NCBI RefSeq assembly: GCF_949628265.1
Contig: NC_088789.1
Location: 31,365,883-31,429,882, forward strand
DNA length: 64,000 nucleotides
Reading direction: 5' to 3'
Origin: Cloeon dipterum
Lineage: Eukaryota > Arthropoda > Insecta > Ephemeroptera > Baetidae
Shown here in pieces: positions 1-64,000 of the stretch. Both the position numbers and the translations under genes were made by a program. The notes under the pieces are model-generated. The model saw nothing but the letters and a program-made list of their open reading frames with translations. It ran no database searches and had not been told where the DNA came from. Positions within the stretch are counted from its first letter, which is position 1. Each line of letters starts with the position of its first letter.

Positions 1-57
1 CGTCAAAGTCGACCAAAAGTGTCACAAATGCTGCCGCAAAATCCAGATATGATTTTC

Positions 58-390
58 CCGCTGACGCGTAAAGCCTTCATAACGAAACACAGAAAATAAT
101 ATCGGAGGAATCCACGAAGCCAATCAGATCGCCGCAATCAAAGTGCGCTGAGTGCTGATTGGTTCAATCTAGAAACCAGAGCGGATTTAGACAAGGAGTT
201 AAGAACACAACATCAATTTTTACATAAGTTAGCTAACTCGTATGCTGTCTATGACTATATATTCAAACTAAATAAATTTAAACAAAACATTTGTTAATAA
301 AAGTTAAAAAATGACCGCCATGAAGGCAAAAAATGTTTAAGTTTTTCTCTCCTTCTCGTACACACCACTGAAAACGGGGGCGTTGTCATT
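58..390 (+). promoter_or_regulatory. Promoter module of zinc-finger gene A
   Basis: This is the first of nine copies of a shared upstream module. A CCCGCTGACGCG element lies at about 58. A CCAATCAG ... CTGATTGG inverted pair spans 120-162. A CTCCTTCTCG...GGGGGCG GC-box block lies at about 345-386. The spacing and order are the same in all cluster genes. The CCAAT pair fits NF-Y binding and the GC box fits Sp/KLF factors; both assignments are inferred from motif only. Confidence 0.6.
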
Positions 391-584
391 GAAATGAAAA
401 CAACTGATAATTAATCGATTGCAAACTAAACACGCGATTTTACAGAACGGATTATGCGAATAGCAAGAACATCGCGAAAAGATTTTCTTTAAGACCGCTC
501 GCACACAAGAAGAAACTGGACATTCAAAATTAACGAAAACCCCTTTTTGGGAAAGATTTTCTTGGATAGGGAGCTAAATAAGAA

Positions 585-3134
585 ATGCAACCGATAACCA
601 AGGGAAAAAGTGGCATTCAAAAGCCGCTGTGCAGACTGTGCGACTGTCCGACGTCGGACGGCTACGTCCTCGCGTCGCAGGTGGACAGGTTCAAGCTGCG
701 GAGATGGGCCATGAAGGTCTTGGACATGCCAGCAACAGATGGAAATTTGCCAATGTTGATCGGAGAAGACCATTTGATCTGCTATTTTTGCCTCTGGAAG
801 GCAGAGTGAGTTTTTCCGAAATTATTAAGCGGCAAATTTTTTATTTGACGTGTGTTTTTAGATTTGCGGATGAGTCTGGAGATGAGTCTGTTGCTTGGTG
901 GCCGAAAAATCTTGATTTGGAAGAAAACACTCAGATTCTTAAGGAGAATTATGCAGGTACTTTAGGATTTTTTTTTAAAAAAAAATCATTAAGAGCGTAA
1001 TTTCTACTGTTTTAATTTTACAGCTGGAGATGTAGAACAGTGTTGGGTGCAGTTGGAAGAGATTGATCTGGAGGAATACACAAATAAGGAATCCCCTGAG
1101 AAGAGAGAATTCGACATTGATCAGGCTAAATACGTAAAGAAAATCACTAACAAAAGGAATAACAATGGAGAGTGTATTTACTGCGGCAAGAAATACAACG
1201 AACTGAATAAGCACGTCAAATATATGCACAAAGATGCCATCAGATGCGGAATTCGGGGCTGCGGGACTTACTTTTACTCCGAGGAGGATAAAAAGCAGCA
1301 CATGCAGCAGGTTTCACACAAGAAACGAAACAAACCACGGGAGAAAATTCCTTGCAAATTTTGTAAAAACATCACACTTTTTTCCACATTGAAACTGTGG
1401 AGGCGGCACATGATACACGACCATCCGGAATTTCCGGTGCGGTGCTCGCGTGTAGGCTGCAGAGAATATTTCAAATCCAAGTCTGAAATGATTCTCCACT
1501 TCAACTCATCTTTCAAACGAACCATAAATCAAGAGTATTGCGAGTATTACACATCAGTTGATTCTCATTTGAGAAAAAACGAAGAGGCGAGGCTCAGTCA
1601 AAAGATCTTCAAATGCGACAGTTGCGACGCCGAATTCGGCTCAAAATTGATACTGGAAACGCACTACAAAGAATGTCACACGCTCAACAAGTGCAAATCT
1701 TGTGGCCAGGACGTGGCTCTTGGATCTCACAGAAAGCCAACGTTTTGCTCCAAATGCAAACTCAAATTCAAGAAACGATTGCGTAAGAAGAGCTGCAAGC
1801 AAACCATCTTTAGTCGCGAAGAGCGTGGAAAATCGTTCAGGAGGAGAATGTTGAAATGCCACGAGGAAACGAATTTTCGCTGCTTCCATTGCGACTTTTC
1901 TTCATCTGACAAGAGCAACCTGACGACGCATATGCAACGTAGACATTTTCCAAAGACCATCAAATGTGAAGAGTGCGACAAATTGTTTTCCTGCGAATCT
2001 ATTCTCAAACTTCACAAAAACAGTTGGCACGAATACGTTGATTGCTCAGAGTGTGATCAGGAGGTACGCCGTCAAAACGTACAAGAACACCTGCGCGTCA
2101 AGACCTGCCACCGCTGCAAGCGCAATTTCAGGTGCTCAGGATTGTATCAGTTGCACAGGAAGAGCTGCAAACAAACCCTCTTTACTTGCAAAGAGTGTGG
2201 AAAAACGTTCGAAATGTGTTGCAAGTTGAAGGTCCACGTGCAAACTGTTCACACCAAAAGCGTCAAAACCAAGATTTTTCTCTGCAACCATTGCGTCTAT
2301 TCTACGTTTGATAAGAGATGCTTGCACCAGCACATGCAACGCAAACATTTACCAAAGACGATCAAGTGTGTAGAGTGCAACAAACTGTTTTCCTCTGAAT
2401 CTATTCTCAAGCTTCACAAATTCAGGCATCACGATTTGGTCCATTGCGCAGAATGTGCGCAGGAGATACGCCGTTATTCCATGATTAATCACCGGCAAGT
2501 CAAGATTTGCCAGCGCTGCAAGTGCAAGTTCAGGTGCTCCGGTTTGTATCAACTGCACGAGAGGAGCTGCAAACAACCGCCCTTTAGTTGCAAAGATTCC
2601 GGAACTTCGTCCACCACATCTCAAGAGTTGAAACGCCACGTGAGAAATTCTCACACCAACACTGCCAAAACCAAGATTTTCCTCTGCCACCATTGCGACT
2701 ATTCTACGTTTGAAAAGGGACACATGATGGAGCACATGCAACGCAGACATTTACCAAAGAGGTTTAAGTGTGAAGAGTGCAACACATTGTATGCCTCGGA
2801 TATGCTTCTCAGGCTTCACAAATTCAGGTATCACGAATTGGTCCATTGCGCGGAATGTGCGCAGGAGATTAGCCGTGATGCCATGTTTGATCACCGGCAA
2901 GCCAAGACTTGCCTCCGCTGCCAGTGCAAGTTCCGGTGCTTGGGTTTGTATCAATTGCATAGGAAGAGCTGCAAACAATCTTCTGGGAACACTAGTCGCC
3001 ACGTGCAAACTGTCAATAACACGGAGATTTTTCTCTGCGCCGATTGTGGCTATTCTACATTTCACAAGAGCCACATGTCGGAGCACACGCAACAAAATCA
3101 TCTTTCAAAGACGATCAAGTGTGAAGAGTGCTAA
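585..3134 (+). CDS. ZAD-like C2H2 zinc-finger protein, gene A (C-terminally truncated)
   Basis: Three exons, 585-805, 862-956 and 1024-3134, join in phase (GA/GTGAGT and CAG/GTAC donors) to give about 808 residues. Exon 1 has CRLC...CYFC, a ZAD-like Cys4 dimerisation module. Exon 2 (95 nt) carries the conserved VAWWPKNLDLEEN block. Exon 3 starts AGDVEQCWVQLEE and encodes fingers with about four copies of the five-finger module. The role is probably sequence-specific nuclear DNA binding. The start at 585 is chosen because the upstream ATG used by genes B and C reads ATA here. The protein stops abruptly inside a finger at KTIKCEEC. The DNA just after the stop (TTGACAAGTACCCGAAAGTG) matches the last finger of genes D and E, so an internal deletion fused a mid-array finger to the 3' end. 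Splice sites were read by eye. Confidence 0.8.
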
Positions 3135-3594
3135 ACATTTATTGACAAGTACCCGAAAGTGTAAAAGTATGAGTGATTTGTCTAGTTATTTTTTAAAATT
3201 ATACAAGTTAAAAAGGAGTGCGCACATTGGATATATCAGTAATCGAAGATTTTTATTGTTTATTGTGATAAATGCCCGAAAATTAACGTCTTAAATTAAA
3301 TGTCTGTGTTCATTGACGTATAAATTCGTATTGGTTGCCGTAAAATAAAAAAAGTAAATAATATAATTAAATGGATTAAATGTATACAGCTGCATGTATA
3401 TTTTATGTATTCCGAAAAATTCTTGTGTGTTCTATTATTAAAACCTTGCAGAATATTGTTCCTTGTACACTGATTCAGTTTTTGAGAGAATAAAATTTGT
3501 TTCTCGCCTCGAAAAATAAGTTTTAATGCGTCACATACCAGCGAACTATTTGTCTCAACGCGTGTAACGAAACACAAATCAGAGTAACGAGTAA
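3135..3594 (+). other. 3' flank of gene A, shared by cluster paralogues
   Basis: No gene is seen. The stretch is AT-rich and aligns by eye with the 3' flanks of genes B (6119-6480) and C (10209-10580), for example TGATTTGTCTA and TTCGTATTGGTTGCCGT. This shows that whole genes with their 3' UTRs were duplicated. An AATAAA signal lies near 3489. Confidence 0.5.
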
Positions 3595-3870
3595 GCCAAT
3601 CAGATCGCAGCAATCAAAGAGCGCTGAACGCTGATTGGCTGCCTCTAGAAACACGAGAGAGTAAAGACAAGGAGCTAAGCACAGTAAACACGCAACTTCG
3701 ATGTTAACGTATTTCAGTCAAATTTAGAGCTGACTAACATCACAATCATGATAAAAGAGCAGTAAAGCCTAAAAAATTACAATAAATTTTAAAGAAAGGG
3801 GTAATACAAACAGAAACTTTTTCATTTTTCTTCTCCTTGTCGAACTCACCACTGAGAACGGGGGCGTTGT
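3595..3870 (+). promoter_or_regulatory. Promoter module of gene B
   Basis: The CCAATCAG/CTGATTGG inverted pair lies at about 3596-3638. The GC box (ACGGGGGCGTTGTC) starts near 3858, about 218 bp further on. It is the same module as upstream of gene A. Confidence 0.65.
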
Positions 3871-4059
3871 CGTTGTTGTGACAACAACTGGCTGCGAATC
3901 GATTGCAAACCGCCAACTCCCGGCACTCCCGGCGTCCCGGCTTTACAGAAAAATAATGCAAGAAACAAGAACATCCCGATTTTCTTTACGACCGCTAGCC
4001 TAAGAAGGAACTGGGCATTCAGAAATAACGGAAACCGCATTTGGGAAAGATTTTCCTGG

Positions 4060-6118
4060 ATGGGGAGCCAAATAAGGAGTCAAAACATGCAGCCGACAGG
4101 AGTCAAAGAAGGAAAACCTCCGATTCAAAAGCCGCTGTGCAGACTGTGCGAGTGTCCGACGTCGGACGGCCACGTCCTCGCGTCGCAGGTGGACAGGTTC
4201 AAGCTGAGGAAATGGGCCATGAAGGTCTTGGAGCTGACAGCAACAGATGAAAATTTGCCGATGTTGATCGGAGAGGACCATTTGATCTGCTATTTTTGCA
4301 TCTGGAAGGCAGAGTGAGTTAATTTTCAAGATGATAAAATTGCAGGTTTTTAATTTTGACGTGTGTTTTAGGTTTGATGATGAGGGTGGAGATGATTCTG
4401 TTGCTTGGTGGCCGAAAAACCTTGATTTGGAAGAAAACGCAAAGGTGCTTCGGGATAATTTTTCAGGTACTTGTTAATTATTAATTAAAAATAGTCACAG
4501 GAGTAATTTCTATTGTTTAAATTTCACAGCTGGAGAAGTGGTACAGTGTTGGGTGCAGTTGGAAGAAATTGAACTGCCCGAATATGAAAAGGAAATCCCT
4601 AAAAAGAGGAAGCCCGGCAATAAACATTGTATATACTGCGGCATCGATTACAAGAACCTGATGGATCACGTCAAACTGAGGCACAGCGAAGCCATCAAAT
4701 GCGGATTTTTTGGCTGCACCACATATTTTCACACCGAGGAGGAAAAAGAGCAGCACATGCAGCAGGATATCTACGCGAAACACTTCACACGAAGGGAAAG
4801 CAGGAAAATTCTTTGCAAATTTTGTACGGAAATCACATTTTTATCCACATTGGATATTTGGAGGACGCACATGACTCGCTTCCATCCGGAATTCTCAGTG
4901 CGGTGCTTGCACTTCGGCTGCGAAGAGTACTTCAAATCCAAGTCCGAATTGATCGTCCATATCAACTCGTGGCACAAACGAGGCTTAAATCAAGATCATT
5001 TGCAGTGCAAGCATTGCGAGTACTACACAACAAATCATAAAAATTTGAGACGGCACGAACAGTTGATGCACAAGCCAAAGATCTTCAAATGCGACACTTG
5101 CGACGCCAAATTCGGCTCGAAATGGATATTGAATACGCACTGCAAGCTTCGTCACACGTTTGAAAAGTGCGAATCGTGTGGCCAGGACGTGACTCTCGGG
5201 GCTATAGCAGTCCACAGAAAGCCATCGGTTTGCTCCAAATGCAAACTGAGTTTCGAGTGCTCGGGTTTATATAAATTACACAAGAAAACGAGGTGCCTAG
5301 AAACGATCCATAGATGCGCAGTGTGTACACAAGTATACGCGACGGCTTGGAGATTGAAATTCCACGCGAGTAGAGTTCACGTCACAAAAGCCACCAAGGC
5401 TATCAGAATCGAGATTTTTCGCTGCCACCATTGCGACTATTCTACCTCTACTAAAAAAAACTTGCAGTTGCACATCCAACTGACACATTTTCCCCAGAGG
5501 CTGAAGTGTGAAATATGCAACACATCGTTTGCCTCGGAATATTTTCTCGAGCTTCACGAGCAGAATTTGCACGAATACGTTCATTGCTCCGAGTGCAGGC
5601 AGGAGATGCTGCGTCATGACGTGATTAATCACCAGAAGATCAAGTCTTGCCGCCGCTGCAAGTGCAAGTTCAGGTGTTCACGTTCGTATCAGTTGCATTG
5701 GGAGAGCTGCAAACAAACGCCATTTACTTGCAAAGAGTGTGCAGAATCGTTCCCCTCGAATTGGAAGTTGAATCGCCACGTGAAAAAGGTTCACACCAAA
5801 ACCGAGGTTTTCGTCTTCTGCGCCCATTGCGACTATTCAACATTACGCAAGAGTCGCTTTTTGGAACACTTGAAACGCAGACATTTTCCGAAGACCATCA
5901 AGTGCAGAAAGTGCAACACATATTATGCTTCTAAACATTTTCTCAAGCGTCACAATAACAGCTTCCATGAATTTGTGCATTGCGCAGAATGTGCGCAGGA
6001 GGTAGGCCGTCACGCCATGTATGGACATCGGACCGTCAAGACTTGCCGCCGCTGCAAGTGCAAGTTCAAGTGCTCAGGACTTCTTGAAGAGCATAAGAAG
6101 AGCTGCCAGAAAAAATGA
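4060..6118 (+). CDS. ZAD-like C2H2 zinc-finger protein, gene B
   Basis: Exons 4060-4313, 4372-4466 and 4530-6118 join in phase to about 645 residues. The start ATGGGGAGCC at 4060 is shared with gene C (7580); a second ATG at 4087 aligns with the start of gene A. Exon 1 holds the ZAD-like CRLC/CYFC pairs and exon 2 the VAWWPKNLDL block. Exon 3 begins with two linker-type fingers (CIYCGIDYKNLMDHVK and CGFFGCTTYF) followed by about three five-finger modules. The last ends GLLEEHKKSCQKK and lacks the final CDKC finger of D and E. It is probably a nuclear DNA-binding regulator. No lesions were seen. Confidence 0.82.
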
Positions 6119-6791
6119 ACATGTGTTTTGTCTAGATATTTTGTGTAAAATTATACAAATTGAAATTTAAAAAAAAGGAGTGCGCACATCATTTCTCAGT
6201 TTTCAAAGATTTTTATTCTTTATTGTGACGGATGTCAGTAAATTAACGGTTGAATTAAATGTCTGTGTTCTTATATAATTCAAGAATTACATTGATGTAT
6301 AAATTCGTATTGGTTGCCGTGAAATAAAATAAGTTATATAATTAAATGTTCAGCTGCATGTATTCCGAAAAATTCTTGTGTGTTAAATGTTAAAATATTC
6401 AAACCTTGCAAAATATTTTTCCTTGTACACAGATTTAGTTTTTGAGACAGAATAAAATTTTGTCGCGTCTCGAAAAAATGAGTTTTAATGCGTCACGTAC
6501 CGGTTTTCATTTATATAATATACCTATCCTGAGCTGTAGTTTCCTTGATTTTAATAAGGGAGAGTTTCTTGTCTGCAGCATTATAAATTTGTTTCTGCTT
6601 GTCCAAGTACAAATAAACCGTTTCAACGACTCAAAATTTTAAATTTAAGAATTATTGCAGTTGAGCCTTCGAAATTCAGGAGAATTCGGCAAAAAAAATC
6701 GGAACCCTGAGACTGCGGTGCATGTAACATTTTTTCCCGCCGGCGTATTAGGCGCGAACGCCGCGAACTATTTAATTGTCTCCCTCCGCGC
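6119..6791 (+). other. 3' flank of gene B and upstream flank of gene C
   Basis: No gene. 6119-6480 is the shared 3' flank of the family. 6735-6783 contains the CCCGCCGGCG...GGCGCGAAC element found upstream of the CCAAT pair in genes C, D and E. In gene C this upstream element is now separated from the CCAAT pair by an inserted transposon. Confidence 0.45.
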
Positions 6792-7095
6792 CAGCCCCTG
6801 CTCACTCATATGGCGCGAAAATGCGCCAGCTAAGAAGTTCTGCAGCCACACACAGGTGGCAGGTCGATAGCTTTTTAAACCAATCAGAGGCCGTCTCGGA
6901 GTTTGTTGCCTGCTACGCCCACGAAAAACTCCGCACATACGCCCCTCTTCGCCTCCCTCTGCCCGTGGGCGTAACCGGCAACAAACTTCGAGACGGCCTC
7001 TGATTGGCTTAAAAAGCTATCGACCTGCCACCTGTGTGTGGCTGCAGAACTTCTTAGCTGGCGCATTTTCGCGCCATATGAGTGAGCAGGGGCTG
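6792..7095. mobile_element. hAT-like foldback MITE with perfect 8-bp target duplication
   Basis: A 304-bp element made of two arms of about 140 bp that are near-perfect reverse complements. Its ends read CAGCCCCTGCTCACTC. It is flanked on both sides by CTCCGCGC (6784-6791 and 7096-7103), a perfect 8-bp target duplication as made by hAT (or P) transposases. It has no coding capacity. It lies inside the promoter of gene C. Confidence 0.85.
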
Positions 7096-7139
7096 CTCCG
7101 CGCGGAACGAAAGACAAATCAATAACATTAATGAGTACG

Positions 7140-7402
7140 CCAATCACAACCGCAGCAATCAAACAGCGGTTAACGCTGATTAGCTGCCTCTAGAAACACG
7201 GGAGAGTTGAGACAAGGAGCTGAAAACGCAACTTCAATATTTAAGTATTTCAGTCAAAACTAGAGCTGAATAAGATTCCTATCAAAATAAAAGTACAATT
7301 TTACTAAAGAAATAAAAACAATTATTTAAAAATCAGTGAAAAAGACAGAGCAACTTTTTTATTTTTCTTCTCCTTGTCGCACTCACCACTGACAACGGGG
7401 GC
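7140..7402 (+). promoter_or_regulatory. Promoter module of gene C, second CCAAT box decayed
   Basis: CCAATCAC at about 7140 and CTGATTAG at about 7175-7182 correspond to the family's inverted CCAAT pair, but the distal half reads ATTAG instead of ATTGG. The GC box ACGGGGGCGTTG lies near 7395, about 213 bp downstream. Confidence 0.6.
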
Positions 7403-7579
7403 GTTGTTATGACAACAACTAATCATGAATCGATTGAAAACCCCCGACTCCCGACCTCACAGAACAATAATGCAAGAAACAAGGACATCGCGAAAAGATT
7501 TTCTTTACGACCGCAAGCGCAAGAAGAAACTGGGCATTCAAAATTAACGGAAACCGCTTTTTGGGAACGATTTTCCTGG

Positions 7580-9990
7580 ATGGAAAGCCAAATAAGGAGT
7601 CAAGAGATGCAGCCGCCGACAGGCAAAAAAGGAAAACCTCCGATTCAAAAGCCGCTGTGCCGCCTGTGCGAGTGTCCGACGTCGGACGGCCACGTCCGCG
7701 CGTCGCAGGTGGACAGGATCAAGCTGCGGACATGGGCCATGAAGGTCTTGGACCTGAGAGCAAGAGATGGAAATTTGCCGATGTTGATCGGAGAGGACCA
7801 TTTGATCTGCTATTTTTGCATCTGGCAGGCCGAGTGAGTTAATTTTCAAGATAATAAAATTGCAGGTATTTTATTTTTACGCGTGTTTAAGGTTTGATGA
7901 TGAGTCTGGAGATGATTCCCTTGCTTGGTGGCCGAAAAACCTTGATTTGGCAGAGAACGCTAAGATTCTTCGAGAGAATTATTCAGGTAGGGAATTTTTA
8001 TAAAAATAATAAACAGCGTGATTTCAATGGTTTCAATTTTACAGCTGGGGAGGTTGATCAGTGTTGGGTGCAGTTGGAAGAGGTTGATCTTGACAAACAA
8101 ACAGAGGAAATCCCCAAGAAAAGGAAACGACGCGTCGGTGGAGTGTGTATTTACTGCGGCAACCGTTACAATCAACTGATGGAGCACGTCAAACTGATGC
8201 ATAAAAAAGCCATCAAATGCGGATTTTATGGCTGCACGACATATTTTCACACCGAGAAGGAAAAAGAGCAGCACATGCAGGAGGACATCTACGCAAAACA
8301 CTTCAAACGAAGGGAAAGGAGGAATGTTCGTTGCAAATTTTGTAAAAACGTCAAATTTTCACGCTCATTGGAAGTTTTGCGGGCGCACATGAACCGCTTC
8401 CATCCGGAACTGGTGGCGTGCACGCGAGTAGGCTGCAAAGAGTACTTCAAAAGCAAGTCCGAAATGATTCAACACATCATCTCGTCGCACAAACGAGCCA
8501 TAAATCAAGATCATTTCAAGTGCATGCAATGTGAATATTTCACTACGGTAAAGTGCAATTTGAAAAAACACGTAGAGTCGAAGCACATGCCAAAGACCTT
8601 CAAATGCGACAGTTGCGACGCCAAATTCGGCTCGAAACGGATAGTGAACAGGCACTACCAACTTTGTCACACGTCCACAAAATGCAAATCTTGCGGCCAG
8701 GAGGTGGTTCTCGGATACAAGCCAATCCACGGAAGGCCAACGGTTTGCTCCACATGCAAACGCAGTTTCGACTGCTTGGGTGTGTTTCTATTTCATAAAA
8801 AGATGTGCTGCGAAGAAAACATCCATAAATGCGAAGAGTGCGGAAAAGAATTCCCCAAGAGTTGGAACTTAGATTGCCACGTGGTTAGAGTTCACGCCAA
8901 ACCTGTCAAAGCCGAGTATTTCCGCTGCGAGCATTGCAACTATTCGACATTACACAAGAGTCGCGTTACGGAGCACATGCATTGGAGCCATTTTCCAAAG
9001 ACGATCAAGTGTGACGAGTGCGACAAATTGTTCGCCACTGAATCTTTTCTCAAGCATCACAAGCGCAGGTCGCACCAAAACGTCCATTGCGCAGAGTGCG
9101 CGCAGGAGGTGCCCCGTCACACCATGTCTAATCACCGGCTTTCCAAGGCTTGCCACCGCTGCAAGGGCAAGTTCAGGTGCGCAGGTTTGTACCAATTGCA
9201 TTGGGAGAACTGCAAACAAACCGTCTTTACTTGCAAGGAGTGTGGAAAAATGTTCACCATCCATTGTGAGTTGAGTCGCCACGTGAAGAGAGTTCACACC
9301 AAAACTGTCAAAACCGCTGTTTTTCTCTGCGCGCATTGCGACCATTCTTCAACTGACAAGAGACGCATGTCGGATCACATGCAATGCAGACATCTTCCGA
9401 AGAAGATTAAGTGCAAGGAGTGCAACACAAGGTATGCCTCGCAATATTTTCTCAAGCGTCACATAAACCGGTGGCACGAATACGTTCATTGCTCAGAGTG
9501 TGGGCAGGAGGTACGCCGTCACGCCATGTTTCGACACCGGCGCATCAAGACCTGCCGCTACTGCGAACGCAAGGCGGGCTGCTCAGGACTTCTGGAACAG
9601 CACGAGAAGAACTGCCGGATAAATTCAAAGCAGCGGGGTCCAGATTCGTGCGTAAATTCCAAGCAGCAGGGTCCAGATTCGTGCGTAAACTCCAAGCAGC
9701 GGGGTCCGGATTCGTGCGTAAATTCCAAGCAGCGGGGTCCAGATTCGTGCGGAAATTCCAAGCAGCGGGGTCCAGATTCGTGCGTAAATTCCAAGCAGCG
9801 GGGTCCGGATTCGTGCGTAAATTCCAAGCAGCGGGGTCCAGATTCGTGCGGAAATTCCAAGCAGCGGGGTCCAGATTCGTGCGTAAATTCCAAGCAGCAG
9901 GGTCCGGATTCGTGCGTAAATTCCAAGCAGCGGGGTCCAGATTCGTGCGACGCGCAGATATGGCGTCCGGTGGATTATGGCGCGAAATAA
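7580..9990 (+). CDS. ZAD-like zinc-finger protein, gene C, with transposon-derived C terminus
   Basis: Exons 7580-7833, 7892-7986 and 8045-9990 join in phase to about 764 residues. Exons 1-2 encode the ZAD-like module. Exon 3 has the two linker fingers and about three five-finger modules up to GLLEQHEKNCRI. From about residue 646 the sequence is not zinc finger: ten tandem copies of an 11-residue unit (NSKQRGPDSCV and variants) and then DAQIWRPVDYGAK. This part is encoded by an inserted MITE (9631-10200) and its expanded terminus. The old 3' end, with the TGACAAGTGCCCGAAAATG remnant of a final CDKC finger, lies after the insertion near 10214. The repeated cysteine-containing tail is new; its effect is unknown. 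Confidence 0.82.
9631..9960 (+). repeat. 33-bp coding minisatellite grown from a MITE terminus
   Basis: Ten tandem copies of a 33-bp unit containing CAGCGGGGTCCAGATTCGTG. The unit equals the terminal sequence of the hAT-like MITE plus host-flank bases (AAATTCAAAG-like). Unit length is a multiple of three, so the reading frame of gene C is kept. Copies differ at only a few bases (CGG/CAG, CCA/CCG, CGT/CGG), which points to recent expansion. Confidence 0.85.
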
Positions 9991-10200
9991 AATTCACGTG
10001 AAAATACACGAAAATAACCAAGTTTTGGTCAATATTGTGAAATAATTTGCATTATTTGTACTAATTGTGTCTTTTGGATCGTAAAAACAAACTCTTGACA
10101 CTCGAACGGCAATCAAAAGAGCTTTTTGCTTCCCACATTCAGACGCCATCTTGAACTTGCGCAGTGGGAACCGATTTTATCGCACATCTGGCTCTCGCTG
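9631..10200 (+). mobile_element. hAT-like MITE in last exon of gene C, with perfect 8-bp target duplication
   Basis: Ends are CAGCGGGGTCCAGATTCGTG and, reverse-complemented, CAGCGAGAGCCAGATGTGCG. ATTCAAAG flanks both sides (9623-9630 and 10201-10208). The same family recurs at 20631, 22038, 30797 (fragment) and 32487. The usual length is about 270 bp; this copy is longer because of the minisatellite at its left end. Confidence 0.88.
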
Positions 10201-10208
10201 ATTCAAAG

Positions 10209-10860
10209 TTCTAGTGACAAGTGCCCGAAAATGTTCAAGTATATGTGATTTGTCTACGTATTTTTGTGAATTTATACGAACTTTAATTGGATCTCATCAA
10301 TCAAAGATTTTTATTGTTTAATGTGACGTGATAAATGCCCGTAAATTAACGGGCGAATGAAATGTCTGTGTTCTTAGATATTTAAGAAGCGTACATTGCC
10401 GTAAATATTCGTATTGGTTGCCGTAAAATGAAATAAATATAATTAAATGTACAGTACAGCTGATGCATGTATTCCGAAAAAATTCTTGTTTGTCGAATTG
10501 TTCAAACCAACTAGAATATTGTTCCATGTGCACATCCAGTTTTTGATGGGAAGAATAAAAATTGTTTCGTGTCTCGAAAAAATTCAGCTTTTTGCGTAAG
10601 AACTACAACACCTTTTTCCTGTGCTGTAGTTTTCTTGATTTCATGGGAGTTTTTCTCTGCTGCTCTAACCAAGATATTACATTAAAGACTGCTTGCAAGC
10701 AACTTAATTAAAAATTAGTAAGTAGAATTTAGGGCATTAATATTCGATTGCAACTGTAAAATAAGTCAAAAGCGTGAGTCTTCCATACATAACAAAGGAA
10801 AAAATTAGACCACCATTTTGTGTAGAAACCAACCTTGAGACTGATGCATGTACCATTCTT
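10209..10860 (+). other. Old 3' flank of gene C
   Basis: No gene. The family's shared 3' flank follows the MITE, including a decayed last-finger remnant and an AATAAA-like signal near 10552. Confidence 0.45.
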
Positions 10861-10861
10861 T

Positions 10862-11165
10862 TCCCGCCGGTGCATTAGGCGCGAACTAGCAATAACGAAA
10901 ACGCCAATCAGATCGCAGTTATCAATGAGCGCTGATCGCTGATTGGTTGCCTCTGGAAACTCGAGAGAGTTAACACAAAGGAGCTGAGCACACAACTTCA
11001 ATTTTTACACGCATAGAATAACAAATCTAGAGCTGGCTAAGTTCACTATAAGAAAAAAGTATTTTAACTTTAAAAACTAAATAAATGTATAAAAAGTATT
11101 AATACAGACAAAAAAAGCGTTTGAGTTTTGTTCTCCTTATCGCACTAACCACTACGATTGGGGGT
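10862..11165 (+). promoter_or_regulatory. Promoter module of gene D, weak GC box
   Basis: CCCGCCGGTGCATTAGGCGC lies at 10863, the CCAATCAG ... GATTGG pair at 10904-10946, and a degenerate GC box (GATTGGGGGTAGACG) near 11157, at the usual ~210-bp spacing. Confidence 0.58.
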
Positions 11166-11384
11166 AGACGAGACGGTTGGAGTTCTTGACAACAGCTGAC
11201 TTTCAATCGCATGGAAGCATGTAACGACGCTCCTTCACAGAACAATGCAAAAAGTAAGTAAAATCTGTGTTTTTTGTTTGATTATAACTCAGTACCACTT
11301 TCAATTAATAGGAACTGAGCATCGAATCTTGACAGAATCCCTTTTTGGGACAGATTTTCTTCGAAAGACGATTCAAACCTAGAG

Positions 11385-14300
11385 ATGCAGTCGAGAAGAG
11401 TCAAAAAGGGAAAATCTCCCATTCAAAAGCCGCTGTGCAGACTGTGCGAGTGTCCGACGTCGGACGGCCACGTCCTCGCGTCGCAGGTGGACAGGTTCAA
11501 GCTGAGGAAATGGGCCATGAAGGTCTTGAACCTGACGGAAGAAGACGAAAACTTGCCGGACGTGGTCGAAGAAGACTCTTTGATCTGCTATTTTTGCATG
11601 TGGCATGCCGAGTATGTTATTTACGAGTTAACAAAATGGCAGATATTTTATTTTGACGCGTTTTTCAGGTTTGGGGATGAGTCTGGTGACGAGGCTGTTG
11701 CTTGGTGGCCAAAAAATCTTGATTTGGAGGAAAACGCTAGGGTGCTGCGGGAGAATTACTCAGGTACTTGAGAATTTTAAATTAAAACTTCATCAGGTCG
11801 ATTTCTAATCTCTAAATTGTACAGTTGGAGATGCAGAGCAGTGTTGGGTTCAGTTGGAAGAGATTGATTTCGCCAAATACGAAAAGAAAATCCCTAAAAA
11901 AAGGAAATTGGTCAGTGGAGTGTGTTTTTACTGCGGCAACAGTTACAACCAACTGATGGAACACGTCAAACTGATGCACAAAGAAGCCATCAAATGCGGA
12001 ATCTGGGGCTGCGCCACATTTTTTCACACCGAGGAGGAAAAAGAGCAGCACATGCAGCAGGTTTCACACGAGAAACGAAGAAAACCATGCGAACGCAAGG
12101 AAATTCGTTGCAAATTTTGTGACGACGTTCATTTATTTGCCTCATGGAAAACGTGGAGGTGCCACATGAGTCAAGCACATCCGGAATTTTCGGTGGCGTG
12201 CAGCCATCACGGCTGCAAGGAGATCTTCAAATCCAAGTCGGAATTGATTCTCCATGTCAACTCGTGGCACAAACGGCACGAACAAGGCTTAAATCAAGAT
12301 GTTTACCAATGCAAGCATTGCGAGTTTTCCACCACGATTAAGTACAGGTTGAGACAACACGTAGAGGCGAAGCACATGCCAAAGATCTTCAAATGCGACA
12401 GTTGCGACGCCAAATTCGGCTCAATATTACTAGTGAAACTGCACTCTAACAGATATCACAAGTTCGAGAAGTGCAAAACTTGCAGCCAGGACGTTTTTCA
12501 CAGACAGAAGGCGTTCCACAGAAAGGCATCGGTTTGCTCCAAATGCAAAGTCAGTTTCGAGTGTTCGGGTTTATATCAATTACATCGGAAGAGCTGCAAA
12601 CAAACCCTCCTAAGTTGCACAGAGTGTGGAAAACAGTTCCCCTTGCCTAGCAAGTTGAATCTACATGTGAGACGAGTTCATGCTAAAACCGTGATTTTTC
12701 ACTGCGAACATTGCGAGTATTCTACATATGAGAAGAGATACATGTGGAAGCACATACTACTCAAACATCTTCCAAAGACGGTTAAGTGTGAAGATTGCAA
12801 CAAATTTTTTGCCACTGAATCAATTCTCAAGTACCACAAACAGAGGAGGCACGAATACGTTCGTTGTGCAGAATGTGCTCAGGAGATACGACATCATAAC
12901 ATGTTTCAACACCGGCGCGGCAAGACTTGTCGCTGCTGCAAGAGCAAACTGAAGTGCTTGGGTTTGTATCGATTGCATTGGAAGAGCTGCAAACAAACCC
13001 TCCTAAGTTGCAAAGAGTGTGGAAAACAGTTCCCCTTGCCTAGCAAGTTGAATCTACATGTGAGACGAGTTCATGCTAAATCCGTGATTTTTCACTGCGA
13101 ACATTGCGACTATTCTGCAGATGACAAGAGATACATGTGGAAGCACATACTATTCAAACATCTTCCAAAGACGGTTAAGTGTGATGAGTGCGACAAATTG
13201 TTTCCCTCTGAATCATTTCTCAAGCATCACAAACAGAGGGGGCACGAATACGTTCGTTGTGCAGAATGTTCTCAGGAGATACGACGTCAAAACATGTTTC
13301 AACACCGGCGCGTCAAGACTTGTCGCTGCTGCGAGAGTATACTGAAGTGCTCGGGTTTGTATCAATTGCATAGAAAAGATCACACCAAAGACGGGATTCT
13401 TATCTGCGGCCGTTCTTCAATTGATAAGAGCCACATGTCGGAGTCCATGCAACTTCCAACGACGGTTAAGTGTGAATTGTGCGACAAATCGTTTGCCTCG
13501 GAAAATTCTCTCAAGCATCACAAATACAGACAGCATGAATACGTTCGCTGCGCAGAATGTGCTCTGGAAATAGTCAGCCGTAAAATGTTTAGACACCGGA
13601 CCGTCAAGACTTGCCACCGCTGCGAGAGCGAGTTTAAGTGCCGGGGAATTCTTGAAAAGCATAAGAATACCTGCAAACAAACCCTCTTTACTTGCAAAGA
13701 GTGTGGGAAATCGTTCCCCGTGAATCGGGAGTTGAAACGCCACATTCGAGTTGTTCACACCAATACTGCCAAAACCGCTTTTTTCTGCCACCATTGCGAA
13801 TATTCCACTTTTCATAAAAACCTCTTGCTGAGTCACATGCAACGCAATCATCTTCCAAAGAAGATTAAGTGTGGAGAGTGCAACAAATTCTTTTGCTCTG
13901 AACGTGTTCTCAGGAATCACAAATACAGACAGCATGAATACGTTCGCTGCGCAGCATGTACTGAGGAAATGGTCCGCCATGATATGGTTATACACCGGCG
14001 CGTCAAGACTTGCCGCCGCTGCCAGTACAAGTTCAGTTGCTTTGGTTTGTATCAATTGCATAGGAAGAGCTGCCAAGGATCACTCAAGAAATGCGAAGAG
14101 TGTGGAACATCGTTCATCAGGAGAGTTGATTTGAATCGCCACGTGAAAAACGTTCACACCAAAGCCGCGATTCTTAGCTGTGCCCATTGCGACCATTCTT
14201 CGATTGAGAAGGGCCACATGTCGGAGCACATGCGACGCAAACATTTTCCAAAGACGGTTAAGTGTGAAGAGTGCAACGAATTTTTTGCCTCTGAATCAAT

Positions 14301-16278
14301 TCTCAAGGTTCACAAGTACTCGGCGCACTCATTCCTTCGCTGCACTGAGTGTGCGCAGGTTGTACGCCGCGGCAACATATTTCAACACCGGCGCGTCAAG
14401 ACTTGTCGCTGCTGCAAGAGCAAACTGAAGTGCTCGGGTTTGTATCAATTGCATAGAAAAGATCACACCAAAGACGGGATTCTTATCTGCGGCCGTTCTT
14501 CAATTGACAAGAGCCACATGCAACTTCCAACGACGGTTAAGTGTGAATTGTGCGACAAATCGTTTGCCTCGGAACATTCTCTCAAGATTCACAAATACAG
14601 ACAGCATAAATACGTTCGCTGCGCAGAATGTGCTCTGGAAGTAGTCAGCCGTAATATGTTTAGACACCGGACCGTCAAGACTTGCCGCTGCTGCGAGAGC
14701 GAGTTTAAGTGCCGTGGCCTTCTTGAAAAGCATAAGAAGACCTGCAAAAAAACCCTCTTTTGTTGCAAAGAGTGTGGAAAATCGTTCACCTCATCTCAGA
14801 TGTTGTTACGCCACATTGAAGCTGCTGTCCACGCCAAAACCGGGATTTTTCACTGCGACCATTGCGACCATTCCACTCTTGAAAAAGATCAGATGCGGCG
14901 GCACATTCAACGCATACATTTTCGAGTGACGATCAAGTGTGATAAGTGTGACAAATTGTTTACTTCGGAATCTTCTCTCAAAACTCACAAATACATGCAG
15001 CATGAATACGTTCACTGCGCTGAGTGTGCTCAGGAAATAATTAACCGTCACATGTTTAAACACTCGACCGTTAAGGCTTGCCGCCGCTGCGAGTGCAAGT
15101 TGAAGTGCCGAGGTCTTCTTGAAAAGCATGAGAAGAGCTGCTGCGAAGAGAGTGCAAAATCGTCCAGCTCGAGTTTTCGCTGCGACCATTGCGACTATTC
15201 TACGCTTGACAAGAAATTCATGCGGCGGCACATGCAACGCAAACATTTACCAAAAACGATAAAGTGTGACAAGTGCGACAACATGTTCGCCTCGGAGCAA
15301 TCTCTCAAGCGTCACAAACACGTGCGGCACCAATACGTACGCTGCGCAGAGTGTTCTCGGGAGATGCTCCGTCCATCCATGTATAAACATTGGACTGCCA
15401 AGACTTGCCGCCGCTGCGAGGGCAAGTTCAAGTGCTTAGGTTTGTACCTTTTGCATGGGAAGAGATGCAGACAAACCCTCTTTGCTAGCAAAGATTCCGC
15501 CGGAAAATCGTTCACCACATCTCAGGAGTTGGAGACAAAAGCTGCGATTCTCAGCTGCGACCATTCTTCAGTTGACAAGAGCAATCATCCTGCGAAGTCG
15601 AATATTCAGAGCGACAAATCATTTGCCTCTGAATATCTTCGCTATATTAATCCGTTAATTCGCTGCGCCGAGTGTGCGCAGGAAATCGACCGTCAAAAGA
15701 TGAATACACACTTGCGCACGAAGATTTGCCGCCGCTGCAAACTCAGTTTCAAGTGCGTGGGTGTGTACCAATCGCATAGGAAGAGCTGCGAAGAATCCTT
15801 CATCTGCAAAGAGTGTGGAGAATCGTTCTCCTTGAGAAGGAAGTGGATTGTCCACATGAAGAAATTTCACATCAAATTGAATTATCGCTGCGACCATTGC
15901 CACTTTACTTCATTTCAGAAGGAAAACTTTCGGCTGCACTTGGTTCGCATGCATCTTCCAAAGACGATTAAGTGTGGAGAGTGCAACCTATTGTTTGCCT
16001 CGCGATGTGAACTCAAGCGTCACAAGCAAAAGAGCCACTCATACCTCAACTGCACTGAGTGTGCGCAGAAAATACGCCGCTATGGCATTCGTAAACACCA
16101 GCGCGTCAAGACCTGCCGCCGCTGCAAGAGCAAGTTCATGTGCACAGGACTTCTTGAACAACATAACGACAGTCAGATCTGCCAGAGTAATAACTTCCCT
16201 TGTGACAAGTGCCCAAAAATGTTCAAGCATAAGTATGGTTTGATTTATCATATTTCCAAGATGCACGTTGATGCATAA
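11385..16278 (+). CDS. Very large ZAD-like zinc-finger protein, gene D (about eleven modules)
   Basis: Exons 11385-11611, 11669-11763 and 11825-16278 join in phase to about 1,591 residues. Exons 1-2 give the ZAD-like module. Exon 3 holds two linker fingers, about eleven copies of the C2HC finger that marks the five-finger module (KTCRRC...GLYQLHRKSC), and a terminal CDKCPKMFKHKYGLIYH finger. Two blocks near 13340-13720 and 14380-14760 are almost identical and share a degenerate finger (ILICGRSSIDKSHM) that has lost its ligands. Two other modules near 12600-12980 and 12985-13370 are also close copies. Growth by unequal exchange inside the exon is the simplest reading. Intron 1 is 57 nt with no stop in frame, so an unspliced form would also code. 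Confidence 0.85.
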
Positions 16279-16600
16279 GATGTGCAAATAAGATGTATAA
16301 GAGATGTAAAATAAAATTGACAACAGCATTCCAAAAAAATTCCTGCGTATTGTACAATTTGAACCTATCCAGAATTTTGTCCTTTTAATTACAATTATAT
16401 TTCTCTGCGGAGTGATTTATTTGATGGCGTTTTGCGTATAAATGATTGTGAAAAATATGACTCATTAATTACACGCCCGGAAAAAAGTAAATGCGTTTAA
16501 CACCTCGCAGTGGGCAAGACGCCTGTCTTCCATGTTTTGGATTTTTTAAAGGTAGGTTTTATTTAAAAGCCAGCCTAACCAAGCACGCTTAAAGTTTCTG

Positions 16601-16924
16601 AGCACACCAATCGATTCCGGAGGGTCGAATTAGGAAATGAGAATATTTTCCGTCCAAAATGTCCAGCGCAAGGAGCGAACTTTTTTTCCCGCCAAAACAA
16701 TATGAACGTATATGCGAGGAGTGCGCATGCGCGAAAGCTGGTTTGAGCACTTGCAGAGAGACCCCTTGTACGAATGACCTCTTTGTCAGATCCAGCCAGC
16801 TCTTCTCGCATTTACGTTAATTTTGTTTAGGCGGGAAAAAAGTTCGCACTTGTCGCGCTGGATTGTTCAGTCGGAAAAATCTCTAATTTAACTAATCCGT
16901 CGTTAAAGAATCGATTGGTGTGCT
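16601..16924. mobile_element. Foldback MITE-like inverted repeat
   Basis: The termini AGCACACCAATCGATT and AATCGATTGGTGTGCT are exact reverse complements. Internal blocks are also inverted (GCGAACTTTTTTTCCCGCC against GGCGGGAAAAAAGTTCGC). No clear target duplication. Non-coding. Confidence 0.6.
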
Positions 16925-17494
16925 GAAAAACTTCGTCAAAGAGTTTAAAACTCCAAAACTTTAAGTTGAGGCTAATTGGTGCAAGTTAATTATTACGAAA
17001 GATAGAAAATTAAATCGTCTTGGTAATTAAGCAATAGAAGTGGAGAAATGACCCTTTTATCATCAGTTATATTCGAAGAGAGTTCAATATTCTATTCTAG
17101 TTAAATGCGAAATCAGAAAAAGTTGAATATTTAAAATACATAGATATGAATAAAAAATTACGATAAATGATTTTTGTATGCTCTTATTTATCCATAACAT
17201 AAATAATTAACTTGAAGACAGATGAAAAAAAACTAGGTTTGCTGTTTACAAGTAATAATCGTAATATTTTTCTTCCACCGAATTTCGTGACATTCATACA
17301 AAACATTTACCTGTCCTCGGACCGGAAAGGAGGCGCACTGCACTAGCACGAATGCTGAAACCCGAGTCTCAATAACACCTAGAACCTGGACGAACAGGGA
17401 CCCAGCCCACTGAAGACTGAAGGGACACAAAACTTGCCTCCGCATCGAAGACTATATATATAATATGGGACTCCATTCATCCATTGAACATTCG
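16925..17494. other. AT-rich spacer between genes D and E
   Basis: I see no gene or clear repeat here. An open frame of 70 codons on the minus strand (17233-17445) has no recognisable features. Confidence 0.3.
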
Positions 17495-17866
17495 TTACCC
17501 GCCGGCGCGTTCGGCGCGTACTTTTTGTCTCCACTCGCAACTTAAAACAAAACACAAATCAGAAATAAGAAAATTCATAACAATAATGAGTACGCCAATC
17601 AGATCGCAGCAATCAAAGAGCGCTGAACGCTGATTGGCTGCCACTAGAATCATGAGATGGTTATTACAAAGGAGTTAATAGTTAAATGACGATCTTGACT
17701 TAATTAATTTAAAATCAATAAATATATATAAAACCTTCAAAATTATTAAAATAAAGAAGAAATTTAAAAGTTAGCATTTAAATATTGAAAAAGGTGGCAA
17801 TACAGAATTACGAATTACGCGTTTTCATCTCCTCGTCGCACTTCCCACTCAGAAAGGGGGCGGAGT
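17495..17866 (+). promoter_or_regulatory. Promoter module of gene E
   Basis: CCCGCCGGCGCGTTCGGCGC lies at about 17499. The CCAATCAG/CTGATTGG pair is at 17594-17637. The GC box (AAGGGGGCGGAG) is near 17855, about 216 bp downstream. Confidence 0.65.
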
Positions 17867-18031
17867 TCCTGACAACGCCTAAATAATACGATTTGCTTTT
17901 CTCGCTCTCTTTTCGCTTTTATGTCACAACAAAACGAACAATTTTATTTGTGAATGCCAACGCCATCCTATTTAGGAACAGATGGCATTGAAAATTAGCG
18001 ATTAAAGCTTAAAACCTTCTATGGTGGAGAC

Positions 18032-20003
18032 ATGGAGAGCAATTCAAGGAACTTAAGGAGTCAAGTAGGAAAACCTCCGATTCAAAAGCTGCTGTGCAGA
18101 CTGTGCGAGTGTCCAACGTCGGACGGGCACGTCCTCGCGTCGCAGGTGGACAGGTTCAAGCTGAGGAAATGGGCCATGGAGGTCATGAACCTGACGGAAG
18201 AAGACGAAAACTTGCCGGACGTGGTCGAAGAAGACTCTTTGATCTGCTATTTTTGCATCTGGCAGGCCGAGTGAGTTAATTTTTCAAGAATTTTAATTTA
18301 TTATTTTAATTCTGACGCGTGTTCTAGGTTTGGGGATGAGTCTGGAGACGAGGCTGTCGCTTGGTGGCCGAAAAACCTTGATTTGGAAGAAAACGTAAAG
18401 GTGCTCCGGGAAAATTATTCAAGTATGGAGCTTTTATACGAATAATCGACGGCGTAATTTCTATTGTTTAAATTTTACAGTTGGAGAAGTAGAACAGTGT
18501 TGGGTGCAGTTGGAAGAGATTGATCTGGCCAAATATGAAAAGAAAATCCCTAAGAAGAGGAAATTCGTCACAGAGGAGGAAAAAGAGCAGCACACGCAGC
18601 AGAAACGTAACAAACCACGACTGGAAATCAAAAAAATTCGTTGCAAATTTTGTGAAAACATCAATAAATATTTTTCGACAATGGTATCGTGGAGGCAGCA
18701 CATGAAACGCTCGCATCCACAAACAGTGCCCTGCACGCGTGTGGGCTGCAACAAGTACTTCAAATCCAAGCCCGAAATGATCCTCCATATCAGCTCGTCG
18801 CACAGGCAAGGCATAAACCAAGATCTTTACCTATGCAAGCATTGCGAGTATTTCGCCACGAAGCAGTTTGAACTGCGAAAACACGTAGAGGCGAGGCACA
18901 TGCCAAAGATCTTCAAATGCGACAGATGCAACGCCAAATTTGGCTCAAAAATGTTAGTGAATAACCACGTCAAACACACTCACACGCTCGACAAGTGCAA
19001 ATCGTGTGGCCAGGACGTGGCTCGCGGGACAATAACACGCCACAGAAAGCCATTGGTGTGCCCGAGATGCAAACTCAGTTTCGAGTGCTTGGGGTTGTAT
19101 CAATCACATAGGAAGAGCTGCAAAGAAACCTCCAGAAGGTGCAAAGAGTGTGGAAAATCGTTCAAGAAATGTTACAAGTTGAAACTCCACGTACAAACTG
19201 TCCACACCAAAAGTGTGATTTTTCGCTGCGACCATTGCGACTATTCTACATTTAACAAGTTCCGAATGGCGGCACACTTGCAAAGCTTACATCTTCCAAA
19301 GACGATTAAGTGTGGAGAATGCGACAAATGGTTTGGCTCTGAAACATTTCTCAACATTCACAAGCACAGGTGGCATGAATACGTTCGTTGCGCTGAGTGT
19401 CCTCAGGAGATGCTCCGTCAAAACATGTATAATCACCAGAAAGTCAAGTCTTGCCGCCGTTGCAAAAGCAAGTTCAAGTGCCTTGGACTTCTTGAAAAGC
19501 ATAAGAAGAGCTGCCGAGGAACCCTCTTAAGTTGCAAAGAGTGTGGAAAATCGTTTATCAGGAGTAGTGATTTCAATTGCCACGTTCAAGCTGTCCACAC
19601 CAAAAGCGCGAATTTTTTCTGCCACCATTGCGACTATACTACACATGACAAGCGCCGCATATCGGTGCACATGCAACGCATGCATCTTCCGAAGAAGATC
19701 AAGTGCGGAGAATGCGACAAATTGTTTGCCTCAGAACCTCGTCTGAAGGTTCACAGGTCCCAACACCACTCATTCATTCGCTGCGCTGACTGTGCGCAGG
19801 AGGTAATCCGTCCATACATAACTATACACCGGCGCGTCAAGGCTTGTCGCCGCTGCAAGTGCGAGTTGAAGTGCTCAGGACTTCTTGAAAAGCATAATAA
19901 GAGCTGCCAGAGTAACAAATTCCATTGTGACAAGTGCCCAAAAACGTTCAAGGAAAAGTATGGTTTGATTTATCATATTTCCAAGATGCACCTTGATACA
20001 TAA
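18032..20003 (+). CDS. ZAD-like zinc-finger protein, gene E (first two fingers deleted)
   Basis: Exons 18032-18270, 18328-18422 and 18481-20003 join in phase to about 618 residues. The exon 2 donor is AA/GTAT rather than AG/GTAC. The ZAD-like module is intact. Exon 3 goes straight from KIPKKRKFV to TEEEKEQH, so the first linker finger and most of the second (present in B, C, D, F and G) are missing. About three five-finger modules follow. The protein ends in a complete CDKCPKTFKEKYGLIYHISK finger, as in gene D, which I take as the ancestral C terminus. Probably a functional DNA-binding protein. Confidence 0.82.
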
Positions 20004-20151
20004 GATTTGTAACAAAATAAAAAAACAGCACCATTACAAAAAATTTCTGCGTGTTAAATTATTGGAACCTTCCAAAATGTTTCAATTATATTTCTCTGCA
20101 GAGTATTTTTTTTATTGTTCTGCGTAGTAATGTTTGTGAAAATATGAATTG

Positions 20152-20569
20152 ACCAGTTGCATAAGCCCTTAGTTATTGAAGCCGCCAACAGATGGCGCAA
20201 CCACAAACTTTCTTAAAAATTGTGTTTTAAGCGGTTTTAAAGCATTTCCGCTGCGATTTCAGACTCAATCTATAATTTTTTTTAATTAATTTGCTAATTT
20301 TTGACGTGCTGAAAACCAAAATCGGTTCAGCCATTCGCCGTAGAAACGTTGGAAAAGATTTTTTTATTTAAAAAAATAGTTTTTCACGATTCTACGGCGA
20401 TTGGCTGAACCGATTTTGGTTTTCAGCACGTCAAAAAATAGCAAATTAATTGAAGAATGCACAGTAGCTAGATTGAGTCTGAAATCGCAGTAGAAGTGCC
20501 TTAAAATCGAAAGTCTACGGGGGCGCCATCTGTTGGCGGCTTCGAACACTTACGGTTTATGCAACTAGT
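20152..20569 (+). mobile_element. Foldback element, family FBx copy 1
   Basis: A 418-bp element whose arms (ACCAGTTGCATAA ... GCCGCCAACAGATGGCGC and its reverse complement) fold on each other around a short AT-rich centre. Flanked by GAATTG on both sides (20146-20151 and 20570-20575). No coding capacity. The family name is a local label. Confidence 0.7.
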
Positions 20570-20630
20570 GAATTGTAAGCAAAAAAGTAAAATTGCTTCA
20601 AGCCTGCATTGGGCAAGAGATCCACCTGAC

Positions 20631-20894
20631 CAGCAGGGTCCAGATTCGTGCGACGCGCAGATATGGCGTCCCGTGTAGTAAGGCGGGAAAAAACGGTCAT
20701 GTGAAAATGCGCGAAAAGATGCAATATTGTGTCAAAATTTGCATTACTTGTACTAGTTGCGTCTTTTGGATCGTTAAAACAAACTCTTGACACTCGTACT
20801 GGAATCCAAAGAGAGCTTTTTGTTTCCCACTTTCAGACGCCATCTTGGATCTGCGCAGTGCGAACCAATTTTATCGCACATTTGGAACCCGCTG
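20631..20894 (+). mobile_element. hAT-like MITE copy downstream of gene E
   Basis: A 264-bp copy of the family in gene C. Ends are CAGCAGGGTCCAGATTCGTG and (reverse) CAGCGGGTTCCAAATGTGCG. No matching target duplication was found. It contains GACGCCATCTTGGATCTGCG near its right end, conserved in all copies. Confidence 0.75.
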
Positions 20895-20980
20895 AGGTCA
20901 ACATTAAGTTTGCAAGGATATCCCTGAATTATTCTTACTTAAAATTGACCTCAGGTTGTTCCTGGAATATTATCTAATTC

Positions 20981-21396
20981 ACCAGTTGCATAAGTGTTCG
21001 AAGCCGCCAACAGATGGCACCACCGTAGACTTTCGATTTTAAGTCACTTCCGCTGCGATTTCAGACTCAATCTAGCTACTGTGAATTCTTCAATTAATTT
21101 GCTAATTTTTGACGTGCTGAAAACCAAAATCGGTTCAGCCGATCGCCGTAGAATCGTGAAAAACTATTTTTTGAAATAAAAAATCTTTTCCAACGTTTCT
21201 ACGGCGAATGGCTGAACCGATTTTGGTTTTCAGCACGTCAAAAAAAGCAAATTAATTAAAAAAAAGCAAAATAGCTAGATTGAGTCTGAAATCGCAGCGG
21301 AAATGCCTTAAAACCGCTCAAAACAAAATTTTTAAGAAAGTCTGTGGTTGTGCCATCTGTTGGCGGCTTCAATAACTAAGGGTTTATGCAACTGGT
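20981..21396 (-). mobile_element. Foldback element, family FBx copy 2 (inverted relative to copy 1)
   Basis: A 416-bp copy with the same ends (ACCAGTTGCATAAG ... ATGCAACTGGT), oriented opposite to copy 1, so 20152-21396 is a large inverted repeat with the hAT-like MITE in its middle. Flanks TAATTC and CAATTG share only the AATT core. Confidence 0.68.
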
Positions 21397-22037
21397 CAAT
21401 TGTACTATGTATTGCGTTTTAATTGGGAATTATTAAAGAATAACTAACTATTTAAATTGAAAAAGCCTTTTATTTGCCAAATTTATTAGTTTTCAAGTTG
21501 AAAGCTGTAACGCCTGTGGAATGATCTCTCAACGGATCTGTGTCTATCAACGAAAAAAACTTAATTGCATTTAAAATTTAAAGAGCTCGTTCTTTAAGAA
21601 ATATTGATCTCTTGTCTCACTCTCTTTAATCAATTTAACGTTCGCCTATATTGAAAATATTTATCTGGATATGCCAATTAAGGGGGGCAAAATAAGAGTA
21701 AAAACCCAGGTTTGTTAGACTCCCCGTAAAATTCTGCGTTTTAAAGGCCACTTTGCTGCCACCACCCGCCCCCGAAAATCGACGATAAAATGTGAAATTT
21801 TAAGTTTTCTTTTTTAAATTCGCTAATAGGATGAATTTTTTTTTTTAATGCTCGACAGACGCATCAATTTGGGGTTGACGAATTTTTTCCCGTTGCGTGA
21901 AACTGGAATTAATTCGACGAAAATTACAAATTAATAGATGTAAGACCATTAAATTATTTTTATTTTGACAAAATTTCAATTAACAAAAGAAAATTTTGCA
22001 ATCAGACCTCTAGAGTTTAAAATGAAATTTTTTATAC
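21397..22037. other. AT-rich spacer
   Basis: I see no gene. It contains homopolymer runs and no repeat that I could match elsewhere in the window. Confidence 0.3.
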
Positions 22038-22310
22038 CAGCGGGAGCCAGATGTGCGATAAAATTGGTTTGCACTGCGCAGCTCCAAGATGGCGTCTGAA
22101 TGTGGGATATAAAAAGCTCTCTTTGGATTGCCGTACCAGTGTCAAGAGTTTGTTTTTACGGCCCAAAAGACACAATTAGTTAAGAGTAATGCAAATTAAA
22201 TGTCACAATATTAACCAAAATTTGCTTTTTTTTCACGTGACCGTTTTTTCGCGCCATACTCCACCAGACGCCATATATATCTGCGCGTCGCATGAATCTA
22301 GACCCCGCTG
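22038..22310 (-). mobile_element. hAT-like MITE abutting the stop codon of gene F
   Basis: 273 bp, in reverse orientation (CAGCGGGAGCCAGATGTGCG ... TAGACCCCGCTG). The flanks TTTTATAC (22030-22037) and ACTTATAC (22311-22318) match at 6 of 8 positions, consistent with an aged 8-bp target duplication. The right flank copy contains the TAA stop codon of gene F. Confidence 0.8.
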
Positions 22311-22312
22311 AC

Positions 22313-24060
22313 TTATACACCAATGTGCTTCTTGACAATATGATGATACAAAATAGCCTTTGTCCTATAAAATCTCGGGCACATGTCACAAAAGAAATCA
22401 TTGCTAATGATCTGGAGACAGCTCTTAAAATGATTCTCAAGAAGTCCGCGGCACTTGAACTTGCACTCACAGCGGTGGCAAGTCTTGGCTTGCTGGTGAC
22501 TATACAACTTTTGACGGCCTATCTCCTGAGCACACTCAGAGCAGCGGAGGAATCTGTGCGACCCGTTCTTGTGAAGCTTGAGAATACGTTCAGAAGCAAA
22601 CAATATGTTGCACTCGTTACACTTAATCGTCTTTGGTAAATGTTTGCCTTGCATGTGCTGCACCATGTATTCCTTGTGAAATGTTGAAAAGTCGCAATGT
22701 TGGCAGCGAACAGCGATCCTTTTGGTGTGAACCTTTCTGTGGTGATACAACTTTCTGTACGTGTTGAAAGATTTTTCACACTCTTTGCAACTGAATAACT
22801 TGACAGTTTTTTTGCAGCTCTCCCTATGCAATTGGTACAAACCCGAGCACTTGAAACTGACTTTGCATCTGGAGCAAAACGATGGTTTTCTGTGGTTTTT
22901 CATGCGATCGTTAGTCAAGTTCTGGCCACAAGATTTGCAGTTTTCGAACGTGTGATGACGTTTATGGTGCTGACTCACTAACACTTTCGAGCCGAATTTG
23001 GCGTCGCAACTGTCGCATTTGAAGATTTTTGGCATGTGCGTGGACTCTTTGTGTTGTTTCAACAAGTGCTTCATTGTGGTGAAATAATCGCAATGCTTGC
23101 ATTGGTAAACATCTTGACTTATGCCTCGTTTGTGCTTCGAGTTGACGTGCTGAATCTTCTCGGACTTGGATTTGAAATACTCATTGCAGCCTTTACGCGC
23201 GCACGCCTCTGGAAGTTCTGGATGGAGGTGTTTCATGTGCTGCCTCCACGAACGAACTGAGGAATGCAATTTGCCGATTTCACAATATTTGCAACGAATT
23301 TTCGTGTTTTGTTTGTTTCGTTTCTCATGTGAAACCTGCTGCATGTGCTGCTCTTTTTCCTCCTCGGTGTGAAAGTAAGTCCCGCAGCTCCGAATTCCGC
23401 ATTTGATGGCTTCTTTGTGCATCAGTTTGATGTGCTGCCTAAGATCGTTGAATCTCTTGCCGCAGTAAAAACACATTCCACTGCCGTATTTCCTGTTCGT
23501 AGGGATATCCTTTTCGTACTCGGCCAGATCAATGTCGAATTTACTCTTCTTAGGGATTTCTTTTTCATATTTGGTGAGATCAACCTCTTCCAACTGCACC
23601 CAACACTGCTCTACTTCTCCAACTGTAAAATTTTAATAATATAAATTAAATTGGATATTATCTCCATTAAAAATTCCAAAGTACCTGAATAATTCTCCCT
23701 AAGAACCTTAGCGTTTTCCTCCAAATCAAGATTTTTTGGCCACCAAGCCACAGCCTCGTCTCCAGACTCATCCCCGAACCTAAAACACGGGTCAAAATTA
23801 ATAAACTGCAATTTTTAAACTCGTGAAAAAACTCACTCTGCCTGCCAGATGCAAAAATAGCAGATCAAAGCGTCTTCTTCGACCACTTCCGGCAAGTTTT
23901 CGTCTCCTTCCGTCAGGTTCATAACCTTCATGGCCCATTTCCTCAGCTTGATCCTGTCCACCTGCGACGCGAGGACGTGGCCGTCCGACGTCGGACACTC
24001 GCACAGTCTGCACAGCGGCTTTTGAATGGGTGTTTTTACTTCTTTGCTTCGCAGCTTCAT
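22313..24060 (-). CDS. ZAD-like zinc-finger protein, gene F (minus strand)
   Basis: Exons 24060-23837, 23779-23685 and 23622-22313 join in phase to about 542 residues. Exon 1 has the CRLC/CYFC ZAD-like pairs and exon 2 the VAWWPKNLDLEEN block. Exon 3 has an extra acidic repeat before the two linker fingers, about two five-finger modules, and a terminal CDMCPRFYRTKAILYHH finger. The stop TAA lies inside the target duplication of a MITE, so the native 3' UTR has been displaced. It is the only minus-strand member and stands head to head with gene G. Confidence 0.82.
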
Positions 24061-24248
24061 CTCTTGACTCCTTTAGTGACACTCTATCCAAGAAAATCTT
24101 CCCAAGCTGGGTTTTATCGTCAATTTTCAATGCCCAGCAGTTCCTGCTTGTGAGTGGCAGTCGTAAACAAACAAAACACGCGGTTATGCTTTTTGCATGT
24201 CATTAGAAATAGGATAAATAAAAAGCGAGTCGGCTGTGTTGTCGAAAA

Positions 24249-24525
24249 CTCCGCCCCGCCCCCATTGACAGTGCTGGGTGCGATAAGGAGAAGAAATTCT
24301 AAAACCAGTTTTGTCCATTTTGCCATATTATTTTTATTTTTCTTACTTCTTAAGTTATAATCGTATCTTATTGTTAGTATTACAATTTTCCTACCACGTT
24401 CTTTAAATTTACAATTAATTATTCCAATATTGAAACTTCTGTAATCTTAACTCCTTGTCTAAACTATCTCGTGTTTCTGAAGGCAACCAATCAGCGATCA
24501 GCGCTCTTTGATGTGATCTGATTGG
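24249..24525 (-). promoter_or_regulatory. Promoter module of gene F
   Basis: Read on the minus strand: the CCAATCAG...GATTGG pair (24525-24486), then the GC box (complement of CTCCGCCCCGCCCCC, 24262-24249), spacing about 224 bp. Confidence 0.62.
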
Positions 24526-24747
24526 CGTACTCGTGTTTTTTTTTTAATTTCCTTACGCATCGCGTTGGGGAAAAGGTAAACATTTGTAACCGTTATTTTG
24601 CAGAAAGCGCATTTTGCATGATTTATCTTTTGACAAGATGGGTCTAGATGATGGACCGTTTTCCCGCTATGTAACATAAAGCACCACGGACAACCGCAAT
24701 GAAATAAAATTCAGATAATAATTTTATTCTAAAAAATTGACTATTAC

Positions 24748-25014
24748 GCCAATCAGAAGGCAGCAATCAAAGAGCGCTGAACGCTGATTGGTTGCCTCTA
24801 GAAATATGAGAGAGTTTAGGTAAGGAGTTAAAAACTCAATTTATTTTTACAAATTGAAGTAAAAATCTAAAGATGAATAAATCACAATGATATTTCAGTA
24901 ATAATTGAATTTAAAAATTACCAAACAAATAATGAAAAACAAGGAAAAACCGACAAACCAGCTTTGGAGTTTTGTTCTCCTTGTCGCACACTCCTCTGAG
25001 AATTGGGGCGGAGT
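24748..25014 (+). promoter_or_regulatory. Promoter module of gene G
   Basis: GCCAATCAG/CTGATTGG at 24748-24791 and GC box TTGGGGCGGAG at about 25004, spacing about 213 bp. Only about 220 bp separate the CCAAT pairs of the divergent genes F and G. Confidence 0.65.
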
Positions 25015-25219
25015 TGCCTGTGACTGCTGATTGAATCGCTGGCCAACACAAACACACGACTTCACAGTAAAATGAGTAAAATGCAAGAAGCTTAACTGCG
25101 TGTTTTGTTTGTTTACGAATGCCACTCACAAGTAGGAACTGCTGAGCATTGAAAGTTGACGATAAAACCCAGCTTGGGGACGATTTTCATGGCTAGAGTG
25201 TCACTAAAGGAGTCAAGAG

Positions 25220-26625
25220 ATGAAGCTGCGAGGAGGCAAAGAAGTAAAAACACCCATTCAAAAGCCGCTGTGCAGACTGTGCGAGTGTCCGACGTCGGAC
25301 GGCCACGTCCTCGCGTCGCAGGTGGACAGGATCAAGCTGAGGAAATGGGCCATGAAGGTCATGAACCTGACGGAAGAAGACGAAAACTTGCCGGAGGTGG
25401 TCGGAGAAGACGCTTTGATCTGCTATTTTTGCATCTGGCAGGCAGAGTGAGTTTTTTCAAGATGATAAAAAATTGCAGTTATTTAATTTTACCCGTGTTT
25501 TAGGTTTGGGGATGAGTCTGGAGATGAGGCTGTTGCTTGGTGGCCGAAAAATCTTGATTTGGAAGAAAACGCTAAGGTCCTGCGGGAGAATTATTCAGGT
25601 ACTTCGGTATTTTTAATGGAGATAATATTCAATTTAATTTATATTAAAACTTTACAGTTGGAGAAGTAGAGCAGTGTTGGGTGCAGTTGGAAGAGGTTGA
25701 TCTGACCAAATACACAGAGGATATCCCATTGAAAAAGATATACGTCAGTGGAGTGTGTTTATACTGCGGCAATAGTTACAACCGACTGATGGACCACGTC
25801 AAACTGATGCACAGAGAAGCCATCAAATGCGGAATTCGGGGCTGCTCGACCTTTTTTCACACTGAGGAGGAAAAAGAGCAGCACATGCAGCAGGTTTCAC
25901 ACGAGAAACGTAACAAACCACGCGAAAGCAAGGAAATTCGGTGTGAATTTTGTCAAGAAGTCAAAATATATTCCTCAGTGAAAGCTTGGAAGATGCACAT
26001 GAAACGCAAACATCCGGAATTTTCGGTGCGGTGCTCGCGTTCAGGCTGCAAAAAGTACTTCAAATCCAAGTCTGAAATGATTCTCCATTTCAACTCGTGG
26101 CACAAACTAGGAAAAAAACATCGTGTTCTCCAGTGCAAGCAGTGCGAGTATTTCACCAGGCACGACGAGAACATTTTGAGACGACACGTCGAGTCGAAGC
26201 ACATGCCAAAGACCTTCAAATGCGACAGTTGCGACGCCAAATTCGGCTCGAAAAGGCATAGGAATATACATTACAGTAACGTTCACACATCTGACAAATG
26301 CAAATCTTGTGGCCAGGACGTGGCTCTCGGACGCACGATAGCCCACAGAAAGCCATCGGTTTGCTCCAAATGCAAAGTGAGTTTCGAGTGCTCGGGTTTG
26401 AATCAATTACATAGGAAGAAATGCCGAGAAACCCTCTTAAGTTGCAAAGAGTGTGGCAAATTGTTCACCGTGAGTGTTGAGTTGCATCGCCACATTGAAA
26501 ATGTTCACAACAAAACTGGGATTTTGCGCTGCGACCTTTGCGACCATTCTACATTTGAAAAGAGCCACATGCGGCAGCACATGCAACGGACACATTTTTT
26601 TCCAAAGATGATTAACAATAAGTGA
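25220..26625 (+). CDS. ZAD-like zinc-finger protein, gene G (short, truncated)
   Basis: Exons 25220-25446, 25504-25598 and 25658-26625 join in phase to about 429 residues. The ZAD-like module and two linker fingers are intact and closest to gene F (MKLR...EVKTPIQKP start). Only one full C2HC finger remains. The frame ends at HMQRTHFFPKMINNK, where the paralogues read LPKTIKCEECNK; a small length change shifts the frame here. Zinc-finger sequence continues out of frame to about 26770. It could be a short functional protein or an early pseudogene. Confidence 0.75.
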
Positions 26626-26770
26626 GAAGTGCAACAAAAATTGTTTTCCTCGAAATTTATACGTTCGCTGCTCAGGATATTCTCAACTCAAGACTTGCCG
26701 CCGCTGCGAGTGCAAGTTCAAGTGCCGTGGCCGTGGACTTCTCGAAAAGCTTGTGCAGATTTCTGTTGTG
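26626..26770 (+). pseudogene. Decayed zinc-finger tail of gene G
   Basis: Past the stop, the DNA still resembles the family: AAGACTTGCCGCCGCTGCGA and the following GLLEK-like codons. Much of the module between is missing. It is the former C terminus, no longer read in frame. Confidence 0.6.
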
Positions 26771-27357
26771 ACATGTACACCCGAAATACGGCTGTTTTGC
26801 TTTCAGTTTCAATCTTGGATGGTGTTTCGTGTAAAAATATTTGAAATATTGAAATAAAATTAATTATTTTTACAATTAAAAATATATTTCAGTTACAATT
26901 TCTTCTAAATTTCTAGTTTCTTTGATTATATATTTTTTGTATGTAAAGCATCACACAGAAAATGTCTTTCAACTTAAAATTCATCTAAAATTAGGAACTA
27001 GCAAACATTTATGAAGGAGACTATTTAAACGAGTGAGAAAATTGGCTGAAAAGCATGCTTATCAAAATTGACCACCTACTCTAAATCTTTTGGATCTTTC
27101 CTCCAAATTCGCACACTATTTGAATAAAGCTCGCGACGAGATGGATTATTTAAATCAAGCGAAAAATATTTTAAGTATTTTCAATTTACATTATTATATA
27201 ATTAAAAGACTTAAGCAAGAGGTTTCCGCCCTTCTTTATTGGCCCTCAAGAGACGGGCGCTTTGCGCCTACCCTTGGGGAACAGGTTCCTGCCACTGACG
27301 AATGAATAAAGAGCAAAATTATTACACTTTATTTAAATAAATAACAAAATCACGTGT
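26771..27357. other. AT-rich spacer
   Basis: No gene seen. An AATAAA at about 26852 may end the gene G transcript. Confidence 0.3.
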
Positions 27358-27625
27358 ACGCCAATCAGATTGCAGCAATTGAAAATCGCAAACGCTGATT
27401 GGTTCTCTTTAGAAAAACGAGAGAGTATTAACAAGGAGTTAAGAATATTATTATAAATTTTTATATTTAACTATTAATCTAAAGCTGTTTAGGAACATTT
27501 TCATTCTAAAAATTATTTTCAACTTCAAAAGAAAATATATTTAAAAAAACGTAGCAAAACAGACACCGCAGTTTAAAGTTTTCTTCTCCTTGTCGTACAC
27601 CACACAGCGAACGGGGGCGGAGTTG
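27358..27625 (+). promoter_or_regulatory. Orphan promoter module without a gene
   Basis: CCAATCAG/CTGATTGG at 27361-27402 and GC box ACGGGGGCGGAG at about 27612 (spacing about 210 bp). No ZAD exon follows; instead another complete promoter begins at 27747. It is probably what is left of a deleted family member or a partial duplication. Confidence 0.6.
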
Positions 27626-27746
27626 TTGAAAGCAGCTTCAGCTTGCAAATAATTGCAAACACGCGACTTCACAGTAAAATGCAAGCAGCAAGATCCGCGT
27701 GAAATTTTTTGTTTGTTTACAACCACCAACTCAATCAGTTTTTTTT

Positions 27747-28085
27747 CCCGCTGACGCCTAAAAAGCGCGTTCTTTTTTTCCCGAGACCCAAAACGCGTAA
27801 AAATACAAAAGTACACGCCAATCAGATCGCAGCAATCCGAGAGCACTAAACGCTGATTGGCTACGTGTAGGAAAACGAGAGAGTTAAGATAAGGAGTTAA
27901 TAACTTAACTTTATTTATTACGCATTGAAGTAAAAATCTAAATGTTTTTAAGGCCAGAATAACGTTAAAATAGTATTTTAATTATAAAAGTAAACAAACA
28001 AACATTGAAAAATGCGGAAAAAAAGAAATCATTTTCAAGTACTCCTCTCCTTGTTGCACACACTGCTGCAAACGGGGGCGGAGCT
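27747..28085 (+). promoter_or_regulatory. Promoter module upstream of pseudogene H
   Basis: CCCGCTGACGCCTAAAAAGC lies at 27747, CCAATCAG/CTGATTGG at 27818-27860, and GC box ACGGGGGCGGAG near 28072 (spacing about 211 bp). Confidence 0.6.
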
Positions 28086-28241
28086 GTTCGCTTTTAGCTT
28101 GCAATCACACGAAAACAAAAACATAGGAACACATGCAAGAAGCAAGATCTATTTATGTGAAAATTATTGTTTGTGACTGCATGACAAGCCATTCAGAAAT
28201 AGAGGGCATTGAAAATTAATTAACCTTTCTTGGTGGAGACA

Positions 28242-29683
28242 TGGAGAGACATTCAAGGAGCTTAAGGAGTCAAGTAGGAAAAACACCCATTCAAAAGCCG
28301 CTTTGCAGACTGTGCGAGTGTCCGACGTCGGACGGCCACGTCCTCGCGTCGCAGGTGGACAGGCTCAAGCTGAGGAAATGGGCCATGAAGGCCATGAACC
28401 TGACTTAAGAGGACGAAAACTTGCCGGAAGTGGTCGAAAAACACGATTTGATCTGCTATTTTTGCATCTGGCAGGCCGAGTGAGTTATTTTTCATGAATT
28501 TTAATTTATTATTTTAATTCTGACGCTTGTTCTAGGTTTGGGGATGAGTCTGGAGACGAGGCTGTTGCTTGGTGGCCGAAAAATCTTGATTTGGAAGAAA
28601 ATGCTAAGGTTCTTAGGGAGAATTATTCAGGTATTTGAGAATTTTTAATAAAAATATGCATCAGGGCGATTTCTAATATTTAAATTTTCCAGTTGGAGCA
28701 GTAGAACAATGTTGGGTGCAGTTGGAAGAGGTTGATCTGGCGAAGCACACAAAGGAAGTCCCTGAAAACAAACCATTCGAAAGCTATAATATTCGTTGCG
28801 AATTTTGTAAAAATATCAAAAAATGTTATCCGACAGTGCAATCATGGAGGCTGCACGTGCGTCGGTTTCATCCGGAATATTCAGTGGAGTGCACGCGTTC
28901 AGGCTGCAATGAGTTCTTCAAATCCAAGCCTGAAATGATTCTCCACGTCAACTCGTGGCACAAACGAAGCATAAATCAAGATCTTTTCCAATGCAAGCAT
29001 TGCGAGTTTTCCACCACGATTAAGTACTCACTGAAACAACACGTCGAGGCGAAGCACATGCCAAAGATCTTCAAATGCGACAGTTGCAGCGCCAAATACG
29101 GCTCGAAAATCCAGGTGAATAAGCACGTCAAACAAACTCACACGAGTGCAAATCTTGTGGCCAGGACGTGGCTTTCGGAATGATTGCAACCCACAGAAAG
29201 CCATCGGTTTGCTTCGCATGCAAAGTCAGTTTCAAGTGCTTCGGTTTGTATCAATTGCATTGGAAGAGCTGCAAACAAACTGTCTTTCGATGCAAAAAGT
29301 GTGGAAAACCGTTCGACATGTCTTGGAAGGTGAAACGCCACGAGAGACAAGTTCACTCCAAAATTGCGAAATTCCGCTGCTGCCATTGCGACCATTCTGC
29401 ATATGACAAGAACCACATGACGAAACACATGGAAAGCAAACATTTTCCAAGGACGATTAAGTGTGGAGAGTGCAACTTGATGTATGCATCTGAATCAATT
29501 CTCAAGATTCACAAGCACAGGTGGCATGAATACGTTCGCTGCGCAGAGTGTTCTCAGGAGATTCGCCGCCAAAACATGAATCCCCATCGGACCACCAAGA
29601 CTTGCCGCCGCTGCAAACGCAAGTTCAAATGCGGTGGATTTCTTGAAAAGCATCTGAAGAGCTGTCTGCAGGTCAAAAAATGA
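28242..29683 (+). pseudogene. ZAD-like zinc-finger pseudogene, gene H
   Basis: Exon positions match the family: 28242-28479, 28536-28630 and 28693-29683. Two lesions are visible. In exon 1 the codon after NLT is TAA (28406-28408) where the paralogues have GAA. In exon 3 a few bases are lost near 29140, so the finger array splits into two frames (to 29183, then from about 29146). The first linker fingers are also deleted, as in gene E but with a different junction (VPENKPFES). About two five-finger modules and SCLQVKK remain. The exonic sequence is otherwise close to gene E, so inactivation looks recent. Confidence 0.8.
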
Positions 29684-29737
29684 TTTTGCTATTGTGACAA
29701 GTGCCTGAAAATGTTAAAGCAAAAGTCTCGTTAATTG

Positions 29738-30165
29738 ACCAGTTGCATAAACCCTTAGTTATTGAAGCCGCCAACAGATGGCGCAACCACAGACTTTCTT
29801 AAAAATTTTGTTTTAAGTGGTTTTAAGGCAGTTTTGCTGCGATTTCAGACTCAATCTAGCTATTTTGTTTTTTTTTTAATTAATATGCTTTATTTTGACG
29901 TGCTGAAAACTAAAATCGTTTCAGCTATTCGCCGTAGAAACGTTGGAAAAGATTTTTTTTCAAAAAATAGTTTTTCACGATTCTACGGTGATTGGCTGAA
30001 CCGATTTTGGTTTTCAGCACGTCAAAAAATAGCAAATTAATTGAAGAATGCACAGCACCTAAGATTGAGTCTGAAATCGCAGCGGAAGTGCCTTAAAATC
30101 GAAAGTCTACGGTGGCGCCATCTGTTAATTGGCGGCTTCGAACACTTAGGATTTATGCAACTGGT
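29738..30165 (+). mobile_element. Foldback element, family FBx copy 3
   Basis: A 428-bp copy with the same ends and arms as the elements at 20152 and 20981. Flanks again contain AATT. It lies just 3' of pseudogene H, as copies 1-2 lie 3' of gene E. Confidence 0.68.
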
Positions 30166-30796
30166 GAATTTGTGTTCTCATATGTTCAGGAATCACGTTG
30201 ATGTTTCAATTGTGCCTAAATAATAAATTCGAGCTGCATTTTGAAAAATTATTGCGTTTTTATAAAAGCTCTAGCCTGAATAAAGTCATTTTTTCAGTTA
30301 TTTAGCTGCGGATATTATTTGCATAAATTTGTTCGTGAAAAATACAAGTAATTTAATCGTTTTATTCTTCTGGACAAAAAGTAACTGATGATAAAGGCGC
30401 CAACGTCTTTAATCTTCACTTTTCGTGATTTTGCATGACGGCTTTTTTACGTGCTGCCCGATCAAAAGCACACACGCCGTTTTAACGACTCAAAATTTAA
30501 AATTTCAGACTGATTGCCAGCCGCTTATTTCGTGAAAAAAAATAGTGATAGTAAATTTCCATTATTTCCTAACTGAGGAGGTATTTTTTATGCCAGCAAA
30601 ACATTTTTTTTAAGACTTGCTAAAAAAGCATATATATATAGGTACATTACAAAAGAGGCATGTTTTTATTGCACCGTTTTTAGTTTTTAATTAAATAATT
30701 ACTGACGCATAAAATTTCATGCTAAATACTCTGAATGATATGATAAACTGATTTTTCTTTTCCCTCTGTTATCAATACAAAAAAATGCTTTGTTAG
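30166..30796. other. AT-rich spacer at the end of the zinc-finger cluster
   Basis: I see no gene or recognisable repeat. Confidence 0.3.
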
Positions 30797-30879
30797 AGCG
30801 GGGTCCAGATGTGCGATGAAATTGGTTCGCACTGCGCAGATCCAAGATGGCGTCTGAATGTGGGAAAAAGCTCTCTTTT
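30797..30879 (-). mobile_element. Fragment of the hAT-like MITE
   Basis: Only one end survives: AGCGGGGTCCAGATGTGCGA followed by the conserved CCAAGATGGCGTC block. The rest of the element is absent. Confidence 0.65.
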
Positions 30880-30889
30880 GTTAATTTTC

Positions 30890-31330
30890 TCATCAAAATT
30901 TAATGAAATGGGTTATTCAAGAGAAAGTAAAGTCGAGATTTATTTTGGTCAGTCAACACGCAGAAAGAGTGGTTGATTAGGGCGGGAGAGGGAAGGACGC
31001 GAATCACAGACAATGGCTCGACGTTGATTTGCGTTTGGAAGGTTTTTTCCTGGTGAGGCAAGGTTGCACTCGGTCCGACGCCAGTCTGCTCGCTGCTGCA
31101 CCCGCTTGCTTCCACGCCACGCCACTGAAACACTAGAGTCCAAATTTACATCGAAACCACCTTCAAATATAGCAGAAAGGGGATTTAACGTGAATGGCGA
31201 ATATTCAGAGCATGCAAGGGATTAAAATAAAAATGAAACGCACCTGCGTCTTGTAGGAGGCGGTGCCCAGGTGTCCATCAGTCACCGCCGCAGGTACTGT
31301 TCTTCGCGTTGATCGTCAGCACCTGCTGAG
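30890..31330 (-). ncRNA. Possible 3' end of an unidentified minus-strand transcript
   Basis: On the minus strand a block at about 31321-31253 is bounded by CAG and GTGCGT, like an internal exon, and AATAAA occurs at about 30945. None of the three frames of that block is open throughout, so a non-coding or 3'-UTR exon fits best. A weaker exon-like block lies at about 31694-31651. The evidence is weak. Confidence 0.22.
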
Positions 31331-32019
31331 AATTTTTAAAATTAATTTTTAGATTATTTTTCAGAGTCAATTTGTATTTTTTTTAAATCTGCTCTATTCA
31401 TTGTAATTTAACAACTCTTAAAATTGGGTTTTGGTAACTAAGAAAGAAAAAATTTAAATTTGCTTGAGAAAAACTTCTCGGAATTTTAACTGCAAAAGGT
31501 TCCAGACCTGCCAGGTTAAATACAGTTTTGCAACTGTTTTAATTCACAGCTGAAAATGGAGCTTCATTTTGTTGGAGCAACCTGAATTTTATTTTAAAAA
31601 TAAAATGTGGAAATTCAGGGTCAGGGAAAAACACACCTTTGAGATTCTTAAAAGACCTGGCGCCACCAGGGAGAGTCGCTGAGACCTACGGCCACCTGAA
31701 AGGTCCAAAAGGAAAAATTGAATTGCCTGAGAAATTAGAACCTGGTTAAAATTAATTTCTTTAATAAATATAATTCAGTTTTATTTAATTAAAATAAAAA
31801 ATAATGGAAAATTGAATTAAATTCCCTGTTTGAAGTCAACGGACTTTCTCAATTGTTAATGCATATATATTGCAGCTAATGCCCAACCACACACAGCCCT
31901 GAAACAGTTATCGAAGGTGCGTCCTCCAGGGTCGAACGGCCCTTTAAACCTCTGCAGGAGCGAATTTTTGGGTTTTTTTTACCTTTGGCCGAAGACTTCA
32001 AGCGCCTGGTTTTTTTCGC

Positions 32020-32306
32020 AGCTTGCCAAGCAAGGCCTTGTCCGGCGGCGCCAACAGCGGCGCCAACGAGCGCAACAGCCGCTGCATCCCCACCGATCCT
32101 GTGCAATTCGCGAGAAAAACCCCAGCCGCCGGCTCAATCAGCTGCTCTTGTTAGCCATAAGGAGAGTAGGTGGCCGTGACCGCCAAGAACTCAAGAAGCG
32201 AGCAAAAGAGCGAAGGAAAATTAGCAAAGCACTGGGTGAGAGAGGTGCTGCCCTCATGTGGCATTTGCGAGAGTTTTCTGCAGCTTGCAAGAACGGCAAG
32301 AACTAA
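32020..32306 (+). CDS. Possible last exon of a small basic protein, unidentified
   Basis: A pyrimidine-rich tract ending CGCAG near 32019 precedes an open frame of about 95 codons ending TAA at 32304-32306. The product is Arg/Lys/Gln-rich (QELKKRAKERRKISKALGER). The frame is open upstream to 31917. No family was recognised, and an opposing minus-strand frame covers part of it. It may be a real terminal exon or chance. Confidence 0.28.
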
Positions 32307-32486
32307 ATAATATGATATCAATTCGATCACTTTTGGCGCGAAAACCACGTGTGTTTCTGTGGAAAGGGTGACAGCTGCGCGTCAATTTCAAAACTGTAGA
32401 AAACAGATGCACAGATGCGATGAGCAGCAATTTTAATTAAATAGAAATAATATAAAACAGTAAACCAGGCTTTATTTTAATAGTAC

Positions 32487-32756
32487 CAGCGGGGGCCAGA
32501 TTCGTGCGACGCGCAGACATATGGCGTCCATTGGAGTATGGTGGGAAAAAACGGTCATGTGAAAATGCACGAAAATAACCAAGTTTTCGTCAATATTGTG
32601 ACGCATAATTTGCATCACTCTTAACTAATTGTGTCTTTTTGGATCGTAAAAACAAACTCTTGACACTCGAACGGCAATCCATTGTTTCCCACAATCAGAC
32701 GCCATCTTGGATCTGCGCAGTGCGAACCAATTTTATCGCACATCTGGCTCCCGCTG
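32487..32756 (+). mobile_element. hAT-like MITE copy
   Basis: 270 bp with both ends intact (CAGCGGGGGCCAGATTCGTG and, reverse, CAGCGGGAGCCAGATGTGCG). Flanks AATAGTAC and GAAAGTAC match at 6 of 8 positions. It sits 23 bp before the giant palindrome. Confidence 0.8.
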
Positions 32757-32779
32757 GAAAGTACTGTTCGCCAATTCTT

Positions 32780-34467
32780 GCAGACGATTTTCGCGATAGG
32801 ATTAAGGGTAATTGTCAATTTTTCCCGACTTCATTTGCCCATCCTGAATTTTACATATGTTGTTAGAGGTGTTTCGTAGGGTGTAACCTGAAATTTTGAG
32901 CAAAAAATTCGGGGGCTCTTTTTGGGAAATCGCGATTTTCGAAAATTTAAAATTGCAGATAGTAAATCCGAAATATCCAGTTATCTTCGGTCCAGATTGG
33001 AATTTTGATGTGATTTTTTCACCTCCAGGCGTAACTTTTTGAGTAGAACATGTTTGCTATTGGTAAAAAATTTGTAGGTCAAAGGTCAAGGTCACAAATT
33101 CGCATGCAAAATGTTCAATTACAAATATCACAAAATACGCCCCCTCGGATTTTTTTCATGAAAACGTAAAAAATGTAGCCTTGAATTCGTAGAATCGAAT
33201 GGTCAAGAGAAATCGATGGGCACTCTCATAGATCGCGAGATATTTTGAATTTAAGGATTTGTGTCGAGCGTCCGGCACGACGACAACATCATCCGGCGAT
33301 TTTGTTTTCGTCATTTACGTCGGAATTTGATCTGTAACCCCACATGTTATGCATACGATTACCTAGAATAATAAACGAGCTTTCCAGTGGTGTGCTTAAA
33401 ATTTGTTTTGGTCTCAAACTTTTCAAGTAATAGCGGCGCGCGTAAAGAAAATAGAAAAATTTCAAATATTGACATTTTTGCAAATCTCAAATCTCGGGTT
33501 CTAACCATCAGAATTGCAAAAACTACCCACCGTTGGACTCGTCTCGACCTGCCCTGACCAGCTGAAAGGTTTAGGGGTGCTTTTACCCCCTACCCCTAAG
33601 ACGCTACATTTTTTTACCTTTTTCGAGGGGGTTGAAGTATATAAACTTAGGGGTAGGGGGTAAAAACACCCCCAAAACCTTTCAGCTGGTTAGGTTAGGT
33701 CGAGACGAGTCCAACGGTGGGTAGTTTTTGCAATTCTGATGGTTAGAACCCGAGATTTGAGATTTGCAAAAATGTCAATATTTGAAATTTTTCTATTTTC
33801 TTTACGCGCGCCGCTATTACTTGAAAAGTTTGAGACCAAAACAAATTTTAAGCACACCACTGGAAAGCTCGTTTATTATTCTAGGTAATCGTATGCATAA
33901 CATGTGGGGTTACAGATCAAATTCCGACGTAAATGACGAAAACAAAATCGCCGGATGATGTTGTCGTCGTGCCGGACGCTCGACACAAATCCTTAAATTC
34001 AAAATATCTCGCGATCTATGAGAGTGCCCATCGATTTCTCTTGACCATTCGATTCTACGAATTCAAGGCTACATTTTTTACGTTTTCATGAAAAAAATCC
34101 GAGGGGGCGTATTTTGCGATATTTTTAATTGAACATTTAGCATGCGAATTTGTGACCTCGACCTTTGACCTACAAATTTTTGACCAATGGCAAACATGTT
34201 CTACTGAAAAAGTTACTTGTGGAGGTGAAAAAACCACATCGAAATTCCAATCTGGACCGAAGATACCTTGATATTTCGGATTTACTATCTCAACTTTTCT
34301 ATTTTCGAAAATCGCGATTTCCCAAAAAGAGCCCCCGAATTTTTTGCTCAAAATTTCAGGTTACACCCTATGAAACACCTCTAACAACATATGTAAAATT
34401 CAGGATGGGCAAATGAAGTCGGGAAAAATTGACAATTACCCTTAATCCTATCGCGAAAATCGTCTGC
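32780..34467. mobile_element. Giant palindrome 1: 1.69-kb foldback element
   Basis: Arms 32780-33600 and 33646-34467 are reverse complements with only scattered differences; a 64-codon open frame is identical in both arms (33289-33483 minus, 33764-33958 plus). The ends read GCAGACGATTTTCGCGATAG. The spacer is about 45 bp. No transposase is inside and no clear target duplication was found. It is probably a non-autonomous foldback transposon; a recent inverted duplication is the alternative. Confidence 0.75.
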
Positions 34468-34689
34468 ATTTAAATTTTCATATTTAATATGTCTATTTAT
34501 TGTATTTGACTCGGTAGCAAGAATTATTTTAAATTGGAGTTCTGGCCAAATTTACGAATAATTTTTAGTTGAGCGGATGATCAGTTTTTTGCGAAAATGA
34601 GAGGTCGCGTTCGGCTGTGATTGCATGATCTGGTTTTTATTTATTTAAACGCGCCGCCGGCAGGAAATGCGGCTCACAATCAGCCTCCG

Positions 34690-35156
34690 CACCCTCTCGC
34701 GCTGCCCTTTTAATATAGATAAGCGATAAGCGAGGCCAACCCAGAAGGAAATAGACTGATGAGTGATGAGCTACACCTTCCTTGCTCCCTCACAATCAGC
34801 AGTTTTCGTAAGTGTTACGCAAGCAGGCCGCGGTTATATATAAGCATCGAAAGGATTGATAGATTTTTAAAAATAGCGTTTTCCTGCAATTTTGAAACAG
34901 AACTTTGGCCCAAATTTATTTTCCGAAGCCGTGTGATTTTTTTTGCAGAAAAATTATTATTTCGGTTTGTACACATCCTAATCTGAGCGGCTGCAACCCG
35001 GTCCTTGCAAAAGAAGTCCGTTGACGTCACCTCGCCGCGATAAAGTCTCACTAACACGCTCGTGATAAGCGCGGGCACAGAAGATCTCACTTAATCGTCA
35101 CTCACATTCAGACACTGATAGCGTTTGGGGCTTGGCTGCCGCTGCCACAGTCAAAG
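34690..35156 (+). promoter_or_regulatory. Promoter-like region and possible non-coding first exon
   Basis: Contains paired GATA sites (ATAGATAAGCGATAAGCG) near 34717, a TATA-like GGTTATATATAAGC near 34833, a CRE-like TGACGTCAC near 35023, a further GATAAG near 35063, and a strong donor CAAAG/GTAAGTGAG at 35157. Together these look like the promoter and 5' exon of a plus-strand gene. No coding exon was seen nearby; the next plus-strand gene begins at about 46.2 kb. Confidence 0.35.
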
Positions 35157-35370
35157 GTAAGTGAGAAAACACAAATTATTCGGATTTTTTACCTAGAGGA
35201 GCAAAACTCAGGGTATTCCGTTAATTTTCCCGATTTAATTCGCATCGAAAGGAAAACTTGATCTCGAGATTAATCCAATTAGATGAATGTTAAGACTTTT
35301 CCATTCATAAAAAGTCTTACCCTGACGCTTTTTTAATTTTTAAAATATGTGTATGTGTAAATAATTGCAA

Positions 35371-35990
35371 TCACGCGCAGCCTATTTAATAAAATTCACT
35401 ATTTTCGGCCACATGTGACGATACTCGGCGACGATCTTAAACCGAAACCTGTAACCGTCCTTCCTCAGGTCTCCCGACTTGTAAACAACCCTTTGCAGGT
35501 TTTGACGACTTCTTTGACGCTTCTTTTTGCTACTATTTTCGCAATTTTCTCTTAACCAGCGACTATTTTGACGCGCTCAAGTCGCTTTTTGCGATTTTTG
35601 CTACTCGGTTGGTGCGGCAGTTTTAATTTTATAAAAATTCAACGGGTTGACGTATTCCCTTCTGGAGTTGTAAGATATATTAAATAATTACATCGCATTT
35701 TGATCGACTTTTCATTTTGCAAAAAGTCCGACTTGCAAAATTGCTTGGCTGATAAAAAGAGCGGCACGTGCTTGGCCTTGAAATTATTATCGGGTCGTGG
35801 CGTCACCGCAGGTAAGAAGGAAAGTCTAACTTTTGGATGTTATCGCGACGCGATTAAAAAAGAGGCCCAGCAGGGAGAGCAAATATACCGACATAGACGC
35901 CAATCATTCATTGCATTCGCGGCTCTAAATGAGGGGAAAAACGGATTGATTCTGCTTCTCAGCCACTTCGAGAGGAATATTTCTTAAAAT
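35371..35990 (+). repeat. 620-bp direct repeat, copy 1
   Basis: TCACGCGCAGCC ... GATTGATTCT matches 40581-41262 closely in the same orientation, about 5.2 kb apart. Its distal part also forms the start of giant palindrome 2. Non-coding as far as I can see. Confidence 0.65.
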
Positions 35991-37323
35991 CACTATTTGT
36001 ATAATTAATTTGAGGATCGAATGGTAATGTCTATTCTTTCAAAATTTCGAGGAGAATTTTCAAGATTTAACAGACTAGGCTGCTCCCGGCTTACAATTAG
36101 AGAAGAAATAATCTTCCCCGCCACACCGCTCCCCGGACTCAAAAATCTTAACTAGGGTCCTTGTATTAGAGAGATATACGAACGCGCCTACGCCTCGCGC
36201 ATCTCGGCCGTCCTATCTTGCTCCATGTTAAAATGAGTTTGCGCCGGTGGCTCTCTGGCAGCATTATTGAATGCCGCCCACCGCGAAATTGGTGTCAAAC
36301 GAAAGAGCACGAGTTAAACTACGTTTAAAGTCGGAACCAAGCTTGCAAACCAAATGGCGTTCGAGAAATCCGCTTCGCAAAAACGCTATTTTGGCTGCGA
36401 GAGCTGCCCGCCAGCGCCACGACGGTGCCGCCGGCGAACGGAAGAAATGACGTTCCCACTACCACCAGACACCGGCGCGACGATTTCGCGCGATCTCATT
36501 GGTCGGCTGCCTCCCACTTTAGTAGTTAGCTGTGGGAGCCGACCAATGAGATCGCGCCGGTGTCTGGTGGTATGAGGAACGTCATTACTTCCGTTCTCCG
36601 GCGACGCCGGCGGCACCGGCGTGGCGCTGGCGAGCAGCTCTCGCAGGTGGAGCGTGCAGCCAAAATAGCGTTTTTGCGAAGCGGATTTCTCGAACACCAT
36701 TTAGTTTGCATAAGCTTGGTTCCGACTTTAAACGTAGTTTAACTCGCGCTCTTTCGTTTGACACCAATTTCTCGGTGGGCGGCATCCAATAATCCTGCCA
36801 CAGAGCCACCAGCGCAATTTCATTTTAACATGGGGCAAGATAGGACGGCCGAGATGCGCGAGGCGTAGGCGCATTCGTATAACTCCCTAATACAAGGACT
36901 CTAGTTATGATTATTGAGTCCGGGGAGCGGTGTGTGGCGGGGAAGATTATTTCTTCTCTAATTGTAAGCCGGGAGCAGCCTAGTCTCTTAAATCTTGACA
37001 ATTCTCATCGAAAATTTGGAACAAAAGACATTACCATTCCTCAAATTAATTATACAAATAGTGATTTTAAGAAATATTCCTCTCGAAGTGGCTGAGAAGC
37101 AGAATCAATCCATTTTCGCCCCTCATTTAGAGCCGCAAATGCAATGAATGCTTGGTGTCTATGTCGGTATATTTGCTCTCCCTGCCGGGCCTCTTTTTTA
37201 ATCGCGTCGCGATAACCTCCAAATGATAGACTTTCCTACTTACCTGCGGTGACGCCACGACCCGATAATAATTTCAAGGCCAAGCACGTGCCGCTCTTTT
37301 TATCAGCCGAGAAATTTTGCAAG
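35732..37323. mobile_element. Giant palindrome 2: 1.59-kb inverted repeat
   Basis: Arms 35732-36517 and 36532-37323 are reverse complements with some differences; the centre reads CTCCCAC ... GTGGGAG. The arms are unrelated to palindrome 1. A further copy of an arm segment (GGACGGCCGAGATGCGCGAG) follows directly at 37326-37395. No coding capacity recognised. Confidence 0.7.
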
Positions 37324-37579
37324 ATGGGACGGCCGAGATGCGCGAGGCGTAGGCGCGTTTTTATAACTCTCTAATACAAGGACTCTAATTATAACAGGGC
37401 TATGAATTATAGACGATCGACTATTAATTTTTCTAAGCTCCAAATCATAATATCGAGACCATCAAATAGTGAGCACGAATCATGCAATTTTCTGCTGTTT
37501 CAACCATATTTTAAATCGTTAAAAAACCATCTTACACTACCAAAACCGTCTAAAATCATATATGTGCAGACGCGCGCAA

Positions 37580-38400
37580 GGAAATTAAAAAAAAAAATAA
37601 AGTTGGGCTTTTTGTGTCGTTTTTACGGGGGCGGGGGGTTTCGGGGGTCGAAAAATAGCCTATAACCTGCAGAATTTCACCCTGAGTTTGGCCAACACCG
37701 GTTTTGGGCTGTAACTTTAATAGGATCCGAAATATAAGCCAAAAATGTGGTTTGGACAGTAATTATTTTTTCCGGCGGGGCCGCACACGGGCCCGGAGGA
37801 CCCGCCAGTACGTAATAAGGGTGTAATTTAACATTTTCAAATTTGGTTTCGATCTTTTGCTCTGATAGCGCTTGAGATATATAGGGCGAAAGGGTTTAAA
37901 AGTGGTAAAAATTGCTCCCATAACGTTAACATGGCCCACGCCCCCTCCAATTCAGCTAAAATTATTTGAACCCAATTAAAAATCGATTTGGCCCATCCTA
38001 AGACTTCTCAGAGAGTTTTGGACCCGTGCAACCTCCTCAGGATCAATGGCGATCTTTCATAAAGGTACAAAACGCCAATTTTCGGTACCGCGCGGGGCCC
38101 CCATGGGCCACAGGGTCTCGAATCCCGAGATTCGACTAGGGCGCAAGTAGAGGAAGCTAACGGTGTGCGAAAATCCGAAATCGGACCCATAGCGCCGGAG
38201 TTATTAACTGGGCAAATTTGTCCATTTGCGCCCTGAGTACCTTCCATCAGGTATGGCGGTTGCCCTGGGAAAAAATTATAAAATGGTGGTTTTAAACGAC
38301 GCGCAATTTATCAGGGGGTGTTTCAAGACCTAATTCGACTTGATCGGAAAAAAACGCGGAGGAGATAGATTTGGCGCGTGGCGCGGAATAGTTTTTTCGC
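37580..38400 (+). repeat. Left member of a diverged long inverted repeat
   Basis: Aligns by eye, with many differences, to the reverse complement of 44400-45320. Shared blocks include GCAGAATTT, CAACACCGGTTTT, GTGGTTTGGACA and TAATTATTTTTTC. It is GC-rich with no open gene. Whether the 7.7-kb interval is one decayed element is not clear. Confidence 0.45.
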
Positions 38401-38869
38401 ATCCCGATAGCATAACATTGGAATTACAAATTTGGGTTTATTCTTTTAAAAAAAAATATATTTTGGCTACGATTGCCACACGACACTCTTCCGGTTGGCA
38501 AACAGTGTCTACAAATACAAACCGATTTTGAAAACTTTCGGGCCCAAATGCAAATTCCGGCGGAGTTTCGAAAAGTCGGATTTTTCACAGCGGGCAATGG
38601 GAGCGAGGGCGCCGCGGAGCCCCCGGGCTGTTAATTTCGATTTAATTGGCGATCGGATCAGTACGAGTGAGTCCAAAGCCGCCCGAATCTCGATTTTCAG
38701 CGATTCTGCTTTACCAAAATCCAAAATTCATTTCATGTTGGTTTTGCACATTTTGCACATGAGTTGAATAATGAGAAATAATATAAAATTAATGTTTAAG
38801 AAAGCGCTAAAATTCTATAAAAAAGACCGATGTGGCTCTAATATAATATAAAAAGCACTTTGCGCTTCG

Positions 38870-39350
38870 CGTCGGGGGCGAGGGCGCGTCCGGTGTTCTC
38901 CCTCGGGTCGAGCGGGGGCTCGGCGGCGCCGTTGGCACCCCGGAAAAATGCTTAAAACCCGCTAGAATCTCGATTTTTGGCTCGGTCACCAGCTCGATCT
39001 CCAAGGTCTCGATGAGACCTTTCCAGAGAGGGGTCGTGAAAGCGATTATCCCTCCTCCCGTCGAATTACTAGACCAAAAAAAAAACCGAGGTGCCCCGAT
39101 TGAGGCATTGGTAAATTATTGAAATTTAAAAATGATCGTTGCTTGGGCTGATTTTCAACAGAGTGTGGTTCCGGAAAAACCGTGAAATTTAAAAAAAGGA
39201 GTCGTTCGGTCTCAGGTCGCGTTAACCTGAGAAAGGTCGTTTGAGCTAGCCAGGTTGAAGCCTTTCGCGAGCACTGTCGATTGAGGGGGTCGTGGTTGTT
39301 TCTGCGACGAGCGGCTGGATTTTCCCAAAATTAAATCCACTTTCGTCGCG
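38870..39350 (+). repeat. GC-rich dispersed repeat, copies near 39.2, 43.6 and 44.0 kb
   Basis: A block with ACCTGAGAAAGGTCG and CAGGTTGAAG...GCGAGCACT recurs at about 39230, 43440-43650 and 43980-44010 in the same orientation. No coding frame recognised. Confidence 0.4.
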
Positions 39351-39879
39351 GCCGGCTCACAGAACGGCACACACATTCCTGCACGCGAATGGAGTATTCT
39401 GCTGTGGCAACAGCTGATTTCACGCGAGTAGTCTTAGCAGCCCAATTTTTTACGGCCGCTGGCTAAACCGGCTTAGCCGCCTAAATCTCGCGGCTGCGGC
39501 GGCTCGCCTTATATAGGCGGCTGCTGGCTCGCGGCGCGGCTCGAGTCTCTCATTTAAATCACGTTTCTGAATTGAATTTTCTAACAAATTTTTCCCAAAA
39601 TTATTTGTTAAGATGGTAATTAATTAAATTTCACAAATTAATAAGCTTATTTGTTTTTTTCCTATCAGACAAAATGAGCGTCTCTCAAGACAGGAAACCG
39701 AAAAAGGAAACTGGAATCCGGTCCTTTTCCGATTTTTCACACGGAATGAGAAATATCGGTTTTCTTTTTAATTAAAATTAGTCAGAATAATTCTCGCCGC
39801 AGCAAAATGAGCAGGCTGATAAATTTAGAGTGGTTTTATTATTAGATTTCAAGAAATTCCACTATGAATATGAAATAAA

Positions 39880-40290
39880 AAACGTGATATTTTTCGTTTT
39901 TTGGGTTATTTTTGTACTTCTTCCAAATCTCAGGTTCTATAATTGTCAGAATTGCAAAAACAATGCACCAACCATTAGACTCGTCTTGACCTCTTCAGAG
40001 CAGCTGAAGGGTTTAGAAGGTGCATGCTCTCATCCCCTTTCATCCCCAACGCTAAAATTTTGATAAAAAGCAACAACCGTTTCCTGGCGCCGCTCACTGT
40101 GCACTCTAAACTCTAAACTGTAATATGTCAACTTTGGGGTGGAGAGCAAACATCCCTTAACCCTTCAGCTACTCAGACGAGGTGGAGGCGAGTCCAACAG
40201 TGGGTATTTTTTGCAATTCTAGTGGTTAGAACACGAGATTTCGAGTTGCAAAATTAACGAAGTAAGAAAATTTCCTATTTTTTTTACTTA
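39880..40290. repeat. Old, diverged copy of the centre of giant palindrome 1
   Basis: CAAATCTCAGGTTCTATAAT ... GAATTGCAAAAAC and the mirrored GAGTCCAACAGTGGGTA ... GTTAGAACACGAGATTT correspond to the inner arms at 33480-33760. The copy is clearly diverged, so the family has been active at more than one time. Confidence 0.55.
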
Positions 40291-40580
40291 AAGATTGTAA
40301 TGGAATTTCTTGAAAAAATCCATCTTAATGAAATTTTCGCAAAGCAATCGGTACACGGAAACCGTCACAGCGGCATTTTTGCAACGGTAGTCGCAGTTTT
40401 TAAAATAGTACCCGGCTGGCTGGCGCGGCTCGCCAAAACTGGCGGCTGCGGCTGGCTCAAAATTTGAGCAAAAAAGGCGGCGCGGCTCGCTCAGACCTCT
40501 ACCTCGCGGTGTTAGATAATTTTTGAAAAATTGGTAAAATATTATTTATATATATAATTACATAGTCGCCTGCCACACAC

Positions 40581-41262
40581 TCACGCGCAGCCAATTTAAT
40601 AAAATGTAGTGTTTTCGGCCACATTTGACGATACTCGGCGACCATCTTAAACCGTAACCTGTAACCGTCCTTCCTCAGGTCGCCCAACTTGTAAACAACC
40701 CTTTGCAGGTTTTGACGGCTTCTTTGACGCTTCTTTTCGCCACTATTTTCGCAATTTTCTCTCAACCGCCGACTATTTTGACGCGCTCAAGTCGCTATTT
40801 GCGATTTTTGCTACGCGGTTGGTGCGGCAGTTTTAATTTTCTAAAAATTCAACGGGTTGACGTATTCCCTTCTGGATGAGTTGTAAAAGATATATTAAAT
40901 AATTACATCGCATTTTGATCGACTGTCCATTTTGCAAAAAGTCCGACTTGCAAAATTGTTCCGCTGATAAAAAGAGCGGCACGTGCTTGGCCTTGAAATT
41001 ATTATCGGGTTGTGGCGTCACCGCAGGTAAGTAGGAAAGTCTAACTTTTGGATGTTATCGCGACGCGATTAAAAAAGAGGCCCAGCACGGAGAGCAAATA
41101 TACCGACATAGACACCAAGCATTCATTGCATTCGCGGCTCTAAATGAGGGGCGAAAATGGATTGATTCTACTTCTGAACTAAGGAGAGTAGATATTAGGA
41201 GGCGACATTCGGTATCTACTCTCCTTATTCTGAACCACTTCAAAAGGAATATGTAGTTCTTT
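40581..41262 (+). repeat. 620-bp direct repeat, copy 2
   Basis: Close copy of 35371-35990, interrupted at 41180 by a 48-bp micro-MITE. Confidence 0.65.
41180..41227. mobile_element. 48-bp micro-MITE with perfect 8-bp target duplication
   Basis: Perfect 15-bp terminal repeats TAAGGAGAGTAGATA / TATCTACTCTCCTTA surround 18 bp. TTCTGAAC flanks both sides (41172-41179 and 41228-41235). The empty site is seen in the other copy of the host repeat near 35958, which lacks the hairpin. Confidence 0.85.
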
Positions 41263-41430
41263 AAATCTGAGATGGATCAATGTAGTGACCTTTCTCTCTG
41301 TAACACCACGAAAAATGTTATGCCTGGCTGTTCCCTGTAACTTACGGTCCACGCAGAGCCGGGAGGGCTGTCCGACGTGCCGAGCAGACCTGCGCCTCCG
41401 CCGCCGCCGCGCCGATACCTCTCTATTTAA

Positions 41431-42524
41431 AGAGGAATGATAGTGATTTCCTCGCTAAATCCTTTAACACACATACAGATTGGGTCCTAAAAATTATGTA
41501 CAGTTAAAAAATACATAGGCAGCACTGTAAATTTTCGAGAAAATCGGCCTCAAACTTAGCATTGTTTTAAATGGAGAATTTTCAACGGAATTGTGTAATC
41601 GCGATTTTCTCTGAAATTCCGCATTTCCCCCCAAAAAAAAGACTCTGGCTGTCCGATAGATCTCGATGAGAGGATTCCAAATCATGTGAGAAAACATAGT
41701 GCAGCGCTGTAAATTTCGGAGAAAATTGGCAAAAACAATCTGATTGGTCAGCGCCCAGCGCTGCTGGCCAAGAGAGGGGGGCGTTTCACGCCGTCGCTTC
41801 TGGTTGCATTACAGAAGGTGGCCGGCGCGCAACTCAATTATCATTTTAATTACGTTTTCATTATCAGAAAAATTTGAAATTTTCGCACGTGGTAAGGAAT
41901 GAATCTGTCCTTGAAAATCAATAAAAATTTTTTGAATTTTACGCAGTCTCTGATAGCCACAAGGGTTCGAGTTTGCCTCTGAAAATCATTGAAATTATTA
42001 AAATAAAAAAATCATTTTTTCTGAGATGATTCTTGAATAAATTAACTTAATTTTGGGTATTTGCATTTTACCCCAAAAATTTTTAAACGTTCTTTAACGG
42101 CCAGCTGAAATTTTCAGACGAAAATTTTAAATTTGAGAAAATTTTGCTGAGTGAGGAAAAACTGGAAATTTAATCAGCTTTCTGAATTTAGGCAGTATTT
42201 GATGCTACTATGAACAGGTGAATTTAAATGAAGCCAAACACAGACCCCTTTTAAAAATCTGCAATTTTTGAAAAAATGAAAAATTTCTTTCAAGACTCAA
42301 AAGGATTATTTTTTATCTTCTCACTATTAAATTTCCATAAATTTTCTCACCCCGGAAGCAATTAATTTCCTATGCTAAAAAAAGAGGGCGTAACCGGTAA
42401 AATTCGAAAAATTGGATTTTGGAGCACTTTTGGTCAGAAGTTCATGGAAAAAATAGGGGTCCGTTAGGGTTAACTTTACATGAAATTTCGTTTTTTAAAA
42501 TAAAAAAATCACTATCATTCCACT
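41431..42524. mobile_element. 1.09-kb non-autonomous element with TTAA target site
   Basis: Terminal repeats AGAGGAATGATAGTGATTT and (reverse) AGTGGAATGATAGTGATTT, one mismatch in 19, each bordered by TTAA (41427-41430 and 42525-42528). TTAA duplication is typical of piggyBac and Kolobok elements. No transposase frame is inside. A block of it (42303-42420) recurs at 43222-43335. Confidence 0.65.
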
Positions 42525-42713
42525 TTAATCTCTGCCGCTGGGCCAAGCCATTCTCAAAAGCCTATCTCCTCAATATTACTAATTCTGCCTTGCTTATTAT
42601 TATATTTGCTTTCTCTCTTTAACTATGCTTCTAACAATAAACTCACTCTCCTTAAACTGTGATCCACTGAACTATATTATTCGACTAGGCTGATTAATAA
42701 TGCCAACAATCGG

Positions 42714-42774
42714 TCATAATTATTACCAACTCGCTCGGCTGCTCATGCACGGCAGCGAGTTGGAATAATTATGA
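42714..42774. repeat. 61-bp hairpin
   Basis: TCATAATTATTACCAACTCG and its near-perfect complement flank an 18-bp loop. It could be another micro-MITE, but no target duplication is visible. Confidence 0.45.
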
Positions 42775-44399
42775 GACTTTAGAAATATGAATTGCCTCAC
42801 TGCTTGTGAGCAGTCCGAAAACCTTAGAATAAAATATCTGCGTCTTGCTGGCCTGGCAAGAGCGCGCGACTAAATATTCTCAGCAACTTCTAATCTTAAA
42901 TAAATAGTCCAGTTTCTCCAAAAATTAGCGAAAACTATGAAAATTGCAAACTGATTGATAAATTAATCTCCTTTTTATTAATTACATTATTATCTTTGAA
43001 TTCTGTATTTATGAAATGGAAAAGTAGAAATTATAAACCGCCGTTTAACTGCTGTCTAACAATGATTTATGATGTGGTTTTATTGGAACGTAAAAGTGAC
43101 TCTAACATTTATAAAAAGGCTTTCAATCGCGATATTGGCCATATTTACCGTTACGTTAACTATTAAAACGCAGACGAGACTTTGACAAAAATGCTTTCTA
43201 ATTAATTCTAAACTCAAAAGTACTATTTTTTATCTTCTCGCTATTACATACGCATATTTTTTCTCACCCCGGAGGCAATTAATTTGCTTTGCCAAAAAAG
43301 AGGGCGTAACCAGAAGAATTCTAAAAACTCCGATTTCCCCCCAAACCCGATCGCGGGCGGCGACCACCGGGTGGGGGCGCGACCTGCGGCGCCGGAAACG
43401 CCGAGAAAACCGGCTCGGGGAGCGAGCTCAGGGCGGCCACCCTGAGAAAGGTCGCCGGGGTTCGTCGGGGTGTGTGACCCGGCAAGACGCTTCCGATGAG
43501 GGGTCGCGCGTGAAAATCGCTCCACCCGTCAAAAAGTTAGACTGAAAAAACCGAGGCGCTCCGTTCGAGTGATTGGCAAATTTTTGAAAATGAAAAACGA
43601 TTGCGGTGGGGGTCGTTTTTGCACGCCAGGTTGAAGTCCTTGGCGAGCACTTTCGAATGAGGGCTCTCGGTCGACGCTGCGGCAAATACTTGAATTTTAA
43701 CAAAAATATGTCTTCGCGCTGGGCAAAATAAATGCGCCTGCTGTGCACGCTGCGCCGCTCGCGCGAATTCGAAACGCACCTTTATGCACTCTAAATCAAA
43801 CGAAGGAAGCAAAATGAATCGTTGCCGCCGGTTGAATCGCGTAGTAAAAGTGCTCAGGGTGGGCGACCTGAGACCTGAGGAAGGTTGGTGGTTTGAAATG
43901 TGGGTAGTAGTGTTAACTTGCTTAAAAACGCCGAAAATTCAATTAAATTCGGCCTGGGAATCGGTCTCAGGTCGGGGGACCCTGAGAAGGTCGTTTGGGC
44001 ACGCTAGGTTGAAGTCATTTGAGGGGTCGCGGTCGTCGCTGCGACGAATATTCGAATTTTGGCAAAAATAGAATCATTTCAGGCGGTGCGTGTGCGCTGC
44101 TGTGCAAACGTTTTGCACACCAAAAAACGAAAAACCCTTAAAAAAATTAATTTGGGCAGAGCTAGACCGCTGAAAATTGAGATTCAGACACGCGCGCACG
44201 CAGTCGTGTGCATCCGATGGTCAAATTTGGTATTCAGCGCCCGGCGGCTCCGCGGCGCCGCTGCGCGTATTTTCAGCCTGGCCATTTGCGTGCTGAGCAA
44301 ATCGCGGATTTTCAATGCTCCGCCGTGATTCACCTATGGCCCGGATTTCCACCAAAATCGGTTTGCAGGGACTTTTTGCCGGGCGGACGAGTATAGTAT
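42775..44399. other. Gene-poor repetitive stretch
   Basis: AT-rich to about 43300, then GC-rich repeat copies to about 44050, then the start of the right long inverted repeat. Open frames here have no recognisable domains. Confidence 0.3.
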
Positions 44400-45320
44400 A
44401 TCAGTTGAAGCCGAAAATAATTTTTGCTGCCCGAAATCCGAATTCTAAATTCCCATGTCAAGCTTATGGGAGGGGAAAAACCCTTCCGCGGCGCGCGCCA
44501 AACCTATCTCCTCCCAGGTTTTTCATCCGATCAGGTCAAATTTGGTCTTAAAATGTTCGCAGATATATTGCCAATAGATGGTTGTCGCGTTTTGCAAGAA
44601 ATCTAGCTCAGGTCCGGAGATATACCTGCCGAAAGTTACTCGGGGAGGAAATGGGCAAGTTCGCCCGTTTAATAACTTTTTCGCTATGGGGCGGAAAAAT
44701 CTTTTTTGCAAACCGTTGGCTTTATCTACTCGTCGCCTGTTCGAATCTCGAGTTTGGGGGCCCATTGGGCCCCCGCGGGGGGCCGCGAGTACCAAAAAAT
44801 CGCGTTTTTCAACTTAGAAGGGTCACCGCTGACCCTGAGGAGGTCACCCGGATTTCATACTCGCAGGGCCTTAGTTTTTTGGGCAAACTTAAAGATTGGC
44901 TATCTTGGAATTTTGATCCCAAACAAAGTAGGCTCCCGTGTTAATCTTATGGGAATTTCGACTTTTGCCTGTTTTTAACCCTTTCGGCCCTTCCATCTCC
45001 GGCGGCGTTCGAGCAGGATGGTGGTACTACCCGTCAAAATGAAGCTAATTGCTGCCTCTTTTGAGTGGTAGCGTGGGCCTTCTTGCGGGCCCACCGAAAA
45101 AATAATTATTGTCCAAACCACGTTTTTCGACCTTCCGAATTTTATATCTCGGCCGCTATGGGACTTGCGGGCTAAAACCTAAAACCGGTGTTGCCTGAAT
45201 GCGCTGTTAAATTCTGCGGGTGGTGGGCTAGTTTTCGACCCACCAACCACCACGCACCCCCCGTTGCCCCCGTGAGAATGTCGAAAAGGCCTTGTTTTGT
45301 TTTTTTTAAATTCGCCTATA
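44400..45320 (-). repeat. Right member of the diverged long inverted repeat
   Basis: Reverse-complement partner of 37580-38400. GC-rich blocks around 44760 and 45450 have long C/G runs. No gene. Confidence 0.45.
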
Positions 45321-45539
45321 GGAGGAATCGCGGGTTTCTCCGTTGAAGACGCGTTTGTGGGTGACGCTCGGTCGACCACCCGGGTTTCGCCCCGATCCGC
45401 CCCGTTTTGGCGATGTTTTTACACAGGAGCATAGGGAGGCCGCTTGCAAACGGGGGGCCCCCCGGCTGCCAAAAATCTCGGGGGCCCAGACCCAATTGTC
45501 CCCCTGCCCCCACCCCCGCCCCCCTGTCATGAAGCATTA

Positions 45540-46130
45540 AATAGTAGGGCAACAAAAATATACGAAATGGAATTTTCTGCTGCGGCAACAGGTGATTTCA
45601 CATGAGTAGAGCCACTGTCAGCGTTTGGCTATCGTGCTTGCCGCTGCGAAATAAACAGGCAAGAGACAGACTGACCATGCGGCTCAATCAACTGTAAGCC
45701 ATGTGGGGCACAGCTATGGGGCACAGTAGTTGTCCTGTTGATCTGCAATAAATAATTTCTGAATCTGAAGTTAAAAATTGAAATGTTTAGAAGATATAAC
45801 GAAACACGCGTTCTAACGTGTTCTGCATGAAAAAATATATATCTATTATTGTTGCAGTAGTTGGAAGTACTTAACTCTATTAATCAACAATAATTATCTA
45901 TCAACTTTTCTGACCTCAGTCACTTTTTGGTCAGAAAAAATAGGACAATATTTTACAGGGAAAACTCTTTAGTCTTGAAACATCTTTGTAACATATTTAT
46001 CCTATACAATAATTAACTATCGTTTCCACCCACGCGAAGCATTTATTTAATGAAAGAAATTATGTACTATGAGTTACTATTCTTCATTCTTTCGTTGTGC
46101 CACTTCCTTTGATTACAGATTTGTTTATGA
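45540..46130. other. AT-rich upstream flank of the caspase-NACHT gene
   Basis: No gene seen. A pyrimidine-rich acceptor-like TTGATTACAG ends near 46114, so the first coding exon could be preceded by a spliced 5' UTR. Confidence 0.3.
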
Positions 46131-46181
46131 AATGGAAATATGAACAGCTTGTGAAAACGACATTGAAATCATCCCAGTTCG

Positions 46182-49100
46182 ATGGAAACGGAAGGAAATT
46201 ATTTCGCGTACTGTTTGGACACGAACACCAAAAATAATTACTTCATTGTACCGTCTAAGTATTTGAAACCAAGAGCAAATGCAAGACATTCGAATCCAGG
46301 AGTTGCCTGGGACACTCTAGGACAAGAATTCTGGGGAGGTGTGTTCCAATCAGCATGGCACGAGTCTTTGGTAGTAGACCCTGACGATGGGTCCTTCCTG
46401 GACCAGACACCCAAGACTGACACAGATTTTGAGCACTTGCTGACCGAGGCAGAGTACAAAGAAAGTCTCGTTCTTGCCACTGCTTCCTCTGTCCAAGAAC
46501 TGCAACAGTACGTTGGAACGTGCAATATCAAAGTTCCAAAAAAATTCCGACGATTGGATTTTTCCGACGCTTCAGCAAGTCAACAACACGACGAGTCGCA
46601 GCAGGTACATCAAGAGTTTATTTTATTTTGAAACCGCACTTATTTATATTAATTGCTCTGATTTTCTCTTGACATCTCTAGCCCGTAAACTCGAAAAATT
46701 AAAAAATAATTTCTGCGACAACTTTTCAGCAAAACAACCAAGTCAGGAGTAGCCAATCCAATCAGCAATCAAATAATCAAGGTTACTCAACTAGCTCGGA
46801 GGAATCAGCTTCAACCACAATATCAAAAAGAGGTGTGTCCGTCCAAGAACTGCCACATCACGGAAAAGCTGGCAAAGGCAATGTTCAAAATAGCAAACGA
46901 AGTTTGGATTCTGTCGCTTCAAGTAGTCAACAATACGACGAGGCGAAGCAGGTACATCAAGAATCTATTTTCTTTAAAACTACTTTTATAGGAAGTCCTC
47001 TAAATTGGTTATTGACGCCTAGAACTTGAACCTGAAAAAATGATAAATAAAATACTTTCTACGAAAATGTTTCAGCAGAATGAAAAAAAGCGATTCAGGA
47101 GTAGCGAATGCAATCAGCAATCGAGCAATCAAGATTACTCAACGGCCTCAAAAAGCTTGGAGGAATCAGCTTCTACCACATTATCACAAAGTTGTGTGTC
47201 CGTCCAAGAACTGCCACATCACGGAAAAGCTGGCAATGTCAACGTTCAAAATAGAAAACGAAGTTTGGATTCTGTCGCTTCAGCTAGTCAACAGCACGAC
47301 GTGACGAAGCAGGTATATATCAAGAATTAATTTTCTCTTACATCACTGTAAACTCTGAATTAATCTATTGACGTCTAGAACTTTAAACCGAGAAATGATA
47401 AAAAAGACTTTCTACGAAAATGTTTCAGCAGAATGAAAAGCGATTTAGGAGTAGCGAATGCAATCAGCAAACGAAAAATGAGGATTTCTCAACGGCATCA
47501 AAAAACTTGGAAGAGCAAAACTCTACCTCAAAAAATTTTTCTACAGGAGCAACTCCTTTCATTACGCCAATTGTATTGGAAGATCCGATCGAGTCGCATG
47601 ATGACTCAGAGAATGAGATAGGTATAATGCCTCTTTAATGCGTGTTTACTAGAAAGGGTTCCATTTCCGGCATTACTTGAGTTGTGAGGAAATAATTATT
47701 GCTAATAATTTTTTCCAGACTATTCGCACATTCGGCCTGAAGGAGTAGCTAACCTAGGATTTTTTGAATATGAAATCGATGGAAAAGTCAATAGACAAAA
47801 CGCAGACAAGTAATTATCCAGAGTTAAATTATAATTTGAAACTAATATCGTTCTTTCAAGTGTTTGTGTCTTAGTCATTCACTACGATTTCATAAATGAT
47901 CCGCTGTTCCGGAACGGAGACGCCTCTGACGTAGAATGCCTAAAGACTATCTTCAGGGAAAACCGGAATTGCAATTTCCGTGACATTCTGTCACCGAGCA
48001 AAAAGACTTTGCTCAAACTTCTCAGCGATCAAGAAAAGCTTTTGCGGTTTTTCAACTTACAAGGTAAACACGTTCAAATTAAAATTCATCTAAATATATA
48101 TGATCGTTTGTTTTTGTTCAGACGAAGTGCCCTCTGTTTTCATGCTTTTCTTTCTCTCTCATGGGACTGTAAACGGAAAAATATGGACCAGCCACGTCGA
48201 AAGGGAAACCAATGAACCCGTGTATTTCACAACAGATGAAGTCTTTGACTCATTACAGAAGCTACGGAGATTCGACAAATGTTTGAAAGTCGTGAATTTT
48301 GGGGTGAGCATCAAAAACAAAATTTCTATATTTATATTTAAGAGAATTTCAGTGTTACATAAAAGTATTATTCCATGTTTCAGTCATGTCGGGGATCCTT
48401 GTACGATTCTAAGTTCAACTCGAAGAATTCATTAGAAAACTATGAAAACAAGAATTCATGTAGAATTACCAGTCGCCCAGGAATGCACAACTATGTCGTG
48501 TTCTATTCGACAGTAGAAAGTATTTTTAACTTTAGCGATTACTCCTTCGGGACATTTATTTATTTTTAACATATTTTATAGCAACATTGGCAAACACTGA
48601 TGAAAAAGGGTCATGGTTTGTAAGAAGCATCTGCACAAGTCTGAACCAAGCAAATGATGAGCCATTGTTGGATTTCTTCACAATTGTTCAGAATCGAATG
48701 CATAAAACGTCATGCGAATTCACGACCTTTGATAAAAATATTCCTTTGGGGCAGACACCAGAGCTCAAAATGTTTACACAAGACAGAAAATTCGTAATCT
48801 CAAAGTGAGTGTCGTAAATAAACGGACAATGTCAATAAAAGCAATCGTATAGTTGACTCTTCTTAAATCTATAGAATCTTATTAACAACATTCATACAAC
48901 TTTTTTCAGGACGACAATCGCAGCAAAACCTTTTTCAAACACTGATGGGTCTGGTAACGTGAGCAAGATCTCAAATGAAATACTTTCCAGACAGTTCTCC
49001 TGGAAATCGAATGAAGGACAAGATATCAGGGGTCGTAGAGGTTTCATTTTATCCTTGGTCCAAAACAAACAAGTGCAAGAAGTGAAAAGAGCTCTTCATA

Positions 49101-52100
49101 AACTAGACTTCGAAATAAGAGACTGGTCTCTTAGCAAGGACTTTGGCAAGGACTTTTATTTTAAAATGGGTGAGTATCAAAACAGAAAAATAATTATATT
49201 TGGTTTAATTATGGTATTACAGTGTCCGAGTTGGAACCAGACGTGGGCTGCATTTTGACTTGCATATTTGGCCCTGTGTGTGTAAACGAACACAAAGAGG
49301 TTTGCGTGCGCGTGCAAAAGGGTCAAGAGATTCCAATCACGGACATCCTACACAGTTTTGTCGGCCCAAAAAACGACAAATTGATAGGAAAGCCGAAAAT
49401 TCTGTTCGTTGTTAACGTGAAAGCTCCACAAACGGACGATGTAAGTCATCCTCCAACTGATGCGATAGATATTAGAGTTTGATAAATATCTTTTTATTTA
49501 GATCCCCGTGCCCATGAAAGATTTACAAGTCGATGCTACAAACCACAGTGGCTGGCTGGTTTTGATTCTAAAATTTGAAGGTAATTTTTGAATAGTTGCA
49601 TGGCGGCTTCAAGGCATTTAATAAATAAATTCTCTCACATAGATGCATTAGAGAAGTTGATTGAACTTCTGGGAAATATTGGTGAAAAATGCCTGCAAGA
49701 ACTTCTGGGGCCTCTGCTAACTCGTGAGTCCAATATAGAGGAGATGGTTCTTCTCAATTCTACTTTGCAGTATCTATTGAAATTTCCTACTTGGCCAAGA
49801 ACATTTGTCAAACCAGATTTTGTACTACAAAATATAAAAATCCCCCGTGGCGAAATGAGTAGATTTAAATATTCAATGGAATATACTTTTTGGATGGAGA
49901 TCGATTTTGATACATTATTGAAAGAGGTCAAACAATTGTTTGAGGAAAACAAAAATTCAATAGAGCTTCAGACAATGAGTCATCGAAACAAAACACAAAC
50001 TTCAATCGAGGTTGAACCTTCGATAATGTCACTGCCCGTCAAAAACTCTATGGCGAGAGATTGGTCTGACGCGAGCTATTTTTGGATATTTAATTCAGTT
50101 GCTGGAGCAGGCAAATCGACCGTACTCGTAGAAATGGCGCACCAACTCGCAAAAGTTGACGAAGGGTTAAGATTACTTCTGATTCCCATAAAAAAATATT
50201 ATCGGTACTTATTTGACATGCCAGTGAATATTGTGAATGAAGTCGAATTCCTCGCAAAAACAACTTGCAATTCTCATGACGACATCAACAACTGGATAAA
50301 GAAGAGAGAAGTTATTGTTTTCCTCGACGGTTTTGACGAAGTGTGCCCAGATTTCAGAGAAAAAATCATCAAAATTTTGATCGCATTGAATAATGCAAGA
50401 GTCCCACTCTTCATCGGAACCAGGCCTCATGAATTGCACCACGTTCAAGAGAGGATAAAAAACTCGACAGTAGTTGAGATCAAACCCCTGGACGAAGCTA
50501 AGCAAATCGAGTTTCTGGAAAAAGTGGCAAAAAAGAAAAAGGAAGAAATCGAAAAATTGAGGACAGACTTCAAAGACAAAGACATTCTGGAAAACCCACT
50601 CTATCTCAAATTGTTGGCGGAGTACAAAGGTGATGGAAACTTGTATGACATCTTTGACAAAATGGTGCGGAACAAAGTGCAAATTTGTTTGAAGAGAGAA
50701 AACGAAGGCATAGATGTTGGAGAGGGCGGGATGTTTGAAGATTCATTGAAATTCATACAATTGGTGGCCTCTCGTTACTTAACAGGAGTGAAGATCGACC
50801 AAGGCAGTGTTACGAAAGAAGCATTGGAGAAGATCAACGCTTTTGGAGTTGTGACATACTGCAATGAAAGAGTCAATTTCACTCACCAAACATTTGCAGA
50901 ATTTCTTACCGCTCAAAAATTTATATACGACTTAAAAAATCCAGTAGCCGAAGAAGTGCCCTTGTTCAACGATGAATTGGTGCAGTGCAGAAAGTTCGTT
51001 AACCTTTTCTTTTCTATGGAAAAGGGAGAGCACGCTTCTTACACAGAGTCCTTTAAGATTTGGGCCGCTAAATCAACCAACCGTTTAAATATGGTCAGAC
51101 AAATATGTGGAGAGAATTTGAGAGAAGTGTTCAAGTTTCTCAGCCCAGCTGATTTCTCATTAAAAGATGACAACGGTAAAAACGCTTTGCACTTCGCATT
51201 GCGGAACCTTGAGATGGTCAAGTTGGTGCACCAAAAAAATAGCGAGTTGGCGACCGAAACAACCAACACTGGAGAAAGCTGTCTCCACCTGGCGATTGAT
51301 GACTACAAATGCAGCGAAGAAGTGGCTCTTTGGATCTTGCAAAACACTGAGGTGGGTAAAAATGCTGAAACTAAATTGAATTACACAACGCTTCTGCGGG
51401 CTTGTCAAAGAGAAAAATGGGAAGTAGCAGCTCAGCTTGTAACGAAGCACAATATTGAAATAAATGATCCAAATAAATCACGAGAAAAATCAATTTTGCA
51501 GTACGCCGTCCAGTCGAATAATACCGATTTAGTGCAAGGACTTCTTGATAGGGGCTCCAATGTAAATTTAAAAGATTGTTTTGGAGTAACAGCTCTTCAC
51601 CTAGCAGCTGGATCGAATGGAAACTCAGAAATTGTGAAAATTTTGCTTGAAAAAGGTGCCAAAGTAAACGCACAAGACAAAGACAAACGAACTGCGTTGC
51701 ATTACGCCGCTAAACATCACGAAGATACAGTAGTAGTGCAAAAACTACTAGAATACGGCGTCGACGTTAATTTACAAGATGAAGAAGGATTCACAGCTCT
51801 TCACCTAGCAGCTAAGTCAAATGGAAACCCTGAAATTGTAAACATTCTGCTCGAAAATGGTGCCAGAGTAAACTTAGAAGACAATAGAAAACGAAATGCA
51901 TTGCATTACGCCGCTAGCTCTAACGATGCAGGAGTGGTTCAAAAGCTGCTAGAATATGGTGCCGACGTCAATTCACAAGACGAAGAAGGATTCACAGCTC
52001 TTCACCTAGCAGCTAGATCATATTTAAACCCAGAAATATTAAAACATATGCTTACGAAAGGTGCCAAAGTACACTTACAGAACAAGAAAAAACGAACTGC

Positions 52101-54537
52101 ATTGCATTACGCCGCTAAACATCACGAAGATACAGAAGTAGTGCAAAAGCTTCTTGAATACTGCATCGACGTTAATTTACAAGATGAAGAAGGATTCACA
52201 GCTCTTCACCTAGCAGCTAAGTCAAATGGAAACCCTGAAATTGTAAACATTCTGCTCGAAAATGGTGCCAAAGTAAACTTAGAAGACAATAGAAAACGAA
52301 ATGCATTGCATTACGCCGCTAGCTCTAACGATGCAGGAGTGGTTCAAAAGCTGCTAGAATATGGAGCCGACGTTCATTCACAAGACGAAGAAGGAATCGC
52401 AGCTCTTCACCTAGCAGCTAGATCAAATGAAAACCCAGAAATTTTGGATATTTTGCTTGAAAATGGTGCCGAAGTAAACTTACAAAACAATGAAAAACAA
52501 ACTGCATTACATTACGCCTTCGAAAATTTAGAAGATATGGATGATACAGAAGTGATCCAAAAGCTGCTAGAATACGGTGCCGACGTTAATTCACAAGACA
52601 AAAAAGGATTCACAGCTCTTCACCTAGCAGCTAGATCATATTTAAACCCAGAAATATTAAAACATATGCTTACGAAAGGTGCCAAAGTACACTTACAGAA
52701 CAAGAAAAAACGAACTGCATTGCATTACGCCGCTAAACATCACGAAGATACAGAAGTAGTGCAAAAGCTTCTTGAATACTGCATCGACGTTAATTTACAA
52801 GATGAAGAAGGATTCACAGCTCTTCACCTAGCAGCTAGGTCGAATAGAAACCCTCAAATTGTGAAAATTCTGATCGAAAATGGTGCCAAAGTACACTTAA
52901 CAGACAATAATAAGCAAACTGCATTGCATCAGGCCTTTAAAAATAACAAAGTTACTGAAGTGGTTCATAAACTGCTAGAATACGGTGCTGACGTTAACTC
53001 ACAAGATGAAGAAGGATACTCAGCTCTTCACCTAGCAGCTAGATCAAAAGAAAACCCAGAAAATGTCAAACTTTTGCTTGAAAAAGGTGCCAAAGTACAC
53101 TTAGAAAGCATTAAAAAACGAACTGCATTGCATTACGCAGCTGAAAATCACGAAGTTATAGACGATCTGCAAAAACTACTTGAATACGGCGTCGACGTTA
53201 ATTTACAAGATGAAGAAGGATTCACAGCTCTTCACCTAGCAGCTAGGTCGAATAGAAACCCTCAAATTGTGAAAATTCTGATCGAAAAAGGTGCCAAAGT
53301 AAACTTAACAGACAATAAAAAAAGAACTGCATTGCATCACGCCTTTAAAAATAACAAAGTTACTGAAGTGGTTCAAAAACTGATAGAGAACGGCGCCGAC
53401 GTCAATTCACAAGACGAAGAAGGATTCACAGCTCTTCACTTAGCAGTTAGGTCGAAAGAGAACCCTGAAATTGTAAAAATTCTGCTCGAAAAAGGTGCCG
53501 AAGTAAATTTAACAGACAATAAAAAGCGATCTGTATTGCATCACGCCTTTGAACATTTAGGACTTATGGTCGATACAGAAGGGATCCAAAAGCTGCTAGA
53601 ATACGGCGTCGATGTTGATTTACAAGATGAAGAAGGATTCACAGCTCTTCACCTAGCAGCTAGGTCAAATAAAAACCCTGAAGTTGTTAAAATTTTGCTC
53701 GAAAAAGGTGCTCAAGTACACTTAACAGACAATAAAAAGCGAACTGCATTGCATCACGCCTTTAAAAATAGCGAAGTTACAGAAGTGGTTCAAAAACTGC
53801 TAGAGTACGGTGCCGACGTCAATTCACAAGACGAAGAAGGATTCACTGCTCTTCACCTAGCAGCTTGGTCAAATGGAAACCCTGAATTTGTGAAAATTCT
53901 GCTTGAAAAAAGTGCCAAAATAAACGAATTAGACAATGATAAATGGACCCCACTGCATTTTGCCGCTAAATTTAACCAAGTTCCAGAAATTACCCAAATG
54001 TTGCTGGAAAATGGCGCCGAAATTCATTCACGATGTCAACAAGGATCAACGGCCCTTCATCAAGCCGCTGGATGGAACAAAAACCCGGAAATAGTTAAGA
54101 TTTTGCTCGATAAAGGTGCAAAAATAAACGCAGTAGGCAATACAAAATGGACTCCACTGCATTTGGCCGCTAGATTTAACCCAGCTTCAGATATTGTCCA
54201 AATGCTGCTCGAAAACGGTGCCGACGTTCATTTACAAAGTCAAGGAGAAATAACAGCCCTTCACCTAGCTGCTGGATCTAGTGAAAACCCAGAAATTGTG
54301 GAATCTTTGCTTCAAAAAGGTGCCGAAATAAATGTAGAAAATGCTCTTGGAGAGACTGCTTTATTTCTAGCGGCAAAGCATAATCGAGTGAAAGAAGTGG
54401 TTCAAAAACTGCTCGACCATGGTGCAAAAGTAAATGAAATGATTAGGAATGACAAAGAATGTGTCGGTGTATTACGTAAAATGAAGGTCAACTCTGAAGT
54501 TCTTAGAATACTAAATGAAAATGACTCTGATGTATAG
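46182..54537 (+). CDS. Caspase / pseudocaspase / NACHT / ankyrin fusion protein
   Basis: Thirteen exons join in phase: 46182-46604, 46730-46951, 47076-47312, 47429-47621, 47719-47809, 47861-48063, 48122-48303, 48384-48519, 48582-48804, 48910-49169, 49223-49440, 49502-49580 and 49643-54537, about 2,453 residues. Residues 1-141 are a novel region (METEGNYFAYC); 142-358 are Ser/Gln-rich repeats. A caspase domain (~390-635) has the RNGD pocket motif, LSHG (His ~470), SCRG (Cys ~519) and GSWFV of p10; the usual Q before ACRG is G and the p10 SWR motif is altered. A second caspase-like domain (~680-822) keeps the fold (KLIGKPKILFVV) but lacks His and Cys. NACHT follows: GAGKST (~977), IVFLDGFDEV (~1046), THQTFAEFL. 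About 32 ankyrin repeats run from ~1331. It is likely a cytosolic NLR-like receptor whose oligomerisation activates its own protease. Confidence 0.8.
46730..47621 (+). repeat. Tandem triplicated exon in the caspase-NACHT gene
   Basis: Exons at 46730, 47076 and 47429 (222, 237 and 193 nt) are copies of each other: RSSxxNQQ ... SVQELPHHGKAG ... KRSLDSVA. The first two are phase 0 at both ends, so either can be skipped without breaking the frame. The tail of exon 1 (SSVQELQQYVG ... SASQQHDESQQ) is a more distant fourth copy. The repeat is Ser/Gln-rich and probably a flexible linker before the caspase domain. Confidence 0.75.
51167..54470 (+). repeat. Ankyrin-coding tandem array with a two-repeat higher-order unit
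   Basis: About 32 repeats of 33-37 residues, mostly alternating two types: QDEEGFTALHLAARSN...ILLENGAKV and KKRTALHYA...VVQKLLEYGADV, i.e. a unit of about 204 bp. Larger copies exist: the block around 51976-52170 recurs 618 bp later (52594-52790) almost base for base, and 51780-51960 recurs at 52180-52360. The first four repeats and the last five are more divergent. Confidence 0.85.
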
Positions 54538-56090
54538 TAGAATGATCGAAATGACTGTTACGTATTTTGTTTGTTCACAAGAGTGCGCAGGATATCCATA
54601 ACAGAATAATAGTAAATGGCGAAAATAGATCTGTAGTTTGCCACACAATTGCAAAGAAGAAACAATTCTTTAATCTGCAATTTGAAATGAGAAGCACACA
54701 AGCCCAGATATTTGCAAACCTACTATTGTACTATAATATCAAAATTAAACAAACGTTTCAAATTTAAAAATTGTAAATCTAGTTATGTAGTATTGAAGCA
54801 TTGATTTACTAATATTGACTGTATAGCATTATTAACAATGAATCTTAAAGACCTATTGCCTTATAGAGAAATAAAAATTACTTTATAATTATTAATAAGT
54901 TTTGCTAGTATATTTTGATTTGTATCAAATTTTATACAAAAATGTAAATATTTTTAAGTTATTGCATACAAATGTACATGTGTTTAATTAAAATATTTTC
55001 TTAAATGAATAATTGATTTTTAACTAATTTTCATTTCCCTTAAGAATGTATTACACTGTGACACATTTTGCTGAGAATATTCAAAATTAACCCTTTCGCA
55101 CGAAAAGAGATGTCATTTCAGCTTGAATAATTTAGATTTAGATTGATTTTAAATTCCTACTTTAAATTGGTTTATAGTTCATTTTATAGCTATATTTGTT
55201 TGCACGAAAAGGGATTTCATTCATTATCTAATCACAATCAACATTGATTGAAGTGAGTAAACACAGATCAAAATATCTATATTTTATTAAGTAGATCGCA
55301 TAGTTCATGCAAGTTTTGATTCAGATTCTAAGTGTTTATCTCATAAAACTAAAATTTTTTATAAAAATAGTCGCTACATTATAGTTTTAGCTGTCTTTTA
55401 AAGATTTTCTCACAGGGTCGGCCACGAGTACACTGGAGGATTTGTTTCAAGGTTAGTACAAAAACATAATTTTGAAATTTCATGGCGTAAATGACTGCCA
55501 ACACTCCTTCTTTATCTCATCTACGATTAAATAGTGATAAATACAAGTTTCAAGCATATTCATTGTAATAATATTATTTAATTAAAAATGTTTTATTTGC
55601 TCGTCAAGATGGTGTAACTATATGTCAATAAATACCCTTATGTTCCAGGTAAAAATGTGTCGATCTGAAGGAGTGAAGAATCTCTAGGTTCATTTCAACC
55701 AGACATATGACTTCGTAAAGGCTTCAGACGTGTACATTTTCAAATATTAGATCCAGCACTGATTCATTTAATTGGAATTTTATTTAAATTGTAGAATACA
55801 TAATATTTTTAATTAATTATTATTGGTGTGTAGTTTAATACGTGTAAACATACTGAATTTGGCAGTCACTATATCAATGAGTGTTGTTCATTTTAGACTT
55901 GCTTTTCTGCATTGGAACATTTTGCAAAGAATCCTATTTTCCCACATATGCGTCAGTTTGATGTTGTAATATTTCTATGAGAACCAACTTTAGCGTTGTG
56001 TCAGCCTATCACTTACTTAGAGGTTGGTTTACTTAAGTGGGGAAATCGGTAGTCTAGGAAGGAATAAATATCAGGGGGGCCGCAGTTCAT
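54538..56090. other. 3' UTR of the fusion gene and AT-rich spacer
   Basis: An AATAAA at 54870 may be the poly(A) signal. The rest is AT-rich. An exon-like block at about 55421-55451 between CTCACAG and GTTAGT is too short to assign. Confidence 0.3.
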
Positions 56091-56130
56091 TTTCGCGCGC
56101 CAGCTGGAGGGCGATCTCTTAGCGCCACCT

Positions 56131-58406
56131 ATGAAGAGAAGGCAGTACTTGAGCCCGGGGACTCGGACCGCAGACGGCATATGGGCTAACGTGGAACCGG
56201 CTCTTTCTACGCTTGATTGGGCCATTTTAGTGGACATGGAGGTAAGTGATCGGGTACTGACCAATCAGCAGTGATTTTTAGTAGTTTGGCACCAATAGTT
56301 GTGCACAGCAAATCGTAAAAACGGCTTAAACGAGCAGCTAAAGTAAAGCCTACTGCGGGCCGGGATGTGTTTTGTCAGGATGTAAACAATGTTTTCATCG
56401 CTGATTATGATGCTTGTAAGTTGGTTTAATTCGCATTTCTTTGAGTCTGGGATTGCTAAAATACCTAAAAGACAATATTTTGCCTTGCCTGGCTTGCCTT
56501 CAAGCGAAATTGGCCTTTATTTGAACTCGATTAGTCTACGTATGATAAATTGAAATTGTTTGTATCAGTTTGAACAATTATCGATTCTCGCCTTAAATAT
56601 TTTTAATAATATCTGACCTTACTAATTGTTATTTTGTAACCTTCCAGAGTCCTCCTCCTGCCCTCCATATGGACAGACGACTGAATAGACTGGCGAGGCC
56701 CTCGAGTGCTCCGGCCCCAACATTACTGCAGACGAGCCAGACACCCTTGTTGCTGACGACCTGCTCGCCGTTGCTGCTTCAGAGGACCGCGGTCAGAAGG
56801 CCCTGAAAGGTGCTGAGGGCCCTGAGACTGACCCTGAGACGGTTCGCTGCCAAGAGCGTCGTTACAGCTGTGTTGGGTGAGCACGAGAATGTGGAAAAAA
56901 GTCACAGTTTTCGCCGCCGTGTTACAGTTTTCGCCACCTCTACTCTAACATGGGATTCTCTTAAGAACTGGCGAGATGTGTAACCCGGCAGAAACTGTGA
57001 CTTAACCATAGCTTATGTGAACGAATTGTTGCAACCATACAATGTTCCAAATTTGTCCAGTTCTTTTTATTCTCTTATCATTCACCAAGGAATGATTACA
57101 TAGAAATTCTTTCAAGGCAAAAGATGCAATTTTCGCAATTTTCAAACTTGGTATGCAGCCGGCCTGGCTGTCACAAAGATACAACCTGAAAACTAAACTG
57201 CCCTTGTTTTTCAGCCTTTCCGAGCACCGCGATGGTCGTGCTGTCAAGACAACCGCTAAAAGTGCATGCCAGCTCTCCAGACCGACAAGCCGACTGCCAC
57301 CAATGGAATTGCCAGCGCCAAACCTGTGCGGTCATCGAGTGTCTTTGGTAATTATCTTATGAAATCATTTAAATACATTTAGTGGAACGCAGGATCTAAA
57401 CTAGGATTGGCAAACGTGCTTGGATTTTGATTAAATATAGTGTAGTTGTTGCCCTCGTCAACCGTACAATTTTGAGTCAAAATTACGAAAATCGCTATTT
57501 TAAATGGGCTCAAAGTTGACCAATATTTAAATTGTCGATTTTTACATGGAATTGTAATCAGGGTTTGCCAATAGTGCAATGCGCAAAAAAAACTTGAAAA
57601 AAAAACACCAGTTTTGATTTTTTCTGAATTTAACCCCATTTTTACTGACTTGTAACTATCCTTTTTTGTTATCATCCATCATTAGAATTTTAGATTTTCA
57701 ATAAAATTCCACTTGATTCAGAAAAAGCCCGGAAAACACGTGTGCAGTCCGACCAATGCAGAGCCAGAGGAGCTGGAGGGTGCGACCAATCTGCGTCGGG
57801 CCCAAGATACCGTGGGAGGTGCTGGACTCGCTGGTGCAAGAGGCCTTTGTCGAGTACCTTTTGTGGCTGGACCCTGCCAGCAGCCTTGGTCTTCAAGCAG
57901 AGTCGCTCTTTGGCTACCACTTCGGCGAGGTGCAGCGGCTGTGCTGCAGACATTCGTCACTGCTGGACCTGCTGACCTGCAGTTACCTGGTCGGCGACGA
58001 CGTGGTCATCAGGGTGTGTGTCAAGGCCGCACAGCACGCGGGCAGCATGGATGTCCTCACTTTTGAAACGTTAATTCCCAAGGCTTGGATCCAAAGGTAT
58101 TTTTTGGTTTGCTTTCAATACGTCTTGGTACTGTTAAAATTGCACACAGCTCAACAAACAGCTGAATTTTCACTGTTGAAATGATTGTTGCCCTTTTCTT
58201 GCAACAAGGAAAATTGCGTAAGGTTGTTGAGCTATGCGCATCAAGACGAATAGTATGTATATGTAGTTATTATATTATTTTTATCTCTCTTTGCAGCTGA
58301 TCTATTATTGAGCTGGAGTGATGAGAAGGAAAAAATCCAGCCCGAACTTCAATTGCAAGCCGGATTGCCTGCGAGCAAGCCAGTACTATTCCAGCTTCTA
58401 CAATGA
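56131..58406 (+). CDS. Four-exon gene of unknown function
   Basis: My model is exons 56131-56241, 56689-56876, 57722-58096 and 58313-58406, all in phase, giving about 255 residues. It begins MKRRQYLSPGTRTADGIWAN. Exon 3 holds the best-looking part: KIPWEVLDSLVQEAFVEYLL, GYHFGEVQRL, LLTCSYLVGDDVVI and DVLTFETLIPKAWIQ. The last exon adds SWSDEKEKIQPELQLQA. I do not recognise the family; there is no signal peptide or membrane segment. The acceptors of exons 2 and 4 are the second AG of each region (GAATAG, ATTGAG), chosen because the first AG leads to a stop, so those borders are uncertain. Exons 3-4 lie inside the inverted repeats that bracket the transposase; exons 1-2 lie outside. Confidence 0.5.
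56899..57003. mobile_element. Small inverted-repeat element in intron 2
   Basis: AAGTCACAGTTTTCGCC at the left and GGCAGAAACTGTGACTT at the right are near-perfect inverted repeats about 105 bp apart, with an internal third copy of ACAGTTTTCGCC. No clear target duplication. Confidence 0.4.
57155..57487 (+). repeat. Left copy of a near-identical inverted repeat
   Basis: 333 bp, identical to the reverse complement of 63668-64000 except for one base seen (CCGCGATGG against CCGTGATGG). It contains an exon-like block (TTTTTCAG ... TTTG/GTAATT) that I rejected as coding. The outer end is not defined because the partner runs off the window. Confidence 0.85.
58140..58245. repeat. Short repeat in intron 3, related to the inner edge of the right inverted repeat
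   Basis: AGCTCAACAAAC ... TTTTCACTGTT ... ATTGTTGCCCTTTT ... TTGCAACAA matches the reverse complement of 63585-63660 in the same order. In the right copy it is directly joined to the 333-bp repeat; on the left they are about 650 bp apart. Confidence 0.55.
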
Positions 58407-59206
58407 TTTTATTCAGCACACTGTTTTTGGGAAAAAATGGCGAAAAATATGTTACTCCTACAAAAAACTTTGAGGTATTTTTAAATAAAAAACGTAAACA
58501 GTATCTTTTGTAGCTTTCCTATCTCTGTTTATTAATCAATAAAGACGATTCAGACAAATTAAATATATATAATAATGTCATGTTGTTTGATTGCTTTTTT
58601 ACCTTTTCCTGAAAGTTAATATGGTTAATATGCATAAATTTTTCAGAATCTTATATTGAATAATTTAATAGTTATATTAAACCTAATTGAATAGTTGTTA
58701 AATATTAAATTGTTTAATTAATTCCTAAACCAGCATTTTCTTGGGATTTGTGTTCTCATAATTCACTCTTGAAGATGCTCCAAAGAAACAGTCCCATCTT
58801 GAGAAAAAAGAAAATCAATGAAAAGCATTGGCTTCTGCACCTTTCAAAATTAATAAATGTGTACTTACTATTCTAACTCTATTTCTCTACAAAAATCATT
58901 TGAAAATTTACATAGTTTCAATATTAAAAAATAAAGTTTTAAAAATCAGGCTAACGTTTGGTTTGAATAAACTGAGTTGGTCCAAAACGCCAACCATGTC
59001 TAGACTTTTGTCTAGCTCTGTCTAGACTTTTGTCTAGACAGAGCTGCATTCCCCTGCATATTTGGAATTTTTCCCTGTGCAGGAATAGGGTTTGGGGAGG
59101 GGACAGTGCCTAACCATGGAACTGAAATTACTCCCACTTTTTCAATTAAAACAAGGAGATAGCAAAATGTGTTATATTAGGCATAATAGATATCTCAAAT
59201 GCAATC
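58407..59206. other. AT-rich spacer upstream of the transposase
   Basis: No gene seen. It contains a perfect hairpin at 59014-59045. Confidence 0.35.
59014..59045. promoter_or_regulatory. Perfect 14-bp hairpin upstream of the transposase
   Basis: AGCTCTGTCTAGAC - TTTT - GTCTAGACAGAGCT, preceded by another TGTCTAGACTTTTGTCTAG at about 58997. Repeated GTCTAGAC sites about 160-200 bp before the start codon could be a transposase binding site or a promoter element; this is inference. Confidence 0.35.
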
Positions 59207-62200
59207 ATGCCGTCAAACTGTGCGGTATTTGGCTGCAATGTTAGCCATAAAAACTATAACAATTATGCTGATGACTTTTCTGCAAAGGTAAATAGATGCC
59301 AAAAAATGCAAATTTTTTATTTTAAAATCAACTGCCAATATTTTGCACATATAGTTTAAGCAATTGATGCTTTTCTTCAGAAAATTGCATATTGGTGCAG
59401 TAAATTTAACTGACCAACTCAATTTTTCTAAATAAATTAAATAAAAATAAACACATAAAACCGCATTATAGAACTCCTACAGCATAAATATTTCATGATT
59501 TTTTAATATCTAAATTTAAAATTTAAAAAAATGGAAAAATCATTGTGCGACTTTTAGATTTTAATGAAAACCATAAAATCTAATTAGTAAAGCCACCGAA
59601 TTAGCAATATACAGTATATATAGAAAACTGCCTGTAAACAAGAAATATCTGACCACGGTGTGTGTTTTGGTGCTCTCACTTTCAAATAATTTTTTTCAGG
59701 TGCCTAGTGCAATTGGGTTTCGCTTTTTCAGTGTGCCCAACAGCTCTGAATTAAAGGAAAAATGGATTTGGGCAACAGGAAGGCCTAGGGAGAACATCAA
59801 GAACGTGCAGAATCTTCGTTTCTGTTCTCTTCATTTTTCAAGAGCACAGTACTTGGAGGACAAATTGCAGAGGCTTATGAACACTGGCAGCAAAGCCACT
59901 GGCCAAATTTTAAGGGATGACGCAATTCCCGATGTTCTCCCTTGGAAAACAAATCAAACAGGACTTGACATTGTCGTTGGAAGATCAGAGCGTGCACTGG
60001 CTAGGCGGCAAAGGTATATAATAAAGTTTTAAAAGTATGCAGACTGGTGTTTTTATCATATTAGTAAGATATGGGTTACAATTTAATTAATTTATTTTAA
60101 AATTTTGTGAAAAATTCTCTCAACGTAAACAACATAAACCAAACAGAAGGAAAAAATCTTAAAAAATTAAAAAAGAAATAACGTGCGATTATTATATTAT
60201 TTTTTTCTCATTCAGTCTTAAATAACTTTGCCTAAATGCTGGATAGTTTTGTTAACTTATTTCAAGTAATAATAATAAGAGGGAAACTTGCTCAGGTTCC
60301 TAAGCAAAGGCACTGATATCCCTATGCAAACGCATCAGAACTTCAGCTTCTCATCAGCAGTGCTCATTGTACCAGCTCTTTAAGCCTCTTCGACATCATG
60401 CTGTTTGATTTTTTTCAGTCAGATCTCGAATTTCTTCTGTCTCGGCTTTTTCACTATCTATTCCGTTGTTTCCCAAAGAAAAAAAATAAAAATTTGGTCA
60501 CTTTAATGAGTCTAGTAAATTTATGATAAAAACCTTCTAGTTATTATAGAACTCCAGCAGACCAAATGATACAAAAAAATTGCGCTGAGCATGAAAATGA
60601 CAGTGAGACCGCTGGTGGAGATTTTGTTCAAGAGGAGGATGTTCATATGGCCACATCAGAACAAACTCTGCGAACAGAAAAGTATAAAAACATTTGAAAT
60701 GCATCTCATTAATACTAACTTACATAATTGCTCTTCTTTAATAACCTAGACACAGGCAAGATTCACAAAAACCGCCCAAGGTTGGGTGTTCAGCTGCTGG
60801 CGGAATTAAAATGGATCTCATGGGTGCGGGTTCTCCCTCTGACTTCTTTCTATGGTAAGACTGCCAAAATGCCCAAACCTAAAACAATAAAAGACAAATT
60901 ATGATAATTTAAGTAAAATTAATAACATTACTATAACATAATGGTGAGAAAAATTTAGATTAATATTATCTTCATTGGCAGGCTGACGAAGAGGCTGTAT
61001 GGTGTAAAAATGCCACCCTATGCTCAGAAAGATGAGGGCTATGAGAGCAGATACTCATGTGAGATTGTGTCAAGGTAACCAGAAGCAAATAAATATATCC
61101 AGTAATCATATATGAATATAAAATTTTCAGACAAATCATTAAGGATTGCTTGAATAAGTTAAACAATCAAGAATCTGAACTGGCAAAAATAGCGGCGAAG
61201 CTTCATGAAGAGGAAAAAGAGAAATTGGAGTTGACCAAGCAAATCAATGCTTTGAAGGACAAAGTAATCAAGTTGGAAGGTGAAATTACGAAGATCAGAG
61301 AAAACACCTCGAAACGATTGACAGCAGCGCAGACGGCCAGGCTGCTTGATGGAAAGCAACCACACTATGACGAGTCAGATTATGAAATTGCTATTCGTCT
61401 CTACGCAGCTGGCGGAGCCAAGGCCTACGAAATTGTCAGGGTTGAGCTCAAAATTCCTGTACCATCAATTTCTTCTCTTCAGAGATACTTGAGTCGGATG
61501 GACTTCTCTCCGGGGTTTTTAAAACCATCACTCTCTCTGTTAAAAATTGCACTGCCGTCAATGCCAAATCTGGAAAGGATAGTGGTAGTGTCAATTGATG
61601 AAACTGGCACAGGATTTAAATATTGTTTTGATCCAAAAATGGAAAAAGTGGTTGCCCCTCACAGGTACTTGCAGGTAGTACTTGTCAGAGGCTTGTTCTC
61701 AAACTGGAGCACTGCACTCTATTACAACTTTTCTACACCGACATCAAAGGACCTCATCGAAGCTGTCATGCGTGAAGCTCATACCACTGGACTGACAGTT
61801 GCAGCGCTGGTCTGTGACATGGGTTCAAGCAACGTGGGTGCGTTGAAAACCATGGGTGTGAGCAAAGACAAGCCATATTTCACCCACCCAGTAACAGGAA
61901 AGCCTGTATTCTGTTTTTACGACGCACCACATTTGCTTAAACAAGCCAGAAACCACTTCCTTGACGAGGGGGGAATTAAAATTCAGCCAGAAGAAGGAAG
62001 CAGGAACAGGGTAACTGCAACAAGAGATCCAGTGGATGAGCTGTTGGCAAACAGCAGCACTTACGAGATGCCATCACACAACATTCTGGCTTCAGATCTG
62101 CATGTCCAAGGATATGAGAAACAAAAGGTCGACAAGGCTGTGAGACTCCTCTCCAAAAAAACAAGCTCTGCCCTGCTTGCTGCTGGAAACAATGGTCTAC

Positions 62201-63587
62201 TGGTGTCATCAAATTACGCTGTAAATCAAACTCATCTTAAACTGTAAAAAAAATTAATTATTATTTTACACAGGCTACCGCAACGTACTGCAGAGTTATT
62301 AGCAGTTTCTTTTCGATCTTTAACACCCGACCAAAGTCACTGGATGAGAAAGATGAGGAAGGAGAAAGTGAACCATGTTTGTCCCCGTTTGGCAGATACC
62401 CAGATCAACAGGCACAAATACTGAAAGAAGTTTACAACTTTGCCAGAAATTTGAGTGTTGTTGACAAAAACACAGGAAAATCAAAGATCCAGCCATGGCA
62501 GGATGGTATTATGCAAAGCTGCAAGGCTCTGGAGAAATTGCACCAGTACATGGTTGAACAGTACGGAGAACTTGGTGCTTCCGAGCTGTTCACCATCCGT
62601 CTAAATCAAGACCCATTGGAACGGTATTTTGGTGCACTGCGCTCTGCTTTTGGGGCCAACACCATCCCAGACCCTGTAGAGGTACAGAGGCGTATCAAAA
62701 TGATGACGCTGGGCAACTTTTCCAATGCAAACACAAGGAAGACCAATGTTGCTCTTGCCACAGCAATGGAGAAAGAAGGAATCTCTTTGCTTTCAATCGC
62801 GGTAAATTTTAAGATTTATATTAAATTAAATTTTTAAGTATTTAAATTTTAAAATATTCAAATTTAAAATTTTACTGTTAGTTGAAACTTAATAGAATAA
62901 TACTCCAATTATGTTGTAGACTATGAAGGCGCTTCATGCTGAGGCAAGTAAGGCTGGAGACAAATCTCAAGATGAAGATGGACCTGAAGAGGAGGTGGAG
63001 GAAGAAGACGAAGAGGGAGGTGTCTGCGCCAACTCATACGAGATTCCAACAGACTGGAGTCCTCCTCACCACGACGTTGACTACGACGTTAGTCTCAAAG
63101 ATATCGCAGATGAAGTCGCGGGAAGAATGGGAGTTAAGTTCCCAGGTCTGGTTGCACTTGGCGCGAAAAATAGAGCCGCACAGGAGAGTCACCTCTCAAG
63201 CAGCAGCAGCGTCCCGGCATCGACCTTGCTCCGCAACCAAGTGGATGAAATGGACATAATGTTCAGAAAATTCCACGGGAATCTGCTAAATGGGGATGGC
63301 CAAGCTGACTTGCAAAACGACGTCCACAAGAGGTAGACAAATATTAGTAAAAAATATAAGATTATAACTCATGCTTTATCCAACATAGATTCGCAGAACA
63401 GATCACAAATAGTCTGCCACAGGTTGCTTACGAGGTCGCGCTTTGCTTCTCACGTCGAAGACTCAGAATGAGAATGCGTTTCTTGAATGAAAACATCTGG
63501 AGGTCGAGAAAAAGGAAAAGCAATAGCCAAGTCGAGTTTGATGACAAAAACAGCAGGACTAGCAAAAAGAACAGATTGCACAAATAA
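59207..63587 (+). CDS. P-element-like THAP transposase, apparently intact
   Basis: Nine exons join in phase: 59207-59287, 59700-60013, 60541-60681, 60750-60854, 60982-61074, 61131-62220, 62274-62801, 62920-63332 and 63389-63587, about 987 residues. The N terminus is a THAP zinc-binding domain (MPSNCAVFGC ... FCSLHF ... DAIPDVLPW). A coiled coil follows (about 61160-61320). The core has the P-transposase motifs SIDETG, LVCDMGSSNVG, YDAPHLLKQARN and QDPLERYFGALRS. The C terminus has an acidic stretch and a basic tail (WRSRKRKSNSQ). AATAAA overlaps the stop. It would cut and paste a DNA element bound by its THAP domain; a domesticated role is possible. No stop or frameshift was seen. Confidence 0.85.
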
Positions 63588-63667
63588 AATTTGTTGCAAT
63601 AAAAGGGCAACAATATATTTAACAGTGAAAATCGTAAAAATTCAGTTTGTTGAGCTTTGCGCAATTT

Positions 63668-64000
63668 TTGTAATTTTGACTCAAAATTGTACGGTTGACG
63701 AGGGCAACAACTACACTATATTTAATCAAAATCCAAGCACGTTTGCCAATCCTAGTTTAGATCCTGCGTTCCACTAAATGTATTTAAATGATTTCATAAG
63801 ATAATTACCAAAGACACTCGATGACCGCACAGGTTTGGCGCTGGCAATTCCATTGGTGGCAGTCGGCTTGTCGGTCTGGAGAGCTGGCATGCACTTTTAG
63901 CGGTTGTCTTGACAGCACGACCATCACGGTGCTCGGAAAGGCTGAAAAACAAGGGCAGTTTAGTTTTCAGGTTGTATCTTTGTGACAGCCAGGCCGGCTG
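63668..64000 (-). repeat. Right copy of the near-identical inverted repeat (continues past window)
   Basis: Reverse complement of 57155-57487. It begins about 80 bp after the transposase stop, as expected for a transposon terminal repeat, and runs off the end of the window. Confidence 0.82.

Follow-up and report, generated by a model that had tools for sequence, protein, structure and literature searches.

The animal host probably encodes, in a single gene, a STAND (NOD-like) receptor of the all-in-one type that carries its caspase domain tethered to the chain; we assign this reading a probability of about 0.6. Within the window, i.e. the whole 64,000-nucleotide stretch of DNA that was analysed, thirteen exons join into one frame of 7,362 nt and 2,453 amino acids, whose sole stop codon is the terminal one (46182-54537, + strand; table 1), as the initial annotation had proposed. 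All twelve introns are of the GT-AG type and measure 51-125 bp, which would leave little space for a promoter; each of them, when retained singly, introduces a stop codon (12/12), and the GC content is 0.38-0.46 in the exons versus 0.23-0.34 in the introns. The profile check, a Pfam scan of five protein pieces (exons 2-3 left out; best 25 of 35 families for the longest piece), placed Peptidase_C14 (E 1.5e-16), NACHT (E 1e-7) and ankyrin repeats (Ank_2, E 6.2e-228) on this one chain. The earlier claim that sensor, oligomeriser and protease modules are united on one chain is supported for the predicted chain, which has the tripartite layout of STAND proteins, i.e. an N-terminal effector (Peptidase_C14), a NACHT domain with Walker A and B motifs and C-terminal repeats. 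Among the Pfam matches listed at E<=1 for these five pieces there was no CARD, DED, PYD, Death or LRR domain, and the protein would differ from a canonical animal NLR with its LRR sensor and death-fold domain.

Table 1. Features of the predicted gene (positions in the window)
Feature	Position	Strand	Basis
Exons 1-4	46182-46604, 46730-46951, 47076-47312, 47429-47621	+	frame joining
Exons 5-9	47719-47809, 47861-48063, 48122-48303, 48384-48519, 48582-48804	+	frame joining
Exons 10-13	48910-49169, 49223-49440, 49502-49580, 49643-54537	+	frame joining
Exon 1, N-terminal 141 aa, no recognised family	46182..46604	+	open frame from ATG
Exons 2-4, repeated Q/S/N-rich linker	46730..47621	+	self-match of DNA
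Caspase domain 1, p20 + p10 (exons 5-9)	47719..48804	+	Peptidase_C14, PDB matches
p20-like pseudocaspase (exons 10-12)	48910..49580	+	PDB matches, no Pfam match
Intron 12, 62 bp, phase 1	49581..49642	+	joins pseudocaspase to NACHT exon
Exon 13: helical lead-in (low-confidence prediction), NACHT ATPase, ankyrin array to stop	49643..54537	+	single open frame
NACHT domain, about aa 975-1119	50098..50532	+	PF05729
Walker A, SVAGAGKST	50095-50121	+	motif
Walker B, VFLDGFDE	50317-50340	+	motif
About 32 ankyrin repeats, from about aa 1331	51166..54450	+	tandem array, motif spacing
Candidate polyadenylation signal AATAAA, 3' of stop	54870..54875	+	motif only

The first caspase domain is matched by Peptidase_C14 at aa 390-626 (61.3 bits versus a cut-off of 21.4). 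Its top PDB match is caspase-3 (E 2.6e-4), and the best 60 of 112 PDB matches are all caspases, mostly caspase-3, with no metacaspase among them; these matches and the 12 introns would speak against a protease of bacterial, metacaspase-type origin. The predicted domain carries the Cys-His dyad, since His470 (codon 48160-48162), in an intact LSHG motif, and Cys519 (codon 48387-48389), within SCRGS, both align to caspase-3, and a p10 region with a GSWF motif is present and aligns to the caspase-3 p12 chains. The active-site pentapeptide, however, is GSCRG and not the QACxG of animal caspases (C14A), with both Gln and Ala replaced. An arginine in p10 is part of the caspase S1 pocket; between YST and GSWF of domain 1, where caspase-3 has SWRN, there is no Arg. 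Asp-specific activity is therefore not assured, and domain 1 may lack activity or cleave with a different specificity. Of the protease module as originally put forward, the catalytic residues stand, whereas its activity had been assumed. It is conceivable, if doubtful, that the protein is a catalytically dead scaffold whose caspase fold serves to bind and not to cut; both departures from the caspase consensus and the Cys already lost in the second domain point that way, whereas the intact Cys519, His470, LSHG and GSWF and a Peptidase_C14 score well above cut-off argue against it.

The second caspase-like domain claimed for exons 10-12 is borne out as p20-like. Eighteen of its 19 PDB matches at E<=1 are caspases (best E 0.0094), although, with caspase-8 entries making up 10 of the 18, these are not independent, versus no caspase for the same sequence in exact reversal. 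Pfam gave no match for this part at E<=1 or E<=10, and BLASTP between the two caspase domains yielded nothing notable (best E 0.90). There is no Cys at the catalytic Cys position (KPKILFVVNVKAP), and His747 (VNEHKE) aligns with the catalytic His of caspase-8, which led us to drop the notion that both catalytic residues are missing. A p10 region was sought for this domain and not found, nor did the searches support one spanning the 49580/49643 junction. The frame of the pseudocaspase has one ATG, at 49166 near the end of the domain, and no usable start codon.

Exon 13 contributes the NACHT ATPase and the sensor-like array, and the proposal of a NACHT domain followed by about 32 ankyrin repeats held up: PF05729 scores 32.4 bits versus a cut-off of 26.7, and SVAGAGKST and VFLDGFDE are its Walker A and Walker B motifs. 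An AlphaFold model of the NACHT part, made without an alignment, has a mean pLDDT of 39.4, too low for use. PADLOC and NCBIfam gave weak matches to this part (mad8, E 0.003; EruA, E 1.2e-6 and 27 bits versus a cut-off of 1000) and no match to the caspase parts given to them. In the tandem array (period 204 bp, 13.4 copies, 77% matches) the repeats alternate within a 68-aa two-repeat unit, and the count of 32 is the sum of 30 motif matches and one repeat for each of two 68-aa gaps.

The junction that ties the caspase part to the NACHT part is a phase 1 splice which, as initially stated, restores a GAT codon. By a generic matrix, its donor ranks 1st of 431 and its acceptor 57th of 642, and retention of intron 12 brings a stop at about 49589. 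Two adjacent genes, i.e. a tandem caspase gene followed by a NACHT-ankyrin gene, seem quite improbable. Such a second gene could start from ATG 49600, inside intron 12, or ATG 49744, both in the frame of exon 13, and phage WO is known to have such a NACHT-ankyrin protein, described in a paper whose accessible part makes no mention of caspases (PMC5062602). The boundary, however, would have to fit into about 60-160 bp, for which the 62-bp intron would leave little room, and the frame-restoring splice has the top-ranked donor.

With alternative or intronic polyadenylation, the main product would be a protein with the caspase part only (end at about 48806 or 49589) and the fusion a minor isoform. 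Introns 9 and 12 each hold two AATAAA motifs (48817 and 48834; 49620 and 49624, respectively), of which those of intron 12 make a short isoform possible, and read-through into intron 9 meets a stop directly past ...FVISK, just beyond the caspase end. We consider this unlikely to be the main product, since AATAAA is common locally (17 listed in 45-55.2 kb, several of them within exon 13, and also in intron 2) and the donor of intron 9, like that of intron 12, is among the strongest (2nd of 431).

Gene modelling favours the full-length, single-gene reading. A retrained model, its splice matrices again generic, took its coding part from 50104-51600 only, so that exon 13 offers no independent test, and its noncoding part from five stretches, two of which lie in or overlap the modelled region. 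Under three of three penalty sets it called one gene with 9 of 13 exons exact (2 and 5-12), and one gene was still called when donor 49581 or donor 48805 was forbidden, at a cost of 6.9 and 8.0 log units, respectively. It preferred a different 5' end, split exon 13 by two additional introns, and scored exon 2 higher in another frame. A model trained on zinc-finger genes of the window was uninformative: depending on the start penalty, it called either four genes or a single gene of 18 exons, and it left the ankyrin exon mostly uncalled; codon scores also failed to separate the frames. Some splice sites are weak, such as the acceptors of introns 2 and 3 (132nd of 642) and the donor of intron 4 (42nd of 431). 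Taken as predicted, the 13-exon model appears to be more than chance.

An assembly chimera or a pseudogene is very improbable indeed. The 2,453 codons without stop or frameshift, the short introns alike throughout and the substitution pattern of the ankyrin units all argue against it: in 12 A-type units, picked by motif, pN is 0.153 and pS 0.212 (dN/dS 0.69). For the B-type units (n=9), the dN/dS of 0.63 cannot be relied on, as two of them are shifted in register. The gene is not flanked by inverted repeats, although 42-57 kb holds 5 imperfect pairs (72-78%), and a search of the window for another copy of aa 1-1330, the part before the ankyrin array, found none.

If the single-chain reading holds, the ankyrin repeats would be the sensor, and binding of a ligand or host guard may free the NACHT domain, which would bind ATP and oligomerise. 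Once oligomerised, the chains would have their caspase domains near enough to one another for dimerisation and firing; these domains might then cut substrates or their own chain, with no need for CARD, DED or PYD adaptors. Judged by eye, Asp649 (NTD|GSG), which lies between the two caspase domains, is a candidate site for such self-cleavage. In other systems, c-FLIP acts on caspase-8; by analogy, the pseudocaspase could be a built-in partner or brake, although its weak caspase match and the absence of any p10 match make a FLIP-like pairing doubtful. The fullest version, a self-contained animal apoptosome or inflammasome with an intramolecular pseudocaspase regulator and an altered S1 pocket freed from the aspartate requirement, is a tentative proposal with the odds against it; if true, animals would have an equivalent of the all-in-one proteins of bacteria.

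In well-studied animals, protease, assembly domain and sensor are on separate proteins. The initial annotation had taken the caspase of known animal inflammasomes and apoptosomes to be a separate, adaptor-recruited protein, which has to be qualified, since the accessible parts of two papers describe receptor-caspase fusions. In amphioxus, LRR-caspase and TNFR-caspase hybrids fuse an animal caspase directly to a sensor and bypass adaptors, as here, but with QACXG intact instead of GSCRG and no NACHT described there (PMC2575513). A brachiopod CASc-RLR likewise carries its caspase N-terminally, in the same chain as an intracellular immune receptor, but that receptor is RIG-I-like and not NACHT-ankyrin (PMC8998645). 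The comparison with bacterial STAND proteins is supported by metacaspase-NACHT-WD40 proteins, called widely distributed in bacteria, which share the caspase-superfamily protease, NACHT and C-terminal repeats in the same order; they are prokaryotic and have a metacaspase and WD40, in contrast to an animal-type caspase and ankyrin here, and in the part of the paper covered 'ankyrin' has 0 occurrences and no pseudocaspase is described (PMC3501461). The predicted architecture would be this all-in-one design, known in bacteria, in an animal caspase-NACHT-ankyrin form. Fungal NLRs also carry a protease effector in the chain, but of CHAT caspase-like or S8 type, according to the portion available, and not an animal-type caspase (PMC12881547). 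In the sponge Dysidea avara, the legend to a figure of NLR architectures names CASc as one of the domains, in NLRs that are NACHT-LRR and not NACHT-ankyrin; a caspase-NACHT-LRR chain may therefore already be published (PMC12909245). The phage WO form has NACHT then ankyrin repeats, as here, but with a latrotoxin-CTD, and the same paper finds NACHT homologues across arthropods, with 0 occurrences of 'caspase' in its accessible part (PMC5062602). We noticed no animal caspase-NACHT-ankyrin gene in the literature searched, much of it seen in part and with most subscription journals outside its coverage. Scans of viral contigs and a phage tblastn confirmed no relatives, and a scan of genome contigs, with a reach of close relatives only, confirmed none for the NACHT part.

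The gene bears on the question of whether animal death platforms started all-in-one, with sensor, adaptor and protease becoming separate proteins later. In a paper from 2014 on fungal NLRs, as far as its text was available, the all-in-one form is suggested as a possible ancestral state (PMC4986451). An animal caspase-NACHT-ankyrin gene would be a direct test case for this, and for the activation of tethered caspases without adaptors. NACHT proteins are reported absent from Drosophila in the part of PMC2575513 covered; if the host is an arthropod, the gene would represent a new receptor form for a phylum with known NACHT proteins (PMC5062602, in part).

The 5' end of the gene model, with its first exon, remains tentative. 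The proposed frame of exon 1 is the top-scoring of three in the retrained model, and its donor reads AGCAG/gtacat. Pfam gave a best E of 0.067 for this exon, far short of cut-off, the PDB a single match (E 0.74), and AlphaFold without an alignment a mean pLDDT of 36.0; a Tudor-like domain, considered for this exon, found no support in the Pfam and PDB searches. Further along, 46838-47514 and 46488-47164 are 76.6% identical as DNA, introns included, and, on this self-match, the Q/S/N-rich linker has grown as an exon-intron-exon unit of ~350 bp was duplicated in tandem.

The caspase and NACHT parts of the candidate gene at 46182-54537 (+ strand) most likely constitute a single gene, as judged from the sequence. 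As initially proposed, its 13 exons join without a frame break, i.e. into 7,362 nt with a sole, terminal stop and 2,453 predicted amino acids, and joining them also reproduced the phase 1 junction at 49580/49643, which restores GAT. All 12 introns (51-125 bp) are GT-AG, retention of any single one leads to a stop in that intron or the next exon (12 of 12), and GC content is 0.38-0.46 in exons versus 0.23-0.34 in introns. A small gene model, the coding part of which was trained only on 50104-51600 (within exon 13, which is thus no independent test there), was run over 45560-55200. Under each of three penalty sets it returned one gene, in which nine of the 13 exons (2 and 5-12) match the proposal exactly, and the proposed frame scored best for 12 of 13 exons, the exception being exon 2. 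Forbidding donor 49581 or donor 48805 cost 6.9 and 8.0 log units, respectively, and still left one gene. Evidence in the other direction comes from an earlier model, trained on zinc-finger genes, which at one of its two settings divided the locus into four genes. Some splice sites are also weak by a generic matrix (for introns 2 and 3, the acceptor is only the 132nd of 642), and the small model adds two introns within exon 13 and picks a different 5' end, so that exon 1 and the true start should be regarded as candidates.

Any boundary between separate caspase and NACHT genes would be confined to intron 12 (62 bp) and roughly 100 adjoining bp of exon 13, an interval with two ATGs in frame with exon 13 (49600 and 49744). 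The reading frame of caspase 2, the second caspase-like domain, has only one ATG (49166), which is close to the end of exon 10 and therefore could hardly begin a gene. At the level of expression, the main rival is a caspase-only isoform produced from this locus: AATAAA is present in introns 2, 9 and 12, the latter two favouring such an isoform, as does the stop reached directly after the first caspase when intron 9 is read through.

The caspase, NACHT and ankyrin modules proposed for the one predicted chain were each borne out by a Pfam profile (table), and motif spacing gives the 32 ankyrin repeats previously estimated.

Features of the gene and its surroundings
Feature	Position	Strand	Evidence
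Peptidase_C14	aa 390-626		Pfam E 1.5e-16
NACHT	about aa 975-1119		Pfam E 1e-7
Ankyrin repeats			Pfam E 6.2e-228
Ankyrin tandem array	51589-54332		204-bp two-repeat unit, 13.4 copies
Neuron navigator 1-like ubiquitin-like domain ORF	57717-58181	+	PF23092 E 9.2e-15; ~3 kb downstream of gene
THAP domain and TNP-like RNase H domains, consecutive ORFs	59577-62837		THAP E 3.1e-8; RNase H E 3.5e-11 and 1.2e-4 (below cut-off)
Cluster of long C2H2-zinc-finger-like ORFs	993-29683	mostly +	two put to Pfam, both C2H2

Near-identical units within the ankyrin array suggest recent unequal exchange in the putative sensor. Exon 1 gave sub-threshold Pfam matches only. No death-fold adaptor domain appeared among the Pfam families listed for the pieces scanned (exons 1 and 4-13; for the longest piece, 25 of 35 families), which is consistent with direct tethering. 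In the linker region, a unit of about 350 bp (exon end, intron, exon start) stands in tandem over 46488-47514 with 77% identity; since this identity extends over the introns, the linker has expanded through exon duplication.

In caspase 1 (exons 5-9), the alignment places His470 (LSHG) and Cys519 (SCRGS) on the catalytic dyad of caspase-3, and GSWF, a p10 motif, is kept. Its active-site pentapeptide is GSCRG rather than QACxG, and between YST and GSWF there is no arginine, where caspase-3 has SWRN. In caspases, this Gln and the p10 Arg assist binding of the substrate aspartate; as both are missing, proteolytic activity seems plausible without being certain, and a shift in specificity is possible. 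For the second caspase-like domain (exons 10-12), the proposal is supported by PDB but not by Pfam, which gave no match: caspases make up 18 of 19 PDB matches (E<=1, best 0.0094; the 19th is a designed inhibitor), although the 18 are not independent of one another, since caspase-8 accounts for ten of them. The exactly reversed sequence found no caspase in PDB, its single match being a ribosomal protein. At the active-site Cys position this domain reads VVNVKAP; with the catalytic Cys missing, it is therefore a pseudocaspase. Additional loss of the catalytic His was rejected, since His747 (VNEHKE) aligns with it. A p10 region was searched for in caspase 2 and not found.

Domain order and motifs are the observed basis for a mechanism in which the ankyrin array would act as sensor and NACHT would oligomerize with ATP, thereby concentrating the caspase domains for dimerization, which the pseudocaspase might tune. 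For an animal this is an unusual architecture, built on a principle that is already known. The suggested likeness to bacterial STAND proteins holds for metacaspase-NACHT-WD40 proteins, described as widely distributed among bacteria (PMC3501461); in fungi, NLRs may include a CHAT caspase-like domain (PMC12881547). Among animals, fusions of a caspase to a receptor are known as well, namely the LRR-caspase and TNFR-caspase fusions of amphioxus (PMC2575513) and the CASc-RLR receptors of a brachiopod (PMC8998645). Moreover, a figure legend on NLRs of the sponge Dysidea avara names CASc (PMC12909245) and may represent a caspase-NACHT-LRR precedent, and the all-in-one form was suggested in 2014 as possibly ancestral (PMC4986451). 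NACHT proteins of arthropods are already in print (PMC5062602), and a further paper concerns a shrimp NLRC (PMC12370184). We noticed no animal caspase-NACHT-ankyrin gene in the open-access literature searched.

Introns, caspase-type matches (the best 60 of 112 PDB matches of caspase 1) and neighbours point to an animal genome; contig scans, sensitive to close relatives only, and a phage tblastn search confirmed no prokaryotic, viral or phage relative. Immediately upstream of the gene, 44001-46000 has a higher GC content (0.479) and is possibly a repeat element. The THAP and RNase H ORFs resemble THAP9 and are presumably a P-element/THAP9-like transposon remnant or gene. Exons preceding the zinc-finger ORFs look ZAD-like by eye; a joined pair of pieces and an unjoined ORF gave no Pfam match. 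Three ORFs of this cluster contain tandem repeats of 393-402 bp, and the ORF at 7891-9990 carries C-terminally ten copies of an 11-aa repeat (9620-9949; 33-bp unit, 94% matches).
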